A stretch of 64,000 bases of DNA, taken from assembly GCF_018531425.1 (NCBI RefSeq), contig NZ_JAHBOI010000004.1, forward strand, positions 1 through 64,000. Direction: 5' to 3'. The DNA is from Paenarthrobacter sp. DKR-5 (GTDB lineage Bacteria; Actinomycetota; Actinomycetes; Actinomycetales; Micrococcaceae). Of the stretch, positions 1 to 64,000 are shown piece by piece. The position numbers were made by a program, and so were the translations under genes. Numbering within the stretch: the first letter of the stretch is position 1; each line of letters opens with the position of its first letter. The notes beneath the pieces are model-generated. The model was not told where the DNA came from. It ran no database searches and was given only the letters and a program-made list of their open reading frames with translations.

Positions 1-97
1 CTACAATCATGAACGGCCGCACGGATCCCTGAACGGCATGACGCCGAAACGCTACTGGGAAACCTGGACGCAAGAAAACCAATTAGCTATCGCATAG
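1..97 (+). mobile_element. IS3-family transposase OrfB, 3' end (partial)
   Basis: Reading from base 2, 31 codons run to a TAG at 95-97 and give the motif NHERPHGSLNGMTP followed by a short tail. This is the characteristic C-terminus of the DDE integrase (OrfB) of IS3-type elements, downstream of the catalytic Glu. The rest of the element lies outside the window. The right terminal inverted repeat should lie just after base 97, but it cannot be delimited without the left end. The element abuts a decayed minus-strand gene at the distal end of the EPS locus. Confidence 0.85.
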
Positions 98-99
98 AC

Positions 100-621
100 G
101 CTGGACTGCTAACGGGGGCCCAATCACTACCACCACCGACCCGTGCTTGAGGGCTATCGCACGAATGATGCGAAACGCCTTCACGGACCCTTCCCGCAGC
201 CCGGGACCGTACGCGAGAGGTATGCGGGCGTGCCCGAGGGTGGTCGGGGGAGCATCACGACGAGTCTATAGGCCTTCGCTCGGTCATGGATTGCCGCTAG
301 GTCGACTTGAAGGCGAACGTCCCGACTCTTCCGCAAGGAGATGTTGTTCACGCCCGCGAAAACGAGCGCCAGCCTCGCGGCTGGAAGTCCCGACGGGATG
401 AGAGCCAGGCGCCGCGTGGAGGACGCACCGGGCTTCGCGTACACCGTGAGCGGTCCTCCCAGCGCGGATGCGACCCACTGGGCCCTTGATCGGGGAGGCA
501 TTTCTCGTAAACACAAGTCCTTGCTATGCGCGTTCGTGGTGCTATCCCCGACTGCAACGGCCACCCCAACGCCGGAAGCATAGCACTCGTCGTAACCTGA
601 GAAAGATTGCGATGCGGCCAC
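100..621 (-). pseudogene. SGNH/GDSL-hydrolase-like remnant
   Basis: The minus-strand frame 621-181 (146 codons) shows block I (AVGDST, residues 23-28), a block II-like GASS (65-68) and block III (AGVNN, 89-93), then a helix like IHDRAKA. This is the usual order in SGNH hydrolases, which often de-acetylate or otherwise modify polysaccharides. The frame then ends early. A second frame continues with REGSVKAFRIIR and HGSVVVVIGPP until a TAA close to the IS end, so a frameshift around 200-260 is likely. Block V (DxxH) is missing. I read it as an EPS-locus hydrolase broken by frameshift and IS insertion. The family assignment rests on short motifs only. Confidence 0.45.
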
Positions 622-1077
622 GCATTTAAGGCGCGCAGACCATGGGCGGCAACTTTGCGAGCCTCATGGCCGGTCTGGAGCGTCAACGCGCGAGCCTGCC
701 GCACAAGGCCGGCTCGCAAACCGCAAGGATCAGAGTCCCTCCGAATCGCATCGCGGAGGCCAGGTCCGAGACTCTCGCGCGTGACCTCAGCCTGTCAGAC
801 CGAGACAATCAGCGGCAATCGGGACGTCACCGAAACGGAAACCGAATCAGGCAACCCCAAGGCGACCGACCCGATCAACGCCGCCGCGACTCACCTTTCG
901 GCGGCGACATGGTTATCAACGGGAGCCTGCCTGTTCCGCTCGGGTCAATCACGAACGATGTGCTTCGCAGGCGCCACGTGTATTCGATGATCCTCAGCGC
1001 ACTTTCCCGACGTCGAGGGGCGCACGGTCCCGCATTGAGCGCCCGAAAGTAAGTTTGTGCGCCCCTCAGAAAGGGCT
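622..1077. other. Stretch without a recognisable gene
   Basis: Several overlapping frames are open here, but none shows a recognisable domain, a good ribosome-binding site or the codon bias of its neighbours. It is probably decayed sequence or a long 3' region of the EPS operon. No clear terminator hairpin was found. Confidence 0.5.
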
Positions 1078-2409
1078 CTATACCGCGTGTCCTGTAACGT
1101 CTGGTTTAGACCGTGCTCGGCTTGAACGAGCTCGCTTTTTATGCAGGGTGATGGTGCGAAGCGTGTCCGGCGTCGACGTTGCAATAAGCGAGAATCCGAG
1201 GAAGATATGAACGTACCAAATCGGGCCGTAGGCCCAGCCATATACGAGAATCGCACCAAGGATCCCCGCATTAAGTGACGTCGTCGCTTGCTTGAGATGG
1301 CGCATGAGAGGCACCAACATGGAAAAAAGATAGAGCGCAAGGCCCAACGCACCCAGCCTCAGAAAGAGAGAAACATAGATATTGTGCGGCTGAAAGGTTA
1401 CGAAGTTACCATTCGGTTCGACCCTGGCATAGCCGACACCAAATGGCTGCCCGAACATGACGGTTGCCAAGCCGCGATCAACTGCGTTATCGGTCAAATA
1501 GGACCAACTGAACGTTCGCGCGTTGTAGGTGGATGCGTTGCTTGCCGAGCTTGCGAGCTGTTGGATTTCACCATTCGCAATTCCAGTGGCGATGATGACT
1601 AGGGCGGCCCAAGCCAAGACTACAACGTATGCTAAGGCGGCCGGACGTCTGAATCTATCAGAGCGTATGATCAACAAAATAAAGCCGGCGCCAGCGGCGG
1701 CCCATACAGAACGATTCTGGGCAATTAGAACGACAAAGGCGAAGGCGCTAGTGCCGATAAGGCTGGCTTTGGACTTTGTTTTGAGCCAATTCTCGAACAA
1801 AACCAGTGAGGCGAGCGCGAGAACCATAGCCTGTCCGGCGACCAAGACGCGCCCGGTTTGATCTACGCCATCCGCATCGACAAAGTCTGATGCACCGCCG
1901 ATGCCGAACCGAATGGCGTGGTACGAGGCGAGTGCCACAAGTCCCCATCCTAGATGGAACGCATAACGGTGAAAAAGAATGCGCATTTCTTGCTTTTCCC
2001 ATGCGAGGGAACATACCCACATCGTCGAGCACACGAGGTAAAGGATGCCACGTGCCTCGTTCACGGCCGTATTAGCGCCGAGCGATCCGATTCCGCTGAT
2101 TACTGACGCGCACAACATGAGCAGGAATGCAATCCAACTGAATCTAGTTCCGCGCAAGAAAACGCCGAGACGCCAAAAATTGAATACTGTGCTCAACGCG
2201 AAGAGTACCGATAGGGCGTCCAAAAGGAAAATATTGACACCAAAAGCGTGCACGATGGGAGGCGGAGAGGGAACTTCCCACACCGTCATTGTGATGGCAG
2301 CAGAAAGTACAAGGCCCAAGGTAGGGTGTTGTTGAAGGACACGAGCGCTGGCGTACAGGACTATGGCTAGCGTCACCACGGCCAAAAAAGCCAAAATGAG
2401 GGGCATCAT
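1078..2409 (-). CDS. Wzy/O-antigen-ligase-like polysaccharide polymerase
   Basis: This is an integral membrane protein of 443 residues with about ten or more hydrophobic segments and the large soluble loop before the last helices typical of the O-antigen ligase/Wzy family. Such proteins polymerise or transfer lipid-linked oligosaccharide repeat units on the outer face of the membrane. The start is placed at ATG 2409, which forms an ATGA overlap with the stop of the upstream glycosyltransferase. An in-frame start 25 codons earlier would lie inside that gene. The C-terminus is a basic tail rich in Lys, Arg and Ser. It is the last intact gene of the EPS operon. Ligase and polymerase activities cannot be told apart from sequence. 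Confidence 0.75.
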   Translation of the reverse strand: MMPLILAFLAVVTLAIVLYASARVLQQHPTLGLVLSAAITMTVWEVPSPPPIVHAFGVNIFLLDALSVLFALSTVFNFWRLGVFLRGTRFSWIAFLLMLCASVISGIGSLGANTAVNEARGILYLVCSTMWVCSLAWEKQEMRILFHRYAFHLGWGLVALASYHAIRFGIGGASDFVDADGVDQTGRVLVAGQAMVLALASLVLFENWLKTKSKASLIGTSAFAFVVLIAQNRSVWAAAGAGFILLIIRSDRFRRPAALAYVVVLAWAALVIIATGIANGEIQQLASSASNASTYNARTFSWSYLTDNAVDRGLATVMFGQPFGVGYARVEPNGNFVTFQPHNIYVSLFLRLGALGLALYLFSMLVPLMRHLKQATTSLNAGILGAILVYGWAYGPIWYVHIFLGFSLIATSTPDTLRTITLHKKRARSSRARSKPDVTGHAV

Positions 2410-3365
2410 ACGTCCGCGAGCCGTCCACGAAAGATCACGCGCGCCCACCACAACAGGTACGTTGCTCCCAAGTAGAGGGGCCACGTTAGCGGCGCTAGCT
2501 TACGCAACATCCTCGCCAAGCTCTTCAGGTTCCCGGGCCCCTTTGGGCCGACAAAACGGCGCCATTCCAAAGTAGTGGAGGCCTTGGGTGCCGATGGATT
2601 ACGCCCGCACTCTCCGTACGTACCAGGGGCAAGAAGGGAAGGAATGCCCAGCCTCCCTGCTCGGATTCCGTAGTCAATATCAGCAAGCGCATGACTGAAG
2701 GTGCCATCGATTCCCCCGATCCGCCGTGCGACCTGGACCGGTATGACGACAAAGTTTCCGTTGAACGTAGTAACGGGCAACGGTGTAAGGTCATCGGGCT
2801 CGCACCGCGCGAACCTAAGGGGGTGAACGCCAGCCTTGACAAGGCCGGAATAGGTCACATCTTGGCGGTCCGGGTCTCTCATGGCCCCGACAAGGATGGC
2901 GTTCGGATGTGCCTCCGTCAGCGATGCCATGCGTTCAATGGCGTCGCGGTCGAGTGCCACGTCGTCGTTGAGCCATACTACGTAATCGCTATCGAGGATT
3001 TCCGCAGAGACGAGCACAGACCGCTCGGCGAGGGCCATGCTTTTCGCCCAAAAATCTCGGCCAGTTCCGCGAAGTAGCCTGCAGGCCGGCCACTCTTCTA
3101 GAACTGCTTCGGCGGTTCCGTCGCTGGAGGCGTCGTCGTAGACCGTCATCGTTAGGCGAACCGAGGCTCTCTCCGCGGACTCGCGTACTCTACGCAGAAA
3201 GGTGATAGTGGTGTCGCGACGGTTGTGACAAGCCACGATGACGTGGTACCCAGGGCGACGAACAACAGGTCCCGCGAGCATAGCCATAGCCGGAGCCGTA
3301 GGCGTAATCGCGGGGGGACCGGACAAACCGAGCCTCTGAGACAACGTGCCGTTATGGGATTTCAA
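2406..3365 (-). CDS. Family 2 glycosyltransferase
   Basis: This 319-residue GT-A fold enzyme has a nucleotide-binding strand (HVIVACHNRR, about residues 41-50), DDASSDGT (about 77-84) and a metal-binding region WLNDDVALD (about 131-139), as in rhamnosyl- or galactosyltransferases of the Wbb type. It should add one sugar to the lipid-linked EPS repeat on the cytoplasmic face. The C-terminus carries an amphipathic or hydrophobic segment likely to bind the membrane. The start is TTG 3365, overlapping the stop of the upstream gene (TTGA). An ATG at 3287 is possible but has no better ribosome-binding site. Confidence 0.75.
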   Translation of the reverse strand: MKSHNGTLSQRLGLSGPPAITPTAPAMAMLAGPVVRRPGYHVIVACHNRRDTTITFLRRVRESAERASVRLTMTVYDDASSDGTAEAVLEEWPACRLLRGTGRDFWAKSMALAERSVLVSAEILDSDYVVWLNDDVALDRDAIERMASLTEAHPNAILVGAMRDPDRQDVTYSGLVKAGVHPLRFARCEPDDLTPLPVTTFNGNFVVIPVQVARRIGGIDGTFSHALADIDYGIRAGRLGIPSLLAPGTYGECGRNPSAPKASTTLEWRRFVGPKGPGNLKSLARMLRKLAPLTWPLYLGATYLLWWARVIFRGRLADV

Positions 3366-4498
3366 TTCGTTTCTACCGTGCCTTGCCTCAACGCTTCCTC
3401 GATCCCTTGGGCGAACCGGCCCACCATATTGTCCACTGTGTACATTTCAGCTGACTCACGGGCGCCGCGTCTTAGTCGTGCCCTTAACGTGTCGTCGTAA
3501 AGGACAGTTTGAAGGCTCTTCGAGAAGGCCTCGACCGAGTTTTCGCAGATGCAGGAGTTGTAGCCTGACACCAGGTATTCGAACTCGGGGGCGTGAAAGG
3601 GCCAATTCGTTGTGACGATCGGTCTCCCGGCGACAAAACTATCGACGGCGACTAGACCCACTCGCCCAGGCATAGCGATTGTGTCTGATGCGGCAAGCGC
3701 TAGCGCCTTTTCTTTGCCTTGGGCACGCCCTAGGTAGACCAACCACGGTCGCGAGCGAATAGCATCGTCGATGATCCGTCTCTCGGATCCCTCTCCAATC
3801 ACCAGCAACCGAAAATCTGGTTCGTTTTGAGCAAGCACGTCAGCCGCAGCAATCAGGAAAGGTAGTCTCTTCGAAGCATCCAATCCACCCATGAAAAGAG
3901 CGGTGCGACCGGTGAGGCCGTGCGTTTCACGGAAGTCTTCTACTTCCTCTTCACCTATTTCTTGGGTGGAACGGCTCAATTCCTCAGTGTCGATCGAATT
4001 CATCACCGTGGTTATCCGACTTGCTGGGTAGCCGATATCAGTGAGGGTCTGCGCACCGCCAGGGGTGTACGCGAAGAACCAGGACGAGCGCATTGTAATC
4101 CGTCGCTTCAGCTTTTCCTGCAGTGGCCCTACAGCCACAGTGTACGTCTTTCCATGACCCCAGAAAGCGATCTTGCGCTTCGCATATTTAGCCATTAAAA
4201 GGTACGTCTCAAGGTTCCTCACGGCCTGTTCGACGATCACTAGGTCGAAGGGCCCGTCGTGGTCAAATTTACGGAGGGATTTGTATACCAGGTCCTTCGA
4301 CCCGATGCGGAAAAAACGCGTGGGTAAGCGCGTCGCCATCTCGGGTGTTAAGGAATCGCCGCGTGCACTCCACTCTGGCGGTGTTTCACCATAGTAGATG
4401 CGCAAGAGGATGCCGCGAACGGCAAGCTCAGAGAGAAGCTTGGTGAAGAAAGCCTCACGGTACTGGGGGAACCAAGGATGGATTATGGCAACCTTCAT
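3362..4498 (-). CDS. Family 4 glycosyltransferase
   Basis: This 378-residue GT-B glycosyltransferase has an N-terminal acceptor domain starting [14 protein letters not shown]. Its C-terminal donor domain carries [18 protein letters not shown] and a final [19 protein letters not shown] segment that corresponds to the EX7E region of GT4 enzymes, with the first acidic residue replaced. It is likely to add a sugar to the EPS repeat unit using an NDP-sugar donor. The ATG at 4498 overlaps the stop of the acyltransferase (ATGA). The sequence is visibly less G+C-rich than the flagellar genes. Confidence 0.75.
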
Positions 4499-5049
4499 TT
4501 GGCTTCACCCTTTTCAAAGACTTTATTGATTCCGCAGGATTTTAGTTGACGCCAGTGGCTCAAGTAAGATTCCTGATCAAACCGGTAGGCACGATGGACA
4601 GCTGGAACACCAGCGACTACTGAATTCTCCGGAACATCGCTGGTGACTACCGCGCCGGCGGCGATCACAGCACTGTCCCCAATTGACACCCCAGACAGGA
4701 TAACGGCGCCGTAACCGATCCAGACATCAGATCCGATAAGAACCGGATCGCTCATTTCATCAGGGAAGGACCCGACCCATCGGCTGCTTCGAATGCCCAC
4801 ACCCATCTCACCCATGTCGTGGTCGCGTCGTCCGATTATACCCACAGCGTTGGCGATCAGTACTTGGTCGCCGATTCGTCCGTCTACCTCTAAAGTGACG
4901 CCTTTTCCGACGTAAACGTCATTGCCAATGGTTAGCTGGCGAGGTGCCCAAATAGTGGAGAATGGACCGACGTGGAATCGATCGCCTATAACGACGTTGG
5001 ACCTCACGGCCATGCGCCGCAAGACCCAACTGCGCATTCGATCTTTCAC
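4495..5049 (-). CDS. Hexapeptide-repeat acyltransferase (LbH fold)
   Basis: About 184 residues with repeated [LIV]-G-x4 units ([60 protein letters not shown]) that build a left-handed beta-helix. The end VAGVPAV is typical of O-acetyltransferases of the WcaF/maltose acetyltransferase type. A His in RRDHDMG may be the catalytic base. It probably O-acetylates the EPS repeat using acetyl-CoA. The start is taken as GTG 5049, which overlaps the wecG-like stop as GTGA. The frame stays open a further 22 codons upstream, inside that gene. Confidence 0.75.
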
Positions 5050-5828
5050 CCGTTTGTAGCCTGTCTGAAAATAGCACGCAGGAATACGAAATTCCCGATG
5101 AGATAGCGTCGCCACAACCTTCGCGGTTCAGTAGCAAATCTGAACGCCCATTCGAGTCCGGCCTTCTTCATCCATTCAGGCGCCTCTGGCAGCGTGCCAG
5201 CAGCAAAGTCGAAGGCAGCGCCGACCGCGATTGTAGTGATCCCGGTCGAAGTTGCGAGACGAGCAGCCTCGTAATCTTGCTTCGGGGTTCCAAGGCCGAC
5301 CCAAACAACGTCGGCACCGCTCGCGACAATACGCTCGTCCTGCCTCGCCCTCTCATCGGTCGTCATGGGCCGGAAGGGCGGGCTCTCCGCTCCGACAATT
5401 GTCGTGCCAGGAAAAGATGTAACCAAGTTCTCCTGTAAGGCATCGAGCACCTGTGGCGTGGATCCGAGGAGGAAGTGCCGGAGGTTCGCTTGTCGGCCCA
5501 GATCAAAGATGTCGAGGAACAGCTGGGGCCCGCGGACCTGAGACAGGCGTGGATAGTGGCGTAAGAACCGTGAAGCCCACGACACAGGCTTCCCGTCCGG
5601 CAGGTTAATCGCGGGTGAACTCAGGGCTTCCCTGTAGTCGGGTGAGGACTGTGCTAACGCGATTGAGTAAGCATTGATCAAATGTATATGCGTTCCCGGG
5701 AGCGCGCACGATCCGGCGACGATGGCCTTCGCTGCTTCCAGCGGTGAAGAAACCGCTAACTCAACGTTCGAGACCCGCTGACGTTCGGAAAACCACTCCT
5801 CAACTGAGGATGCTTTGTCTTGCATCAT
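5046..5828 (-). CDS. WecG/TagA/CpsF-family glycosyltransferase
   Basis: This 260-residue enzyme has the family hallmarks [20 protein letters not shown] (the Asp is the likely catalytic base), [12 protein letters not shown] and [10 protein letters not shown], with a C-terminal Arg-rich helix (PRRLWRRY) that targets the membrane. Members transfer ManNAc or a related sugar to an undecaprenyl-PP-linked first sugar, so this probably adds the second residue of the EPS repeat. The start is placed at ATG 5828, after AGGAAAG. The frame opens at TTG 5849. No initiating phosphoglycosyltransferase is present in the window. Confidence 0.8.
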
Positions 5829-5879
5829 TCGACTTTCCTGATTTGGCAAACTTCAGGGCGATTGGAGGATGAACGACTG

Positions 5880-7436
5880 CTATGACCGGTAGATGTGCGT
5901 GGTCGATGTCGCGGTGTCTTCCAAGACCGCTCGATCGTAGCCGGGCGGCTCTGCAGCGTCATAACCAACGTGCTCATGCCGCCGTCTTAGCGGCTGCCCG
6001 GCTTTCCTGCCTGCCTTGCGCAGCGCGCCAGGCTTATTCGCCGCCCCATCCCTTAAATCGTAGGAATAGTACCCATAGGAGTACGCGTCGGGACCCCTTA
6101 CTGGCAACCGGTTCATGACGATTCCCAAGAGACGTGCGTCGACCATCTGGAGAGCCGATACGGATTTCGCGAGGTCAGCCTGCTTGAGCCTCTGGCTACC
6201 GACGACAAGGACGACTCCCCCGACATGCCGGGCGAGCACCGCTGCGTCGGTCACTGGGAGAAGCGGAGGTGCATCGATGACGACCACGTCGAAGGCGTGT
6301 TCCAGCCGGATCAAGAGCTGCTTCATAGCCTCGGATCCGAGTAGTTCGCTGGGATTCGGTGGTACCTGACCCGATGTGAGGACGTAGAGATCATCGTCGC
6401 CCCACGGCTGCAGCAAATCGTTGATGTCGGCGTCGCCCAATAAAGCTGTCGTGAGACCGGCACTTCGTTCCAAGCCCAGGTACTCTCCCACCATTGGACG
6501 GCGCAGGTCGGCATCGACGAGGGCAACGCTTTGACCAGCCTGTGCGATCGCTATTGCCATATTTGTCGCTGTCGTGCTCTTCCCCTCACCGGGTATTGAA
6601 GAGGTGACAAGGACGCTCCGACTCTCGTTGCTTATCTGCGCAAACTGGAGGTTGGTCCTGAGTTGACGAAACGATTCTGCTCGCGGACTTTGCGGCGCCA
6701 CTTGGGAGAGGAGAGGTTTCTTGGTTGCAGTGTGATCAAACGCGATGCCTCCAAGAACTGGGGACTCAGTCACCGCCCGTACGTCTGCTTCCCCGCGCAC
6801 TCGAGTATCGAGCTTACTGCGTATAAGAGCGGCACTCGCCCCCAGTCCGCTTCCTAGCAACAGGCCGAGCGCGAGGTTGAGACTGGTATTCGGAGCCGAG
6901 GGATTTGCCGGTGCGGCAGCCGGGGTAACGACGGACAATTTAACAGGCGACAGGCCGCCGTTTTTTGGTCGCTCTAGGCTGTCGACAGCGGCAATCAGGC
7001 TATCCGCCACTCCTTGCGCGATTGCGGCAGCTTGGATCGGAGACTTGTCCGACACCGAAACCGTAATCAGGACTGTGTTCAGATCGGAAGTGGCCTTAAT
7101 CTTTGTTGCTAGTTCGGCGGGCGTCATGGGTAGACCCAACCTGTCGATGACGGGTTGAAGAACGGTGGGTGTAGTTACCGTCTTCACATATGACTGCACC
7201 CTGGCTTCGCTGAAGGAATTGCCCTGAGCGAGTTCCTGTACCGATCCCGAACTTTGAATGGCAACGAACAACTGAGTGTCCGCGGTGTACGTTGGCTTTA
7301 CCAATACCGAGGCAAGGCCACCAACAAGTAGCCCAAGGAGGGTTGCGGAGACGAGGACGACCCAATTCCTGCGCAGTATGCGCAGGTAGTCACGAATTTC
7401 CAACGGTTCGGATTCCCCCTGTGTCAGGGCCAGCAT
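5880..7436 (-). CDS. Polysaccharide chain-length/BY-kinase (Wzc-like)
   Basis: About 518 residues. An N-terminal Wzz domain is bounded by two membrane helices (about residues 25-48 and 185-205). It is fused to a cytoplasmic bacterial tyrosine kinase with Walker A (SSIPGEGKS), Walker A' (VALVDADLRRP) and Walker B (VVVIDAPP), followed by a Tyr-rich cluster (YSYGYYSYD) that is the likely autophosphorylation site. Such single-chain kinases control chain length and export of EPS. ATG 7436 is preferred because GGACGGA lies just upstream; a GTG at 7472 is in frame. The cognate phosphatase gene lies immediately upstream. Confidence 0.85.
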   Translation of the reverse strand: MLALTQGESEPLEIRDYLRILRRNWVVLVSATLLGLLVGGLASVLVKPTYTADTQLFVAIQSSGSVQELAQGNSFSEARVQSYVKTVTTPTVLQPVIDRLGLPMTPAELATKIKATSDLNTVLITVSVSDKSPIQAAAIAQGVADSLIAAVDSLERPKNGGLSPVKLSVVTPAAAPANPSAPNTSLNLALGLLLGSGLGASAALIRSKLDTRVRGEADVRAVTESPVLGGIAFDHTATKKPLLSQVAPQSPRAESFRQLRTNLQFAQISNESRSVLVTSSIPGEGKSTTATNMAIAIAQAGQSVALVDADLRRPMVGEYLGLERSAGLTTALLGDADINDLLQPWGDDDLYVLTSGQVPPNPSELLGSEAMKQLLIRLEHAFDVVVIDAPPLLPVTDAAVLARHVGGVVLVVGSQRLKQADLAKSVSALQMVDARLLGIVMNRLPVRGPDAYSYGYYSYDLRDGAANKPGALRKAGRKAGQPLRRRHEHVGYDAAEPPGYDRAVLEDTATSTTHIYRS

Positions 7437-7528
7437 GCTTCCGTCCTGGCAGGGACTGCCCCCGGTTCGCACCCAGCTTGCGATTGTTGCCTATTGTAGC
7501 GGTCTGATATGTGCGTTGCGTTTCATGC

Positions 7529-8152
7529 TCAGGCGAGGTGGCGCGCGTCGGGCAGATTGGGGGCGACGCTTTGAGCCCAACTGATGATTGAACGTGCCGC
7601 GGGCGCCAGCTGCCGCATCATCTCCTGGTACACAACTTCATCGTGCCGGTAGGGGTCGATGATGTTGTCTTCTTCAGCGGGAACTGTGACTCGGGTGCGG
7701 ATGCGCGCTGCAGGGAGGAATATGGACTTCCAGCGCTCCGCCGTCGTCATTCCCTCCGGGGTGACGTGGGGGAGGATGCGGGCGAACTCGCGGAGGGTGA
7801 AGGTGCGGCGCAGCAGGGTCGGGGCCATGCCGACGACGGCGCTGCGGTGCTCGCGGGTCATGGCGAGGACGAGGTCCTGGCCCTGCAGGATCTGCGGCGT
7901 GAGGAGACGCGCTTCGAAGCCTTCGGTGTTGCCGCCGAGGACGTGGACGAGGCCCTGAACTTGGGGCTGCATGTCCCAGCCGACCATTGCGTGGGTGCCG
8001 GCGCTGCGGACTTCGAACTCGCCGGGGCAGACTTCGTCCAGGCCGGCCTGCAGGAGGCGCTCGGCCATGGGAGAGCGGCAGATGTTGCCGGTGCACACCG
8101 TGAGAATGCGAAAGGGCTGCTCAGGCGGCGTCATAACAGCGGGCTTCTCCAT
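7529..8152 (-). CDS. Low-molecular-weight protein tyrosine phosphatase
   Basis: This 207-residue protein has the CX5R phosphate loop CTGNICRS near the N-terminus and IIDPYRHDE near the C-terminus, whose Asp is the general acid of LMW phosphatases. It is longer than the usual 150 residues because of an insert between them. It most likely dephosphorylates the BY-kinase encoded 56 bp downstream, the Wzb/Wzc pairing of EPS loci. The ATG at 8152 has a GAGG upstream. It appears to be the first gene of the EPS operon. Confidence 0.85.
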   Translation of the reverse strand: MEKPAVMTPPEQPFRILTVCTGNICRSPMAERLLQAGLDEVCPGEFEVRSAGTHAMVGWDMQPQVQGLVHVLGGNTEGFEARLLTPQILQGQDLVLAMTREHRSAVVGMAPTLLRRTFTLREFARILPHVTPEGMTTAERWKSIFLPAARIRTRVTVPAEEDNIIDPYRHDEVVYQEMMRQLAPAARSIISWAQSVAPNLPDARHLA

Positions 8153-8268
8153 CCGTGCCTCAAAAGGGGGTGACCTAAAGGGGATCCAGAAAACGCCCCC
8201 ACGTCATCATAGGACAGCCGGAACCTATAAACGGACGCTGCAGCGGTTCGCATGGCAGGATTGGGGGC

Positions 8269-8784
8269 ATGCCCCACCACCCTGCTACCTTCCCGCTGCG
8301 TGTACGCCTTAAGCGGTTTCGTGTGCTGTGGCTGTTGGCAGGCTCCGCTGCGTTGGTGTTGAGCGGTTGTTCCGGCCAGGGGACGCCCGCGTCGTCGGGC
8401 AGCGCAGCTGCGCCGGCGCCAGCCAGCTCTGCCGTCGCGGTGGCCTCGCCGCAGGCCGGGAGCCGCGCGACCGCATCGCCGTCGTCGTCCGCCGCCGGGC
8501 TGCGTGTCAGGGTGCAGAACTCGCTGCAGGCTCTTGCGGCGTCCTCACCGCAGCCGAGCCGCGATCAGGTGAAGGCGGCGCTCGTGAAGGCCGGTGCCGC
8601 ACCGGCCGCAATCGAGGTGTCCGCCTCGACGACCCCCACCGGGCTCGCCGTCGACGCGCTGACGGCGGCGGTGCTGGACGGAAGGCAGTGCGTGATGGGC
8701 CAAGTCCGCTCCGGCACCGTGAGCACCACCGTGCTGCCGGTGCTCGCCAACGGGCGCTGCTTTATCGGCGATGACCGGGGCTAG
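8269..8784 (+). CDS. Actinobacterial lipoprotein (possible DUF6993 type)
   Basis: This 171-residue protein has a basic N-terminus, a hydrophobic signal core and the lipobox LSGC (about residues 31-34), followed by an Ala/Ser/Pro-rich linker. The C-terminal domain, about 100 residues, contains VEVSASTTPTGLAVDAL and CVMGQVRSG...VLANGRCFIG, with two Cys that could form a disulfide. This matches my memory of an uncharacterised actinobacterial lipoprotein domain. It is exported and lipid-anchored, and its function is unknown. The next gene downstream on the same strand is the sortase. Confidence 0.75.
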   Translation: MPHHPATFPLRVRLKRFRVLWLLAGSAALVLSGCSGQGTPASSGSAAAPAPASSAVAVASPQAGSRATASPSSSAAGLRVRVQNSLQALAASSPQPSRDQVKAALVKAGAAPAAIEVSASTTPTGLAVDALTAAVLDGRQCVMGQVRSGTVSTTVLPVLANGRCFIGDDRG

Positions 8785-8881
8785 CCTCAGGATCGCTTGG
8801 TAATGTGCAGTGCGGGGGAGTTGCCGTACAGCCCTGCCCTTCACTTCACAAAGCGCCGCAAAGGGAAAGGTAAGGGGAGGC

Positions 8882-9682
8882 ATGTCGAAAGTCCTTGACC
8901 GCAGCGCCGCCGCAGCGCCCAAGGTGCGGCCGGGGCGCAGCCGCGCACTCTTCGCGGTGCAAGTGGTGGGCGAGCTGGTGATCACCGCGGGCGTGCTCGC
9001 GCTGCTTTTCGTCGCCTGGTACCTGTGGTGGACCAACGTGGAAGCGGACGCTGCGCAGGCCACCGCTGTGAAGCAGTTTGTGCAGGCGCACCCTGCCCCC
9101 GCCGCACCGAAGGTTGCCGCGCCGTCGCCAGCCGCCGGAACGGCGAAGGCCGGCTACGGTCCGCCGCCGGTGGGGACGGCGCCCGCCCACGGCCAGGCGA
9201 TCGGCGTCGTCTATGTTCCGCGACTCGGCGCCGACTACAGCCGTCCGGTGATCCAAGGCACCAGCCAGGACGTGCTGGACACGCTCGGGCTCGGCCACTA
9301 TAAGGGCACCGCAATGCCCGGGGAACTGGGGAACTTCGTGGTCGCCGGCCACCGGCAGACCCACGGCGCAGTACTGGATAACATCCACACGCTGGTGCCG
9401 GGAGACCGGATCTACGTGCAGACCGCAGACGGGTTCTACACCTACGTGTTCCGCAATGAGGAGATCGTGCTCCCGGACCGGACCGATGTGCTGCAGCCGG
9501 TACCCACGCAGCCGGGCGCCAAGCCTGCGCAGCGGCTCATGACGATGACCAGCTGCAACCCTCGCTTCGGTTCTCAGGAGCGCATCATCGCGTACTCCGT
9601 GTTCGATTCGTGGCAGCCGCTCAATGCTGGCCCGCCCGCCGCCATCGCGAAGCAGGTCGCCGCCCTGCAAGGAAAGGGATAG
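8882..9682 (+). CDS. Class E sortase
   Basis: A 266-residue membrane-anchored transpeptidase. A single helix at about 28-50 is followed by an Ala/Pro linker and the sortase beta-barrel. The catalytic triad is visible: His 157 in VVAGHRQTH, Cys 225 in TMTSCNPRF and Arg 234 in GSQERI. Class E sortases of actinobacteria attach LAXTG-type proteins to the cell wall. The start is ATG 8882 because the strong ribosome-binding site AAGGGGAGG ends two bases upstream of it; the frame opens earlier at 8810. No substrate with a sorting signal was noticed nearby. Confidence 0.88.
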   Translation: MSKVLDRSAAAAPKVRPGRSRALFAVQVVGELVITAGVLALLFVAWYLWWTNVEADAAQATAVKQFVQAHPAPAAPKVAAPSPAAGTAKAGYGPPPVGTAPAHGQAIGVVYVPRLGADYSRPVIQGTSQDVLDTLGLGHYKGTAMPGELGNFVVAGHRQTHGAVLDNIHTLVPGDRIYVQTADGFYTYVFRNEEIVLPDRTDVLQPVPTQPGAKPAQRLMTMTSCNPRFGSQERIIAYSVFDSWQPLNAGPPAAIAKQVAALQGKG

Positions 9683-9685
9683 CTC

Positions 9686-9844
9686 GTGTACGCCTGGTTG
9701 TTTGGCCTGCTGCCGGGGCCGCTGTGGGTCCGTATCCTGCTGGCCGTGCTGATTGTCGCCGTGGTGCTGGTGCTGCTGGCGGAATTCGTCTTCCCGTGGT
9801 TCGCCCACGTGATCAATCTGGAGGATTCCACCGTCGGCGGCTGA
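9686..9844 (+). CDS. Small single-helix membrane protein, 52 aa
   Basis: GTG 9686 follows GGAAAGGG with good spacing and starts three bases after the sortase stop. The product begins VYAWLFGLLPGP, has one long hydrophobic helix (about residues 14-36, rich in Val and Leu) and ends in an acidic tail (NLEDSTVGG). The tight coupling suggests co-translation with the sortase, perhaps as a membrane partner. The gene is easily missed because it is so short. Function unknown. Confidence 0.7.
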   Translation: MYAWLFGLLPGPLWVRILLAVLIVAVVLVLLAEFVFPWFAHVINLEDSTVGG

Positions 9845-9849
9845 GTGTC

Positions 9850-9966
9850 CTAGAGGGCGAGCGCGGCCACCGTCACGCAAAGGGTGATGACAGCGAGCAC
9901 CGTCACACCGAGGTACGCCTGCCACTTGGGGCGCTGGCGGTGCGGGTTAATGTCCAGATAGGGCAC
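9850..9966 (-). CDS. Mini membrane protein, 38 aa
   Basis: GTG 9966 starts 5 bp after the stop of the next upstream minus-strand mini gene. The product is MPYLDINPHRQRPKWQAYLG followed by one transmembrane helix (VTVLAVITLCVTVAALAL) that ends exactly at the C-terminus. The hydrophilic N-terminus with Pro/Arg/Trp and the terminal helix suggest a tail-anchored protein. A GGAG lies about 12 bases upstream of the start. It is convergent with the sortase-linked gene. Function unknown. Confidence 0.55.
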   Translation of the reverse strand: MPYLDINPHRQRPKWQAYLGVTVLAVITLCVTVAALAL

Positions 9967-9970
9967 GGGT

Positions 9971-10114
9971 TTACTGCTCCAGAGTGGGGGAGTTGAGCGC
10001 GCACTTGGCGGCGCGGCGGCTTTGCCGGCGGAGCGCACAGTGGGCGACGACAGCGACAATCAGCATACTCGAACAGAGCAGCCCGACGCCGACGACATAG
10101 CGGAGGAAATCCAT
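9971..10114 (-). CDS. Mini membrane protein, 47 aa
   Basis: ATG 10114 follows GGAAAGG at about 11 bases. The product starts MDFLRYVVGVGLLCSSML, continues through one helix to VAHCAL and ends in a basic and polar tail (RRQSRRAAKCALNSPTLEQ), so the positive-inside rule puts the C-terminus in the cytoplasm. It shares a transcription unit with the 38-residue gene directly downstream. Three Cys residues are unusual for so small a protein. No family recognised. Confidence 0.5.
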   Translation of the reverse strand: MDFLRYVVGVGLLCSSMLIVAVVAHCALRRQSRRAAKCALNSPTLEQ

Positions 10115-10208
10115 TGGGTTTGAGACCTTTCCGTTGAGACCTCGCCGATAGTAACCCATGGATTCGAGTGGGTCTTGTCAAACGCCTCCGCGCCCGTTCA
10201 CGCGCTGC

Positions 10209-10352
10209 TCAGCGCAGCAGTGCTGCTGCCAGGACGACAACGCCTGTGCAGAGGGCGAGCGCAGCCAGCCCCGCCAGAGCGAGCCAGTCCTTGCGGGTCC
10301 GGGTGTACCGCTTGCGCCGCCATTCGCCGCGGCCGGGGGATTCGATAAGCAT
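10209..10352 (-). CDS. Mini membrane protein, 47 aa
   Basis: ATG 10352 opens a frame giving MLIESPGRGEWRRKRYTRTR and then one helix (WLALAGLAALAL...VVVLAAALLR) that runs to the C-terminus. The strongly basic N-terminus and terminal helix are what a real inner-membrane mini protein would show, and the frame ends cleanly. No good ribosome-binding site is visible, so it may be leaderless. It lies 94 bp upstream of the other minus-strand mini gene. Function unknown. Confidence 0.45.
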   Translation of the reverse strand: MLIESPGRGEWRRKRYTRTRKDWLALAGLAALALCTGVVVLAAALLR

Positions 10353-10395
10353 GTGGCCACGCTAGGTAGGGGGACTCGGGCGGCAACACCGAAGT

Positions 10396-10426
10396 GACTA
10401 CGTGTTGTCCGGATGGACTACGTGTT
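10396..10426. repeat. Phased direct repeats upstream of the flagellar operon
   Basis: GACTACGTGTT occurs at 10396-10406 and again at 10416-10426, exactly 20 bp apart (about two helical turns). The pair lies 46 bp upstream of the FliA-type -35 box, the expected place for an activator dimer or tetramer. Confidence 0.65.
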
Positions 10427-10471
10427 TACAGACCGCGGAAACACTTGAGCAAAATTTGTGCCTGCTGCAGC

Positions 10472-10498
10472 TAACACAATGCGCGGGCGTGCCGATAG
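10472..10498 (+). promoter_or_regulatory. Sigma-28/FliA-type promoter of the flagellar operon
   Basis: TAAC at 10472-10475, a 15-base spacer and GCCGATAG at 10491-10498 match the flagellar sigma factor consensus TAAA-N15-GCCGATAA with one mismatch in each box. The site lies 75 bases upstream of the flgB start. No fliA gene is in the window. Confidence 0.7.
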
Positions 10499-10573
10499 AT
10501 GCTTATGAGCACGGACTGCTCGCTTTCGGCCATGGATCGGCCTCGTATTGGCACATCCATAGGCAGGGTAGCT

Positions 10574-10915
10574 GTGTTTGATTCAGTCACGTCCGTCGCG
10601 CTCTCCAGCGCCCTTGATTCGCTGGCGCTGCGCCAGCGGACCATCGCGGACAACATCGCCAACGTCAACACCCCCAACTATCACGCCAAGCGGGTGTCCT
10701 TCGAGGATGCGCTGGCGCAGTCGGTGGCGGCCGGCGACGGGCACGTGACGGCGACGACGGCTACCTCGCTGGAGCCGACCCAGCTCAACGGCAACAACGT
10801 GAACCTGGACACCGAGACCCTGTCGAACATCGACACGGTGCTGCGGTACCAGTTCGCCTCGCAGGCGGCCGGCACCGAATTCGCGGCAGTCCGCACGGCG
10901 ATGAGGACCGCCTGA
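10574..10915 (+). CDS. flgB: Flagellar proximal rod protein FlgB
   Basis: 113 residues. The N-terminal rod signature RQRTIADNIANVNTPNYHAKRV and the C-terminal coiled segment (residues about 80-113) are both present. FlgB forms the proximal rod on the MS ring with FlgC and FliE. The start is taken as GTG 10574 because the protein then begins FDSVTSVALSSALDSLALRQ like its homologues; the frame is open 25 codons further upstream. It is the first gene of the large flagellar operon and is coupled to flgC by a one-base overlap (TGATG). Confidence 0.9.
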   Translation: MFDSVTSVALSSALDSLALRQRTIADNIANVNTPNYHAKRVSFEDALAQSVAAGDGHVTATTATSLEPTQLNGNNVNLDTETLSNIDTVLRYQFASQAAGTEFAAVRTAMRTA

Positions 10916-11307
10916 TGACCTTCGACGCGATCGGCATTGCCGGCACCGCCCTGACCGTGCACCGCAAATGGCTCGACGCGCTCGCGGACAACATCGCGAA
11001 CGTGAACACCGCGCGCCCCACGAGCGGCCCGGCGTTCCAGGCGCGCTACATCGACGCCGTTCAGGGACAGGGCAACACCGGCGTCTACGTGGCCGGCACC
11101 TCGCTGGGCGACGCGACCGGCCGGGTGGTCCACGACCCGACCAACCCGCTGGCGGACAAGGACGGCAACGTCCGGATGCCCGACATCGACCTCGGCTCCC
11201 AGATGAGCCAGCTGATCATGGCGCAGCGCGGCTACCAGGCCAACGCCGCGGTAGTGGACCGGGCCAAGACCACGTATGAAGCAGCACTGCAGATTGGAAA
11301 GTCCTGA
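10915..11307 (+). CDS. flgC: Flagellar rod protein FlgC
   Basis: 130 residues, the normal length. The N-terminal LADNIANVNTARPT segment and the C-terminal MSQLIMAQRGYQANAAV motif are typical of FlgC. It is a proximal rod subunit secreted through the flagellar type III apparatus without a cleaved signal. The ATG overlaps the flgB stop, and its own stop overlaps the fliE start. Confidence 0.92.
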   Translation: MTFDAIGIAGTALTVHRKWLDALADNIANVNTARPTSGPAFQARYIDAVQGQGNTGVYVAGTSLGDATGRVVHDPTNPLADKDGNVRMPDIDLGSQMSQLIMAQRGYQANAAVVDRAKTTYEAALQIGKS

Positions 11308-11612
11308 TGAGCATCCCCGCGATCGGGTCCGTGCAGGGTGTGGCCGGGACAGGCTACCTGCCGTCCGTCCAGGTTGCGCCGGCTACTGACGGCTCGGGCT
11401 TCGCGTCCAGCCTTGCCAGCGCGGTGGACAACGTCCAGCAGCTGCAGTCCACCTCCAACGACCTGGCCGTCAAGGCCGTGACCGGCAACCTGGACGACAT
11501 CCACACCGCCACGCTCGCCGCCACGCGCGCGCAGGTCACCCTTGAGCTCGTCGCGGCGATCCGCAACAAGGGCGTCGACGGCTTCAACGAGATCATGAGG
11601 ATGCAGGCCTGA
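11307..11612 (+). CDS. fliE: Flagellar hook-basal body protein FliE
   Basis: 101 residues. The conserved C-terminal half (TATLAATRAQVTLELVAAIRNK...FNEIMRMQ) forms the helical adaptor between the FliF MS ring and the rod. The N-terminal 35 residues are variable. Start and stop both overlap neighbouring genes (TGATG), so translation is coupled from flgC through to fliF. Confidence 0.92.
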   Translation: MSIPAIGSVQGVAGTGYLPSVQVAPATDGSGFASSLASAVDNVQQLQSTSNDLAVKAVTGNLDDIHTATLAATRAQVTLELVAAIRNKGVDGFNEIMRMQA

Positions 11613-13234
11613 TGCCCCCGCAGCTCAAAGCAATGCTGGCCCGCCTGCAGGCGTACGTTGCCGGCTTCAGCACGGCCCAGAAGACCATCGCGATCATCGG
11701 CGTCGCCGGCCTGGTGCTGGGCGGCATCGCCCTCACCTCCTGGCTGGGCAAGCCGACCATGGCGCCGTTGTTCTCCGGCCTGCAGGCCGCCGACGCGTCC
11801 AAGGTGACGGACCAGCTCAAGACCGACGGCGTTCAGTTCGAGCTGACCGACGGCGGGGCGACCATCATGGTGCCGCAGGACCAGGTGTACGCGGAGCGGA
11901 TCAAGGCCGCCGCAGCCGGCCTGCCCTCGAGCAAGTCCAACACCGGCTACTCGCTGCTGGACAACATGGGCGTCACCTCCTCCGAGTTCCAGCAGAACGT
12001 GACGTACCAGCGGGCGATGGAAGGCGAACTCGCCAACACCATCGGCGCGATGGACGGCGTCAAGCTCGCCACCGTCAAGCTGGCCATCCCGAAGGATTCG
12101 GTGTTCACGGCCACCAAGGCGGACCCGAAGGCCTCGGTGTTCGTGGAGACGAATCCCGGGACGACGCTGACGGCGGACCAGGTGCAGGCCATCGTGCACC
12201 TGACCTCGGCGTCCATTGACGGGCTGACGCCGGCCAACGTCTCCGTCGTCGACTCCTCGGGCAACACGCTCTCCGCGGTCGGCGTCGGCACTGTGGGCGG
12301 CGCGTCCAAGCAGGCGGGCGACTACGAAAAGACGACGACGGGCAACATTCAGGCGATGCTGGACCGTGTTCTGGGCCCCGGCAACGCCACGGTGGCGGTC
12401 TCCGCCGACATGGACCCGCAGTCCGGCACGAAGGTGGACGAGACGTTCACCCAGCCCACGAGCGCCCCGGCCCTGAGCGAAACCAACGACAAGCAGTCCT
12501 ACACCGGCACCGGCGGCCCCGCGGCCGGCGTGCTGGGCCCGGACAACATCGCCGTCCCCGGCGGCAGCGCCTCCGGGTCAGCGGGCAGCGGCGGCAACGG
12601 GACCTACACGTCGGATAAGTCCACGAAGGACAACGCGGTCAACAAGACCACGCAGACCACCAACATTCCGGCCGGCGTGCTCAAGCGCCAGACGGTGTCC
12701 GTGGCGGTGAACTCCGCCTACACCGGTGCGAACCTGAACCAGATCCAGAACCTCGTCTCCTCCGCGGCCGGGATCAACACCGCCCGCGGCGACGTCGTGA
12801 CGGTCGAAAACGTCGCCTTCGACCAGACGGCCGCCAAGAACGCCCAGGCGGCGCTGGCGCAGGCCAAGGCGGATGCCGACGCCAAGGCCGCGATGGAGCT
12901 GTGGAAGAACATCCTCATTGCCGCAGCCGTCCTGCTGGCGGCCGTGCTGGCCCTGTTCCTCTACGCCCGCAAGAACCGGCGCCAGAGCCGGGAACTGGTG
13001 GACCTCGGGGAGCGGCTCGAACCGACCGTCGCGCTGCCCGCACCGGAGACCGTGGCCCTGTCCGTCCCGGCGATGCCGGTGCGGGAGGTCGTCCCGATGG
13101 AGCTGCCGCCGCTGCCCGAGGAGGACATCGACACCCAGCAGAAGCGGGCGCAGATCGAAGCCCTCGCAGCCGGGGACCCGGACAGGACCGCGAGCTTCCT
13201 GCGCGGCATGATGGATGACAGGGCCTCGGTATGA
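11612..13234 (+). CDS. fliF: Flagellar MS-ring protein FliF
   Basis: 540 residues. The N-terminal helix lies at about 20-42 and the C-terminal helix at about 434-454. The two ring-building motifs lie between, including the conserved TKADPKASVFVET segment. A Gly/Ser-rich periplasmic loop at about 305-345 is typical of variable insert regions. The cytoplasmic tail (QIEALAAGDPDRTASFLRGMM) is the FliG-binding helix. It assembles in the cytoplasmic membrane as the base of the motor, and it overlaps fliG by four bases. Confidence 0.93.
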   Translation: MPPQLKAMLARLQAYVAGFSTAQKTIAIIGVAGLVLGGIALTSWLGKPTMAPLFSGLQAADASKVTDQLKTDGVQFELTDGGATIMVPQDQVYAERIKAAAAGLPSSKSNTGYSLLDNMGVTSSEFQQNVTYQRAMEGELANTIGAMDGVKLATVKLAIPKDSVFTATKADPKASVFVETNPGTTLTADQVQAIVHLTSASIDGLTPANVSVVDSSGNTLSAVGVGTVGGASKQAGDYEKTTTGNIQAMLDRVLGPGNATVAVSADMDPQSGTKVDETFTQPTSAPALSETNDKQSYTGTGGPAAGVLGPDNIAVPGGSASGSAGSGGNGTYTSDKSTKDNAVNKTTQTTNIPAGVLKRQTVSVAVNSAYTGANLNQIQNLVSSAAGINTARGDVVTVENVAFDQTAAKNAQAALAQAKADADAKAAMELWKNILIAAAVLLAAVLALFLYARKNRRQSRELVDLGERLEPTVALPAPETVALSVPAMPVREVVPMELPPLPEEDIDTQQKRAQIEALAAGDPDRTASFLRGMMDDRASV

Positions 13235-14247
13235 GGACCGCGGAAGCCCTGACCGGCACGCAGAAGGTCGCGATCGTGCTGATGCAGCTCAACCGTGAGC
13301 GGGCCGTGGCCGTGATGCAGCAGTTCACCGAGGCCGAGGCCGAGGAAGTCTCCTCCGAGATCATGCGGATGCGCCGGGTGGATCCCGACGTCGCCGCCGA
13401 GGTGATCGGCGAGTTCTACAACATGGCCGTCAGCGGAAAGCCGGCCATGCGCGGCGGCCGGGACTTCGCCGCGGGCCTGCTGGAGGCATCCTTCGGCAGC
13501 GAAAAGGCCGCCGGCCTGATGAACCGGGTGACCTCCTCGATGGCCGGAAAGTCCTTCGAGTTTCTCGACGACGCCGAGCCGAACCAGGTCATCGCGCTGC
13601 TCGACGGCGAGCTGCCGCAGACCATCGCGCTGGTGCTGGCGCACCTGAAGACCAAGAAGGCCTCCGCGGTGATGTCGGGGCTGCCGGTCGCGGTGCGCAC
13701 GGACGTCGCGCAGGCGATCGCCGTGATGGGCGCCGCCACCCCGGAAGCCATCGGCATCGTCTCCGAGATCCTCAAGTCCCGCGCCGGAGCGGTCATGTCC
13801 GACCGGGAGCAGACCGAAGTGGTCGGCGGGGTCCAGCCGCTGGTGGACATCATCAACCGCTCCGACGCCTCCACCGAACGTGCCCTCCTGGAGGCGCTGG
13901 ATGAGCGGGACCCGGAGCTGGCGGAGGAAATCCGTTCCCGCATGCTCACCTTCGCGGACCTGGTCAAGCTGGAGCGCCGCGACGTCCAGCAGGTGCTGCG
14001 CGGCGTCGACCCGGCGATGCTGGCGCTGGCGATGAAGGGCGCCTCCGAGGCCGTGACGGACGTGATCCGCACGAACGTCTCCGAGCGCAACCGCGAGATC
14101 CTCGACTCCGAGATCGCCGCCGTCGGTCCGGTCCGCGCCTCGCAGGTCGAAGAGGCCCGGGCGGACATTGTCCGGCAGATCCGCGAGATGGAATCCGCCG
14201 GCATCATCACCGTACGCAGGAACGAAGACGATGACCTTGTCTACTGA
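13231..14247 (+). CDS. fliG: Flagellar motor switch protein FliG
   Basis: 338 residues with N-terminal FliF-binding, middle FliM-binding (the EHPQT-like site reads GELPQT) and C-terminal torque domains. The C-terminal segment carries charged residues (EEIRSRMLTFADLVKLERRDVQ) that interact with MotA. It is the torque-generating rotor subunit on the MS ring. The ATG overlaps the fliF stop. The 3' end overlaps fliH by 17 bases. Confidence 0.93.
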   Translation: MRTAEALTGTQKVAIVLMQLNRERAVAVMQQFTEAEAEEVSSEIMRMRRVDPDVAAEVIGEFYNMAVSGKPAMRGGRDFAAGLLEASFGSEKAAGLMNRVTSSMAGKSFEFLDDAEPNQVIALLDGELPQTIALVLAHLKTKKASAVMSGLPVAVRTDVAQAIAVMGAATPEAIGIVSEILKSRAGAVMSDREQTEVVGGVQPLVDIINRSDASTERALLEALDERDPELAEEIRSRMLTFADLVKLERRDVQQVLRGVDPAMLALAMKGASEAVTDVIRTNVSERNREILDSEIAAVGPVRASQVEEARADIVRQIREMESAGIITVRRNEDDDLVY

Positions 14248-14845
14248 GGCGGCCTACTCCGCGGCGCGTTTCCCCGTGCTGAAGGCCCCCGCGGCTCCGG
14301 CCCCGTCCGCCCAGGGCTACACCCAGGGCCACGCCGCCGGCTACACGGCTGGTCTGCGTGCCGCCACCGCGGAACAGGCCGCCCGGCTGAGCGAGATGGA
14401 GGCCGAGCACGCCGCGATGCTTCGGCACCTGCAGGCCAAAACGGACCGGGTTCTCGCCTCGCTGGCCGCCGCCGCGGAAGCGCTGGACGCCGCGGTGCTG
14501 CCGGTGGTCGAGTACGCGCAGGACACGCTGGTGGACGCCGCCCTCGAACTCGCCGAGAGCATCCTGGGCTACGAACTCTCCGACGCGGACACCTCCGCCC
14601 GCGCCGCCGTCGCCCGCGCGCTCGCGGAGCCGGTGCCCCCGGGCGTGCACACGGTGCGCCTGCACCCGGCCGACCTGGCGGTGCTGGACCAGGCAACGCT
14701 GCAGCGCGCCGGTGTGGCCTTCGCCGCCGATGAGTCACTGCAGCGCGGCGATGCCGTGGCCGAGTTCGCCAGCGGCTACGTCGACGCGCGGATCGGCTCC
14801 GCTCTGGGCCGGGTCCGCGCGGCGCTGCAGGAGGACCGGGCATGA
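14231..14845 (+). CDS. fliH: Flagellar assembly protein FliH
   Basis: 204 residues from ATG 14231, which lies inside the end of fliG and follows GAACGAAGACG. It contains the GYTQGHAAGYTAG glycine-rich repeat (GxxxG-type) seen in FliH, a long helical part and a C-terminal FliI-binding domain. FliH dimers regulate the FliI ATPase of the export apparatus. It overlaps fliI by four bases. The family is divergent, so the assignment leans on gene order plus these features. Confidence 0.85.
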   Translation: MTLSTEAAYSAARFPVLKAPAAPAPSAQGYTQGHAAGYTAGLRAATAEQAARLSEMEAEHAAMLRHLQAKTDRVLASLAAAAEALDAAVLPVVEYAQDTLVDAALELAESILGYELSDADTSARAAVARALAEPVPPGVHTVRLHPADLAVLDQATLQRAGVAFAADESLQRGDAVAEFASGYVDARIGSALGRVRAALQEDRA

Positions 14846-16170
14846 CCGTCACCGCGTGGCGCCCCCGCGCCGACAGATTCGCCGCCGCGCTTGCCGCCGG
14901 GCGCCCGGAACGGGTGGGAACGGTGACCTCCGTCGTCGGCCTCGGTGCCGAGCTGGACGGCCTGGACGTTTCCATCGGGGACCTGGTCCGGCTGGGGGAG
15001 GGCCCGGGCGTGGAAGCCGAGGTGGTCGCCACCACGCGCGCCGGTGCCCGTTGCATGCCGCTGGGCCGCATGACGGGCATCAAGGCCGGGTCCCCGGCCC
15101 GCACCAGCGGCAGCGCCGCCATGGTCCCCACCGGCACAGGCCTTTTCGGCCGCGTCCTCGACGGGCTGGGACGGCCCATCGACGGCAAGGGCCCGCTCGC
15201 CAAGGACGGCATGGTGCCGGTGCACAACGACACCCCGTCCGCCATGCACCGCGCCCGGATCGACTCGCCGCTGCAGGTGGGGGTGCGGGTGCTGGACACC
15301 CTGACCACCATCGGCAAGGGCCAGCGCATGGGCCTGTTCGCCGGGTCCGGCGTCGGCAAGTCCTCGCTGCTGTCCATGATCGCCCGCGGCACGGACGCCG
15401 AAGTCTCGGTGATCGCCCTGGTGGGGGAGCGCGGCCGCGAGGTGCGCGAGTTCCTCGAGGACGACCTCGGCCCCGAAGGCCTGGCCCGCTCCATCGTCGT
15501 CGTCTCCACCTCCGACGAGCCGGCGCTGATGCGCATGCGCGCGGCGTTCACGGCCACGCGGATCGCTGAATCCTTCCGCGACCGGGGCGCCGACGTCGTG
15601 CTCATGATGGACTCGCTGACCCGCGTGGCGATGGCGCAGCGCGAGATCGGCCTGTCCGTCGGCGAGCCGCCCGCCACCCGCGGCTACCCGCCGTCGACCT
15701 TTTCCATCCTGGCCCAGCTGCTCGAGCGCGCGGGCACCGCCGAGAGAGGCTCGGTCACCGGGCTCTACACCGTGCTGGTCGACGGCGACGACCACAACGA
15801 ACCGATCGCTGACGCCGCCCGGTCCATCCTGGACGGCCACGTGGTCCTGGACAGGGCGCTCGCCGTCGCCGGGCACTTTCCCTCCGTGGATGCCCTCGGC
15901 TCGATCTCCCGGGTCGCCTCGAAGGTCAACTCCGCCGAGCGGACCAGGACGGCCTCGGCCCTGCGCACGGTGCTCGCAGCCCGGCGCCGGGCACAGGACC
16001 TGATCGACGTCGGCGCCTACCAGCGCGGCACCAACCAGCTCGTGGACGCCGCCCTGGACCAGGAAGGCGCGATCAACGCCTTCCTGCAGCAGCGCATGGA
16101 CGAGCAGTCCCCGGCCGCCGCGGCCTGGGACCAGCTGGAGAACCTGACCCGAATCCTTGGAGCCGCCTGA
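14842..16170 (+). CDS. fliI: Flagellar export ATPase FliI
   Basis: 442 residues, typical length. Walker A is GLFAGSGVGKSS (about 164-175) and Walker B is VVLMMDSLTR (about 253-262). The catalytic Glu lies in VGERGRE, as in F1-beta-like type III export ATPases. It forms a hexamer below FlhA and drives unloading of export substrates. Its stop overlaps the fliJ start by one base. Confidence 0.95.
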   Translation: MTVTAWRPRADRFAAALAAGRPERVGTVTSVVGLGAELDGLDVSIGDLVRLGEGPGVEAEVVATTRAGARCMPLGRMTGIKAGSPARTSGSAAMVPTGTGLFGRVLDGLGRPIDGKGPLAKDGMVPVHNDTPSAMHRARIDSPLQVGVRVLDTLTTIGKGQRMGLFAGSGVGKSSLLSMIARGTDAEVSVIALVGERGREVREFLEDDLGPEGLARSIVVVSTSDEPALMRMRAAFTATRIAESFRDRGADVVLMMDSLTRVAMAQREIGLSVGEPPATRGYPPSTFSILAQLLERAGTAERGSVTGLYTVLVDGDDHNEPIADAARSILDGHVVLDRALAVAGHFPSVDALGSISRVASKVNSAERTRTASALRTVLAARRRAQDLIDVGAYQRGTNQLVDAALDQEGAINAFLQQRMDEQSPAAAAWDQLENLTRILGAA

Positions 16171-16604
16171 TGGCACGGAACTTCCCCCTCGCCGGACTGC
16201 TGCGCCTGCGCCGGCTCGAAGAAGACCAGGCGGCGCTGGCGCTCGCGGACGCGAATGCCCGGCACCAGTCCAGCAGGTCACGCCAGCGCGCGGCCCGTGC
16301 CGAACTCGAGGAGAGCCCCAGCGAGGCGGCGGGCGCCACCGCGCTGCGGATGGCGTCGGTTGCCCGCGCCTCCTCACGCAGCATGCTTGCGGAGCTGCAG
16401 GCCGCCATGGACCAAACCGGGGCGGAGGCAGCCCGGGCGCAGGAGGCCTTCCAGGCAGCCCGCACCCGGACCGTGGGACTCGAAAAACTGCACACCAAGC
16501 ACACCGCCGAACTCGCGGCCGAGGAACTCCGCGCCGAACAGCTCGCCCTGGACGAGATTGCCTCCGGCGCCTGGCAGCGCGCACACCGGAAGGCGGCCCG
16601 ATGA
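16170..16604 (+). CDS. fliJ: Flagellar export stalk protein FliJ
   Basis: 144 residues, almost entirely helical and charged, with the N-terminal LAGLLRLRRLEEDQAALAL pattern of FliJ coiled coils. It forms the central stalk in the FliI ring, like the gamma subunit of ATP synthase. Sequence conservation in this family is low, so position between fliI and the cell-wall hydrolase gene supports the call. The stop overlaps the next start (ATGA). Confidence 0.85.
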   Translation: MARNFPLAGLLRLRRLEEDQAALALADANARHQSSRSRQRAARAELEESPSEAAGATALRMASVARASSRSMLAELQAAMDQTGAEAARAQEAFQAARTRTVGLEKLHTKHTAELAAEELRAEQLALDEIASGAWQRAHRKAAR

Positions 16605-17500
16605 GCATCGCCGATACGATCAGCCGGGTCTCCCAGCTGCAGGCCGCGTTCGCGTACATCGCCAACCCGACGCCGTCCGTTGCGGCGACCACCACCACTG
16701 CTTCCGGCGGCGCCTCAGGAGCGGCTACCGGCACGGCGTTTGCGCAGGCGCTCACGGCTGCGCAGGACAGCGCGGCCACTGCGGACCCGGCCAGCGCAGG
16801 TTTGAGCGGTGCAGGTTTGAGCGGTGCAGGTTTGAGCGGTGCAGATTTGGCCAGTGCAGGTTTGACCAGTGCAGTCGCTGACTCCGGCCTCTCCGGCGCC
16901 GCTTCGGTGACCGGGCCGGCGATGACCGAGCTCGAGAAGCTCGCCGCAGCCGCGCCGCAGCTGACCGTCGACGCGGGATCCGCCACCGGCCAGGCGGTTG
17001 CCGACGACGCGCGGAAGTACCTCGGCGTCCCGTATGTCTGGGGCGGTACCGACCCGGCGACCGGGCTCGACTGCTCCGGCCTCGTCCAGCGCGTCTTCAA
17101 GGACCTCGGCGTCGACGTGCCCCGGCTCGTCTACCAGCAGAGCAAGGCGGGCACCTCCATCCCGTCGCTCTCGCAGGCGAAGCCGGGGGACCTGCTGATC
17201 ATGAACGGGTTCGACCACATCGGCATCTACATGGGAAACAACCAGTACCTGCACGCCCCGTACCCGGGCCAGAACGTGCAGATCGCCGAGCTACCGGCCG
17301 GGTTCACGCCCGACAAGATTGTCCGGGTGGTCCCCGCCACCGCCGGCGCGTCGATGGCTCCGGCGGCAACGCAGTCCGCCGTGACCGACCTGCTCTCCAG
17401 CCTGCAGGCTTCGCTGGCCACCGGCGGAGCGGCGACGCCGCCCTCCGCGTCCTTGCTGGGCGGCTTGGGCGGTTCCTTCAGCGCAGGGGGCGCCCTGTGA
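16601..17500 (+). CDS. NlpC/P60 (C40) peptidoglycan hydrolase of the flagellar operon
   Basis: 299 residues. The N-terminus resembles a secreted rod-associated segment rather than a cleaved signal peptide. A low-complexity region at residues 66-90 consists of five 5-residue units (AGLSG, AGLSG, AGLSG, ADLAS, AGLTS). The C40 domain spans about 125-240 with catalytic Cys 158 (LDCSGLV), His 206 (DHIGIYMG) and His 218 (YLHAP). Placed between fliJ and fliK, it is the likely functional replacement for the hydrolase domain of FlgJ and opens the thick cell wall for the growing rod. The start is the ATG overlapping the fliJ stop. Confidence 0.88.
   Translation: MSIADTISRVSQLQAAFAYIANPTPSVAATTTTASGGASGAATGTAFAQALTAAQDSAATADPASAGLSGAGLSGAGLSGADLASAGLTSAVADSGLSGAASVTGPAMTELEKLAAAAPQLTVDAGSATGQAVADDARKYLGVPYVWGGTDPATGLDCSGLVQRVFKDLGVDVPRLVYQQSKAGTSIPSLSQAKPGDLLIMNGFDHIGIYMGNNQYLHAPYPGQNVQIAELPAGFTPDKIVRVVPATAGASMAPAATQSAVTDLLSSLQASLATGGAATPPSASLLGGLGGSFSAGGAL
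16796..16870 (+). repeat. 15-bp tandem repeat, five units
   Basis: Units of GCAGGTTTGAGCGGT lie at 16796, 16811 and 16826 (identical), followed by two diverged units at 16841 and 16856. They are in frame and encode pentapeptide-like repeats in the NlpC/P60 protein. TTG and GGT codons make the tract less G+C-rich than its surroundings. Confidence 0.9.
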
Positions 17501-18933
17501 ACATCCCCGCAGCCCTCACCGGTGCCCCTGCGCCGGCGGCCCCGAAGAAGACAACCGACCAGACCGGCTCCGCCGCCGGCTTCGGCGACAGCCTCCTCGC
17601 CGCGATCGCGGCCTCGCCCGGCACGGACACCGCCCAGGGTCCGGCAGGCGGCAAGGCCCCGCACAAGCCGGGCAACGGCAAGACGGCCGGGACAGCGGCC
17701 GACCAGGCCGGCGGGTCAGGCGTACCTCCGCAGGCGTTCCCGCAGGTTCCGTCGCTCTTGCAGCCGTCCGTGACAGCCGTAGCGGCCGTCGCTGCCGTGC
17801 AAACCGTGGCGGCGGGGGCGGCACCGGGCGCGGCCACCACGGCGGGCTCCCTGCAACCCGGCGTGACGCCGGCGGCAGCCGCCGCCCAGGGGCGCGTGCC
17901 CGCGGCACTGCCCGGAACCACGCCCGCCGTGGCGACATCTGGAGCCGGTGCCGTGTCCGGACTGGCCCCGGCTCAGGCGGCCGCTGCGCCCGCTTCTAAC
18001 GCTCAGGCTTCCACCGCTCAGGCGGCTCATCCCGCCGCGTCCGCCGCGTCTGCGGCCGCCGTCGGACCCGCCGTCGCCCTTTCGGCCCCTGGTCCGGTGG
18101 CCGCAACCGGGCGGCAGCCCAAGGGTCCCGCGAAAGAGGGCACCGTGCAGGCAGCACTGCCTGCTGACAAGGACGGCGCTGCGCTGGCGGCTGGCCAGGG
18201 CGCTGTGCCAGCCCCCGGGGGCCCGTCGTCAGCTGTAGCTGCTCCCGCGCCGGCGGCGTCCGCTGCCCTCGCGCCGGCGGCTGTCACGCCGGGCGCGGCT
18301 GTCGTGACCGCTGCCGCTGCTCCCGCGCCGCAAGCGGGCCCGGGCAGGGCAGCGGCAGAGCCAACCGTGACCGCCGTGGCCGCGAAGGATCCCGGGACGG
18401 CTGCCGCGCCGCAGTTCGCCCAGGTCGCGGCCGCGACCCCTGCGGCCCCGGCCACCCCCGCCCAGGCCGCGAACCCCGTGCACACCCCGGTTGCGGTTCC
18501 TGCCGGCATTGCCGCCCAGATCGCCCGCCCGGTCTTCACCATGGCACGGGCACCGGAGGGCACCCACACGCTGACCGTGCAGGTGAACCCGGAAAATCTC
18601 GGCCCGGTGACGGTACAGGCACACATCAGCGCCGGGAATGTGCGGATCGAACTCATCGCGGCCAACAGCGACGGCCGCGATGTGCTGCGGCAGATCCTTC
18701 CGGACCTCAAGCGTGACCTGGCGGGCACCGGCTCACAGGCAACGCTGGACTTGTCCTCCGGCGGCCAGCCGGGGTACCAGCAGGGCGCGCAGGACCGCGA
18801 AGGGTCCGCCCGCACCGCCCAGGCCGGTTATCCGGCCGCCCGCGGTGAACGGCCGCCTCCTGCTGCCGGCCACGCACAGCCGTCCCGGCCCGGGAGCTAC
18901 GGCACCGACACCATCCTCGACGTGATGGCCTGA
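17497..18933 (+). CDS. fliK: Flagellar hook-length control protein FliK
   Basis: 478 residues. The first 340 are Ala/Pro/Gly-rich and low complexity, acting as the molecular ruler. The C-terminal Flg_hook domain (about 345-440) carries TVQVNPENLGPVTVQAHI and VRIELIAANSDGRDVLRQIL and switches FlhB specificity when the hook is complete. GTG 17497 overlaps the preceding stop (GTGA). The extreme compositional bias makes many spurious frames here. Confidence 0.88.
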   Translation: MNIPAALTGAPAPAAPKKTTDQTGSAAGFGDSLLAAIAASPGTDTAQGPAGGKAPHKPGNGKTAGTAADQAGGSGVPPQAFPQVPSLLQPSVTAVAAVAAVQTVAAGAAPGAATTAGSLQPGVTPAAAAAQGRVPAALPGTTPAVATSGAGAVSGLAPAQAAAAPASNAQASTAQAAHPAASAASAAAVGPAVALSAPGPVAATGRQPKGPAKEGTVQAALPADKDGAALAAGQGAVPAPGGPSSAVAAPAPAASAALAPAAVTPGAAVVTAAAAPAPQAGPGRAAAEPTVTAVAAKDPGTAAAPQFAQVAAATPAAPATPAQAANPVHTPVAVPAGIAAQIARPVFTMARAPEGTHTLTVQVNPENLGPVTVQAHISAGNVRIELIAANSDGRDVLRQILPDLKRDLAGTGSQATLDLSSGGQPGYQQGAQDREGSARTAQAGYPAARGERPPPAAGHAQPSRPGSYGTDTILDVMA

Positions 18934-18945
18934 AAGGACGCACCC

Positions 18946-19362
18946 ATGACCATTACCCCGGTTGAATCAACCACCCCCGCCGCCGGCCTGACCTCCACGG
19001 CGCCCACCACGGCCCCGAAGCAGGTGATGGACGGGAACATGTTCATGAACCTGCTGGTCACGCAGCTGAAGAACCAGGACCCGTCCTCGCCGATGGACAC
19101 GAACGCGATGATCGGGCAGACAACCCAGCTGGCCGAAATGCAGAAACTCACCGACCTGTCCGCCACCTCCACCCAGGACTTCTCCCTGCAGATGCGCTCC
19201 GCCGCCGCAGCGCTCATCGGCAAAACCGTCAGCTACACCGGGCCGGACGGCGCCGCCGCCACCGGCACCGCCACGTCGGTCTCCTACGCGGGATCCACCC
19301 CGCAGGTCACCGTCAACGGCACCAGCATCGCACTCGACGCCCTCACCGGCGTCCACCAGTAA
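18946..19362 (+). CDS. flgD: Flagellar hook-cap protein FlgD
   Basis: 138 residues. The conserved N-terminal block MDGNMFMNLLVTQLKNQDP and MIGQTTQLAEMQKL are clear. A short C-terminal domain replaces the tudor/FnIII hook-cap domains of E. coli FlgD (about 230 residues), as in other Gram-positive FlgD proteins. It caps the growing hook. AAAGGA lies just upstream of the ATG. Confidence 0.9.
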   Translation: MTITPVESTTPAAGLTSTAPTTAPKQVMDGNMFMNLLVTQLKNQDPSSPMDTNAMIGQTTQLAEMQKLTDLSATSTQDFSLQMRSAAAALIGKTVSYTGPDGAAATGTATSVSYAGSTPQVTVNGTSIALDALTGVHQ

Positions 19363-19392
19363 CCTCCGTCCCGCCCACCGAAAGGCAGCACC

Positions 19393-20553
19393 ATGCTCCG
19401 CTCCCTGTACTCCGGCATCTCCGGCCTCCGCTCGCACCAGACCATGCTCGACGTGACCGGCAACAACATTGCCAACGTCAACACGGCCGGCTTCAAATCC
19501 TCCTCCGTGCAGTTCGAGGACACGCTGTCCCAGCTCACCAAGGGCGCCGGCGCGCCGACCGGGAACTCAGGCGGCACCAACCCGGCCCAGGTCGGCCTCG
19601 GTGTCCAGGTTGCCGGCATCGTGACCAACTTCAACCAGGGCTCCGCGCAGGCCACCGGCAAGGCCACCGACCTGATGATCTCCGGTGACGGCTTCTTCAC
19701 CGTCAACGTCGGCGGCCAGCAGCTCTACACCCGCGCAGGGGACTTCAACCTGGACGCCAACGGCCAGCTGGTCACGCCCGACGGCGCGGTCCTGCAGGGC
19801 TGGACCGCCGTGAACGGTGTGGTGCAGACCGGCGGCCCGGTGGGAAGCCTTTCGGTGTCCTCCACCGCCGTCTCGCCGGCCAGGGCCACCACCCGCGCCA
19901 CCGTCTCGGGCAACGTGCCCGCGGACGCGGCCGCCGGAGCGGTGCTGGACCGGCAGATCAACATCTACGACGGCAGCGGCAACGCCACCGGCCTGGACCT
20001 GACCTTCACCCGAACCGCCACCGGGTGGGACGTGGCCGGCAAGGACGGCGCAAGCACCTCCCTGACCTTCACCAACGGCGCCCTGACCGGCGGGGGATCC
20101 CTCACCACCGGCGGCGTCAACGTCGACCTTTCCAAGGTGACAGGCTTCACCGGCATGACCTCGGTGTCGATCGACAGCCAGGACGGCCGCGCGGCAGGCA
20201 CCCTGGAGTCCTTCAGCGTTGCCAAGGACGGCACCATCATGGGCTCCTTCAGCAACGGCGCCAAGCAGGCCGTGGCCCAGCTCGCGATGGCGAAGTTCAC
20301 CAACCCGGGCGGCCTGGAGAAGGCCGGCGATTCCGAGTACCGCGTGAGCGCCGACTCGGGCGCCCCCGTGCTGGGGACCGCCGGTGCTGCCGGGTTCGGC
20401 GAGATCAACGCGGGCTCGCTGGAAATGTCCAATGTGGACCTGTCCCAGGAGTTCACCAACCTCATCGTGGCCCAGCGCGGTTTCCAGGCGAACGCCCGCA
20501 TCATCACCACCTCGGACCAGGTGCTCCAGGAGCTCGTGGACCTGAAGCGCTAG
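19393..20553 (+). CDS. flgE: Flagellar hook protein FlgE
   Basis: 386 residues. The N-terminus is MLRSLYSGISGLRSHQTMLD followed by GNNIANVNTAGFK, and the C-terminus contains the conserved SQEFTNLIVAQRGFQANARI. These are the two helices that form the hook core. The central domain is variable. It is the only FlgE/F/G-type axial protein in the window, so it could in principle serve hook and distal rod roles. The ATG follows AAAGGCAGC. Confidence 0.92.
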   Translation: MLRSLYSGISGLRSHQTMLDVTGNNIANVNTAGFKSSSVQFEDTLSQLTKGAGAPTGNSGGTNPAQVGLGVQVAGIVTNFNQGSAQATGKATDLMISGDGFFTVNVGGQQLYTRAGDFNLDANGQLVTPDGAVLQGWTAVNGVVQTGGPVGSLSVSSTAVSPARATTRATVSGNVPADAAAGAVLDRQINIYDGSGNATGLDLTFTRTATGWDVAGKDGASTSLTFTNGALTGGGSLTTGGVNVDLSKVTGFTGMTSVSIDSQDGRAAGTLESFSVAKDGTIMGSFSNGAKQAVAQLAMAKFTNPGGLEKAGDSEYRVSADSGAPVLGTAGAAGFGEINAGSLEMSNVDLSQEFTNLIVAQRGFQANARIITTSDQVLQELVDLKR

Positions 20554-20560
20554 CTGATTC

Positions 20561-20635
20561 CGGCAGCCCCCGGCAGCTAACGAAGCGGCCGGGGCTGCCG
20601 ACAGTGGAGGGAGACGGCCAAACTGTGGCCGTCCC
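20561..20635 (+). terminator. Two tandem hairpins between flgE and swrD/flbD
   Basis: Hairpin 1 pairs 20561-20574 with 20588-20600 (CGGCAGCCCC..., one bulged C). Hairpin 2 pairs 20609-20620 with 20626-20635 (GACGGCCA/TGGCCGTC core). Neither is followed by a proper U-tract, so they may attenuate transcription, stabilise mRNA or act as a partial terminator inside the operon. Confidence 0.5.
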
Positions 20636-20653
20636 TTGACCAAGGATGTCTTG

Positions 20654-20884
20654 ATGATCGTTGTGACCCGGTTGGACCGCAGAGAGTTTGCGATCAACCC
20701 CGACCTCATCGAGCGCATCCACGCCAGCCCGGACACCACCCTCCACCTGGCCGACGGCTCGACGTACATCGTGGCCGAGACCATGGAGGAAGTGATCGAG
20801 CGGATCGCCCGCTACCGTGCCTATGTGATCGGTTTGGCCCGTCACCAGAGCGACCCAGCTGTCCGGCTGGCCCCCAGAAAGTAA
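20654..20884 (+). CDS. FlbD/SwrD family flagellar protein
   Basis: 76 residues from ATG 20654, preceded by AAGGATG. The small conserved protein begins MIVVTRLDRREFAINPDLIE and contains TTLHLADGSTYIVAETMEEV, matching the FlbD/SwrD family that supports full stator power in Bacillus. It sits immediately before motA (ATG four bases after its stop), in line with a stator-related role. It is not the Caulobacter response regulator of the same name. Confidence 0.88.
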   Translation: MIVVTRLDRREFAINPDLIERIHASPDTTLHLADGSTYIVAETMEEVIERIARYRAYVIGLARHQSDPAVRLAPRK

Positions 20885-20887
20885 GCC

Positions 20888-21703
20888 ATGGATCCAGCAA
20901 CAATCATCGGAATCCTCCTCGCGTTCGGCGCCCTCTTCGGGATGATCACGCTCGAGGGTTCCAGCGTCGCCACCATCCTGCTGCCGCCGCCGATGGTGCT
21001 CGTGTTCGGCGCGACCATCGCCGTCGGCATCGCGGGGTCCACGCTCAAGGACGTCATCGAGGCGTTCAAAGCCGTGCCGGTCGCCATCAAGGGCAGGACC
21101 ACCTCGCCGCAGGAGAGCATTGACCAGATCGTCTCGCTCGCGGAGAAGGCCCGCAGCGAGGGGCTGCTGGCCCTGGAAGCGGACGCGCAGGAAAGCAAGG
21201 ACCCCTTCCTGCGCGGGGCCCTGCAGAACATCGCCGACGGCACTGACGGCGAGGAACTGCGGATGATGCTCGAGGACGAAATCGCCTCCCGCACCAAGTC
21301 GGACCACACCTCCTCGAAGTTCTTCAAGTCCCTCGGCGGCTACGCCCCGACTGTCGGCATCATCGGCACCGTGGTGTCCCTGACGCACGTGCTGGAAAAC
21401 CTCTCCAACCCGGCCGAGCTCGGGCCGATGATTGCCAGCGCCTTCGTGGCCACGCTCTGGGGCCTGCTTTCGGCGAACTTCATGTGGCTGCCGATCGGGG
21501 ACCGGATCGCGAAGATCTCCGACCTCGAGGTGGACCGGATGGTGCTGCTGATGGAGGGCGTGCTGGCCGTCCAGGCCGGAAGCCAGCCGCTGCTGCTGCG
21601 CGAACGGCTCAAGGCCATGGTGCCGGCGAACAAGCTCAAGACCGGCACGAAGGGCAAGGACGCCAAGGAAGCACCGGCCGTCCCGCTGGAGGCCGCGGCA
21701 TGA
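20888..21703 (+). CDS. motA: Flagellar stator protein MotA
   Basis: 271 residues with four membrane helices and the large cytoplasmic loop between helices 2 and 3 that carries the charged torque residues (about 85-150, including FLRGALQNIADG). The conserved GGYAPTVGIIGTVVSL and the end of helix 3 are present. With MotB it forms the ion-conducting stator. The stop overlaps motB (ATGA). Confidence 0.93.
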   Translation: MDPATIIGILLAFGALFGMITLEGSSVATILLPPPMVLVFGATIAVGIAGSTLKDVIEAFKAVPVAIKGRTTSPQESIDQIVSLAEKARSEGLLALEADAQESKDPFLRGALQNIADGTDGEELRMMLEDEIASRTKSDHTSSKFFKSLGGYAPTVGIIGTVVSLTHVLENLSNPAELGPMIASAFVATLWGLLSANFMWLPIGDRIAKISDLEVDRMVLLMEGVLAVQAGSQPLLLRERLKAMVPANKLKTGTKGKDAKEAPAVPLEAAA

Positions 21704-22494
21704 GCGCCCGGCCCCGCCGCCGGAGCCGGGCCAAGCTCGAGGAGCACCACGTCGACGAGCGCTGGATGGCCTCGTACATGGACATGGTCACCGTGCTGAT
21801 GTGCATGTTCATCGTGCTGTACGCCATGTCCACGGTGGACCAGACCAAGTACCAGCAGCTGAAGAACTCGCTGGCCACCGGGTTCGGGGCGGTGAACGTC
21901 GGCAAGATCGACACCGCGAAGGGCGTGGTGGTGCCGCCGGAGCAGGCCAACCAGGACAAAGAAGGCTTCAACGACCTGCAGCTGGCCAAGAAGGAAGCCG
22001 ATAAACTCACCGCCCTGCGGGACAAGATGGCGAAGAACCTCTCCGCCAAGGGCCTCGCCGGCACCGTGCAGTTCGTCATCGACCAGCGCGGCCTGACCGC
22101 CAAGCTGGTGGGCTCGAAGTCCTACTTCCAGCCGGACAGCCCCGTGCTCACCCCGCAGACGAACAGCATCCTCGCCGCCATCTCGCCGGTGATCGCCCCG
22201 ATTCCGGAACAGATCACGGTCGAGGGCCACGCCGCCAACCTGATCACGTCCTACCCCTCGACCTGGGAACTGTCCTCGGCGCGGGCGACGGCGGTGCTGC
22301 GCTATCTGGTCGAACGCGGCGGCGTGGCAGGCCCGCGCATCGGCGCTATCGGCTACGGCTCGGCGCGGCTGGTCAACCAGGACCGCACCGAGGCCGAGCA
22401 CGAGGAGAACCGCCGCGTCGACGTCGTCATCCTCTCCGGCCAGCCGGACAGGATCCGCGCCCTGATACCCCAGGTCCTCAAGAGCGGCAGCTAG
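21700..22494 (+). CDS. motB: Flagellar stator protein MotB
   Basis: 264 residues. A basic N-terminus is followed by a single helix containing the essential ion-binding Asp in YMDMVTVLMCMF (about residue 27). The C-terminal OmpA-like peptidoglycan-binding domain includes TVEGHAANL and the Arg-rich end NRRVDVVI. It anchors the stator to the wall. The start is the ATG overlapping the motA stop. fliL, often found next, is absent: fliM follows after 34 bases. Confidence 0.93.
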   Translation: MSARPRRRSRAKLEEHHVDERWMASYMDMVTVLMCMFIVLYAMSTVDQTKYQQLKNSLATGFGAVNVGKIDTAKGVVVPPEQANQDKEGFNDLQLAKKEADKLTALRDKMAKNLSAKGLAGTVQFVIDQRGLTAKLVGSKSYFQPDSPVLTPQTNSILAAISPVIAPIPEQITVEGHAANLITSYPSTWELSSARATAVLRYLVERGGVAGPRIGAIGYGSARLVNQDRTEAEHEENRRVDVVILSGQPDRIRALIPQVLKSGS

Positions 22495-22528
22495 CCGTTC
22501 GCCCCCAGCAATCCGTCAGTAACCGAAA

Positions 22529-23446
22529 GTGGCTGTTGTGACAGTAATTCCCGGTGTGCCGGCCGCGTCGGCCGCCAAGCCGCAGCGCTCGGTCGAGGTC
22601 TACGACTTCAGCCGCCCCACCACCCTGGCCCGCGAGCACAGCCGTGTCCTGGAAATGGCGTTCGAAACCTTCGCCCGCCAGTGGGGCACCCAGCTCACCG
22701 CCAAGGTCCGGGTCAAGACCCAGGTCACCTCCGAGCAGGTCCTGATGCAGACCTACGACGACTACGCAGCCTCGCTGCCCTCCACGACCGCGATGGTCCT
22801 GTGCACGGTGGACGGGCTGGACGCCAAGGGCGTCATCCAGTTCCCCATCCCGGCCGCGCTGACCCTCGTGGTGAACATGCTCGGCGGGCACAGCGGCCAG
22901 CCCGTGCCGGACAGGCCCTTCACGCCGATCGAGCAGGGGCTCGTGCGCCGCCTGATGGAGGACGCGCTGGAGGACCTGCGCTACTCCTTCGGCTCCCTGC
23001 TCTCCCGGGCGGTGAGCGTCGGCGCGATCCAGTACAACTCCCAGTTCGCCCAGGCCGCCGCCCCGTCGGACCTGATGATCGTGGCCACCTTCACCGTCAC
23101 CGTCGGCGAGGCGGCCGCCGATGCGACCATCGCCGTCCCGGCAGAGGTGCTGATGCCGCAGCTGGGCCCGGCCAACAGCACCGCCAGCGCCGCGGACGCG
23201 AAGCATCTGATCAGGGAACAGCTCGGCAGCGTCCCGGTCGACGTATCCCTGCAGCTCACGCCGGCCGTCGTGAAGCCGGCAGAGATCCTGAACCTGGCCG
23301 TGGGTGACGTGCTGGCGCTGCCGCACCCGACCCACCACCCGTTCGACGTCACCGTGGACGGCCACCGCCTGGCCCAGGCTTCGGCCGGAACCAACGGTTC
23401 GCGGCTGGCCGCCGTCATTGTCACCACCGAGGAGAAGACCCGATGA
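22529..23446 (+). CDS. fliM: Flagellar motor switch protein FliM
   Basis: 305 residues. The middle CheC-like domain (about 55-215) and the C-terminal SpoA/FliN-like domain (about 225-300) are recognisable. The N-terminus (VIPGVPAASAAKPQRS) lacks the LSQxEIDALL motif that binds phospho-CheY in classical FliM. The GGxxG-type region reads MLGGHSGQ. The start is GTG 22529, with a GTG at 22538 also possible. It overlaps fliN by four bases. Confidence 0.9.
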   Translation: MAVVTVIPGVPAASAAKPQRSVEVYDFSRPTTLAREHSRVLEMAFETFARQWGTQLTAKVRVKTQVTSEQVLMQTYDDYAASLPSTTAMVLCTVDGLDAKGVIQFPIPAALTLVVNMLGGHSGQPVPDRPFTPIEQGLVRRLMEDALEDLRYSFGSLLSRAVSVGAIQYNSQFAQAAAPSDLMIVATFTVTVGEAAADATIAVPAEVLMPQLGPANSTASAADAKHLIREQLGSVPVDVSLQLTPAVVKPAEILNLAVGDVLALPHPTHHPFDVTVDGHRLAQASAGTNGSRLAAVIVTTEEKTR

Positions 23447-24159
23447 GCACCAACACCGCCCTGCACAACTCCGCCGTCAGCGCGCTCACCGAGCAGCTGC
23501 CGACGCCGGTCCCGTTCGGCAGCGCCGTGCTCGCGGACCGGGCCTCCGTGGCCGGCAAGGTCGGCCAGGCCGTCACCGCCACGTTCGTGGGCGCGCTCTC
23601 GGCCGATCTCGCCGTCGCCCTGGTCGACACCACGGTGCTCAGCGCGGCCGCCGGGACCGATTCGCCGCTGGTCTCCTCCGCCGACGTGCTGCGCCCCGCG
23701 CTGGAGGCGGCGGCCGCCGTGCTCGGCGCCGGCGTGCTGGGCGAGTCCCGCACCGAGGACGCCTTCGCCCTCTTCAACGACCCGGGCACCGTCGTCTTCG
23801 AGCTCATCTCGGCCGGGTCGACGGCCGGCTGGTTCGCGTTGCGGATCCGGGAGCAGGGCACCGTCAAGGGGTCCTCGCCGTCCGCGGCGGGGATGTCCTC
23901 GCTGGCCTCCGGCAAGCTCAGCCGCATCCACAACGTGGAAATGGCGCTGACGGTCGCGATCGGGCACACCCGGCTCTCGGTGCGGGACGTGCTCGACCTG
24001 GAGCCCGGCGGAGTGATCGAACTCGACCGCTCCGCCGGCGCCCCGGCGGACGTGCTGCTCAACGGCCGGCTGATCGCCCACGGCGAGGTCGTTGTCGTCG
24101 ACCAGGACTACGCGGTGCGCATCACGAAGATCCTCGACGTCGTCGAAGGCGTCGGCTAA
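23443..24159 (+). CDS. fliN: Flagellar motor switch protein FliN/FliY-type
   Basis: 238 residues, longer than enterobacterial FliN (about 137). The C-terminal SpoA domain (about 160-235, ending VRITKILDVVEG) is typical. The N-terminal 140 residues resemble a degenerate CheC/FliM-like domain as in FliY, but without an evident phosphatase motif (D/S-x3-E-x2-N). It forms the lower C-ring. The ATG overlaps the fliM stop, and fliO starts on the next base after its stop. Confidence 0.87.
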   Translation: MSTNTALHNSAVSALTEQLPTPVPFGSAVLADRASVAGKVGQAVTATFVGALSADLAVALVDTTVLSAAAGTDSPLVSSADVLRPALEAAAAVLGAGVLGESRTEDAFALFNDPGTVVFELISAGSTAGWFALRIREQGTVKGSSPSAAGMSSLASGKLSRIHNVEMALTVAIGHTRLSVRDVLDLEPGGVIELDRSAGAPADVLLNGRLIAHGEVVVVDQDYAVRITKILDVVEGVG

Positions 24160-24663
24160 ATGGATACCTTCCTGCTCGCGGTCCGCGTCCTGCTGTCGCT
24201 GGGCGCGGTGGTCGCTGTGCTCTGGATCGTCCAGCGGCGCGTCACCCGGGCCCAGCGCGGCTCACGGCCCGGGGACCCGCTGACCGTCGTCTCCCGGCGC
24301 GGGGTCGGCCAGAAGGCGTCCATCGTCGTCGTCGACTCCGGCGGCAAGCGGTTCCTGCTCGGCGTCACCGAACAGTCCGTGAACGTGCTGCACACCGAAG
24401 ACGCCCCGGCACCGGCCCGGGTGCTCGAAGCGGTGCCCGAGCCCTCCGCCGTCGCGTTCGCCAAGGCGCTGGCGGGAAGGACGACCGTGCGCGAGCGTGC
24501 AGGGGAGGGCGGCGACGCCGCAGCCGAGGGCACCCGCGCCGCCCTGCGGCACCGCCCCGCACCCCGGCACGGCTCCCCGGCCGCACCGCTGGACGGATCC
24601 ATCCTGTCCCCGGCGACCTGGAAGCAGGCGGGCGAGGCGCTGCGGAAGGGACTGCGCGGGTGA
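24160..24663 (+). CDS. fliO: Flagellar biosynthesis protein FliO
   Basis: 167 residues. One N-terminal helix (about 5-24) is followed by a small cytoplasmic domain with VVSRRGVGQKASIVVVDSGG and RFLLGVTEQSVNVL, the FliO signature. It acts as a scaffold for assembly of the FliP-FliR export gate. The C-terminus is an Arg/Pro-rich tail. It is coupled directly to fliP by a GTGA overlap. Confidence 0.88.
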   Translation: MDTFLLAVRVLLSLGAVVAVLWIVQRRVTRAQRGSRPGDPLTVVSRRGVGQKASIVVVDSGGKRFLLGVTEQSVNVLHTEDAPAPARVLEAVPEPSAVAFAKALAGRTTVRERAGEGGDAAAEGTRAALRHRPAPRHGSPAAPLDGSILSPATWKQAGEALRKGLRG

Positions 24664-25505
24664 AGACGCACGCCCCGCTGCACCGGGCGGCGCACTTCGC
24701 CGTCCTGGCGCTGCTGGCCCTGCTCGCCGCCGCCGCGATCCTGCTGCTCACCTCCGCCGCGGGCCACGCGGACCCTCTCGGTCCGACGGCGCCGACCGGC
24801 CCGGCCGTTCCCACCGCCCCCGCCACCGCACCCGCCGGCGGACTGAACCTGCAGATCAACGGCGCGGACGGCAAGCCCTCCTCCGCGGTGGTGACCCTGA
24901 TCGGCATCACGCTGCTCTCGGTGGCGCCCGCGCTGCTGCTGATGCTCACCTCGTTCACCAAGATCTTCGTGGTGCTGGCCATGACCCGCAACGCGCTGGC
25001 GCTGCCGAACATCCCGCCGAACCAGGTGCTCGCCGGCCTGGCCCTGTTCCTGACCTTCTTCATCATGGGCCCGGTGCTGGGGGACGTGAACACCCACGCC
25101 GTCCAGCCCTACCTGAACGGGCACATCGACTTCAACGCCGCGGTGCAGGCCGCCTCCAAGCCGCTGCAGGCCTTCATGGCCGCGCACACGCGGCAGGAGG
25201 ACATCGCCCTGATGACCCGCTCGGCGGGCATGCCGAACCCCAAGGACGTGGCGTCGGTCCCGTTGACCACGCTGATCCCGTCGTTCATGATCTCCGAGCT
25301 GCGCGCGGCCTTCATCATCGGCTTCGTCATCTTCATCCCGTTCCTCATCATCGACATCGTGGTCTCCTCCGCGCTGATGTCGATGGGCATGATGATGCTC
25401 CCGCCGGTGATGGTCTCGCTGCCGTTCAAGATCCTGCTGTTCGTCCTGGTGGACGGCTGGGGCCTGGTGATCACCTCCCTGATTCAGAGCTACAAGGGCG
25501 GCTGA
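24660..25505 (+). CDS. fliP: Flagellar export gate protein FliP
   Basis: 281 residues from GTG 24660. A cleavable-type signal sequence (about 1-37) is followed by a Pro/Thr linker and the FliP core with four helices: ALLLMLTSFTKIFVVLAMTRNAL, FLTFFIMGP, IPSFMISELRAAFIIGF and PPVMVSLPFKILLFVLVDGW. Five FliP with FliQ and FliR form the export gate. The stop shares its last base with the fliQ start. Confidence 0.93.
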   Translation: MKTHAPLHRAAHFAVLALLALLAAAAILLLTSAAGHADPLGPTAPTGPAVPTAPATAPAGGLNLQINGADGKPSSAVVTLIGITLLSVAPALLLMLTSFTKIFVVLAMTRNALALPNIPPNQVLAGLALFLTFFIMGPVLGDVNTHAVQPYLNGHIDFNAAVQAASKPLQAFMAAHTRQEDIALMTRSAGMPNPKDVASVPLTTLIPSFMISELRAAFIIGFVIFIPFLIIDIVVSSALMSMGMMMLPPVMVSLPFKILLFVLVDGWGLVITSLIQSYKGG

Positions 25506-25780
25506 TGAACACCAACGCGCTCATGGACATCGGCCTGCTGGCCCTCCTCACCGCCGCGAAGCTCGCCGCGCCGGTGCTCATCACGGCCCTCGTGGTCGGG
25601 TTCGCCATCTCGCTGATCCAGTCCATTACCCAAATCCAGGAGGTCACGCTCTCCTTCGTGCCCAAGGCCGCCGCCGTCGCGATCGTGCTGCTGATCACCG
25701 GCCACTGGATGATCAGCGAAATGGTGGACTTCACGAACGCCCTGTTCCAGAAGATCCCGTCCCTGCTGAGCGGGGCCTGA
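25505..25780 (+). CDS. fliQ: Flagellar export gate protein FliQ
   Basis: 91 residues, two helices (about 14-38 and 50-72) with the conserved GFAISLIQSITQIQEVTLSFVPK loop between them. It is a subunit of the FliPQR export gate. It is sandwiched between fliP (one-base overlap) and fliR (two-base gap). Confidence 0.93.
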   Translation: MNTNALMDIGLLALLTAAKLAAPVLITALVVGFAISLIQSITQIQEVTLSFVPKAAAVAIVLLITGHWMISEMVDFTNALFQKIPSLLSGA

Positions 25781-25782
25781 GC

Positions 25783-26541
25783 ATGAACATCCCCCTGGAC
25801 CAGGCCTGGTTGGAGGCGGTGATGCTCGCCGGAGTGCGCATGGTGGCCTTCTTGGTCATCGCCCCGCCGTTCTCGCACAACGCCATCCCGCTGCAGATCA
25901 AGGGCATCCTCGGGGTCGGCCTGGCGCTGGCTGTTTCCCCGGTGGTCACCCACGGCTACAAGTCGCAGGACCTTGGCGGCTTCGTGCTGTCGCTGATCCT
26001 GGAGATTGTGGCCGGCGCCGCGCTGGGCTTCCTCGTCTACCTGGTCTTCGCAGCGGTGCAGTCCGCCGGCTCGCTCATCGACCTGTTCGGCGGGTTCCAG
26101 ATGGCGCAGGCGTTCGACCCGCAGGGCATGATCAACGGCGCCCAGTTCACGCGCCTGTTCCAGATGACCGCGCTGGTGCTGCTCTTCGCCTCCGACGGGT
26201 ACCAGCTGGTCCTCGGCGGCCTCACCCGGACCTTCACGGCCCTGCCGCTCGGCGGCGGCCTGGACCTCACCGTGCCGGCGCACACCATGGTCAGCGCGGT
26301 GACGGGCATGTTCCTGGCCTCGATCCAGATCGCCGGACCGCTGCTGGTGGTGCTCTTCCTCGCCGACGTCGGGCTGGGCCTGCTCACCCGTGTCGCCCCC
26401 GCGCTGAACGCCTTCCAGCTGGGCTTCCCGCTGAAGATCATGCTCACCCTCGCCCTCGGCGGGATTGCCTTCACCGCCCTGCCGCGGGTGGTGGCGTCCC
26501 TCGCCGAACAGGCGGGCGCGCTGCTGACGGGGGTGCGCTGA
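25783..26541 (+). CDS. fliR: Flagellar export gate protein FliR
   Basis: 252 residues with about six helices and the conserved FGGFQMAQAFDP segment, the hallmark of FliR. It closes the FliP/FliQ spiral and interacts with FlhB. The stop overlaps the flhB start by one base (TGATG). A good AGCATG start context is seen. Confidence 0.93.
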   Translation: MNIPLDQAWLEAVMLAGVRMVAFLVIAPPFSHNAIPLQIKGILGVGLALAVSPVVTHGYKSQDLGGFVLSLILEIVAGAALGFLVYLVFAAVQSAGSLIDLFGGFQMAQAFDPQGMINGAQFTRLFQMTALVLLFASDGYQLVLGGLTRTFTALPLGGGLDLTVPAHTMVSAVTGMFLASIQIAGPLLVVLFLADVGLGLLTRVAPALNAFQLGFPLKIMLTLALGGIAFTALPRVVASLAEQAGALLTGVR

Positions 26542-27641
26542 TGGCCGACTCACAGGAACGGACCGAAGCCGGCACCCAGAAGCGGATGAAGGACGTCCGT
26601 GCGAAGGGTGAGCTCAGCAAGTCCCAGGATGTCACTGCGTGGCTGGGCGTCGGGGCTGCCGCCCTGATGCTGCCATCCACGATCGCCTCCGCGTCCTCGG
26701 CGGCCACGGACCAGCTGCTCACCGTCCGCTCCGTGATCGCCAACCCGGACCCTGCCCGCGCGCTGCAGGCGCTCGCCACCGGGCTGGGATCCCTGGCCGG
26801 GACGGTGGCGCCGCTGCTGGCCGTGGTGGCCCTGGCCGTGGTGGGCGGCTCGGCGATCCAGGGCGACATCCACCCCAAGAAATTCAAAGGCCACTTCGAA
26901 CAGTTCAACCTGCTCACCGGGGTCAAGCGCACCTTCGGCACCCAGGCCCTGTGGCAGGGCGCGAAGTCGCTGCTGAAGACCGGGGTGGTGGCGCTGGTGC
27001 TCTACTCGGTGATCCAGGGCCTGATGCCGGTGCTCCTCGGCGGCGGGAGCCTTCCGGTGTCCTCCCTGCTGGCCGAAGCCGGCGGGGGAGTGTCCTCGCT
27101 CGTGCAGTTCGCGGTGTTCGCCGGACTCGGCCTCGCTGCTGTGGATGTCTTCGTCGTCATCCGCCGCAACCGGAAGAAGACCCGGATGACGAAGAAGGAA
27201 GTCAAGGACGAGTCCAAGAACACCGAGGGTGATCCGCTGATCAAGTCCCAGCGCCGCTCCCGGCAGCTGGCGATGAGCCGGAACAGGATGATTGCCGCCG
27301 TCGCCGGCGCCGACGTCGTGCTGCTGAACCCGACGCACCTGGCCGTCGCACTGAAATACGAGCCGGGAAAGTCCGCGCCCCGCGTGGTGGCCAAGGGCGC
27401 CGGCACGATCGCGGCGCGCATCCGCGAGGAAGCGGACGCCAAGGGCGTGCCGATGGTGCGCGACGTCCCGCTCGCCCGGGCGCTGCACGCCGCCTGCGAG
27501 ATCGGCCAGGAGATCCCCGTCGAGCTCTACACGGCGGTGGCCCGTGTGCTGGCCTTCGTGATCGCGCTGACGTCCCGCGGCCGCCGCACCAAGCGCGTTG
27601 AAACCATGCCCACCTCCTTCCTGAACTCCGAGGCAGCCTAG
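26541..27641 (+). CDS. flhB: Flagellar export switch protein FlhB
   Basis: 366 residues. The N-terminal DSQERTEAGTQKRMKDVRAKGELSKSQD motif is followed by four helices and a cytoplasmic domain with the autocleavage site NPTH (263-266). After cleavage the protein switches export from rod/hook to filament substrates on signal from FliK. The stop overlaps the flhA GTG. Confidence 0.94.
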   Translation: MADSQERTEAGTQKRMKDVRAKGELSKSQDVTAWLGVGAAALMLPSTIASASSAATDQLLTVRSVIANPDPARALQALATGLGSLAGTVAPLLAVVALAVVGGSAIQGDIHPKKFKGHFEQFNLLTGVKRTFGTQALWQGAKSLLKTGVVALVLYSVIQGLMPVLLGGGSLPVSSLLAEAGGGVSSLVQFAVFAGLGLAAVDVFVVIRRNRKKTRMTKKEVKDESKNTEGDPLIKSQRRSRQLAMSRNRMIAAVAGADVVLLNPTHLAVALKYEPGKSAPRVVAKGAGTIAARIREEADAKGVPMVRDVPLARALHAACEIGQEIPVELYTAVARVLAFVIALTSRGRRTKRVETMPTSFLNSEAA

Positions 27642-29677
27642 TGAACCGCAACCTCTCCAAGCTGGCCGTACCCGTCGGCGTCGTCGGCATCCTCCTGCTG
27701 CTGATCGTGCCGATCCCGGCGCCGCTGCTGGACGTGCTGATCATCATCAACATCCTGCTGGCCCTGGTCACGCTGCTGACCACGATGTTCGTGCAGAAGC
27801 CGCTGGACTTCTCGGTGTTCCCGTCGCTGCTGCTCATCGCGACTCTCTTCCGCCTCGGGCTCAACGTCGCCTCCACCCGCCTGGTGCTGGGCCAGGCGCA
27901 CGCGGGCGCCGTCATCAACGCATTCGGACAGGTGGCGGTGAGCGGGTCGCTGATCATCGGTGCGGTGATCTTCCTGATCCTGGTGGTGATCCAGTTCGTC
28001 GTCGTCACCAAGGGCGCGGAGCGCGTCGCCGAAGTCGGGGCCCGGTTCACTCTGGACGCGATGCCGGGCAAGCAGATGGCCATCGATGCGGACCTGAATG
28101 CCGGCCTGATCACCGACACGCAGGCCAAGGAGCGGCGTGCCGAGGTCTCCTCGGAGGCGGACTTCTACGGCGCGATGGACGGTGCCTCGAAGTTCGTCAA
28201 GGGCGACGCGATCGCCGGCATCGTCATCATCGCGATCAACATCGTGGGCGGCATCGGCATCGGGATGCTCCAGCGCGGGCTCTCGATCACCGACGCGCTG
28301 AACACCTACAGCATCCTCACGATCGGCGACGGCCTGGTCACCCAGATCCCGGCGCTGCTGATGGCCGTTTCCACCGGCATGATCGTCACCCGCTCCAACG
28401 CCTCCTCGGACATGGGCACGACGGCGTCCGCGCAGCTGTCCCAGTCCCGCACCGCGCTGCTGATCGCCGGCATCGCCGCCATCGTGATGGCGATGATCCC
28501 GGGCATGCCCCCGCTGCCGTTCATCCTGATCGGCATCGGCCTGATCATCGCCTCCCGCCGGATCAAGGCCACCGAAGCCAAAGCCGTGGCCGACGCGGCC
28601 GCCGTGCCGGCGCCGGAGCGGGACCCGGTGGAGGAGCTGATGGAGCAGATGCGGGTGCACGCCCTGGAGATCCAGCTGGCGCCGGACCTGGTGGACATCG
28701 TCTCCGACGCCGCCGACGACCTGCTGGGACGGGTGCGGTCGCTGCGGCACAAGATCGCCATGGAACTCGGCGTCGTGATCCCGCCGGTGCGCACGCGCGA
28801 CAGCATCGAGCTGCCGGCGTCCACCTACGCGATCCGGATCGCCGGAGTGGAGGCGGGCCGCGGCACCGCGCCCGCAGGCAAGGTGCTGGCGCTGGGCGGA
28901 TCGCTGGAGACGCTGCCCGGCACGCCCACGGTGGAGCCGGTGTTCGGCCTGGCCGGCAAGTGGATCCCGGCGGAGATGCGGCACAGCGCCGAGATCACCG
29001 GTGCCACCGTCATTGACCGCGTCTCGGTGCTCATCACCCACCTGTCCAGCATCGTCACCGACAACGCCTCGCGGCTGCTCACCCGCGAGGATGTCAGGGT
29101 ACTCACGGACGGCGTCAAGGAGCTCAGTCCCTCCGCCGTCGAGGAACTCATTCCCGGCGTGCTCACCCTCGCCGAGGTGCAGCGGGTCCTCCAGGGCCTG
29201 CTCGCCGAACAGGTTCCGATCAACGACTTGCCGCGCATCTACGAGGCGCTAACCCTGCGCGGGAAGGTCTCGACCGATCCGGAGGGCCTGATCGAGGCGG
29301 CCCGCGCGGCGCTTGGACCGGCCCTGGCGGTCCGTCATCTGGACGGGGAGAACCTGAACATCATCATGATCGACCCGCTGCTGGAGCAGTCAATGCTCGA
29401 GGGGCTGCGGCCGGGGGAAAGCGGCACCCAGATCGTCATGGACGCGACGCGGATCGAAGCAGTGCTGTCCTCGCTCAAGGAGGCGGTGGCGACGGCGGAG
29501 ACCGCCGGCCGCAATGCTGTCCTGGTCTGCGCTCCGGCGCTGCGGCCTGCCATCCGGCGGCTCGTGTCCGCCCAGACCGGGGGCCTGCCGGTGCTCTCCT
29601 ACCAGGAAGCGACAGCAGCCAATGTGCCGATCGAGACGGTAGGAGTAGTGCGAAGTGCCGACCAGATTTCAGCTTAG
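27641..29677 (+). CDS. flhA: Flagellar export platform protein FlhA
   Basis: 678 residues, typical length. About eight N-terminal helices are followed by the FHIPEP-type cytoplasmic loop (GARFTLDAMPGKQMAIDADLN) and a four-subdomain C-terminal chaperone-docking domain. It forms the nonameric export ring. GTG 27641 overlaps the flhB stop. The 3' end overlaps the flhF-like gene by 23 bases. Confidence 0.95.
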   Translation: MNRNLSKLAVPVGVVGILLLLIVPIPAPLLDVLIIINILLALVTLLTTMFVQKPLDFSVFPSLLLIATLFRLGLNVASTRLVLGQAHAGAVINAFGQVAVSGSLIIGAVIFLILVVIQFVVVTKGAERVAEVGARFTLDAMPGKQMAIDADLNAGLITDTQAKERRAEVSSEADFYGAMDGASKFVKGDAIAGIVIIAINIVGGIGIGMLQRGLSITDALNTYSILTIGDGLVTQIPALLMAVSTGMIVTRSNASSDMGTTASAQLSQSRTALLIAGIAAIVMAMIPGMPPLPFILIGIGLIIASRRIKATEAKAVADAAAVPAPERDPVEELMEQMRVHALEIQLAPDLVDIVSDAADDLLGRVRSLRHKIAMELGVVIPPVRTRDSIELPASTYAIRIAGVEAGRGTAPAGKVLALGGSLETLPGTPTVEPVFGLAGKWIPAEMRHSAEITGATVIDRVSVLITHLSSIVTDNASRLLTREDVRVLTDGVKELSPSAVEELIPGVLTLAEVQRVLQGLLAEQVPINDLPRIYEALTLRGKVSTDPEGLIEAARAALGPALAVRHLDGENLNIIMIDPLLEQSMLEGLRPGESGTQIVMDATRIEAVLSSLKEAVATAETAGRNAVLVCAPALRPAIRRLVSAQTGGLPVLSYQEATAANVPIETVGVVRSADQISA

Positions 29678-30563
29678 GGGCGAGACGCTCGAAGGCCTCG
29701 AATGGAAGGTCTTCAACGACTACCCGAGCGGGTCGCGCATCGTGGCGGCGGAGAAAGTCACCGAGGGCGGCATCGCCGGTTTCCTTGCGCGCCATTTCTT
29801 TGAGATCACTGTTGAAATCCCGGACACCCCGGCACCCCGGCAGGCGACCGGTACGCAGGAGTCCGGTGCGCAGCAGCCCGACACCCGCCGCGGGCGGCGC
29901 TCGGCAGCGCACCGGATCCCGGACCGGGCCGGGGTGGCCGCCCTGCTGCGGGAGGCCGACGACGCCGAGGCAGCGATGCACGAGGTGTCCCGCCCGAAGG
30001 TCTCCACGGAGTCCGGCGACTTCGCGGCCGTGCTGGACAGCCTGACCAGCACCACCCGACAGGACCCGGCACCCGCGGGAGCGGTCCCGGTGCCGCTCGG
30101 CGCGGCCGGCGACGCCGTCATGGTGGTGGGCATCGGTGCGGACGCCCTGGCGACTGCGCGCAGCATGGCGGATGCCCGCGGGTCCGCCGCAGTGTGCACC
30201 GCCGGGTCCTACCGGGTACCGGGCGTCGAGCACCTGGTCAGCCGCACGGGGCTGACCGCTGCCCGCGCGGCGGGCGTGCTCTCCGGGGAACCGGTCTTCG
30301 TGGCGTTCGGCCTGGCCGCCGACGGCGGCCTGCAGGCCTCCGCGCTGACGGACCTGCAGGCGGACCAGGTATGGCTGGCAGTCGACGCGACCCGCAAGCC
30401 GACGGACACGGTCATCTGGGTCCGGAAGGTCGGCTGGGCAGCGCGCGCGGACGCGCTCGCGGTGCTGGGCAGCCAGAACACACTCACGCCGCAGTCGGTC
30501 AACGACCTTGACCTGCCCATCGGGTGGGTCGACGGAAGGCCCGCCACCCGGCCCGCGCTCTAG
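29655..30563 (+). CDS. FlhF-like protein lacking the GTPase motifs
   Basis: 302 residues. The N-terminus (about 1-55) resembles the B domain start of FlhF (TLEGLEWKVFNDYP followed by SRIVAAEKVTEGGIAGFLARHFFEITVEIP). A linker of about 65 residues leads to a Rossmann-like region where the P-loop should be; it reads VMVVGIGADALATARS instead of GxxGxGKTT. No DTAGR or switch motifs are seen, though strands ending LAVDATRKPTDTV are similar in layout to the SRP-GTPase C-terminal half. Position after flhA is where flhF is normally found. The GTG start follows AGGAG. It is probably a non-hydrolysing FlhF derivative, and it ends the operon. Confidence 0.65.
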   Translation: MPTRFQLRGETLEGLEWKVFNDYPSGSRIVAAEKVTEGGIAGFLARHFFEITVEIPDTPAPRQATGTQESGAQQPDTRRGRRSAAHRIPDRAGVAALLREADDAEAAMHEVSRPKVSTESGDFAAVLDSLTSTTRQDPAPAGAVPVPLGAAGDAVMVVGIGADALATARSMADARGSAAVCTAGSYRVPGVEHLVSRTGLTAARAAGVLSGEPVFVAFGLAADGGLQASALTDLQADQVWLAVDATRKPTDTVIWVRKVGWAARADALAVLGSQNTLTPQSVNDLDLPIGWVDGRPATRPAL

Positions 30564-30695
30564 CGAATTTCGAGCAGAATTGCGGCTGCGGCGCGCCGTC
30601 TTGAGGAAGGCTTGCCCTTTCAGTCGGTGAATCTTGCGCGCGGCGATGCACTATTCCTCCACGGGAACAATCCCGGGCGACGCAGGGGGAAGCTC

Positions 30696-30962
30696 ATGAA
30701 CCATCAGGACAGGCACGCCGGCTCCCTGCTGGTGTCCTTCACGCACATCGGCAGCGACTGGAACGTCCCGGACCTGCGGATGCCGTCGTCCGGTCCGCTG
30801 GCCGCCCGAACCCGGATCCATGAATTCGTGGCCGGCCGGATGGATGCGAGTCGGTTCACCATCCAGCTCCTCGACGACGGCGGGTTCATTGACCTGGGCA
30901 CCCACAACGGCGGCTGCTTCAAGGTCCAGCGCAACGATCCGCACCCGGCCAGAACGCGGTGA
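30696..30962 (+). CDS. Hypothetical protein, 88 aa
   Basis: ATG 30696 follows GCAGGGGGA with good spacing. The product has no signal or helix; its middle reads LLVSFTHIGSDWNVPDLRM and its end FTIQLLDDGGFIDLGTHNGGCF. It is not CsrA, FlgM or a PilZ domain. It lies just after the flagellar operon and has its own upstream region, so it may be a separately controlled motility-associated protein. No family recognised. Confidence 0.6.
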   Translation: MNHQDRHAGSLLVSFTHIGSDWNVPDLRMPSSGPLAARTRIHEFVAGRMDASRFTIQLLDDGGFIDLGTHNGGCFKVQRNDPHPARTR

Positions 30963-31098
30963 AGCGCCCTGCGCCGCGGACTTGAGGAACCGCCGGAGAA
31001 CTTAAGGAAATCCTGCAGACAACTGCAGGCAACCCCGCAGTTGGTTGGACAGAATCGCTGTAGCAGGAAAAACCGGCAGGACGGAAAGGTTCGGGGTA

Positions 31099-31314
31099 AT
31101 GACCGCAGTGGAGTTCGAGAACGTGTGCGACAAGGCTTTCTTCATGCTGGAGAAGGCCCAGGAGCGGCTCCGTTCGGACTGGCTCTTCGATGAGACCTGC
31201 ACCGCCTACGATCCGATCGACGCCGTCGCCGAAGCACGCCGCCACATCGCCGGCGCCAAGGCCGCACTGCTGCGGCTGCAGAATAGCTACTCCGCCCCGG
31301 CGCTCGCCGCCTGA
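31099..31314 (+). CDS. Hypothetical small helical protein, 71 aa
   Basis: ATG 31099 lies after GGAAAGG. It has a predicted two- to three-helix composition (VEFENVCDKAFFMLEKAQERL and AVAEARRHIAGAKAALLRLQ) with two Cys. There is no transmembrane segment. Size and helix content resemble flagellar chaperones (FliT/FlgN-like), but sequence support is too weak to call it so. It is the last plus-strand gene before the c-di-GMP region. Confidence 0.6.
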   Translation: MTAVEFENVCDKAFFMLEKAQERLRSDWLFDETCTAYDPIDAVAEARRHIAGAKAALLRLQNSYSAPALAA

Positions 31315-31380
31315 TCCGGCCAGCACGCTGAAGCCGGAGCACATCCGGCAGGTCGACAAACAAAGAAGTTGAAAACGAAT

Positions 31381-31403
31381 GGGGAGGACCGGCGGTCCTC
31401 CCC
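31381..31403. terminator. Bidirectional hairpin between convergent genes
   Basis: A perfect 10-bp stem (GGGGAGGACC/GGTCCTCCCC) with a GGC loop. An A7 tract follows on the plus strand and a T-rich stretch follows on the minus strand after ATTCG, so it best serves the minus-strand GGSEF-EAL gene, with some effect on the plus-strand gene. Confidence 0.75.
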
Positions 31404-31442
31404 AAAAAAATGCCCGCTTCCGCCGGTTCCTGGCCAGCCAGG

Positions 31443-33284
31443 TCAGACGCCGGCCTCGATGCGCGCGCAGATCTCCGCGAAATCCGCCGCCCGTGCCGGC
31501 TGCGAATACAGGAAGCCCTGCGCGAAGTAGCAGCGCCGGCGCTTGAGCCACTCGGCCTGCTGAACGGTCTCGACGCCCTCGGCGACGACGTCGAGCAGCA
31601 GCGACCTGCCGAGCGCAATGATGGTCGCAGGCAGCGGCGCGGTGTCGTCCTCGTGGCCGATCCCGGCGATGAAGCTGCGGTCGATCTTGAGGATGTCTGC
31701 CTGCACGCTCGTGATGCGGTCCAGGCTCGAGTATCCGACACCGAAATCGTCAACGGCGATGCGCACCCCGGCGCCCTTGAGCTCCCTGACGGTGCTTCGG
31801 AAAGTCTCCGACGCGGCCCCGTACTCACTCTCGAGCACTTCCAGGCGCAGCCGGGAGGGGGGCAACCGGTAGCGCTGCAGGGCTCCAAGCACCATCGTGG
31901 TGTAGCCCGGGTCGCGCAGTTCGCGCCCGGAGACGTTGACGCTGACGTAGCGCTGCCGGCCGGCGTCCTCTCCGGCATCCCAGGCGGCAGCCTCCTTGAC
32001 GGCCTGGTGCATGATCCACCGGCCCAGTTCCTCGATGGAACCTTCCAGTTCCGCCTGCGGAATGAACTCGGACGGCGCGATGGAGCCGCGCAGGCCGTGG
32101 TTCCAGCGCACCAGCGCCTCGGCGCCCACCACCGTGGTGGTGCGCACGTCGACGATCGGCTGGTAGACGATGCTGAACTCGTCCCGTTCCAGGGACCGCC
32201 GGACGTTCGTCACTGACGCGTAGGCGAGGGCGTGGCTGCGGATCTCGCCGTGGCCGGCGCGGCGGGCCAGGTGCAGCGCGCCCCCGGCGCGGCGCAGGAT
32301 GTCCTCGCTCCCCTCGGGTGCTTCCAGCATTGTCAGCCCGGCGGTGCACACCATGTTCGGCGCTTCCGTCCTGTTGACCTTCGCCAGCATTGCCGCGACC
32401 TGTTCGGTGGACCGGCGCGGGGCCAGCAGGGCGAACTCGGAGCCGCCGAGGTGCGCGAGGACTATTGACGCCGGCAGGGACCGTCTCCAGCGGTCCACGG
32501 CGCGGACGAAGTTTTCGCGTCCCTCGGTGCCGCCGTAGCTGGCTGGGTTGCGGCCGGCGGAAGCAAGATCGAGCAGGCCCACGCAGAGCTGCCCGTTCGC
32601 AGCATGCCTGAGCATCTGTTCGCCAAGCAGGCGTTCGAACCCCCGCCGGTTGGGCAGCTTCGTCAGGTGGTCCTGCTCGGCCGCAGCCGCCCCCCGGACC
32701 AGCCACCACGCGATGAAGGCAACGGACGCGCCGACGCCTGAACGGATCCAGAGCTGGCTGGCCCCCACCCCGGGATTGGACCAGAGCGCCCAGCCGCCCA
32801 GGACCAGTGAAATCGCCGGATAGATGACGGCCTGCCGGGCGGGCAGCAGGTAGAACGCGTGAAGGGTTACCACGATGAACAGGGAAGCCATCGGCAGGGC
32901 CGCTGAGGCGCTCCCGGCGGCGACGACGCTGGCCAGGATCAGTCCAGAGGCCAGCAACAGGAGCAGGTGGTGGCTCATCCGGTTGAACCGCGACCGCAGG
33001 AGTGCGGCGAGCAGGCCGGCGAGGACCGCCGTCAGCGACAGCAGCCGGATGGTGCCGACACTGCGCGCATCAAAAGGACCGGCAGGAAGGAAAGTCGACA
33101 GGCCGATGCAGGATCCCCCCAGCACCAGCATGAGGGCGGTGGTCAGGGCCGCGTGTCCGCGGGAGGCATCCAAAGTGCTGGGGTGGAACCCGCGCACGGG
33201 CCGGGGCCGCACCAGTTGCAGCGCGCCAAGGCCGGCCTTTTCCGCTTGCCCCCGTGTGCGTGTGCGCGCCGCCAGTGTCTTCAT
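31443..33284 (-). CDS. Membrane GGDEF(degenerate)-EAL protein
   Basis: 613 residues. About six N-terminal helices (46-198) form a sensory membrane domain. It is followed by a GGDEF domain whose signature is GGSEF (280-284), losing the acidic catalytic residue, and with no RxxD inhibitory site. The C-terminal EAL domain looks complete: AEALVRW, VNVSGREL, LEVLESEYG, VDDFGVGYSSL, LKIDRSFI and AEGVETVQQ. The likely activity is c-di-GMP phosphodiesterase, with the GGSEF part possibly regulatory. The start is ATG 33284. The frame stays open far upstream over another gene and was trimmed. Confidence 0.83.
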   Translation of the reverse strand: MKTLAARTRTRGQAEKAGLGALQLVRPRPVRGFHPSTLDASRGHAALTTALMLVLGGSCIGLSTFLPAGPFDARSVGTIRLLSLTAVLAGLLAALLRSRFNRMSHHLLLLLASGLILASVVAAGSASAALPMASLFIVVTLHAFYLLPARQAVIYPAISLVLGGWALWSNPGVGASQLWIRSGVGASVAFIAWWLVRGAAAAEQDHLTKLPNRRGFERLLGEQMLRHAANGQLCVGLLDLASAGRNPASYGGTEGRENFVRAVDRWRRSLPASIVLAHLGGSEFALLAPRRSTEQVAAMLAKVNRTEAPNMVCTAGLTMLEAPEGSEDILRRAGGALHLARRAGHGEIRSHALAYASVTNVRRSLERDEFSIVYQPIVDVRTTTVVGAEALVRWNHGLRGSIAPSEFIPQAELEGSIEELGRWIMHQAVKEAAAWDAGEDAGRQRYVSVNVSGRELRDPGYTTMVLGALQRYRLPPSRLRLEVLESEYGAASETFRSTVRELKGAGVRIAVDDFGVGYSSLDRITSVQADILKIDRSFIAGIGHEDDTAPLPATIIALGRSLLLDVVAEGVETVQQAEWLKRRRCYFAQGFLYSQPARAADFAEICARIEAGV

Positions 33285-33539
33285 CGGTTCACGGTCACGC
33301 CGCGGCCAGTCCTTTCCTAGGGTCCCGGCCCCGCGCCGTGCCCCGGCGGCACACTGCGTGGCCGCGGGGACATAAACCCGCTCCGAATCATATAGGCCGA
33401 ACAAAGTTTTTCCTGACTTTGCCCCGAACTTGAGGTGAAGCCGCGGAAAGCCTGAAGTGCCACCGGCAGGATCTAAATGAGGAAAGGGGCCTCCAGTTAA
33501 CGCCCCCGTTCCACCGTCGAATTGCCCGTGGAAAGAAGA

Positions 33540-33905
33540 ATGATGCGCATCACCGCCCCGCCGCTCGTGGATATTCGGGTTATGCGCGGGCTCGAGGCGC
33601 ACGTCGGCGCCGGCGCCGTGGCGGATTTCGCCGCCAGTTTTGCCGGTTTGTGGGGCCAGCGCTTTCACCGGATCAGCGCCGCCGCAGATGCTGGTGACGC
33701 CGAAGGCGGCATGGACGCCCTGCTGAGCCTGCGGGCGGCCAGCCAGATGATCGGTGCGGCGGAACTGGCAAGCCGTGCGGCGGACCTCGAAGATCTGCTC
33801 AGCGGCAACAGCGTCCCCGCGGCGCGCGAGAGCCTGTGCCGGCTCCGGCACTGCGGGGACCAAACCCTCGCCCGCCTCCGGGATCTGGCCGGGGGCCGGC
33901 AGTGA
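33540..33905 (+). CDS. Hpt-fold protein lacking the phospho-accepting His
   Basis: 121 residues from ATG 33540 (GAAAGAAGA upstream; an ATG at 33543 is equivalent). The helical layout and spacing match Hpt domains: a GD pair, then LLSLRAASQMIGAAELASRAADLE where an Hpt protein has HxLKGSAxxLGA. The His is replaced by Leu/Ser and the KG by RA, so phosphotransfer is not expected. It overlaps the polysaccharide synthase start (GTGA), so it may regulate that enzyme by binding. Confidence 0.55.
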   Translation: MMRITAPPLVDIRVMRGLEAHVGAGAVADFAASFAGLWGQRFHRISAAADAGDAEGGMDALLSLRAASQMIGAAELASRAADLEDLLSGNSVPAARESLCRLRHCGDQTLARLRDLAGGRQ

Positions 33906-35287
33906 GCGCCGGGACGGCGTCGGGGACCGTCGGTGCGGCCAGTGCGGTTCCCGTGGAAGGTGCGGTTCCCGGGAAGGGCCGGCGCCGGTTCTACCTCGGG
34001 GTGAGCGCCAAGTTGGTGCTCTCCGTGCTGTTCGCGCTGGCCTGGACCGGCGTGTCGGTGTGGATCTCGCTGCCTTGGGTCGCGGACCTGGCACCCCATA
34101 TTGGTCCGGCGGCCGCCTGGACGGTGGTGGCTTTGGCGGCCTACCTGCCCGGCTTCATCGTGGCGTTGATGACCATGTCCCTGGTCCTCGACCGGCAGCC
34201 ACCGCTGGCGGTCGAGGACCCGGTGACCGCAATGACCGTCGTCATTGCGGCCCGCAATGAGGAAGCGGGCATCGCGGCCACCGTTCGCGGCGTCGCCGGC
34301 GCGCACTACTCCGGTTCCGTGGCCATCATCCTGGCCGACAACGGATCCACGGACGCCACGTCGCAGCGGGCTCTTGAAGCGGCCGCCGACGCCGGTGTGC
34401 CGTTGCGGGTGGTGCGCGAGGAGAAGCCCGGCAAGTCCAATGCGCTGAACGCGGCGCTGGCGTACGTCACCACGCCCTACGTGATCACGGTGGACGCGGA
34501 CACGATCCTGCACCGGGAGGCGCTGCAGCGGCTGATTTCCCGGCTTGAGTCCAGCCTGCCGGACACTGTCGCCGTCGCCGGTTCGGTTCTCGTACGCAAC
34601 TCGCGCACTAACCTGCTGACCCGCATGCAGGAATGGGACTACTACCTGGGGATCGCCGGGGTGAAGCGCATGCAGGGTCTCTACCAGAGCACGCTGGTGG
34701 CCCAGGGGGCGTTCTCCGTATACCGAACAGCAGAGTTGCTTCGCATCGGTGGCTGGCCCGACGCCATTGGTGAGGACATCGTCGTCACCTGGCGCCTGAT
34801 GGAGGGCGGGAACCGTGTGGTGTTCGAGCCGACGGCCGTGGCCTTCACGGACGCACCGTCGCGGACACGGCATTTCTTCCGCCAGCGCGCGCGGTGGGCC
34901 CGGGGGATGTTCGAAGGCATCCGGGCGGTGCCGCCGTGGCGGCAGGCCCGCGGCCTGACGAAGTTCGTGGCCGGACTCGATCTGCTGATACCGCTGCTGG
35001 ATATCGGATACGTGCTGGTGTGGCTGCCGGGGTTGGCGCTGTTCCTGATCGGAATTCCGGCGGTCGTCTCGGTCTGGACGCTTAGTGTCCTGCCTGTCAC
35101 CCTCATCGTTTACGGTGCCCTGCGGCATTATCAGTCCCGCAAGGTATTCGGCCCGCTCGGGCTGAGTGTAAGGAAAAACCGGTTCGGTTACCTCGGGTTT
35201 TTGCTCGCTTATCAGGCGCTGTGCTCCAGCGCATCGTTAGTCGGATATTCCCAATTTCTGGCCGGAAGCGCCAGGCGCTGGAAATGA
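33902..35287 (+). CDS. PgaC/IcaA-type processive family 2 glycosyltransferase
   Basis: 461 residues. Two N-terminal helices (about 35-57 and 70-95), a GT-A domain with TVVIAARNEE, ADNGSTDAT, VDADT, EDIVVTWRL and the processivity motif RQRARW, then three C-terminal helices. This is the architecture of membrane synthases for poly-beta-GlcNAc or related polymers. It probably makes an extracellular polysaccharide. The GTG start overlaps the preceding stop. Its position between two c-di-GMP enzymes suggests second-messenger control. Confidence 0.85.
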   Translation: MSAGTASGTVGAASAVPVEGAVPGKGRRRFYLGVSAKLVLSVLFALAWTGVSVWISLPWVADLAPHIGPAAAWTVVALAAYLPGFIVALMTMSLVLDRQPPLAVEDPVTAMTVVIAARNEEAGIAATVRGVAGAHYSGSVAIILADNGSTDATSQRALEAAADAGVPLRVVREEKPGKSNALNAALAYVTTPYVITVDADTILHREALQRLISRLESSLPDTVAVAGSVLVRNSRTNLLTRMQEWDYYLGIAGVKRMQGLYQSTLVAQGAFSVYRTAELLRIGGWPDAIGEDIVVTWRLMEGGNRVVFEPTAVAFTDAPSRTRHFFRQRARWARGMFEGIRAVPPWRQARGLTKFVAGLDLLIPLLDIGYVLVWLPGLALFLIGIPAVVSVWTLSVLPVTLIVYGALRHYQSRKVFGPLGLSVRKNRFGYLGFLLAYQALCSSASLVGYSQFLAGSARRWK

Positions 35288-35455
35288 CGGCCTTCCCTCA
35301 GCTATTTACGACATATGCTGGAGGAAATGGCAGCGCACTGCATTTTCAGGGGTTAATAGATGTAGATTTATCGGAAAGCTCCGGTCCACGCCACTCATGC
35401 GGACCGGAGGCAACGGACCGGCGTTCACACGGACACGCCGGCATGCTGGGGTGAT
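35288..35455. other. AT-richer intergenic segment with hairpin
   Basis: Bases 35295-35375 are clearly less G+C-rich than all neighbours and may hold a promoter for the STAS-like gene (TTAATAGAT, TAGATTTATC). A 9-bp stem pairs CTCCGGTCC (35379-35387) with GGACCGGAG (35401-35409) and may terminate the glycosyltransferase transcript, though no U-tract follows. Confidence 0.45.
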
Positions 35456-35923
35456 GTGAGGCGCATGGCGATTACCGAGCTGGCCACGGGCACACCGGGG
35501 GAACAGGGAGCGGGCGGCTGCCCGCCGTTGCTGGAAGGGCTCGTCCCGGCCGCCCGGGACAGTGCGCGCATTGCCGTTTCGCGCTCGGCGGACGGGATCG
35601 TTGAGGTGACCCTCCCTGCCGGCATCGACATCACCGAGGACCAAGCCATCCAAGCCACCGTGGAAATCTTCGAGCTCACCGCGGGAGCGCCCGCAGCCGT
35701 GCTGCTGGACGTGACAGGGGTGGCCTCGATCAGCCGGGATGCCCGGCGCGTCGCTGCGACCATGACGGGTGTTGCCGCTTGCGCGGTGCGGGGCCGCACC
35801 GCCGTCGACCGGGTGCTCGGCCACTTCCTCTTCGGCGAGAAGGTCTCCAATTTCCCGGCGCGCTACTTCAGTTCCGACGCCGACGCCCGCGCCTGGCTGA
35901 AAGTGCACGTGAGTGCCCGGTAA
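35456..35923 (+). CDS. STAS/SpoIIAA-like domain protein
   Basis: 155 residues. After a variable 30-residue start, the strand-helix pattern VSRSADGIVEVTLPAGIDITEDQAI, AAVLLDVTGVASISRDARR and VDRVLGHFLFGEK resembles SpoIIAA-like/STAS folds of unknown function common in actinobacteria. There is no classical phospho-Ser site (DS[SA]G). The start is GTG 35456, with ATG 35465 possible. It overlaps the GGDEF-EAL gene by 11 bases, which suggests a two-gene signalling unit. Confidence 0.65.
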   Translation: MRRMAITELATGTPGEQGAGGCPPLLEGLVPAARDSARIAVSRSADGIVEVTLPAGIDITEDQAIQATVEIFELTAGAPAAVLLDVTGVASISRDARRVAATMTGVAACAVRGRTAVDRVLGHFLFGEKVSNFPARYFSSDADARAWLKVHVSAR

Positions 35924-37460
35924 CTCGGTGTCCGACCCCCGGCTGGGCGAACTTCTCGACGGCATCATCCGGCTCGCCGCCGGCGACCTCCGCTGCCGGG
36001 TGAAGCCTTCGGCCGCGCGCGATGAGATCGACGCCGTGATCACCGGAATCAACCTTCTCGCCGATGACCTGCAGCTGGTGTACGAGGAACTGGAAGCGAG
36101 AGTCGAATCGCGCACGGCGCTGCTGCGGGAGGCCCACCGCGAGATGGAGCGCATGGCCATGACGGACGCCCTAACGTCCCTGGCCAACCGCGCCGCGCTG
36201 CTCGCCGCCATCGACCGGGAGCTGGCGGCCGCGGCCGCAGGGGGACCGCCGCCGGCGCTGCTGATGGTCGACCTCGACTCGTTCAAGGGCATCAATGACA
36301 GCCATGGCCACGGCGCCGGGGACCAGGTGCTCACCGGCGTCGCTGAACGACTGCGGGAAAGCGCCCGCGAAACGGATGTCGTGGCGCGGCTGGGCGGTGA
36401 CGAATTCGCCATCCTGATCCCCGGAGCCTCCCTCGCCGGGGCGATGAACGTGGGCGAGCGGATCCTCAACGCCCTGAACGGTGGCCTCAAGGTGGGGCAC
36501 CGCAACATCGTCTGCCGCGCCAGCATCGGGCTGCGAATGGCCGAACGCGGGCAAAGCGCCCAGGAGCTCCTGCAGGAAGCGGACGTCGCGATGTACGCGG
36601 CCAAGGCCGAGGGCAGCGCCAAGGTGAAGGTCTTCGAGCCCTTCATGCTGCACGCCCAGCAGCTGCGCAATATGCTTGCTGTCGAACTGCGGCGGGCCAT
36701 CAGCGAGGACCAGCTGGTGCTGCACTACCAGCCCATCATTGAACTGGCGACGGGGCGCATCGAAGGGGTGGAGGCGCTGGTGCGTTGGCAGCACCCGGAC
36801 CGCGGGCTGATCATGCCGGACGAGTTCATCGCCGTGGCGGAGGAAATCGGCGTCGTCGCCGAACTCGGCCGCTGGGTCATCGGCACTGCGTTGGCCCAGC
36901 TGAGGGGATGGAAGGACGCGCTTGAGCTCGACGAGAGGTTCTCCGTGCGCATCAATATTTCACCGTTCCAGCTGCAGAGCATTGAATTCGTCGATGACAT
37001 CTGGAAGGCGCTGCGCAGCGCGGAGATCAAGCCGGCCAACCTCATCCTCGAGCTGACGGAATCGGTGTTCGTCGGCGGCACCGAACTCGACCGTTATTCC
37101 ATCCTGGGGCTGCGCCAGCTCGGGGTCGGGCTGGAGATCGACGACTTCGGCACCGGGTACTCCTCGATCAGCTACCTGCGGCGCCTGCCTGTCGACAAGG
37201 TCAAGATCGACCGGTCGCTGCTGGGCGAACCGGCCCAGGACCCCCAGCAGCGCGCGTTCCTCACGGCCATCCTGCAGCTGGTGCGCGCCTGCCGCCTGGA
37301 AGCAGTCTTCGAGGGGATCGAGAACCGCAGCCAGGCGGAGGAGCTGCGGCGCCTGGGCGCGGAGAGCGCCCAAGGCTACTATTTCAGCCGTCCGCTGCCC
37401 GCTGAGGGCATCCTGGACCTGCTGGGTCGGAGCCCGGCGGACCAGCACTGGAGCCTTTGA
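35913..37460 (+). CDS. HAMP-like GGDEF-EAL protein
   Basis: 515 residues. A HAMP-like helix pair (about 15-70, without a membrane anchor) is followed by an intact GGDEF domain (GGDEF at 161-165) with the RxxD inhibitory site (RETD, 152-155). A full EAL domain follows, with EALVRWQ (287-293), INISPFQLQ, LELTESVF, IDDFGTGYSS, KVKIDRSL and FEGIEN. It may synthesise and degrade c-di-GMP, with the HAMP part passing a signal, possibly from the STAS-like partner. It has no sensor domain of its own. The start is GTG 35913 or GTG 35928. Confidence 0.87.
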   Translation: MPGNSVSDPRLGELLDGIIRLAAGDLRCRVKPSAARDEIDAVITGINLLADDLQLVYEELEARVESRTALLREAHREMERMAMTDALTSLANRAALLAAIDRELAAAAAGGPPPALLMVDLDSFKGINDSHGHGAGDQVLTGVAERLRESARETDVVARLGGDEFAILIPGASLAGAMNVGERILNALNGGLKVGHRNIVCRASIGLRMAERGQSAQELLQEADVAMYAAKAEGSAKVKVFEPFMLHAQQLRNMLAVELRRAISEDQLVLHYQPIIELATGRIEGVEALVRWQHPDRGLIMPDEFIAVAEEIGVVAELGRWVIGTALAQLRGWKDALELDERFSVRINISPFQLQSIEFVDDIWKALRSAEIKPANLILELTESVFVGGTELDRYSILGLRQLGVGLEIDDFGTGYSSISYLRRLPVDKVKIDRSLLGEPAQDPQQRAFLTAILQLVRACRLEAVFEGIENRSQAEELRRLGAESAQGYYFSRPLPAEGILDLLGRSPADQHWSL

Positions 37461-37504
37461 CGACACCCGACTGCCGATCCGGGCCCGCGGGCCGGCCGCC
37501 GCCG

Positions 37505-37840
37505 TCAGCTGCGCCGGGTCTGCTCAGGGCTGAGCAGCATGGCCGAGGAACCGGTCACGGCCAGGATCTCCACCGGGGTGAGCCCGGACGCTTCAGCGAG
37601 GTCCTGCAGCCGGCTGCCGGAGGTGAGTGCCGCCTGCAGGCAGTCGACCAGCAGCCGCTGGGCCTGGTCGCGCTGGAAGTCGGCGCCTTCCAGCGCCGCG
37701 GCAGCGAGCCACACCTCGCGGGCACGGACGTCCGCCGCGCAGAAAGATGGCACCGAAGCAGGGGCGAGCGCCTGATCGCAGGAAGAAGAATAGCCAACGG
37801 CGTGGTCCGCGGACGCCGGGTCGTGAAGCAGATCGGTCAT
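37505..37840 (-). CDS. Small hypothetical protein with HTH-like end, 111 aa
   Basis: From ATG 37840, the C-terminal part (LLVDCLQAALTSGSRLQDLAEASGLTPVEILAVTG) looks like a helix-turn-helix or small helical domain. No good ribosome-binding site is seen at 37840; an in-frame ATG at 37966 is an alternative. It is likely to share a transcript with the helical protein upstream. No family recognised. Confidence 0.45.
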   Translation of the reverse strand: MTDLLHDPASADHAVGYSSSCDQALAPASVPSFCAADVRAREVWLAAAALEGADFQRDQAQRLLVDCLQAALTSGSRLQDLAEASGLTPVEILAVTGSSAMLLSPEQTRRS

Positions 37841-38027
37841 GGCCGCACGCTGCGGCGGGAGGAGATGGACACAGTGGTCTCCGATGATTGCGGTGTCCGG
37901 CGCCGAGCGGCTTCTTCGCTTGCAACCGGGTTCCCGTTGCCCCGATCGTACGCGCAGAACGGCCATTCTGTCTTGCTGGCCGCCGCGGCTCCTCCGTGCA
38001 CGGCCGCCGCGGCGGTCCGGTACCGGC

Positions 38028-38561
38028 TCAGAGCAGGTGCCACAGCTGCCTCCGGCGCAGCTCGGTGGCATGGGCGAGCCGCCACCTGATTTGCCGGACG
38101 CAGTGGTCCTTGCTCTTCTCGGCGTCGGGCACCTGCAGCAGCCAGCGCTCCAGGACAGCGATCTCGGCGTCGTACCTGCCCAAGCTGCGGAAGACCTGGG
38201 CTGCCTGCCAGGTGATCTGCGCCGGCGGGGGCGCGGGCGCGGCTCCGGCGGAGGCGAGTGAATCCAGTTCCGCGGCCTCCACGCATTCCAGGGCCAGTTC
38301 CACGGCTTCGGTCAATAGGCCCTGCTGGCGCAACGCGTCGATCTGGGACGCGTGCCTGGCGTAGTGCCGGCCGCGGACGAGCAGGTGCCGCTCGGTAGTC
38401 TCAGCGGTTGCGGCGGCTCCGGGACCCGTCCCGTTGGCTGCCGACGGCTGCGAAAACCGGCGGGAGACGGCGGCCGCCCGCAAGCTGCGCATCCGGTGAC
38501 CGCGTCCGGTGCCCTTCGCGGCCACTGCCGACGGCCGAATGTCCCGTTCTGCGATACTCAT
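38028..38561 (-). CDS. Helical-repeat (TPR-like) protein, 177 aa
   Basis: ATG 38561 follows the strong site AAGGGGGA. A disordered, basic N-terminus (about 1-55) is followed by helical pairs such as IDALRQQGLLTEAVELALECVE and AAQVFRSLGRYDAEIAVLERWL that look like tetratricopeptide-type repeats. It is probably a cytosolic adaptor. The upstream region of about 150 bases is shared with the SRAP gene transcribed the other way. Confidence 0.6.
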   Translation of the reverse strand: MSIAERDIRPSAVAAKGTGRGHRMRSLRAAAVSRRFSQPSAANGTGPGAAATAETTERHLLVRGRHYARHASQIDALRQQGLLTEAVELALECVEAAELDSLASAGAAPAPPPAQITWQAAQVFRSLGRYDAEIAVLERWLLQVPDAEKSKDHCVRQIRWRLAHATELRRRQLWHLL

Positions 38562-38716
38562 GAATCCCCCTTCGGAGCGCCGCTGCGGCCCGGAAGTGCA
38601 GCAGTCCTGCTAGTGGTAAGTAAGCTTAGCTTCCTTTGGGCCGAGCTGGGAACACCCGGTCGCCGGCGGGGTTCCTGCGGCTGTGCCGTTGGGGCGCGGT
38701 CGTGCAGAATGGCCCT

Positions 38717-39424
38717 ATGTGCGGAAGGTTTGCAATGAAACAGTCGCGGGCGGACCTGATGGTCACCTTCGAGATCACGGAGGCGCACGGGCAGGAGCTG
38801 CCGCCGTCGTGGAACGTCGCCCCGACGGACCCGGTGAACATGGTGCGGGAGAGGAGGGAGCGGCCGGAGGCGGGCAGGATGCTCGAGACGCCGCGCTGGG
38901 GCCTGGTGCCCCCGTGGGCGAAGGATCCGAAGGCCGGCGCGCGCGCCATCAACGCCAGGATTGAGACCGTCACCGAAAAGCCGATGTTCCGCAAGGCTGC
39001 GCTGCGACACCGGGGCCTGATCCCCGCCAACGGCTACTACGAATGGCAGAAGGGGCCCGGCGGCAGCAAGACCCCGATCTACCTGCATCCCGGCGCGGAG
39101 GACGAGCTGCTCGCCTTCGCGGCGCTCTACGAGTTCTGGCCGGACCCGTCAAAGGCGGAGGACGATCCGGAGAAGTGGCTGATGACCGCGACGATCATCA
39201 CGCAGAACGCCACCGACAGCCTGGGCCACATCCACGACAGGTGCCCGGTCATTGTGCCGCGCACGCTGCAGGAGGACTGGCTTGACCCGGACCTGACCGC
39301 CCGGGCCGACGTCGAACACCTGCTCTCGGCCATGCCCGAGCCGCATCTGATTCCCCGCGAGGTCAGCAACCGGGTGAATTCGGTCCGCAACAACGGCCCG
39401 GAGCTCATCGAGGCGGTGGCCTAG
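38717..39424 (+). CDS. SRAP-domain protein (YedK/HMCES type)
   Basis: 235 residues. After Met removal the catalytic Cys 2 is exposed (MCGRFAM). The conserved WNVAPTD, WGLVPPWAKD, ARAINARIET, ANGYYEW and HDRCPVI segments match the SOS-associated SRAP family. These enzymes form a covalent crosslink with abasic sites in single-stranded DNA and protect them. The frame opens earlier at 38636, but ATG 38717 gives the required N-terminal Cys. The family is often SOS-induced; no LexA box was noticed here. Confidence 0.9.
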   Translation: MCGRFAMKQSRADLMVTFEITEAHGQELPPSWNVAPTDPVNMVRERRERPEAGRMLETPRWGLVPPWAKDPKAGARAINARIETVTEKPMFRKAALRHRGLIPANGYYEWQKGPGGSKTPIYLHPGAEDELLAFAALYEFWPDPSKAEDDPEKWLMTATIITQNATDSLGHIHDRCPVIVPRTLQEDWLDPDLTARADVEHLLSAMPEPHLIPREVSNRVNSVRNNGPELIEAVA

Positions 39425-39434
39425 AATTCCGAGG

Positions 39435-40649
39435 GTGACAGACGAGACAGCGGTGGACGCCGGCGCGCTGGTCGCGGGGCGGTACCGGCTCAAGGGCCTG
39501 GTCGGCCGCGGCGGCATGGCGGCCGTGCACCGGGCGACCGATGAGGCGCTCGGCAGGGACGTCGCACTGAAACTGTTCCGTCCGCATTTGGCCGACGACG
39601 ACGAGCGACGCCGCCAGGAGGCGGAGATCCGGGTTTTGGCAGCGTTCAACCACCCGCGCCTGGTCACGCTCTTCGATGCCGGCACCGACGAAGAGGGCTC
39701 CGACGTGCCGCGGACGTTTCTCGTGATGGAGCTGGTGGACGGTACCGACCTGCGCAGACAGATCCGCGGCGGGGCCCTGAGCGAAGCCGAGGTGCGCAGC
39801 ATCGGCGCCGACGTGGCCGAGGCTCTCGCCTACGTGCACAGCAAGGGCGTCATCCACCGCGACGTGAAACCAGCCAACGTGCTGCTATCGCTCGACGACG
39901 GCAGCGGGGCACTGCGCGCCAAGCTCGCCGACTTCGGCGTGGCCCGGATCGTCGAAGGGACCCGGCTCACCGCGACCGGCACCACCATCGGCACCGCGAG
40001 CTATCTCAGCCCCGAACAGGCCACGGGCGCCGTCCTCACTCCGGCCAGCGACGTGTACTCGCTGGGCTTGGTGCTGCTTGAGTGCCTCAAGGGCGAAGTC
40101 GAATACGCCGGCAATGCCATCGCCGCCACGGTGGCCCGGCTTCAGCGGGATCCGGCAGTGCCGGAGAATCTCGAGCCGGGCCTGGCGGAACTGCTGGCAC
40201 GAATGACGCGCAAGGATCCGGCAGCCCGGCCCACCGCGGCAGAGGCTGCCGCCGCCCTTCGGCAGGCCGCGGCCGGCGCCGCGACAACGGCGCTGCCCGT
40301 TGCCTCCGCCGCGACGCGCCCGCTTCCGGCCCTGCCGCAGCGGCCGCCCCGTTCCGCCACCACCGGGGAGCAAACCCGGGCTCCCGGGGCGCAGCCGCCC
40401 TTCGGCGTGGCGCGCCGGCAGCCGGGCGGGGCGCGTCTGCGGCCGGCCGGGGCGCGCGCGGTTTCCTTGTTCCGGCGCAGGCTCTTCTGGCTGGCGGCCG
40501 CCGCGGTGCTGCTGGTCGTGGCCGTGCTGGTGATCGTGGGACTGGCTTCCCGCCAACCCGCTGTTCCCGCAGCCCCGCCTTCCTATCCGGCGGTTCCCGG
40601 CCAGCTCGGCGAGCACCTGAAGGATCTCCAGGGGAGCGTGACCCCGTGA
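39435..40649 (+). CDS. Membrane Ser/Thr protein kinase (PknA/B-like)
   Basis: 404 residues. The kinase domain (about 15-275) has GRGGMAAVHRA, VALKLF (ATP Lys), VIHRDVKPANVLL and DFGVAR, so it should be active. A Pro/Arg-rich juxtamembrane part leads to one helix (about 355-378) and a short external tail without PASTA domains. Start GTG 39435. The stop overlaps the next gene (GTGA), linking the kinase to a lipoprotein and an M50 protease. Confidence 0.87.
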   Translation: MTDETAVDAGALVAGRYRLKGLVGRGGMAAVHRATDEALGRDVALKLFRPHLADDDERRRQEAEIRVLAAFNHPRLVTLFDAGTDEEGSDVPRTFLVMELVDGTDLRRQIRGGALSEAEVRSIGADVAEALAYVHSKGVIHRDVKPANVLLSLDDGSGALRAKLADFGVARIVEGTRLTATGTTIGTASYLSPEQATGAVLTPASDVYSLGLVLLECLKGEVEYAGNAIAATVARLQRDPAVPENLEPGLAELLARMTRKDPAARPTAAEAAAALRQAAAGAATTALPVASAATRPLPALPQRPPRSATTGEQTRAPGAQPPFGVARRQPGGARLRPAGARAVSLFRRRLFWLAAAAVLLVVAVLVIVGLASRQPAVPAAPPSYPAVPGQLGEHLKDLQGSVTP

Positions 40650-41119
40650 GCCGGCTGTCCATGACCCGAGGCACGGGCGTGCTGGCGGCGGTGCTGGCCG
40701 CGGGGGCACTGCTAGCTTCCTGTTCCGCCCCGGCGGATCTGGACGCCGCGGCAGCCTCGCAGCTGCAGTCCCGCGTCCTGGCGGTCAGCAAGGACGCCGC
40801 GGGCAAGAACTATGCCGGCGCGCTCGCCGACCTGGACCAGCTGGGACGGGACCTCGACGCAGCTGCCGCGGCCGGCAAGCTGACGCCCGCGCGCCGGGAG
40901 CAGATCAGTTCCGCGATGGCCCTCGTCCGCGCCGACCTCAGCGCAGCCAGGACCGCGGCGTCTGCCTCGCCGTCGCCGTCCACTGCGCCGACACCGACGC
41001 CGACGCCGGCGCCGGCAGTCGCGCCGGCCGTGACGCCAACAGCCGCCCCGGCACCCCTGCCGCCAGCCCCCGCCAAGGGCCGGAGCCACTCGAAGGGCAA
41101 GGGGAAAAAGGACCATTAA
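40646..41119 (+). CDS. Secreted lipoprotein with Pro/Ala-rich tail
   Basis: 157 residues from GTG 40646. Signal peptide with lipobox LLASC (about residues 22-26), a short helical domain of about 70 residues (AASQLQSRVLAVSKDAAGKNYAGALADLDQL and a second helix) and a long SPSPSTAPTPTPTPAPA tail ending in Lys/Gly-rich KGKGKKDH. It is probably anchored to the outer face of the membrane as a partner of the kinase encoded just upstream. Function unknown. Confidence 0.75.
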   Translation: MSRLSMTRGTGVLAAVLAAGALLASCSAPADLDAAAASQLQSRVLAVSKDAAGKNYAGALADLDQLGRDLDAAAAAGKLTPARREQISSAMALVRADLSAARTAASASPSPSTAPTPTPTPAPAVAPAVTPTAAPAPLPPAPAKGRSHSKGKGKKDH

Positions 41120-41171
41120 CGCTTTCCCTGACATCCCCGGCAGCTGGTGGGCCCGGCTGCTGGGCGGGTTC

Positions 41172-41864
41172 ATGCACCGCCCGGCGCCCGCGGTGACGGC
41201 GCTGGAGGTGGTGCTCATCCTGCTCGCCGCGGCGGCCCTGTCTGTGCCGCGCGGAAGCTGGCGGTACTTCGGTCTCTACGTGACCATCGTCCACGAGCTC
41301 GGCCACGCCTTCGCGGCCCTGATGACCGGCCGGCTGCTCACCGGGATCCAGCTGCGGTTCGACCAATCCGGCACCACCTCGAGCACGGGCAGGGCCCAGG
41401 CGGTGTGGGCCGGCTTCTGGGGATACCCGGTCCCGGCGCTCCTCGGGGCGGCGCTGGTCTGGTCGGGCATCAACGGGTGGGCGTCGGCGGCGCTGTCCGC
41501 GGGCAGCATCCTGCTGGTGCTCACCGTGCTCTTTATCCGGAACTGGCAGGGCCTGCTGATCCTGGCGGCCGCCGTCGTCGTCGCCGGTGCACTCGTGCTG
41601 TTTGCCCCGGACGCCTTCCTTGGGCACCTGACTCTTGTCCTTGGCATCGCGCTGCTGGTGGGTGCCGTCCGGGACTGGCTCAACCTGCTTAGCGTGCATC
41701 TGCGGCGGCGGCACCAGCTGGCCAGCTCGGACGCCTACCTGCTGGCCCGTTCCACCGGCGTGCCGGCCGCGGTGTGGCTCGTGCTCTTCGGCGCCGTCAT
41801 CGCGCTCGCCTGGCTCGGCGCGGCCGCCGCTGCGCTGCCAGCGCTCACCCTGGTTGCCGCATGA
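41172..41864 (+). CDS. M50-family membrane metallopeptidase
   Basis: 230 residues with about five helices and the zinc motif HELGH (about 41-45). It belongs to a compact M50 group without PDZ domain, found in many actinobacteria. It probably cleaves membrane substrates. ATG 41172 has only GGGCGGG upstream. The same frame runs back to 41115, where an ATT overlaps the lipoprotein stop and would add a plausible NAFPDIPGSWWARLLGGF extension. It overlaps the glycosylase gene (ATGA). Confidence 0.78.
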   Translation: MHRPAPAVTALEVVLILLAAAALSVPRGSWRYFGLYVTIVHELGHAFAALMTGRLLTGIQLRFDQSGTTSSTGRAQAVWAGFWGYPVPALLGAALVWSGINGWASAALSAGSILLVLTVLFIRNWQGLLILAAAVVVAGALVLFAPDAFLGHLTLVLGIALLVGAVRDWLNLLSVHLRRRHQLASSDAYLLARSTGVPAAVWLVLFGAVIALAWLGAAAAALPALTLVAA

Positions 41865-42745
41865 AGGCGCCCGGCGCGGCCGGCGGCAGCACGACCTTCA
41901 CGCTGGTTCCGAGGGGCGCCTACGACGCCGTGCCGCTGCTGGCTGCGTTGGGGGCCCATGCGATCCCGCAGGTGGAGCGGACGGATCCGGCTGCGGGGAC
42001 GCACACCCGGCTGGTCCGCACCCCCGGCGGCCCCGCCGTAGTCACCGCAGCCTTCGGCCGCCCGGCAGCCGTGGAGGTGACGGTCGAGGGCGCCGATGCG
42101 GCAGCCCTCGGCTGGCTCCGGACCCGCTGCCGGCAGTGGCTGGACACGGACACTGACACGGCGGAGGTGAACGCCATGTTCGGGGATGACCCGTTGCTGG
42201 GGCCCCTGGTGCGGGCGCGTCCCGGGCTGCGGATCCTTGGCTATCCGGACGGCTTCGAAGCCGCCGCCGTGACGGTGCTCGGCCAGCAGGTGTCGCTGGC
42301 CGCCTGCCGGACCTTCGCCGGTCGGCTCGCGGCAGCGTATGGCGAAACCGGTCCGCACGGCCTGATATCGTTCCCGGCACCGGAAGCCGTTGCGGCGGCG
42401 GGAGCCGAGGAGCTGCAGAAGGCCATCGGGCTGACGCATGCGCGCTCACGGACGCTTCAGGCCCTGGCCGAGGCCTGCGCCGACGGGCTGGCGCTGGACC
42501 CGGAGGGCGACCACGCCGAGATCCGGCGCCGGCTGCTCGCGCTGCCCGGAATCGGCCCGTGGACGGCGGATTATCTGGCGCTGCGGGCGCTGGGTGACCG
42601 CAACGCCTACCCGTCGGGGGACCTGGTGCTGCAGCGCGCACTCAGTGTTTCCACGGCGAAGCAGGCGCTGGCGGCAGCAGCGCGGTGGGAGCCGTACCGC
42701 GCCTACGCAGTGTTCCACCTGTGGACCGGCGCTGCCTACCTGTAG
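41861..42745 (+). CDS. AlkA-like DNA glycosylase (HhH-GPD)
   Basis: 294 residues. An N-terminal AlkA-type beta domain is followed by the HhH-GPD domain with the hairpin LLALPGIGPWTADYL and the catalytic Asp in YPSGDLVLQRAL. The family removes alkylated bases (3-methyladenine and others). It is shorter than AdaA-AlkA fusions and has no Ada domain. ATG 41861 overlaps the M50 stop. It may belong by co-transcription to the kinase operon. Confidence 0.87.
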   Translation: MKAPGAAGGSTTFTLVPRGAYDAVPLLAALGAHAIPQVERTDPAAGTHTRLVRTPGGPAVVTAAFGRPAAVEVTVEGADAAALGWLRTRCRQWLDTDTDTAEVNAMFGDDPLLGPLVRARPGLRILGYPDGFEAAAVTVLGQQVSLAACRTFAGRLAAAYGETGPHGLISFPAPEAVAAAGAEELQKAIGLTHARSRTLQALAEACADGLALDPEGDHAEIRRRLLALPGIGPWTADYLALRALGDRNAYPSGDLVLQRALSVSTAKQALAAAARWEPYRAYAVFHLWTGAAYL

Positions 42746-42756
42746 CCGGAAACGGC

Positions 42757-42812
42757 GAGAGGCCAGCTGCGGCGGCCTTGGGACAACCCAGGCCGCCGCA
42801 ACTGGCCTCTCG
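42757..42812. terminator. Long hairpin between convergent genes
   Basis: CGAGAGGCCAG (42757-42767) pairs with CTGGCCTCTCG, and TGCGGCGGCCTTGGG pairs with CCCAGGCCGCCGCA, around an ACAA loop, with a small internal bulge. It serves the ends of the glycosylase gene and the alcohol dehydrogenase gene. There is no U-tract. Confidence 0.75.
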
Positions 42813-42839
42813 CGAGGACCCGAAGCGCGGGGAAGGCGC

Positions 42840-43898
42840 TTACTTGGCGTCGGGCCGCAGCAGGACCTTGATGGCCGTCCGCTCGTCCATCGCCTTGTAC
42901 GCCTCGGCCGCCTTGTCCAGCGGCAGCTCGACGTCGAAGACCAGCCCGGGGTTGATCCTCCCCGCGAGCACGTCCTCGAGCAGCTCCGGAATGTAGCTGC
43001 GCGCCGGAGCCATGCCGCCGCCGACGGTGATGTTCGTGTCGAACAGGTAGCGCACGGGGAGTTCCGGTCCGCCGGCCGGGACACCAACGAAACCGAGGGC
43101 GCCGCCGGGACGGGTCGAGCGCAGCGCCTGGTCCATCGATTCCTTGGTACCCACGCACTCCAGCACCGAGTCGGCGAGGACGCCGCCCAGCAGTTCCTTG
43201 ACCTTGGCGATGCCGGCGTCCCCGCGCTCTTCGACGATGTCCGTGGCGCCGAACTCGCGGGCGATCTTCTGGCGCGGTTCGTGCCGGGACATGGCGATGA
43301 TCCGCTCGGCTCCGAGTCGCTTGGCGGCCAGGACGCCGCAGAGCCCGACGGCGCCGTCGCCCACCACCACGACGGTGCGGCCCGGGCCGGCCTGGGCTGC
43401 CACCGCAGCGTGGTGGCCGGTGCACATGACGTCCGAGAGCGTCAGCAGCGACGGGTAGAGGCTCTCGTCCGGCTGCTCGGGAGTCTTGACCAGCGTGCCG
43501 TCGGCGAAGGGGACCCGCACGTATTCGCCCTGCCCGCCGTCGACGGGGAAGCCGTGCTCGTCGGTCGAGCCCCAGCCGGTGACGTGGTCGCAGGCAACGG
43601 TGACGCCGTTGCGGCACTGCGGGCAGGTTCCGTCGCTGGCGAGGAACGGGGCGATCACGAAGTCGCCCACGGAGAGCGTGCTGACCTCATCGCCGACGGC
43701 GGTGACCCGGCCGATGAACTCGTGCCCGATCGGACGCGGCTGCTTGACGGGGGCGATCCCGCGGTACGGCCACAGATCGGAGCCGCAGACACAGGAGGCG
43801 GCAACCTCGACGATCGCGTCGGTGGGCAGCTTGAGTTCGGGTGCTTCGCGTTCCTCGACGCGGATGTCGCCCGGACCGTGAATGATGGTGGCCAGCAT
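42840..43898 (-). CDS. Zinc-dependent alcohol dehydrogenase
   Basis: 352 residues of the MDR family. Catalytic zinc ligands lie in CVCGSD, GHE and the CPQC structural-zinc region (GTCPQCRNGVTVACD). The NAD-binding GDGAVGLCG and the EFGATDIVEERG segments are typical. It oxidises alcohols or reduces aldehydes; the substrate is not evident. The start is ATG 43898 because GAGGAGG lies at ideal distance. The frame is open 34 codons further upstream. Confidence 0.87.
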   Translation of the reverse strand: MLATIIHGPGDIRVEEREAPELKLPTDAIVEVAASCVCGSDLWPYRGIAPVKQPRPIGHEFIGRVTAVGDEVSTLSVGDFVIAPFLASDGTCPQCRNGVTVACDHVTGWGSTDEHGFPVDGGQGEYVRVPFADGTLVKTPEQPDESLYPSLLTLSDVMCTGHHAAVAAQAGPGRTVVVVGDGAVGLCGVLAAKRLGAERIIAMSRHEPRQKIAREFGATDIVEERGDAGIAKVKELLGGVLADSVLECVGTKESMDQALRSTRPGGALGFVGVPAGGPELPVRYLFDTNITVGGGMAPARSYIPELLEDVLAGRINPGLVFDVELPLDKAAEAYKAMDERTAIKVLLRPDAK

Positions 43899-44114
43899 GG
43901 TGCCTCCTCGGCAGCAGTGGTGGAAGTTCAGGGGCACGCGCCGGAGCTTGCGCGGCCGGGGTGCCTTTTGACAGTAGGAACGGCCGGGCCGCGGTGTCAA
44001 GGCGGCTCCGGTCCTCCCGGACGAAGCGCCGGACTTCCCCCGGACGAGAGATAGAAAGTAGGCTTATGGTGTGTCTTCGGGCACGGCACTGATCCCTCCA
44101 GAAAGGACAACGCG

Positions 44115-44402
44115 ATGAGCGAGCAGAACAGCGGCGAGGGCCGGATCGTGAATCCGACGACGGAGTACACGCGCGACGACGGCCCGGGCGACGCGGGGGA
44201 TGAGGCGAACGACATCCGCTTCAGCGAGGAGCAGGCCCTGATCAACGAACAGGCACACGGCGTCCGCCCGGACGGCGACGACGTCCCGGCGGGGGAGCCG
44301 TCCATGGACCAGGCCCTCGGTGACCTGGACCTTCCGGATGCCAACCTTGGAGAAGGCGAGGACGGCAGCGACGACGCACTGCACGCCGGAGGCACCGCCT
44401 GA
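44115..44402 (+). CDS. Small acidic hypothetical protein, 95 aa
   Basis: ATG 44115 follows AGAAAGGAC. The protein is strongly acidic and probably disordered ([36 protein letters not shown]). It resembles a class of short acidic proteins common in Arthrobacter, often of the DUF5709 type, but I am not sure of the family. A possible promoter lies at 44045-44075. Confidence 0.65.
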
Positions 44403-44478
44403 GCGAACCCGGGTTGCCGGCTGCCGCCGCCGCCCCGAACCTCACCATTGCCTTCCAACAGGAAAGAGACACACAGCC

Positions 44479-45456
44479 ATGAAGCACGTCACGCTTGGCA
44501 GCCAGGGACTGGACGTTTCCCGTCTGGGCCTGGGCTGCATGGGAATGTCCGCTTTCTACACCGGAAGCGGCACCAACGAGGCGGAATCGGTCCGCACCAT
44601 CCACCGGGCGCTTGAGCTCGGCATCACCTTCTACGACACGGCTGAAATGTACGGACCGTACAAGAACGAGGAGCTCCTGGGCCGCGCCCTGGCCGGCCGG
44701 CGGGACGAGGCGGTGATTGCCACCAAGTTCGGCACCATCCTGCACCGGGGCGACGGCAGCCGGGGCCTGGACGGCAGCCCGGAGAACGTCCGGCTGTCGG
44801 TGGAGGGTTCACTGAAGCGGCTGAACACGGACCATATCGACCTGTACTACCAGCACAGGATGGACCCCGCGACGCCGATCGAGGACACCATGGGTGCGCT
44901 CACCGAGCTGGTGCAGGAGGGGAAGATCCGGCATATCGGGCTTTCCGAGGCCGCTCCGGCGACCATCCGGCGCGCCCACGCCGTCCACCCGGTGACAGCG
45001 CTGCAGACCGAGTATTCGCTCTGGTCCCGCGATCCGGAGGCGGAAATCCTCCCGACGGTGCGCGAACTGGGGATCGGGTTCGTGCCGTACTCGCCGCTCG
45101 GCCGGGGGTTCCTCACCGGCACCATCCGGTCGGTGGACCAGCTCGACGAAGACGATTTCCGCCGGAACAATCCGCGCTTCGCCGGAGAGAACCTGAAGCA
45201 GAACATCCGGATTGTGGAGCAGGTCGACGGCGTCGCAGCCGAACTGGGCGCCAAGCCCGGCCAGGTTGCGCTCGCCTGGCTGCTGGCCCAGGGCAACGAC
45301 ATTGCGCCCATCCCGGGCACCAAGCGCGTGGCCTACATGGAGGAAAACGCCGCGGCGGACGCGATCGAGCTCAGCGCTGACCAGCTTGCGGCCCTGGACA
45401 AGGTTGCGACCCCGGTCGGGGACCGGTACGCGGATATGTCCCCGGTCAACCGGTAG
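44479..45456 (+). CDS. Aldo/keto reductase
   Basis: 325 residues. The catalytic tetrad is visible: Asp and Tyr in [10 protein letters not shown], Lys in ATKFG and His in YYQHRMDP. The C-terminal NADPH-binding part carries [14 protein letters not shown]. It belongs to the AKR group of YajO/AKR13-like enzymes that act on aldehydes. The ATG follows AGGAAAGAG at a suitable distance. It is convergent with dnaE2, with eight bases between the stops. Confidence 0.87.
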
Positions 45457-45464
45457 CCTCGCCG

Positions 45465-48400
45465 CTACTGGAAGTTCCGCGACGTGGTGCGGGCGCCGAG
45501 TTTGAGCTGCTCGAACTTGTCCGCCACGAGGTTCACCACGCCCTCCGGTGATCGTTCGAGGATGCCCCGGACGATCACCGCGGGGGCCTCGCGGGCCACC
45601 CGCCGGTGCCGCTTCCAGACCCCCACCGAACACACCACATTCACCAGCCCCGTCTCGTCCTCCAGGTTCAGGAAAGTGATGCCGCTGGCCGTCGCCGGGC
45701 GCTGCCGGTGAGTGACCACCCCGCCCACTTCCACCCGGCGGCCCGACTCGGCCGAGAGCAGGTCCCCGGCGCTGAGCACCCCCCGGCCGGAGAGAAGGCC
45801 GCGCACATGGCGCATCGGATGATCCGCCGGGGAAATGCCCGTGGCCCACAGATCCGCCGTCACCTCATCCTGTGCGGAGAGTTCGGGCAGCAGCGGGGGC
45901 TGCACGTACACGGCAGTGCCGCCCAACTGGTCCTTGCGTTCCCCGGCGGCCAGCGACGCACCCCACAGCGCCTCCCGGCGGGAGAGGCCGAACGGCTCGA
46001 ACGCACCGGCCGCCGCGAGTGCCTCCATTTGGGGAACGGTGGGCTCCACCCGCCGGGCCAGGTCCGCCATGCCGGTGAAGGGCCCGCTTTCCTCCCGCTC
46101 CCGGACAATCCGGGCGGCAAATTCCTTGCCGATCGTCTGTACCTCGGCCAGTCCCAGCCGGACGGCGTGGTTCCCGTCCCGCCGGTGCAGCGCTGAGTCG
46201 AAGGGGACGGACCGGTCGAACGGGCCGGACGGAGGCTGGTCCTTTTCCAGGCAGGAGTCTCTTCCGGTGGGCCCTCCGCCGGTGCCGTCCGCCGGTTCCA
46301 GCCCGGCGTCGACCCCCGAACGGAGGATGTCCGGGCGGAGGACCTGGACCCCGTGCCGCCGCGCGTCGGCCACCAACGTCTGCGGCGAGTAGAAGCCCAT
46401 CGGCTGGGCGCGCAGCAGGGCGGCCAGGAACGCCCCCGGATAGTGCAGCCTCATCCACGCGCTGACGTAGACCAGCAAGGCGAAACTGATCGAGTGGCTT
46501 TCGGCGAACCCGAAATTCGCGAAGGCCTGGATCTTGCCGTAGATCGAATCGGCTTCCTCGGGCGTGAGGCCCTTGGCTGCCATCCCCTCGTAGAGCTTGC
46601 TGCGCAGCGAATCGATGCGCTCGTGCCCTCGTTTGGAGCCCATGGCCCGGCGGAGCAGGTCAGCGTCCTCGGCCGAGCAGCCGCCGACCACCATCGCCAT
46701 CTGCATCAACTGCTCCTGGAACAGCGGTACGCCAAGGGTGCGGGAGAGCACGGGCTCAAGGTCGGGGTGCAGGTAGGTGACGGGATCCTGGCCGAGCTTG
46801 CGGCGGATGAACGGGTGGACCGCGCCGCCCTGGATCGGGCCCGGGCGGACCAGGGCCACCTCGATCACGAGGTCGTAGAACCGCCGGGGCTGCAGCCGGG
46901 GCAGCATGCCGATCTGGGCCCGGCTCTCGACCTGGAACACGCCGACAGAGTCCGCATGGCAGAGCATGTCGTACACCGCCTGCTCCTCCTTGGTCACGGT
47001 GTCCAGATCCCAGCGCTCGCCGAGGTGGTCCTCCACCAGGTCGAAGGAGTACTGCAGCGCCGCCAGCATGCCCAGGCCGAGCAGGTCGAATTTCACCAGG
47101 CCCATCCAGGCGCAGTCATCCTTGTCCCACTGCAGCACGGTCCGCCCGTCCATCCGGGCGTGCTCGATCGGGCAGACCTCACCGACGGGCCGGTCGGTGA
47201 GGACCATGCCCCCGGAATGGATGCCCAGGTGCCGGGGAAAGCTGAGCACCTCCTGGGCGAGGTCCACCACCGGCCGGGGGATGTCGTGGTCGTCGCTGGA
47301 AACCAGGGCGCCCCAGCGCTCCACCTGCCTGGACCAGGCATCCTGCTGGCCGGGGCTGTGGCCCAGCGCCTTGGCCATGTCACGGACGGCGAACTTCGGC
47401 CGGTAGCTGATCACGTTGGCCACCTGGGCGGCGTTGAACCGGCCGTACTGTTCATAGACGTGCTGGATGACCTCCTCGCGGCGGTCGGAGTCGAAGTCGA
47501 CGTCGATGTCCGGCTCCTCGTCGCGCATGCTGGAGAGGAAACGTTCGAAGGGCAGGTCGTATTTGATCGAATCCACCGCGGTGATCTCCAGGACGTAGCA
47601 GACCGCCGAGTTGGCTGCCGAGCCGCGCCCCTGGCAGAGGATGCCGCGGCTGCGGGCGAACTGGACGATTTCGTGCACGATCAGGAAGTAGCCCGGGAAG
47701 CCCTTCGCCTCGATGACGTCGAGTTCCTTCTGGATGCGCCGGTGGACCACCTGTTCCGGGTCGGCGCCGGCATCGGGGTAGCGCTTCCGGACGCCTTTCC
47801 AGGCCAGTTCGCGCAGCCAGCTCATGGAGGTGTGGCCCTCCGGGACTTTCTGCTTTGGCAGCCCGGGCCGGAGCGCGCGCAGCCGGAAGGACAGCTCGGC
47901 CGCCAGCTCCACGGAGTGTTCCACGGCCCCGGGGTAGCGGCCGAAACGGGCCGCCATTTCGGCGCCGCTGCGCAGGTGGGCCGCCCCGGACGCCGGCAGC
48001 CAGCCGTCCATGTCGTCCAGGCTGCGCCGGGCCCGCACCGCGGAGAGGGCCGCGGCCAGCCGGTGCTGCTGCGGGGCAGCGAAATGCACGTTGTTGGTGG
48101 CCAGCACCGGCAGGTGCAGCCGCGAGGCCAGCCCGGCGAGGGCGTCATTCGCGGAGCTGTTCAGCGGTTCCCCGTGGTCGTAGAGCTCAACCGAGATGTT
48201 GTCCCTGCCGAAGAGGTCGATGAGCTCCTCCAGGCTGCGGCGGGCGCCGGCTTCGCCGTCGCGGGCCAGGGCCTGCCGGACCCGTCCCTTGCGGCAGCCG
48301 GTAAGGATGTGCCACTGGCCGCCGGCACGGGCGGCGAGCTCCTCGACGGAGTAGCGGGGCTTGCCTTTCTCGGCCCCGTGGGCCAGCTGCGCTGCGGTCA

Positions 48401-48884
48401 GCGCGGCCGCCAGCCGGTGGTATCCCTCGGAGCCGCGGGCGAGCACCAGCAGGTGGCTGCCTTCCGGGTCCGGCTCCCCGTTCTGGGGTTTGCTCAGCTC
48501 CAGCGAGAGTTCGGCGCCGAACACGGTGCCAAGCTGCGGGTGGGACTCGGCTGCTTCGGCCATCCGCACCGCGCCGTACAGCCCGTCGTGGTCGGTCAGG
48601 GCCAGTGCGCCGAGCTGGAGCCTGGAGGCTTCCTCCACCAGCGTTTCGGGGCTGCTCGCGCCGTCGAGGAAACTGAAATTCGAGTGGACGTGCAGCTCGG
48701 CGTAGGGCACGTGCGGGCCGGCCGGGGCCGGCGGCTCGGGTGCGGCCACATAGGGTTCGCGCTTGTTCGACCAGGCGGGGCTGTCGCCGCCGTCCGCCCC
48801 GACCGGACGCCCTCCGGGCCTGTTGCGGTCCGAGAGCTGCCGCTCGAACTCGGACCAGGGGATCGGTGGATTGGAAAATCCCAC
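45465..48884 (-). CDS. dnaE2: Error-prone DNA polymerase III alpha DnaE2
   Basis: 1139 residues. PHP domain near the N-terminus (AELHVHSNFSFLDGASSPE), polymerase palm with GRGSAANSAVCYVLE and EPDIDVDFDSDRREEV (catalytic Asp residues), fingers and a C-terminal OB fold. It lacks the longer C-terminal exonuclease/beta-binding features of DnaE1. The GTG at 48884 follows GGAAGGAGG. It carries out translesion synthesis with ImuB and the ImuA-like protein encoded just upstream and should be SOS-inducible. Confidence 0.93.
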   Translation of the reverse strand: MGFSNPPIPWSEFERQLSDRNRPGGRPVGADGGDSPAWSNKREPYVAAPEPPAPAGPHVPYAELHVHSNFSFLDGASSPETLVEEASRLQLGALALTDHDGLYGAVRMAEAAESHPQLGTVFGAELSLELSKPQNGEPDPEGSHLLVLARGSEGYHRLAAALTAAQLAHGAEKGKPRYSVEELAARAGGQWHILTGCRKGRVRQALARDGEAGARRSLEELIDLFGRDNISVELYDHGEPLNSSANDALAGLASRLHLPVLATNNVHFAAPQQHRLAAALSAVRARRSLDDMDGWLPASGAAHLRSGAEMAARFGRYPGAVEHSVELAAELSFRLRALRPGLPKQKVPEGHTSMSWLRELAWKGVRKRYPDAGADPEQVVHRRIQKELDVIEAKGFPGYFLIVHEIVQFARSRGILCQGRGSAANSAVCYVLEITAVDSIKYDLPFERFLSSMRDEEPDIDVDFDSDRREEVIQHVYEQYGRFNAAQVANVISYRPKFAVRDMAKALGHSPGQQDAWSRQVERWGALVSSDDHDIPRPVVDLAQEVLSFPRHLGIHSGGMVLTDRPVGEVCPIEHARMDGRTVLQWDKDDCAWMGLVKFDLLGLGMLAALQYSFDLVEDHLGERWDLDTVTKEEQAVYDMLCHADSVGVFQVESRAQIGMLPRLQPRRFYDLVIEVALVRPGPIQGGAVHPFIRRKLGQDPVTYLHPDLEPVLSRTLGVPLFQEQLMQMAMVVGGCSAEDADLLRRAMGSKRGHERIDSLRSKLYEGMAAKGLTPEEADSIYGKIQAFANFGFAESHSISFALLVYVSAWMRLHYPGAFLAALLRAQPMGFYSPQTLVADARRHGVQVLRPDILRSGVDAGLEPADGTGGGPTGRDSCLEKDQPPSGPFDRSVPFDSALHRRDGNHAVRLGLAEVQTIGKEFAARIVREREESGPFTGMADLARRVEPTVPQMEALAAAGAFEPFGLSRREALWGASLAAGERKDQLGGTAVYVQPPLLPELSAQDEVTADLWATGISPADHPMRHVRGLLSGRGVLSAGDLLSAESGRRVEVGGVVTHRQRPATASGITFLNLEDETGLVNVVCSVGVWKRHRRVAREAPAVIVRGILERSPEGVVNLVADKFEQLKLGARTTSRNFQ

Positions 48885-48951
48885 CGGTGCCTCCTTCCGT
48901 CCCGGCCGTGCCGGTTCTGCCGGCCGTGATGCTGGCTGTCAGTCGTAGTTG

Positions 48952-50538
48952 TTAGTCGTAGCTGGCTTCCGCCCACCAGCTGTGGTTTTCGAGGAGCAGC
49001 AGCCAGGCGCCTCCCTCCGTGTCCGTGAGCTGGAAGCGGTGCAGCCGACGCCCGGCGGCGTCCCACCACCGCTCGGTGATCGGCCACGGGCCGGCCCAGG
49101 ACTGCACCCGGTGCCAGGCAGTGTCCGCGCTGGCCGCTTTGCCCCCCTCTGTCCCGCAGAACCGGGCCGGGGGTGCGGAGAGCAGGCCGCGCTCATCGAC
49201 GTCGACGCTGCTGCCGTCCTCGTCGAGGACCTGCACCGGCTGGGGCTGCTCGTACACCGTGGCCGGCGACGGGCCCGGCAGGTTCCCGGGCCAGGGCCTG
49301 CTGCGCTTCGCTGCGATCGCTGCCTCCCCGCCGGGGGCGGCGTCCCCCCACGGGACCAGCACCCGGCGGTCAGCGAGCATCCGGCCGCCGGCGATGAGGG
49401 CGGTGAGGACCGCGCCGTGGCCGAGCATGCTCTGCACCCGGGAGAGGCCTGAATGGATGCCCTCCTCCGGGGCGCTTCCCCACAGCCCCTCGTCGTGGTT
49501 CGCCGCTTCGTCGACTGCCTCGGGCAGCACCTGGACCCGGGTGATCCGGGACCCGAGTCCCTGCTCCACCGCGCCGGCGCCCTGAAGCTGCCAGCGCACC
49601 CGGTCCAGCACGTCGTCGGCGGTGAACCAGCGCGGATGCAGCCACTCGCGTTCCTGCACCTGGCCGGACTCGGTGTGCATCAGGATCTTCAGGCCGGTGC
49701 ACACCAGCCCCGCTTCCCGCAGCCCGGCGACGAATCCCTCCGCGGAGCGGCGGAAAGCGAAGGTGACCTGGTCGATCCGGTCCAGGGGCGGCTCGAAGTC
49801 CTGGGCAACCTCAAGCTGCGGGGGAGGGGTGCGCGGGGCGACATCGGTCTTGTCCAGCCCGCGGGCAAGCAGGTGCGCGCGGGCACCGTCCTCGCCGAAA
49901 CGCACCAGGACATCCCGTTCCGGCAGGGCGGCGAAGTCCCCCAGGCAGCGGATCCCCAGCCGCAGCAGGACGCTGGAGAGCTCCGGCCGGTCCAGGACTG
50001 CCAGCGGCAGGGGGGCCAGGAACGCGGCTGCTTCGCCGGCAGCGACGATGCCGGTGGCGTGGGCGCCGGAAAGGCGGGCGGCCTGCTCGGCGGTAAAGGG
50101 CCCGTCGGCGATGCCAACCTTGGCCCCGCTGATCCCCATGGCCTCCAAAGCGTCGAGCAGCACCTTGGCCGCCTGCGCCTCGCCGCCGTAGTAGCGGCTC
50201 GGCCCCTGTGCCCGGATGGCGCAGGTGCCGGGCCGGAGCGGCTGGACGCCGGGCATGATGTTCTCAATGGCGGTCAGCACCGGTTCGAAAATGCGCTGGT
50301 CCAGCAGGGCGTCGTAGGCCAGTACCACGAGCTCCGTGCAACGGGACTGGGCCTCGCGGATCCGCAGGCCCCGGCGAACCCCTTCCTCGCGGGCGGCCGC
50401 AGAGCAGGCGAAGACCGTGCCCCGGTCCGTCAGGGCCAACGGCTGTGACGCATCCAGTCCGTGGGCCCGGGCCGCTGCCGTCACGGGCCAGTCCGGGCAC
50501 CAGAGAACAATGGTGCGGACCGCGGAGACGGTGCTCAT
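48952..50538 (-). CDS. imuB: Y-family polymerase-like protein ImuB
   Basis: 528 residues. The N-terminal Y-family fold (TIVLWCPDWPV, GTVFACSAAAREEGVRRGLR) lacks the catalytic acidic triad, so it is expected to be a non-catalytic hub. The C-terminal part binds the beta clamp and DnaE2. ATG 50538 forms an ATGA overlap with the upstream gene's stop; the frame opens earlier inside that gene. It ends 67 bases before dnaE2. Two in-frame AGTCGTAG repeats lie at its 3' end. Confidence 0.9.
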   Translation of the reverse strand: MSTVSAVRTIVLWCPDWPVTAAARAHGLDASQPLALTDRGTVFACSAAAREEGVRRGLRIREAQSRCTELVVLAYDALLDQRIFEPVLTAIENIMPGVQPLRPGTCAIRAQGPSRYYGGEAQAAKVLLDALEAMGISGAKVGIADGPFTAEQAARLSGAHATGIVAAGEAAAFLAPLPLAVLDRPELSSVLLRLGIRCLGDFAALPERDVLVRFGEDGARAHLLARGLDKTDVAPRTPPPQLEVAQDFEPPLDRIDQVTFAFRRSAEGFVAGLREAGLVCTGLKILMHTESGQVQEREWLHPRWFTADDVLDRVRWQLQGAGAVEQGLGSRITRVQVLPEAVDEAANHDEGLWGSAPEEGIHSGLSRVQSMLGHGAVLTALIAGGRMLADRRVLVPWGDAAPGGEAAIAAKRSRPWPGNLPGPSPATVYEQPQPVQVLDEDGSSVDVDERGLLSAPPARFCGTEGGKAASADTAWHRVQSWAGPWPITERWWDAAGRRLHRFQLTDTEGGAWLLLLENHSWWAEASYD

Positions 50539-51356
50539 GAGTTCACCGCCGCCTTGAATGGCAGCTCCCGCAACGGCGAAGTCGGTTCCAGCAGCGGCGG
50601 TTGCGGCGCGGGGGAAAGCCCGGGGAGCCCGGCAGCGGAAAGCTCCGGAGCGCGCAGCCCCAGGTCCAGGTCCGCCTGGTCCCGGTCGGGGAACCAGAAC
50701 CGGGCGGTCCTGGGCTTTCCACCGCGGGAGCGGGCCCCCGCCGAGACCGTGACCAGACGGGCCTGCAGATGCCCGTGGCCGCTGCCCAGGCCGTCCCAGC
50801 TGCTGTTCTCGATCCGCAGCGTCGCCTCGCTCTGCGGCCACTCACCAAGTGCGATCAGGGTGCTGCCCCGCTGGCGCAGCCTGGCTCCGAGCCGGGAAGC
50901 ATCCGAGGCGCTCACCTTGGACGGGGGCCGCATCAGCACCAGGGACATGACATCCATCAGGGCGGCGGTGACTGTCAGCCACTGATTCCCGGGATCCGGG
51001 ACCAGGACCAGCCGTTCCAGGTTGATGCCGCAACGCGCGGCGGCTTCGATGCCGAAGGACGGGATGCCGACCACGCTGCACCATGCCCCGGCGGCGGAGG
51101 GCCCCGACAGCAGCGCCATGCCCAGCGAAGCCGACCCCAGCACCGAATAGGCGGCTCCTGCCTGCAGGGCACCCCCGGGCAGGATCCTCGCCAGCGCCGG
51201 CATGGTCGGAATGCTCTTCGAGCCCAGCCGGCGTTCCTGCATCTGCCGGATCCGGGCCTGGAGGGTGGACACCTGCGAGGCCGCCGCCGCGGCGCCGGCC
51301 GCGGCGGGAGCGCTCTCCGAAGCCTCCCCGAAGGGGCTCTCCAACAGTGGTTCCAC
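50535..51356 (-). CDS. ImuA-like SOS protein (RecA/SulA-type fold)
   Basis: 273 residues from GTG 51356. It resembles the ImuA'/SulA-like proteins of mutasome operons, with a RecA-like core (LVLVPDPGNQWLTVTAALMDVMSLVLMRP) and an N-terminal helix region MQERRLGSKSIPTMPALARILPGGALQAG. The Walker A is degenerate (SVLGSASLG). The start lies only 10 bases from the LexA box, so the transcript is probably leaderless. It is the first gene of the SOS operon. Confidence 0.78.
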   Translation of the reverse strand: MEPLLESPFGEASESAPAAAGAAAAASQVSTLQARIRQMQERRLGSKSIPTMPALARILPGGALQAGAAYSVLGSASLGMALLSGPSAAGAWCSVVGIPSFGIEAAARCGINLERLVLVPDPGNQWLTVTAALMDVMSLVLMRPPSKVSASDASRLGARLRQRGSTLIALGEWPQSEATLRIENSSWDGLGSGHGHLQARLVTVSAGARSRGGKPRTARFWFPDRDQADLDLGLRAPELSAAGLPGLSPAPQPPLLEPTSPLRELPFKAAVNS

Positions 51357-51366
51357 AACCCAATAT

Positions 51367-51382
51367 TCGAATATGTGTTCGA
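51367..51382. promoter_or_regulatory. LexA-binding SOS box
   Basis: TCGAATATGTGTTCGA on the plus strand (reverse TCGAACACATATTCGA) matches the actinobacterial consensus CGAAC-N4-GTTCG except for one base. It lies 10 bases upstream of the imuA-like start and so overlaps its promoter. Confidence 0.82.
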
Positions 51383-51425
51383 TTAAGTCAATCGGCTTCG
51401 CGGCCCTGTGGACTGTCGGTGCAGG

Positions 51426-51479
51426 GGTGTATCCGAGGTGTATCCGCCCGCCACATCGGAGGTGTATCCGGCCGCCACA
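51426..51479. repeat. Short direct repeats upstream of the SOS operon
   Basis: GAGGTGTATCCG(C/G)CCGCCACA occurs at 51435-51455 and 51459-51479 (one mismatch, period 24). The core GGTGTATCCG is also at 51426. No coding frame explains them. Confidence 0.7.
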
Positions 51480-51522
51480 ACGGGGGTATGTCCGGCGCGA
51501 AAAGGGGGGATCTTTCGGGCGC

Positions 51523-51557
51523 AAAAGACCCCGCACGCAGCGCATGCGGGGTCTTTT
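51523..51557. terminator. Rho-independent terminator
   Basis: A perfect inverted repeat AAAAGACCCCGCA (51523-51535) and TGCGGGGTCTTTT (51545-51557) around a 9-base loop. It terminates the minus-strand aldo/keto reductase and can act in both directions. Confidence 0.92.
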
Positions 51558-51590
51558 CAGGCACCGGGTCCGGCCCGGAACCGCGGGTGG

Positions 51591-52424
51591 TTAGGCGAAG
51601 TCGGAGACTGCCGGGTCGGCGCCGATGCGGCCGCCGTTGTCCAGGGCGTTGATCGCCTCGACGTCGGCGGCGTCCAGGGACACGTCCAGCGCCGCGTAGT
51701 TCTCCACGATGCGGGACTCGGTGACGGACTTCGGGATCACCACGTTGCCGATGGCCAGGTGCCAGGCGATGACGACCTGCGCCGGGGTGGCGCCGTGCTT
51801 GTCCGCAATGGCCTTGATGGTCTCGTTCTGCAGCAGCTCGCCGCCCTGGCCCAGGGGGGACCAGGCTTCGGTGCGGATGCCCTTTTCGGCGTGGTAGGCG
51901 CGCAGCTCGCTCTGGTTGAAGAACGGGTGCAGCTCCACCTGGTTGATCACGGGGGTGACGCCGGTTTCGGCGACGATGCGCTCCAGGCCTTCCACCGTGA
52001 AGTTCGAGACACCGATGGACTTGACCCGGCCGCGCTTCTGCAGCTCGATCAGGGCCTTCCAGGTGTCGACGTACTTGTCCTGCTTGGGCTGCAGCCAGTG
52101 GATCAGGTACAGGTCGAGGGTCTCGAGGCCCAGACGCTCCATCGACTCCTCGAAGGCAGCCAGGGTGCTCTCGTACCCTTGGTCGGCGTTCCAGAGCTTG
52201 GTGGTGATGAAGATGTCGTCGTGGTCCAGGCCGGAATTGGCGATGGCTCGGCCGACGCCGGCCTCGTTGCCGTAGATCTTGGCGGTGTCGATGTGGCGGT
52301 AGCCGGCCTTGAAGGCCCGCCCGACAACATCCTCGGCAACGTCGTCCTCAACCTGCCACACGCCGTAGCCCAGCTGGGGGATCGTGTTGCCGTCAGAGAA
52401 GGAAACCAGGGGAGAGGTAGTCAT
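51591..52424 (-). CDS. Aldo/keto reductase (2,5-diketogluconate reductase type)
   Basis: 277 residues. Catalytic Asp/Tyr are in HIDTAKIYGNE, Lys in FITTKLW and His in LYLIHWLQP. The GVSNFTVEGL and VIPKSVTESRIVENYAALD segments are typical of AKR5-type NADPH reductases. It is likely to reduce small keto sugars or aldehydes. It has its own strong terminator. A GTGCAGG lies upstream of the ATG. Confidence 0.88.
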   Translation of the reverse strand: MTTSPLVSFSDGNTIPQLGYGVWQVEDDVAEDVVGRAFKAGYRHIDTAKIYGNEAGVGRAIANSGLDHDDIFITTKLWNADQGYESTLAAFEESMERLGLETLDLYLIHWLQPKQDKYVDTWKALIELQKRGRVKSIGVSNFTVEGLERIVAETGVTPVINQVELHPFFNQSELRAYHAEKGIRTEAWSPLGQGGELLQNETIKAIADKHGATPAQVVIAWHLAIGNVVIPKSVTESRIVENYAALDVSLDAADVEAINALDNGGRIGADPAVSDFA

Positions 52425-52531
52425 GGAACCTGCACTTTCGCTCGGATTGGGGATGCCCTTGAGGGCAGCCTCTAGTTAACCCAATCAGCGCTGCGCGCCA
52501 AAAATTCCGAAGCAGGCTGAGGGATTTGCGG

Positions 52532-53416
52532 TCAGTGCCCTGCTGCGGGGGTGCAGGTGGTGCGCATGCGGACGACGACGGCGCCGTCGGCCTCCTCCGG
52601 CTCAAGGGCGACCGTGACCGCGGAGACCTCGCCGAGGGAGCCCAGATGCGTGCCGCCGCAGGGGATCCTGACCGTGCCCTCGGGCAGTTCGCAGGTCCAG
52701 TAGCGCCGGTCCGTGAGCAGGTCCCCGTCCCGCTCGATCCGTACCGCGGCACCGGCAGCGGTCCAAGCGGCGAGGGTGGCGTTGATGCCGTCCTGCACGG
52801 CCGCGAGGTCCTCCAGCAGCGCGTCGGGGGCAAAGCCTTTGCGGCGCAGCGACTTGCCCAGCCGGTACACGTCCAGCGAGCCGTTCTCCAGGATGGTGGA
52901 ACTCTCGATGGCGAGGGCGTCGAAATCCGGGTTGCCGGCGGCGTCGGCGGCCACCTCCTTCTTCCACGCCCCGGCCAGCTGCCGGTTCAGGGCCAGCGAG
53001 GCCAGGTGACAGCCGGTATGGCCGGCGGAAAGCGAGTGCCGGTAGGCGGCGTCGACCTCCACGAGCACGCTGTCCCCCTCGGCCACCGGCGAGCCCGCAG
53101 CCACCAGGTGCGCCGCCACGAAGGCCCAGCCGTCCGTGCCCTTGCGCACCGGAATGTCCGCGCCGAGGAACAGCTCGCTGCCGTCCGTGGCGCCGACCAC
53201 GCAGTCCAGGACCAGAAGCTCAGCACCGTTGACCCGCAGCACCGCACGGTCCGCGCCCTGGTCCGGCCAGCCGGCGTCGACCGGGTGGCACGCGGTGGCA
53301 TCGAGCAGCACGGCCAGCCTGCCGTCGGGCAGTTCCTGGATGTGCTGCACGGTGCCCTCGGAGCTGAGGGCACCCGCGGCGTAGCTGACGAGGGTATCGG
53401 TGGAAGGAAGCGTCAC
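52532..53416 (-). CDS. AlaX-like alanyl-tRNA editing hydrolase
   Basis: 294 residues. The zinc-dependent editing-domain motifs are HSLSAGHTGCHLAS (an HxxxH variant) and CGGTHLG. Such freestanding AlaX proteins clear Ser or Gly mischarged on tRNA-Ala. The first zinc motif is written HTGCH instead of the usual HTxxHLL. The start is GTG 53416, with GGTGGAG upstream. No partner gene is nearby. Confidence 0.78.
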   Translation of the reverse strand: MTLPSTDTLVSYAAGALSSEGTVQHIQELPDGRLAVLLDATACHPVDAGWPDQGADRAVLRVNGAELLVLDCVVGATDGSELFLGADIPVRKGTDGWAFVAAHLVAAGSPVAEGDSVLVEVDAAYRHSLSAGHTGCHLASLALNRQLAGAWKKEVAADAAGNPDFDALAIESSTILENGSLDVYRLGKSLRRKGFAPDALLEDLAAVQDGINATLAAWTAAGAAVRIERDGDLLTDRRYWTCELPEGTVRIPCGGTHLGSLGEVSAVTVALEPEEADGAVVVRMRTTCTPAAGH

Positions 53417-53466
53417 GACTCCACCCTACCGAAGCGCCCGCCCCTGCCGAGGGTCGGAAAACCGGG

Positions 53467-54462
53467 TCAGAGCCAGTCCTTGCGCTTGAAAATGACGTAC
53501 ATGATCAGGCTCAGCAGCAGCATCAGGCCCAGCGCCATCGGGTAGCCGAAGGCGAAGTGCAGCTCGGGCATCACGTCGAAGTTCATTCCGTAGACGGACG
53601 CGACGAAGGTGGGAGCGAAGAAAATCGCGGCCCACGCGGAAATGCGCTTGACCTGCTCGTTCTGCAGCAGCGTGGTCTCGTTCTGCCGGGCGGTGGTGAG
53701 GGTGGAGTCGACCAGGAGCGCGTTCTGCAGCAGCTCCCGGAAGGCGTCGGCCTTGGAGATGATGCGGATGACGTGGTCCTCGACGTTGCGCAGGTAGCGC
53801 TGGAGCTCGATGTCCACGTGGTACTTCTCGAACCCGCGGTAGAGGCTCTCGATCATCTCGGTCAGCGGGTGCACCGCGCGCTGGAACTCGATCACTTCGC
53901 GGGAGAGTTCGTAGATGCGCCGGGAGACTTCGTGTTCGCCGCTGAAGAGCTGGTCCTCGATTTCGTCGATGTCGTTCTCCAGGCCGGCGACGACGGGCCC
54001 GTAGTCGTCCACCACCCGGTCCAGGATGGAGTACAGCACCGCTTCCGGGCCGAGCCGGAGCATCTCCGGATGCGACTCCAGATGGGCGCGCACGCCGCTG
54101 ACCGAGGGGGATTCGGCGTGCCGGACGGTGACCACGAAGTCCGGGCCGGTGAAGACGTGGAGTTCGCCGAACTCCACAACCTCTTCCTGGTCCATGTAGC
54201 GCGCCGGACGCAGCACGGTGAAAAGGTTCTCGCCGTAGCGCTCCATCTTCGGCCGCTGGTGCGCCGAGATCGCATCCTCGACGGCAAGCTCGTGGAGGCC
54301 GAACTCCGCCGCCACGGACGCCATCTCCTGCGGCGACGGCCGGTACAGGCCGATCCAGGCCATGCCTCCCCGGGAGGCAAGGGTCTCGTAGGTCTGTTCC
54401 AGGTTCGCGGGGTCCACGGTGCGGATCCCGTCGACGTACACGGCGTTGTTGATGATCGTCAC
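53467..54462 (-). CDS. corA: CorA-family Mg/Co transporter
   Basis: 331 residues. A large N-terminal cytoplasmic domain is followed by two C-terminal helices with the signature YGMNFDVMPELHF (GMN) after the first helix, and a basic tail KRKDWL. It forms a pentameric divalent-cation channel. The GTG start at 54462 is read as MTIINNAVYVDG. Confidence 0.93.
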   Translation of the reverse strand: MTIINNAVYVDGIRTVDPANLEQTYETLASRGGMAWIGLYRPSPQEMASVAAEFGLHELAVEDAISAHQRPKMERYGENLFTVLRPARYMDQEEVVEFGELHVFTGPDFVVTVRHAESPSVSGVRAHLESHPEMLRLGPEAVLYSILDRVVDDYGPVVAGLENDIDEIEDQLFSGEHEVSRRIYELSREVIEFQRAVHPLTEMIESLYRGFEKYHVDIELQRYLRNVEDHVIRIISKADAFRELLQNALLVDSTLTTARQNETTLLQNEQVKRISAWAAIFFAPTFVASVYGMNFDVMPELHFAFGYPMALGLMLLLSLIMYVIFKRKDWL

Positions 54463-54502
54463 GGTCCATTATCGGCACACGGAGGCCGCATAAAGTGGGA
54501 CC

Positions 54503-55612
54503 ATGACCGCTGACTCCGCTGCCCCGAGGACCCTCGCCTATGTCGCCTGCGCCGGCGACAACGTCGTCGGCACGTTCGAATTCGACCGTGCCGAGGGGAC
54601 ACTGCGCAGGGCAGGGGAGCCGGCACCGGCGCCCAAGGTCAGGGCGCTCGCCGCTGCCCCGGACGGCACCCGGCTGTACGCGGCGCTCTCCTTCACGCCC
54701 GGCCGGACCGCTGCCTACGACGTCGGCCCCGACGGCTCGCTCAGCCCCGCCGGGGAGGGGGAGGTGCCGGCGCCGCAGTGCTACGTCAGCATCGATGCGA
54801 CCGGCCGGCACGTCTTCGGGGCCTCGTACCACGGTCACCAGATCACCCGGTCCACGCTCGACGCCGACGGGCATCTCCCCCGCCCCCAGCAGCATGACGG
54901 CCCCCAGAAGCCAGACCCGCAGCAGCAGGTGCTCGAACCGGGTCTGCGGGCGCATGCCGTGCTGCCCAGCCCGGACAACGCCTTCGTCTACGCGACAGCG
55001 CTGGGCTCGGACCGGATCGCTGTTTACGCCCTGGACGAGGCCGCCGGCACGCTCAGCCCGGTCTCCGCAACGGACAGTGCACCGGGCAGCGGCCCGCGGC
55101 ACCTGCGCTTTTCCGCGGACGGGGACCGCCTGTACGTGCTGCACGAAATGTCCGGTGAAGTGGCGGTCTACGGGCGGGACAGCCGGTCCGGGGCGCTTGC
55201 CGAGCTCCAGCGGATCAGCACCGTCCCGGCGTCGCTCGGGCTGGTCCACGGCCGGATGCGCGAACCCGGGGTTCCGGACCCCGGTCCGGACGCGATCTGG
55301 TGCGCGGACCTGCGGCTCAGCCGGGACGGCCGCTACCTCTACACCAGCGAGCGGTCTTCCAGCACCATCTCCATCCTCGCCGTCGACGGGCAGGACGGGA
55401 CGCTGCGCCTGCTTGGCACCGTGCCGACCGAGCAGCAGCCGCGCGGGATCGCCGTCGACCCTTCGGGCCGCTACCTGCTGGCTGCCGGCGAAATCTCCGG
55501 CGCGGTGACGGTGCACCGGATCGGCGACGACGGCGGCCTGACGGCGGTCTCGCGCACTGAGGTGGGCGCCGGACCGCTGTGGATCGAGTTCCTCCAGCTC
55601 GCGCGGTCCTGA
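54503..55612 (+). CDS. Lactonase-family beta-propeller protein
   Basis: 369 residues with repeating blades (PKVRALAAAPDGTRLYAAL, ISIDATGRHVFG, RHLRFSADGDRLYVL, DLRLSRDGRYLYTSERSS). This is the seven-bladed 6-phosphogluconolactonase-like family, whose members hydrolyse sugar lactones or have no proven activity. No signal peptide. A GTGGGACC lies upstream of the ATG. Confidence 0.8.
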   Translation: MTADSAAPRTLAYVACAGDNVVGTFEFDRAEGTLRRAGEPAPAPKVRALAAAPDGTRLYAALSFTPGRTAAYDVGPDGSLSPAGEGEVPAPQCYVSIDATGRHVFGASYHGHQITRSTLDADGHLPRPQQHDGPQKPDPQQQVLEPGLRAHAVLPSPDNAFVYATALGSDRIAVYALDEAAGTLSPVSATDSAPGSGPRHLRFSADGDRLYVLHEMSGEVAVYGRDSRSGALAELQRISTVPASLGLVHGRMREPGVPDPGPDAIWCADLRLSRDGRYLYTSERSSSTISILAVDGQDGTLRLLGTVPTEQQPRGIAVDPSGRYLLAAGEISGAVTVHRIGDDGGLTAVSRTEVGAGPLWIEFLQLARS

Positions 55613-55651
55613 TCCCGCAGTTGTGAACCCGGCCGCCTGATCCCGCGCGCC

Positions 55652-56188
55652 TCAGGCGGGGGCGGTTCCGGCCTGCGCCAGCCGGCTGATGAGCGGTTCG
55701 GTGCGGTACGGGATGTGTTCGTGCAGGGCCAGCACCGTCTCGGTGCGGATCACGCCCTTGATCCGCAGGATCGACCGCAGCCCCGACTGCAGGTTGTGCG
55801 TGTCGGTGGCCGCAAGGCGGCACCAGACGTCTCCCCGGCCGGAAATCTCGTACACCTCAAGGCACTGCGGCAGCGTGCGCAGGCCCGCGATCACGCCGTC
55901 GAGCTCACGGTGGCTCACCTCGATCGTGACGAAGGCGAGCACGTCATAGCCCAGCGCCTCAAGGTCGACCTCCCGGCCGCCCTCGCGCAGGATGCCCGAG
56001 CGCAGCAGCCGGCGGATCCGTGCCTGCGCCGTGTTGCGGGCGACCCCGAGCGCCTCGCCGAGTTCGCCAATCTGGATGCGCGGGTCGCGCACAAGTTCCA
56101 GTAGCAGCCGCAGGTCCAGGGCATCCAGTTTGCTCAAAGCCACCACTTCCCGTCGCCGGCATCCCTCAAAATTGGTCAGAATGATCAT
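55652..56188 (-). CDS. Lrp/AsnC-family regulator
   Basis: 178 codons from ATG 56188, or about 163 from GTG 56143 (MALSKLDALDLRLL), which fits the family better. An N-terminal winged HTH (LVRDPRIQIGELGEALGVARNTAQARIRRL) is followed by a RAM effector domain (FVTIEVSHRELDGVI, VYEISGRGDVWCRL). It is divergent from an MFS gene, with a palindrome between or at its start, so it probably controls that exporter. Confidence 0.85.
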   Translation of the reverse strand: MIILTNFEGCRRREVVALSKLDALDLRLLLELVRDPRIQIGELGEALGVARNTAQARIRRLLRSGILREGGREVDLEALGYDVLAFVTIEVSHRELDGVIAGLRTLPQCLEVYEISGRGDVWCRLAATDTHNLQSGLRSILRIKGVIRTETVLALHEHIPYRTEPLISRLAQAGTAPA

Positions 56189-56190
56189 TC
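56181..56190. promoter_or_regulatory. Palindrome at the Lrp/MFS divergent region
   Basis: AATGATCATT is a perfect 10-bp palindrome, extended by CAG and CTG on the flanks (56178-56194). It covers the 5' end of the Lrp-type gene and is a candidate autoregulatory operator. Confidence 0.5.
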
Positions 56191-56287
56191 CTGAGCCGAT
56201 GATACGTCCACGGGTTCAATCCTGTCGCACGATGAAGGGGAAATAGCTCAGTCTGCGCCGGTAACACGGACGAACGGAGGACCCCGG

Positions 56288-57532
56288 ATGACAGTCATCA
56301 GCGAACTGCGGATGCGGCCGGTTGTGCTGCCCCGCCGGGGCTGGGATGCCTCGGTCACCGCCCGGCTCGTCCTCGCCGGCGTCGTGCTCTCGGTCCTGCT
56401 GGTCGGCGCGAACCTGGCCACCCCGGTGTACGCGCTGCTGCAGGCCCGGCTGGGAATGACGTCCCTGGGCGTCACCGTCGCGTTCTCCAGCTATGTGCTC
56501 AGCCTGGTCGCGTGCCTGATGCTGGCCGGCCACTGGTCGGACCATATCGGCCGGCGGGCCGCCCTCGTGGTGGCGGTGCTGATCGGGCTCGGCGGCGGCC
56601 TCCTGTTCGCCAACGCCCAAAGCCTGCTGATGCTCTCCGCCGGCCGGGCTCTCCAGGGCGCGGCAGTGGCGCTGGCCACCGGAGCGAGTTCGGCCGCCCT
56701 GCGCGAGCTGATGCCGCTGCGCCCGGAATGGGCCTCCCGCTTCACCCTGCTGGCCTCCGCCGGGGGAGTCGCCGCCGGCCCTGTCATCGGCGGCCTGCTC
56801 TCGCTGCTGCCGGATCCCACCCGCCTGCCGTTCCTGGCGCACACCGCGGCGCTGTCCCTGCTGTTGGTGCCGCTGCTGCTGCTCAAGGCCCGTCCCGCCA
56901 TCAAGCCCGCCGACGCCGGCCGCGCTTTCGCCACGCTCCGGCCGCGCCGGCCGTCCATCTCCCGCACCGCACGGTCCTCGTTCTGGATGGCGGCGTTGGT
57001 GGGCTTCGTCAGCTTCGCCGTCTTCGGCTTCACGCTCTCGCTCGCCCCGACGTATTTCGCGGGCATCGTGCACACCGATTCCCGCGCGGTGGCGGGCCTG
57101 CTCGCGGCGCTGACCCTGGGAGCCTCGGCGTCCAGCCAGCTGCTCGCGCTGCGCGGCCGCTACCTGGTGCCGGCCGGCCTGGCGGTGCTCGCGGCCAGCC
57201 TGCTGCTGATCCCGGTGGCCGGCGCGGCGTCGAGCCCGTGGCTGCTTGTGGCCGCAAGCCTTGCCGCCGGATTCGGCCAGGGCGCGGCGTTCCGCGTGGT
57301 CTTCAACGAGATTGCCGGCCGGGTCGAGGCGGACCGGCATGCCCAGGTCATCAGCACCGTATACGTCATCACCTACCTCGGCTCCGCCGTGCCGGTGATC
57401 GGCATGGGCGCTGCCGCGACCGCCGTCGGGCTGCCCACGGCCGTGCTGGGCTTTGCCGTGTTCATGGCGGCGGCTTGCCTGTCGCTCGCCGCCGCGGCGC
57501 TGCGCCTGGCCCTGCGCCCCGAGGGCGCCTGA
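56288..57532 (+). CDS. MFS transporter
   Basis: 414 residues, twelve predicted helices. The MFS motif A after helix 2 reads GHWSDHIGRRAALV. Substrate unknown; the DHA1-type layout suggests export of drugs or amino-acid-like compounds. GGAGG lies nine bases upstream of the ATG. It is flanked by two Lrp-type regulator genes, one divergent and one convergent. Confidence 0.85.
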   Translation: MTVISELRMRPVVLPRRGWDASVTARLVLAGVVLSVLLVGANLATPVYALLQARLGMTSLGVTVAFSSYVLSLVACLMLAGHWSDHIGRRAALVVAVLIGLGGGLLFANAQSLLMLSAGRALQGAAVALATGASSAALRELMPLRPEWASRFTLLASAGGVAAGPVIGGLLSLLPDPTRLPFLAHTAALSLLLVPLLLLKARPAIKPADAGRAFATLRPRRPSISRTARSSFWMAALVGFVSFAVFGFTLSLAPTYFAGIVHTDSRAVAGLLAALTLGASASSQLLALRGRYLVPAGLAVLAASLLLIPVAGAASSPWLLVAASLAAGFGQGAAFRVVFNEIAGRVEADRHAQVISTVYVITYLGSAVPVIGMGAAATAVGLPTAVLGFAVFMAAACLSLAAAALRLALRPEGA

Positions 57533-57563
57533 CCCGGTCTCAGCCCCGGTTGCGGTCCCGGTC

Positions 57564-58073
57564 TCAGCCCACGTGCGGGAGCGGCCCGGCGTTGCCGGGG
57601 ATGTGGTTGAACACCAGGGTGGTCTCGGTATGCCCCACGACAGGTTCGGTGGCGAGGTGATCCAGTACCCAGTCGCGCAGCTCCTCCGTGCCGGCCACAG
57701 CAATGTGCAGCAGATAGTCCTCCGAGCCTGAGACGTGGAAGGTGGAGAGCACCTCCGGCAGCGCCGGGACCTTGGCGGTGAAAGCATCGATCTGCACCCG
57801 GTCGTGGGCCCGCAGCCGCACAGCAATGAGCGCCTGCACCGAGCGTCCGACGGCGGCGAGGTTCACCTTCGCGGAGAAGCCCTCGATCACCCCGCGCTCG
57901 ACGAGCGAGCGGGTGCGCATCAGCACCGTCGAGGGGGCGAGCCCAAGCCGGTCCGCGAGGTCGCGGTTGGTGATCCGCGCGTCCTCAACGAGTACCTTGA
58001 GGATCCGCTCGTCGACGTCGTCGAGCACCTGCGTCCGTCCGCCGTTGCTGCCCTGGCTGCCCGCTGCGCCCAT
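57564..58073 (-). CDS. Lrp/AsnC-family regulator
   Basis: 169 residues. HTH (LVEDARITNRDLADRLGLAPSTVLMRTRSL) at about 27-57 and a RAM domain with VPALPEVLSTFHVSGSEDYLLHIAV. GAGGACGG lies upstream of ATG 58073. It may respond to an amino acid. Placed convergent to one MFS gene and upstream of another. Confidence 0.88.
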   Translation of the reverse strand: MGAAGSQGSNGGRTQVLDDVDERILKVLVEDARITNRDLADRLGLAPSTVLMRTRSLVERGVIEGFSAKVNLAAVGRSVQALIAVRLRAHDRVQIDAFTAKVPALPEVLSTFHVSGSEDYLLHIAVAGTEELRDWVLDHLATEPVVGHTETTLVFNHIPGNAGPLPHVG

Positions 58074-58118
58074 TCCGACCGTCCTCTTCCGGGCCGTCCT
58101 TCGTGGCCCGGACCCAGC

Positions 58119-59318
58119 CTAGCGCGGCAGCACGGCCCGCGCGGTCAGGGCCGCGAGCACCGTCAGCCCGAGCACGGACAAGGCCAGCGCGGTCCACCCG
58201 AAGGCCTGGAAGGCGAACCCGGCGGCCCAGCCAAGCAGGCTCGACCCGGAGTAGTACGCGAGATTGTAGAGCGAGGCAGCCTGGGCCTTCCCGGTGTCCG
58301 CGGCGGCGCCGGTCCACCCGGAGGCGATGCTGTGCGCGGCGAAGAACCCGGCGGTGAGGACCACCAGTCCGGCCAGCACCAGCGGCAGCGGGCCGGCGAG
58401 GGTGATGAGCAGCCCCGCTGCCATGGTGGCGTGGCCGCCCAGGAGGACAGCCCGCCGTCCGAACCGTGCGGTCAGCTGCGCTGCGCGGCGGGAAGAAACA
58501 GTCCCGGCCAGGTAGGCGATGAACATCAGGCTCACCAAGGAGGTGGGCAGCAGGTACGGGCGCGCCTCAAGCCGGAAGCCAAGGTAGTTGTAGACCGCCA
58601 CGAAGCCGCCCATCAGCAGGAAAGCCTGGCCGTAGAGGGCCAGCAGCACCGGCCGCCGCAGCTGCAGGCCCAGGAGGGCGAAGGCGGCCCGCGGGCGCAG
58701 CGCCGACGGCGTGAACCGCAGCTGGCGGGGCGTCAGGAGCAGGAAGCCGGCCGCGGCAGCGGCAGCACACAGCGACACCGCGAGGGTTCCGGCCCGCCAG
58801 CCGGCCAGCTGCGCGACCGGGCCGGCGATCAGCCGGCCGGAGAGCCCGCCGATGGTCGTGCCGGCCACATAGGTGCCGGCCGCGAGCACAGCGTGCGAGC
58901 GGTGCACTTCCTCGTTCAGGTAAGCCACGGCCAGGGCCGGGATGCCGCCCAGTGCGGCGCCTTCCAGGCCGCGCAGCACCAGCAGCGTGCCGAAGTCCGG
59001 CGCGAGCGGCACCAGCAGCCCCAGCACGGTGGCGGCAATGACGGCGGTGGCCATGGCGCGCACGCGCCCCATCCTGTCGGCGGCGAAGGACCAGGGCAGA
59101 ACCGCCGCGGCCAGCCCCAGCGTCGCCACCGAAATGCTCAACGCGGCCTGCGCGGCGGTCACGGACAGATCCCGGGCGACCAAGGGGAGAATGCCCTGGG
59201 GCGAGTAGAGCTGGGCAAATGTCGCGACGCCGGCCAGCGCCAGGGCGCCCAGGATGCGCCGGTAGGCGGGGCTGCCTTTGGTATGCCCCTCCCAGAGGGC
59301 CTGCCCGGTGATGGTCAT
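58119..59318 (-). CDS. MFS transporter (YnfM-like)
   Basis: About 399 residues from ATG 59318 (MTITGQALWEGH), with twelve helices starting at ALALAGVATFAQLYSPQG, typical of the YnfM/arabinose-exporter group. Motif A-like FAADRMGRVRAM follows helix 2. It is divergent from a LysR regulator gene, which probably activates it. The frame opens 24 codons earlier, inside the intergenic region. Confidence 0.85.
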   Translation of the reverse strand: MTITGQALWEGHTKGSPAYRRILGALALAGVATFAQLYSPQGILPLVARDLSVTAAQAALSISVATLGLAAAVLPWSFAADRMGRVRAMATAVIAATVLGLLVPLAPDFGTLLVLRGLEGAALGGIPALAVAYLNEEVHRSHAVLAAGTYVAGTTIGGLSGRLIAGPVAQLAGWRAGTLAVSLCAAAAAAGFLLLTPRQLRFTPSALRPRAAFALLGLQLRRPVLLALYGQAFLLMGGFVAVYNYLGFRLEARPYLLPTSLVSLMFIAYLAGTVSSRRAAQLTARFGRRAVLLGGHATMAAGLLITLAGPLPLVLAGLVVLTAGFFAAHSIASGWTGAAADTGKAQAASLYNLAYYSGSSLLGWAAGFAFQAFGWTALALSVLGLTVLAALTARAVLPR

Positions 59319-59388
59319 GAAAACAGCGTAGGAACAGTCGTTCTCATGCGTCCAATGCATATCCGCGCGTGCCGTATAGCATTTCAGC
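59319..59388. promoter_or_regulatory. LysR/MFS divergent promoter region
   Basis: 70 bases separate the two start codons. ATGCATAT (59355-59362) and GTATAGCAT (59374-59382) form an imperfect inverted repeat and fit a LysR-type T-N11-A operator for both genes. Confidence 0.45.
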
Positions 59389-60411
59389 ATGAATAGCGAG
59401 GAAGCGCGCCCGTCCGGCCCCTTGCACCGCGATGTCGCGCGGCTGCTGCCCTACCTGCCGGTGCTCGACGCCGTGGGCCAGACCCGGCATGTCACCGCCG
59501 CAGCGGAGCTCCTCGGCCTGCCTCAGCCCACGGTCAGCCGGGCCCTCGCCCGGGCCTCCGCCGTCGTCGGCACCGAACTGGTGCGCAAGCAGGGACGTGG
59601 AATCAGCCTGACGCCCGCGGCGGAGGCGCTGCTGCCGGCGGTGCGCACCGCCCTGGCCCAGCTGCAGCTGGGTGTGGACGCGCTGCACTCCCGCCGGGAG
59701 GAGGCCCGGGGCCTGGTCCGGGTGGCCTTCCAGAACACCTTCGGCGAGGCCACGGTGCCGCTGCTCGTGCGCCGCTTCAGCGAGCAGCATCCTGCGGTGC
59801 GGTTCCAGCTCCGGCAGGGCAGCCGCAGCAGCTGCCTGGACGCCTTGGGCGAGGACAAGGCTGATGTGGCGATTGTGTCCCCGGTGCCGCCGGCTGGACG
59901 CGACCAGGGCAGCGAGGTGCTGTACCGGGAGCCGGTGCGGCTGGTGGTGCCGCGCGGGCACCGGTTGGCCCGCGGCTCGGCGGTGGACCTCGCGGAGGTC
60001 CGGGGCGAACCGTTTGTCATGCTCGAGCGGGGGTTCGGCATGCGGGGGATCACGGACGCGCTCTGCCGCCAGGCAGGGTTCAAGCCGGCCGTGGCCTTCG
60101 AGGGGCAGGACTCGCACACGCTGCGCGGCCTGGTGGCGGCAGGCCTGGGGGTCGCGGTGCTGCCGCCGTCGCGCTCCGAGCACCCGAACATTTCCGCACC
60201 GGGCCTCGGGTTCGCCGAGCTCCGGCTCCGCGACGAGGGGGCCTTCCGCGAAATCGGCCTGGTCTGGCGCACCGCCCTGGGCGAGCCGCCCCAGGTGGCG
60301 CTCTTCCGCGGGCTGGTGCTGGGCGAGGGACGCAGGATGCTGCGGACGATGTTCCAGGAGCCGGGACCGCACCCCGCGCAGCAGCCGCTGGCGCAGCAGC
60401 GGCCGGACTAG
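59389..60411 (+). CDS. LysR-family transcriptional regulator
   Basis: 340 residues. N-terminal winged HTH (VTAAAELLGLPQPTVSRALARASAVVG) and a periplasmic-binding-like effector domain from about 100 (GLVRVAFQNTFGEATVPLLV). It is likely to regulate the adjacent MFS exporter and itself. Its TAG shares bases with the opposite-strand stop (CTAG at 60408-60411). Confidence 0.9.
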   Translation: MNSEEARPSGPLHRDVARLLPYLPVLDAVGQTRHVTAAAELLGLPQPTVSRALARASAVVGTELVRKQGRGISLTPAAEALLPAVRTALAQLQLGVDALHSRREEARGLVRVAFQNTFGEATVPLLVRRFSEQHPAVRFQLRQGSRSSCLDALGEDKADVAIVSPVPPAGRDQGSEVLYREPVRLVVPRGHRLARGSAVDLAEVRGEPFVMLERGFGMRGITDALCRQAGFKPAVAFEGQDSHTLRGLVAAGLGVAVLPPSRSEHPNISAPGLGFAELRLRDEGAFREIGLVWRTALGEPPQVALFRGLVLGEGRRMLRTMFQEPGPHPAQQPLAQQRPD

Positions 60412-61412
60412 AGCGCGCCGAGGAACCCCTGCACCACCTCGGCCGCGGGGAGGTCCCGCGAGTGGCGCCAGCCGGTGCCGGCCCAGAGATTCAGACCGTC
60501 CGCATCGCCCTGGGCGGCGGCCGCTGCCCTGATCGGCGCGGTGAGGTGGTGGACCATCGGATAGGCGGCCGGCGCATGCGCGGAATGTTCCCGGACAAAC
60601 CTGTTCACCAGGGCACGGGCCGGTTTGCCGGTGAAGGCACGCGTCAGGACCGTTTCGGTGTAGCCCGCATCTGCGAGGGCGTCCTTGTGCAGTTGCCGGG
60701 CACCGCTTTCCGGTGTCCGGAGGAAGGCCGTGCCCAGCTGGGCGGCGACCGCCCCGGCGTCCAGCACCCGTCGCAGGCCCGCGCCGTCGCCGATCCCTCC
60801 GGCGGCGACCAGCGGCAGGGCGACGGCGTGCCGCACGGCCGCAACCAGGGCGGCAGAATCCGCCGCGGACTCCGCCGGCGCCGGGAGGAACGCCGCGGTG
60901 TGCGAACCGGCCGAGGAATGCTGGACCACGAGCGCGTCCACGCCCACGTCCGCCGCCGCCAGCGCTTCGGCCACCGACGTCACGCTCGCGAGGACAATGG
61001 ACCCGGCTTTGCGCAGGGCCGCGACCACACCGGCGGGCGGCAGGCCGAAGGTGAAACTCACTACCGGCACTGGATCCTCCAGGAGCAGGGCTGTCTTCTG
61101 GTCCCAGCCGTCGTCGTCGGCGCCACGCAACGGCGGCAGTTCCACGCCGTAGCGCCGCGCCTCGGGCTCAAGTTCCGCGCGGTACGCGTTCAAGGCATTC
61201 ACGTCCGGCTCAGCCGCGGAGGGCACGAAAAGGTTCACGCCGAAGGCAGCATCCAGCGGGCGCACTGCCCGGATTTCCTCCGCCAGCGCCGTGGCGGTCT
61301 TGTAGCCGCCGGCGAGGAATCCAAAGCCCCCGGCGCCGGCGACGGCGGTAACGAGCGCAGGCCCCGACGGCCCTCCGGCCATGGGGGCGGCGATGACGGC
61401 TGATTCGAACAC
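60408..61412 (-). CDS. Nitronate monooxygenase-like flavoprotein
   Basis: 334 residues, TIM barrel of the NPD/2-nitropropane dioxygenase family. N-terminal SAVIAAPMAGGPSGPALVTAVA, FMN-binding GGIGDGAGLRRVL and the catalytic-region pattern VQHSSAGSHTA (the usual His of AQG.EAGGH type is modified). It oxidises alkyl nitronates with FMN and O2 or serves a related role. It is divergent from the kinase gene, 42 bases between starts. Confidence 0.85.
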   Translation of the reverse strand: MFESAVIAAPMAGGPSGPALVTAVAGAGGFGFLAGGYKTATALAEEIRAVRPLDAAFGVNLFVPSAAEPDVNALNAYRAELEPEARRYGVELPPLRGADDDGWDQKTALLLEDPVPVVSFTFGLPPAGVVAALRKAGSIVLASVTSVAEALAAADVGVDALVVQHSSAGSHTAAFLPAPAESAADSAALVAAVRHAVALPLVAAGGIGDGAGLRRVLDAGAVAAQLGTAFLRTPESGARQLHKDALADAGYTETVLTRAFTGKPARALVNRFVREHSAHAPAAYPMVHHLTAPIRAAAAAQGDADGLNLWAGTGWRHSRDLPAAEVVQGFLGAL

Positions 61413-61454
61413 TGTGACCTCCGGTACAAAGGAGCGGGAACCTCTCAGTAGTCT

Positions 61455-62390
61455 ATGGGGGTGGATATTTCAGCCGACCTGCCGCCCGTCCCCGCTTCCG
61501 ATGCTTCCGGAGCCTTCATCGGACTGGACATCGGCGGCAGCAAGACGCGCGGCATCAAGGTCGTGGACGGCCAGGTCGTCGCCGACCACCGGGTCGGCAG
61601 CGCCAACGTGCAGAACACCACCCGCGAGGACGCGGCATGCCAGCTTGCGGATCTTTTCGCCGTACTCGGCGCCGACGGCGTCAGCCGGGTCATCGCCGGC
61701 TCGGGCGGGATCGACACGGAAGAGGACAAGCGCGCGCTGGCCGGGCTGATCTCCCCGCATGTCCCCGGCGCCCGGATCAGCATCGTGCACGACTCCTGGC
61801 TGATCCTTGCCGCCGGCCGGGCCCGCACCGGCATCGCCGTGATCGCCGGAACGGGTTCCGCAGCCTGGGGCATCAACGCCGACGGCGTCCAGGCCCGGGC
61901 GGGCGGCTGGGGCTACCTGCTCGGAGACGAGGGCAGCGGCTACTGGTTCGGCCGGGAAGCCGTCCGGTACAGCCTGCGCCGGATGAACCAGGGCCAGGAA
62001 CCGGACGCCCTGAGCCGGGCCGTGCTCGAGCGCTGCGGGCTGCAGGACCCCAATGACCTGATCCGGCTGTTCCACGGGGACAAGGGCAGGCACTACTGGG
62101 CGTCCCTCGGCTCCGTGGTCTTCGACGCCGCCGCGGCCGGCCACCAAGCCGCCGCGGCCATGATCGAACAGGGCGGCACAGACCTGGCGGCGCTCGCCGC
62201 CGAGGTGGCCGGACAGCTGGGCCTGACCGGTCCGGTGATCATCGGCGGCGGCGTGGGCGAGAATCAACCGGCGCTCCAGGACGCCTTCCGGCGGCACCTG
62301 GCCGCGGCCGGCTGCACGGACGTGCGTGTGCTGGACGCCGATCCGGTGTTCGGCACGCTTTTCCTCGCCGAGGACCCGGCCTTCGCCTAA
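61455..62390 (+). CDS. BadF/BadG-type sugar kinase (GlcNAc-kinase-like)
   Basis: 311 residues. ASKHA-fold ATPase with the phosphate-1 motif GLDIGGSKTRG (about 24-34), VIAGTGSAAWG and GDEGSGYWFGR, a set found in N-acetylglucosamine kinases and related BadF-type proteins. It is likely to phosphorylate an amino sugar. The ATG is preceded by GTAGTCT rather than a strong ribosome-binding site. Confidence 0.82.
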   Translation: MGVDISADLPPVPASDASGAFIGLDIGGSKTRGIKVVDGQVVADHRVGSANVQNTTREDAACQLADLFAVLGADGVSRVIAGSGGIDTEEDKRALAGLISPHVPGARISIVHDSWLILAAGRARTGIAVIAGTGSAAWGINADGVQARAGGWGYLLGDEGSGYWFGREAVRYSLRRMNQGQEPDALSRAVLERCGLQDPNDLIRLFHGDKGRHYWASLGSVVFDAAAAGHQAAAAMIEQGGTDLAALAAEVAGQLGLTGPVIIGGGVGENQPALQDAFRRHLAAAGCTDVRVLDADPVFGTLFLAEDPAFA

Positions 62391-62430
62391 CGACGGAGAC
62401 CCGGCCCGGCACGGACCGGCCCGGCACCGG

Positions 62431-63717
62431 CTATTCGTAGCGCAGCGCGTCGATCGGGTTCTGCCGCGCCGCCCGCCATGCCGGCAGGGTCCCGGCGAGG
62501 AAGGCGATCGCCATGACCAGCAGGATCACCGCGGCGACGGACAACGGCGCGAAGGCGAGGATCTGCAGGCCCGCGAGGTCGCTGAGCGGGCCGCGGGCCA
62601 GGGCGCCGCTGACGGCGGTTCCCAGGCCGATCGCGGCGGCGGAGCCGATGGCGCTGCCCAGGAAGCCGATGAACGCAGCCTCGGTGCTGAACAGGGCGAA
62701 GACGGAGCCGCTGCCCATGCCCATGGCCTTCATCAGGCCGATCTCCCGGGTGCGTTCCTGCACGGACATCAGCAGCGTGTTCACGATGCCGAAGCCTGCA
62801 GCGATCAGGGCGATCACGGCGAACGCGTCGAGCACACCGATGATCCCGTTGATGACGGTCCGGACGGTGCCGATCCTGTCATCGAGGGTCTGAGCCGTGT
62901 AGCCGGCCGCCGCGAGCTTGGACTTCATGTCCTGGACCTGGCGAGAGGACGACGGCGCGAACGTCGCGGTGGCGGCCGTCCAGGTTGTCTTCGCCGCGGC
63001 CGGCGCCCCGGTGTCCTGGGCGTCGGCGAGGGCGGTGGACAAGGCCTTGTTGATGAACGCGCCGCCGGCGCTGAGCAGGGCGCTCTGCTGGACTCCGGCG
63101 ATCCGGGCCGTGACCGTGTGCGCCTTGCCGGTGGCGTCGGTGATGCCGATGACGGTGTCCTGGCCAACTGCCTGGGCTTCCCCGGCGAAGCCCAGGGGAG
63201 CGACGTAGCTGGAGGGCAGGATGAGCTGCGGCTGGCTGCCGGCCTCGTCGAGTCCGGACCCGGCGTCGAGCTGCGGGGTGGCGCCGGCCAGCGGGCTGAC
63301 CGAGAGCTGGTACTTGTCGTGGCCGGCCCACTGGATGTAGTCCGGGCTGAGCCTGGTCACGGGGCTGACCCCCGTGATGCCGCTGATCCTGCCGATGGCG
63401 TCAAGATCGGACTGGGCGAGCACGAGGGCGGTGCTGCCCGGCCGGCCGCCAGCCGCGACCCGCCTGCTGGCCGGGTCGTACTTCTGCGGGCCGGACCCCG
63501 GTGTCCCGCTGGTGTCGGTCTTGGTCACTGTGAAGGCGTTGCTGGAGCCGACCGCGGCGATCTGGGTGTCGATGTAGTTCGAGATGCCGGTTCCCAGGCC
63601 GTTGGTGATGGTGAGGGTGAATGCGCCGACGAAGATCGCCAGGATGGTCAGCGAGGTGCGCAGCTTGCTGCGGAAGCTGTTCGTGACGGCTGTCTTCAGG
63701 ATGTCCATGGGCTTCAT
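62431..63717 (-). CDS. MacB-like ABC transporter permease
   Basis: 428 residues. N-terminal helix (about 20-40, LRTSLTILAIFVGAFTLTITNG), a large extracellular MacB-type domain (about 50-275), then three C-terminal FtsX-type helices with LMKAMGMGSGSVFALF and the end NPIDALRYE. It forms the membrane part of a mechanotransmitting exporter. The ATG overlaps the ABC ATPase stop (ATGA). Confidence 0.9.
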   Translation of the reverse strand: MKPMDILKTAVTNSFRSKLRTSLTILAIFVGAFTLTITNGLGTGISNYIDTQIAAVGSSNAFTVTKTDTSGTPGSGPQKYDPASRRVAAGGRPGSTALVLAQSDLDAIGRISGITGVSPVTRLSPDYIQWAGHDKYQLSVSPLAGATPQLDAGSGLDEAGSQPQLILPSSYVAPLGFAGEAQAVGQDTVIGITDATGKAHTVTARIAGVQQSALLSAGGAFINKALSTALADAQDTGAPAAAKTTWTAATATFAPSSSRQVQDMKSKLAAAGYTAQTLDDRIGTVRTVINGIIGVLDAFAVIALIAAGFGIVNTLLMSVQERTREIGLMKAMGMGSGSVFALFSTEAAFIGFLGSAIGSAAAIGLGTAVSGALARGPLSDLAGLQILAFAPLSVAAVILLVMAIAFLAGTLPAWRAARQNPIDALRYE

Positions 63718-64000
63718 GCCGCGTGCTCCTCGTCGGTGGGGATCAGCACGCCGTCGCGGATGAACAGGCGCCGGGCGAAGCGGGCGGCCAGGTCGTGGTC
63801 GTGGGTGACGGTGATCAGGGTGATGCCGTGGTCCCGGTTCAGTCCGAAGAGGATGTCCTCGACGATGCGCCCGGTGGCGGTGTCCAGATTGCCGGTCGGT
63901 TCGTCGGCGAAAAGCACCTGCGGATTGTTCACCAGCGCCCGGGCGATCACCACGCGCTGCTTTTGGCCGCCCGAGAGGTTCGCCCCTTTGTTCTTGGCTT
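63714..64000 (-). CDS. MacB-like ABC transporter ATPase, C-terminal part
   Basis: Truncated by the window edge. The frame reads through from 64000 with NLSGGQKQRVVIARAL (ABC signature), the Walker B LFADEPTGN and the H-loop VTHD, then ends at 63714. The Walker A lies outside the window. It powers the permease immediately downstream on the minus strand. Confidence 0.93.
   Translation of the reverse strand, partial: AKNKGANLSGGQKQRVVIARALVNNPQVLFADEPTGNLDTATGRIVEDILFGLNRDHGITLITVTHDHDLAARFARRLFIRDGVLIPTDEEHAA

Follow-up and report, generated by a model that had tools for sequence, protein, structure and literature searches.

The gene that directly follows flhA in Paenarthrobacter sp. DKR-5 very probably encodes a pseudo-GTPase derived from FlhF. 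The best explanation is that this product engages FliG without a GTP switch, with a presumed binding partner and a presumed role in flagellar placement, and we put this reading at a probability of roughly 0.55. The window that we analysed is the first 64,000 nucleotides of contig NZ_JAHBOI010000004.1, and its relevant features are collected in Table 1. The ORF at 29655-30563 (302 aa) forms the downstream end of the checked plus-strand flagellar genes, in which Pfam identifies FliF, FliG, an FliI-type ATPase, FliM, FliN, an FlgE-type hook protein, MotA, FlhB and FlhA. It overlaps the end of flhA by 23 nt and occupies the same place in relatives, so that the preliminary description was right to locate it where flhF belongs. 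No csrA was found directly 3' of the gene (30563-31300), whereas many relatives have one; csrA's place is taken by an ORF of 116 aa (30612-30962) that has no match in Pfam, and the single CsrA match in the window genome lies on a different contig.

Table 1 Coordinates in the window of the probable pseudo-GTPase gene, its predicted parts and two flagellar genes of the same locus.
Feature	Position	Strand	Basis
Probable FlhF-derived pseudo-GTPase gene (ORF, 302 aa, GTG start)	29655..30563	+	Purifying selection and same place among relatives
FID-like N-terminal domain, codons 1-56 (strand-helix-strand-strand)	29655..29822	+	Two AlphaFold2 models, VIA, profile match
Conserved amphipathic helix (ALLxxADxAE), codons 95-110	29937..29984	+	Model and alignment; also in FID-only short forms
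Second middle helix (STxSxxFAxLLxxL), codons 121-134	30015..30056	+	Model and alignment
Predicted degenerate SRP-GTPase G domain, codons 141-302	30075..30560	+	VIA
Predicted P-loop replacement GIGADALATARS, codons 159-170	30129..30164	+	Model
flhA	27641..29677	+	PF00771, E 1.2e-233
fliG, partner predicted from FlhF biology	13231..14247	+	FliG_N, FliG_M, FliG_C

The claim that the nucleotide-binding motifs are lost, with GIGADALATARS replacing the P-loop, was borne out, since none of the four patterns searched for the GTPase motifs G1-G4 occurs in the window protein. In the AlphaFold2 model, this segment (residues 159-170) lies at the P-loop position, where strand 1 (154-160) meets helix 1 (162-174). 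Because strand 1 ends at 160 and helix 1 begins at 162, the phosphate-binding loop appears to be deleted, not merely mutated.

Relatives lack the P-loop as well; the preliminary description had proposed to check conservation of the degenerate loop in them. Among 297 sampled genomes of the order of the window genome, 90 have flhA. A search with the window protein matches 76 genomes, 75 of which have flhA, the other (G094) being a match without flhA (two stops inside). The end of flhA was read in all 75, comprising 41 first-read loci (window included) and 34 further ones, and in each of the 75 the gene overlaps flhA or begins at most 4 nt from it. G1-G4 are absent from 41 of 41 first-read proteins, the window's included, and from all 26 complete proteins among the 34 further loci, the remaining eight of which end at contig ends with the G domain seen only in part. 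Altogether, 67 order loci hold a complete protein without P-loop, and eight more are cut by contig ends. In a set of named relatives (the best 80 of 219 loci, from genera including Arthrobacter, Cryobacterium, Sinomonas, Intrasporangium, Terracoccus, Actinotalea and Microbacterium), the P-loop pattern GxxxxGK[ST] was found in none of the 80. One contig, titled Vibrio cholerae strain 35D (L310), carries an actinobacterial flagellar locus and is probably a mislabelled or contaminated record.

The 15 flhA genomes of the order without a match comprise five with a divergent version of the protein, seen in its C-terminal 170 residues, three with FID only and seven with nothing FlhF-like directly after flhA, where csrA follows at once in four. 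The order totals are therefore 80 genomes with the protein after flhA, three with the FID part only and seven with none (n = 90). The three short forms (L198, L200 and L205, in G137, G225 and G278) have 113-115 aa, consisting of FID and the first middle helix with csrA immediately behind, and they are natural minimal forms of FlhF. FID was seen in 74 of the 75 order loci. The exception, L035 (G280), is truncated at the opposite end: its 248 aa keep the degenerate G domain (pseudo-G), and no FID was found in any frame near the flhA stop, so FID is not always kept. Seven proteins (L067, L068, L333, L341, L343, L352 and L355) have an expanded middle part, reaching a total of 1027-2368 aa.

In a sample of 396 genomes from the phylum, 63 have flhA and 15 have an FlhF above the curated cut-off of TIGR03499. 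We compared 60 flhA loci from the phylum, a set without G592 (flhA in two pieces) and with L179 kept unaltered although its N-terminus seems frameshifted. They hold 29 FlhF with a P-loop (26 complete, one cut and two behind a short ORF), 18 complete proteins without it, six that are cut, the locus ending before the domain, and seven with none directly after flhA. The 18 proteins, picked for absence of the P-loop, have G2 or G4 in no case and a G3-like string in one. Fourteen of the 26 complete P-loop proteins come from the three families whose FlhF is canonical. In 13 of these 14 loci FlhF is followed by a MinD-type ORF, with the DQAxxLR start in 11 of the 13, and the 14th ORF, which is cut, has this start as well. 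The other 12 complete proteins are intermediates that keep GxxGxGK[ST] and uniformly lack G2; three of them have G3 and five have G4. No KGGxGK ORF occurs among the next two or three ORFs after these intermediates, the ORFs having been chosen by length, which is crude in G+C-rich DNA. As a side observation, FlhF is missing from all five loci of family f28 (L144, L155, L162, L166 and L167), where an ORF of 85-165 aa comes after flhA; the shown part of this ORF has a hydrophobic stretch in four loci, and the sequence of three loci stops no more than about 700 nt from flhA.

The whole-protein AlphaFold2 model, built on an alignment (A1) of P-loop-less rows only (33 of the 41 proteins, those of at most 560 aa), reached a mean pLDDT of 84. 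Its N-terminal unit (1-56) is strand-helix-strand-strand; a disordered stretch and two helices (95-110 and 121-134) lead to an alpha/beta domain that starts near residue 141. Structure prediction and a fold search had been proposed as the way to find out whether a different family matched, and the answer was an SRP-type GTPase: all 50 matches listed by VIA belong to this class (Z 16.6 to 13.8). The top match is Ffh 7o9f (Z 16.6), and FlhF is represented by the Shewanella putrefaciens protein 8r9r (Z 15.4, rmsd 2.6, 157 residues) and that of Bacillus subtilis (Z 14.7 for 2px3, and 14.5). The alignments to 7o9f, 8r9r and 2px3 cover 157-158 residues at 2.3-2.6 Å. Foldseek returned 23 rows with E <= 0.001, which are SRP or SRP-receptor entries, and no FlhF chain appeared among its 50 matches listed for the model. 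Judged from the models, the SRP-GTPase fold alone does not separate FlhF from Ffh or FtsY, and it is the N-terminus that does.

Sequence comparisons of the C-terminal domain gave graded matches. By hhalign, pseudo-G matches canonical FlhF weakly (probability 44, E 2.4e-4, 69 columns) and the intermediates with a probability of 80 (E 1.4e-5). The P-loop-less families outside the order, many of whose C-termini are degenerate in another way, gave no hhalign match to the canonical and intermediate G domains. Searches of solved structures with the window protein by phmmer and with the A1 profile returned chance matches only.

The FlhF-type N-terminal start that the preliminary description had recognised was confirmed by several approaches. 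TIGR03499 matches the window protein weakly (E 0.0055; 16.7 bits, below the curated cut-off of 174.15) and 22 of the 33 aligned members at E <= 0.01, with a best value of 1.1e-10. When the N-terminus was modelled alone, VIA placed the FID of S. putrefaciens FlhF (9en1) first (rmsd 1.9, 48 of 48 residues) with a Z of 6.6, below the level of 8 that VIA itself uses for telling matches, and dodecins were the runners-up (Z 5.9). Foldseek ranked 9en1 eighth by E-value (E 0.078, probability 1.00). With hhalign, 40 P-loop-less N-termini matched the 14 canonical ones with a probability of 97 (E 8e-11, 51 columns) and the 12 intermediates with one of 98.7, while two control stretches of FlhA gave 0.1 and 0.2. 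A HMMER profile of the 40 N-termini did not match 9en1, its only matches being DNA polymerases, none with an E below 0.05; the profile of a mixed alignment (A3: these 40, 11 P-loop FlhF and three further P-loop-less proteins) matched it at E 1.7e-5. The N-terminal alignments A3 and A4 do not include the FID-less L035. The model of the N-terminus alone was built on A3 and was therefore aided by its canonical rows; the same N-terminal elements appear in the whole-protein model, built on P-loop-less rows only. According to these profiles and models, the N-terminus is FID-like in fold and in sequence, and binding to FliG is predicted.

That an unrelated Rossmann-like protein stands after flhA by chance would agree with the weak TIGR03499 score of the window protein and with Pfam, which matches neither this protein nor any of the 33 members. 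We regard this as extremely improbable, given that VIA listed SRP-type GTPases throughout, that TIGR03499 matches members at up to 1.1e-10, and that the intermediates bridge the P-loop-less form to canonical FlhF.

A complete FlhF elsewhere in the genome had been named as a refuting observation, and searches with PF00448 (SRP54) and TIGR03499 ruled it out. PF00448 matches two genes, both outside the window gene, in frames of 404 and 555 aa, which we take to be Ffh and FtsY, and it does not match the window gene. TIGR03499 finds three matches in the genome, all below its cut-off (best E 6.2e-19). FlhG had been called absent, and none is recognisable: a canonical FlhG query gave seven matches in the genome, six with KGGxGK and a seventh without, and none of the six has DQAxxLR, so that we reject an FlhG elsewhere. 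The six are presumably of the Mrp, CpaE and Soj/ParA types.

The window protein is thus like FlhF (TIGR03499; 2px0/2px3, 8r9r, 9en1) in its place after flhA, its FID-like N-terminus and its C-terminal SRP-GTPase fold. It differs from FlhF in having neither P-loop nor G2-G4 and no recognisable FlhG in its genome. Its G domain is also smaller by about 38 residues (in the alignment to 8r9r, 160 residues of the model span 198 of the chain), and there are probably only two helices where FlhF has its N domain, the second of which (codons 121-134) is perhaps a remnant of that domain. With Ffh and FtsY it has the G-domain fold in common (Z up to 16.6), but unlike them it has no nucleotide motifs and lies in a flagellar locus. 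By strict membership it is no FlhF GTPase, because it lacks the P-loop and scores below the curated cut-off; it is descended from one. The preliminary interpretation is thereby supported in part, namely for FlhF ancestry, the lost P-loop and the lack of both a recognisable FlhG and a second, complete FlhF; that this protein governs the placement or number of flagella is conjectural.

To trace the origin of this state, we mapped it onto a tree built from 86 FlhA rows (a quick method under LG+G4, with G171 left out and row states taken partly from the family code). Forty-four P-loop-less rows, four cut rows and two rows without the gene form one branch of 50 with an SH-aLRT support of 100. Every P-loop row lies outside this branch, whether of the lineages with eroded G2/G3 or of the canonical FlhF-FlhG ones. 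The tree implies at least six changes of state, cut rows uncounted; its root and backbone are weak (support 40, open forks), which leaves the branch of 50 unaffected. Taken from sequence, the P-loop-less state is lineage-wide and has an apparent single origin. The order of events that we infer begins with the absence of FlhG beside FlhF, followed by erosion of G2/G3 and then by loss of the P-loop.

Selection was estimated from 28 pairs of named relatives with 60-97% identity, drawn from 81 sequences each used once, with the window protein in none. The median dN/dS was 0.116 for FID and 0.132 for pseudo-G (maximum 0.52), and 0.24-0.25 between the two, where the linker provides 15 pairs only. 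These substitution rates show purifying selection on the degenerate domain, and conservation together with dN/dS rejects both a chance ORF or wrong frame and a functionless relic. A decaying relic could be read from the loss of motifs, from total loss in seven of 90 order genomes and from truncation at either end in four; with a median of 0.13 and a maximum of 0.52 for the degenerate domain over the 28 pairs, and with the protein kept in 80 of the 90 order genomes that have flhA, it is very improbable.

For FlhF of Shewanella, the available part of PMC11236974 describes that FID binds FliG and that NG binds HubP, apparently independently of nucleotide. By this analogy, the balance tips slightly towards a pseudo-GTPase that works through FliG. 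FID would still bind FliG as in Shewanella, and this contact may promote or stabilise early FliF-FliG assembly. The pseudo-G domain would no longer cycle between a GTP dimer and a monomer and may serve as a fixed protein-protein surface for contact with a landmark, with FlhA or with itself. Having lost the machinery that binds GTP, the protein is probably a plain protein-binding adaptor and not a switch. Loss of FlhG may have left a switch without its regulator, whose nucleotide motifs then eroded stepwise.

Two other readings concern the partner. Pseudo-G might bind another ligand or a polar landmark, the position of the flagellum still being set as by FlhF and without hydrolysis, which overlaps with the best explanation. 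Pseudo-G is about as constrained as FID by dN/dS, and the HubP contact of Shewanella NG (PMC11236974, available part) points the same way; since three genomes manage without the domain and the landmark partner is hypothetical, we consider this reading possible but on the unlikely side. Less probable still, and compatible with FliG engagement, is an assembly factor dedicated to FlhA that works at the export gate and has given up acting on FliG or on placement. The gene overlaps flhA by 11-35 nt in all 80 named relatives (best 80 of 219) and mostly by 20-35 nt in the order-level loci, versus mostly 4 nt in canonical ones, and one genome has pseudo-G without FID. Such an overlap may reflect operon packing only, and the conserved N-terminus corresponds to the part that binds FliG in Shewanella, according to the same excerpt (PMC11236974). 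Our preferred reading remains a pseudo-GTPase of FlhF descent that would engage FliG with no GTP switch.

A flagellar survey (mBio 2023, PMC10746217) says, in its available text, that actinobacterial classes without FlgFG lack FlhF. The P-loop-less branch looks like the FlgFG-losing lineage of that text (Acidimicrobiia, Nitriliruptoria and Actinomycetia); whereas its inventory gives these classes no FlhF, we find FlhF present in degenerate form, which corrects the published view as far as that text states it. Most components were searched there by BLASTP and PSI-BLAST, as the accessible sections describe, which may be why FlhF was missed. We found no report of an FlhF without P-loop in the open-licence literature, as covered by titles and the beginnings of abstracts.

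The loci form a graded series that runs from canonical FlhF through proteins with a P-loop but eroded G2/G3, proteins without P-loop and FID-only forms to complete absence, with FlhG already missing beside FlhF while the P-loop is still present. At about even odds, FlhF turned once, lineage-wide, into a nucleotide-free pseudo-GTPase after loss of FlhG and was in places pared down to FID, so that assembly would start by recruitment of FliG without a GTP switch. According to the available portion of PMC12826062, GTP binding and hydrolysis are required for flagellar number and position in many species, the need varies, and a title cited there holds that in Pseudomonas aeruginosa flagellar localisation can do without GTPase activity, whereas motility cannot. 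For the same species, the accessible part of PMC12713375 states that contact with FliG is regulated by GTP binding and that the GTPase domain aids polar localisation. The need of FlhF for its GTP cycle is not settled, and the answers depend on the species (PMC12826062, same portion). The lineage described here may serve as a natural experiment on it, in which the GTP cycle seems to be gone and the protein is kept, in three genomes as the presumed FliG-binding part alone.
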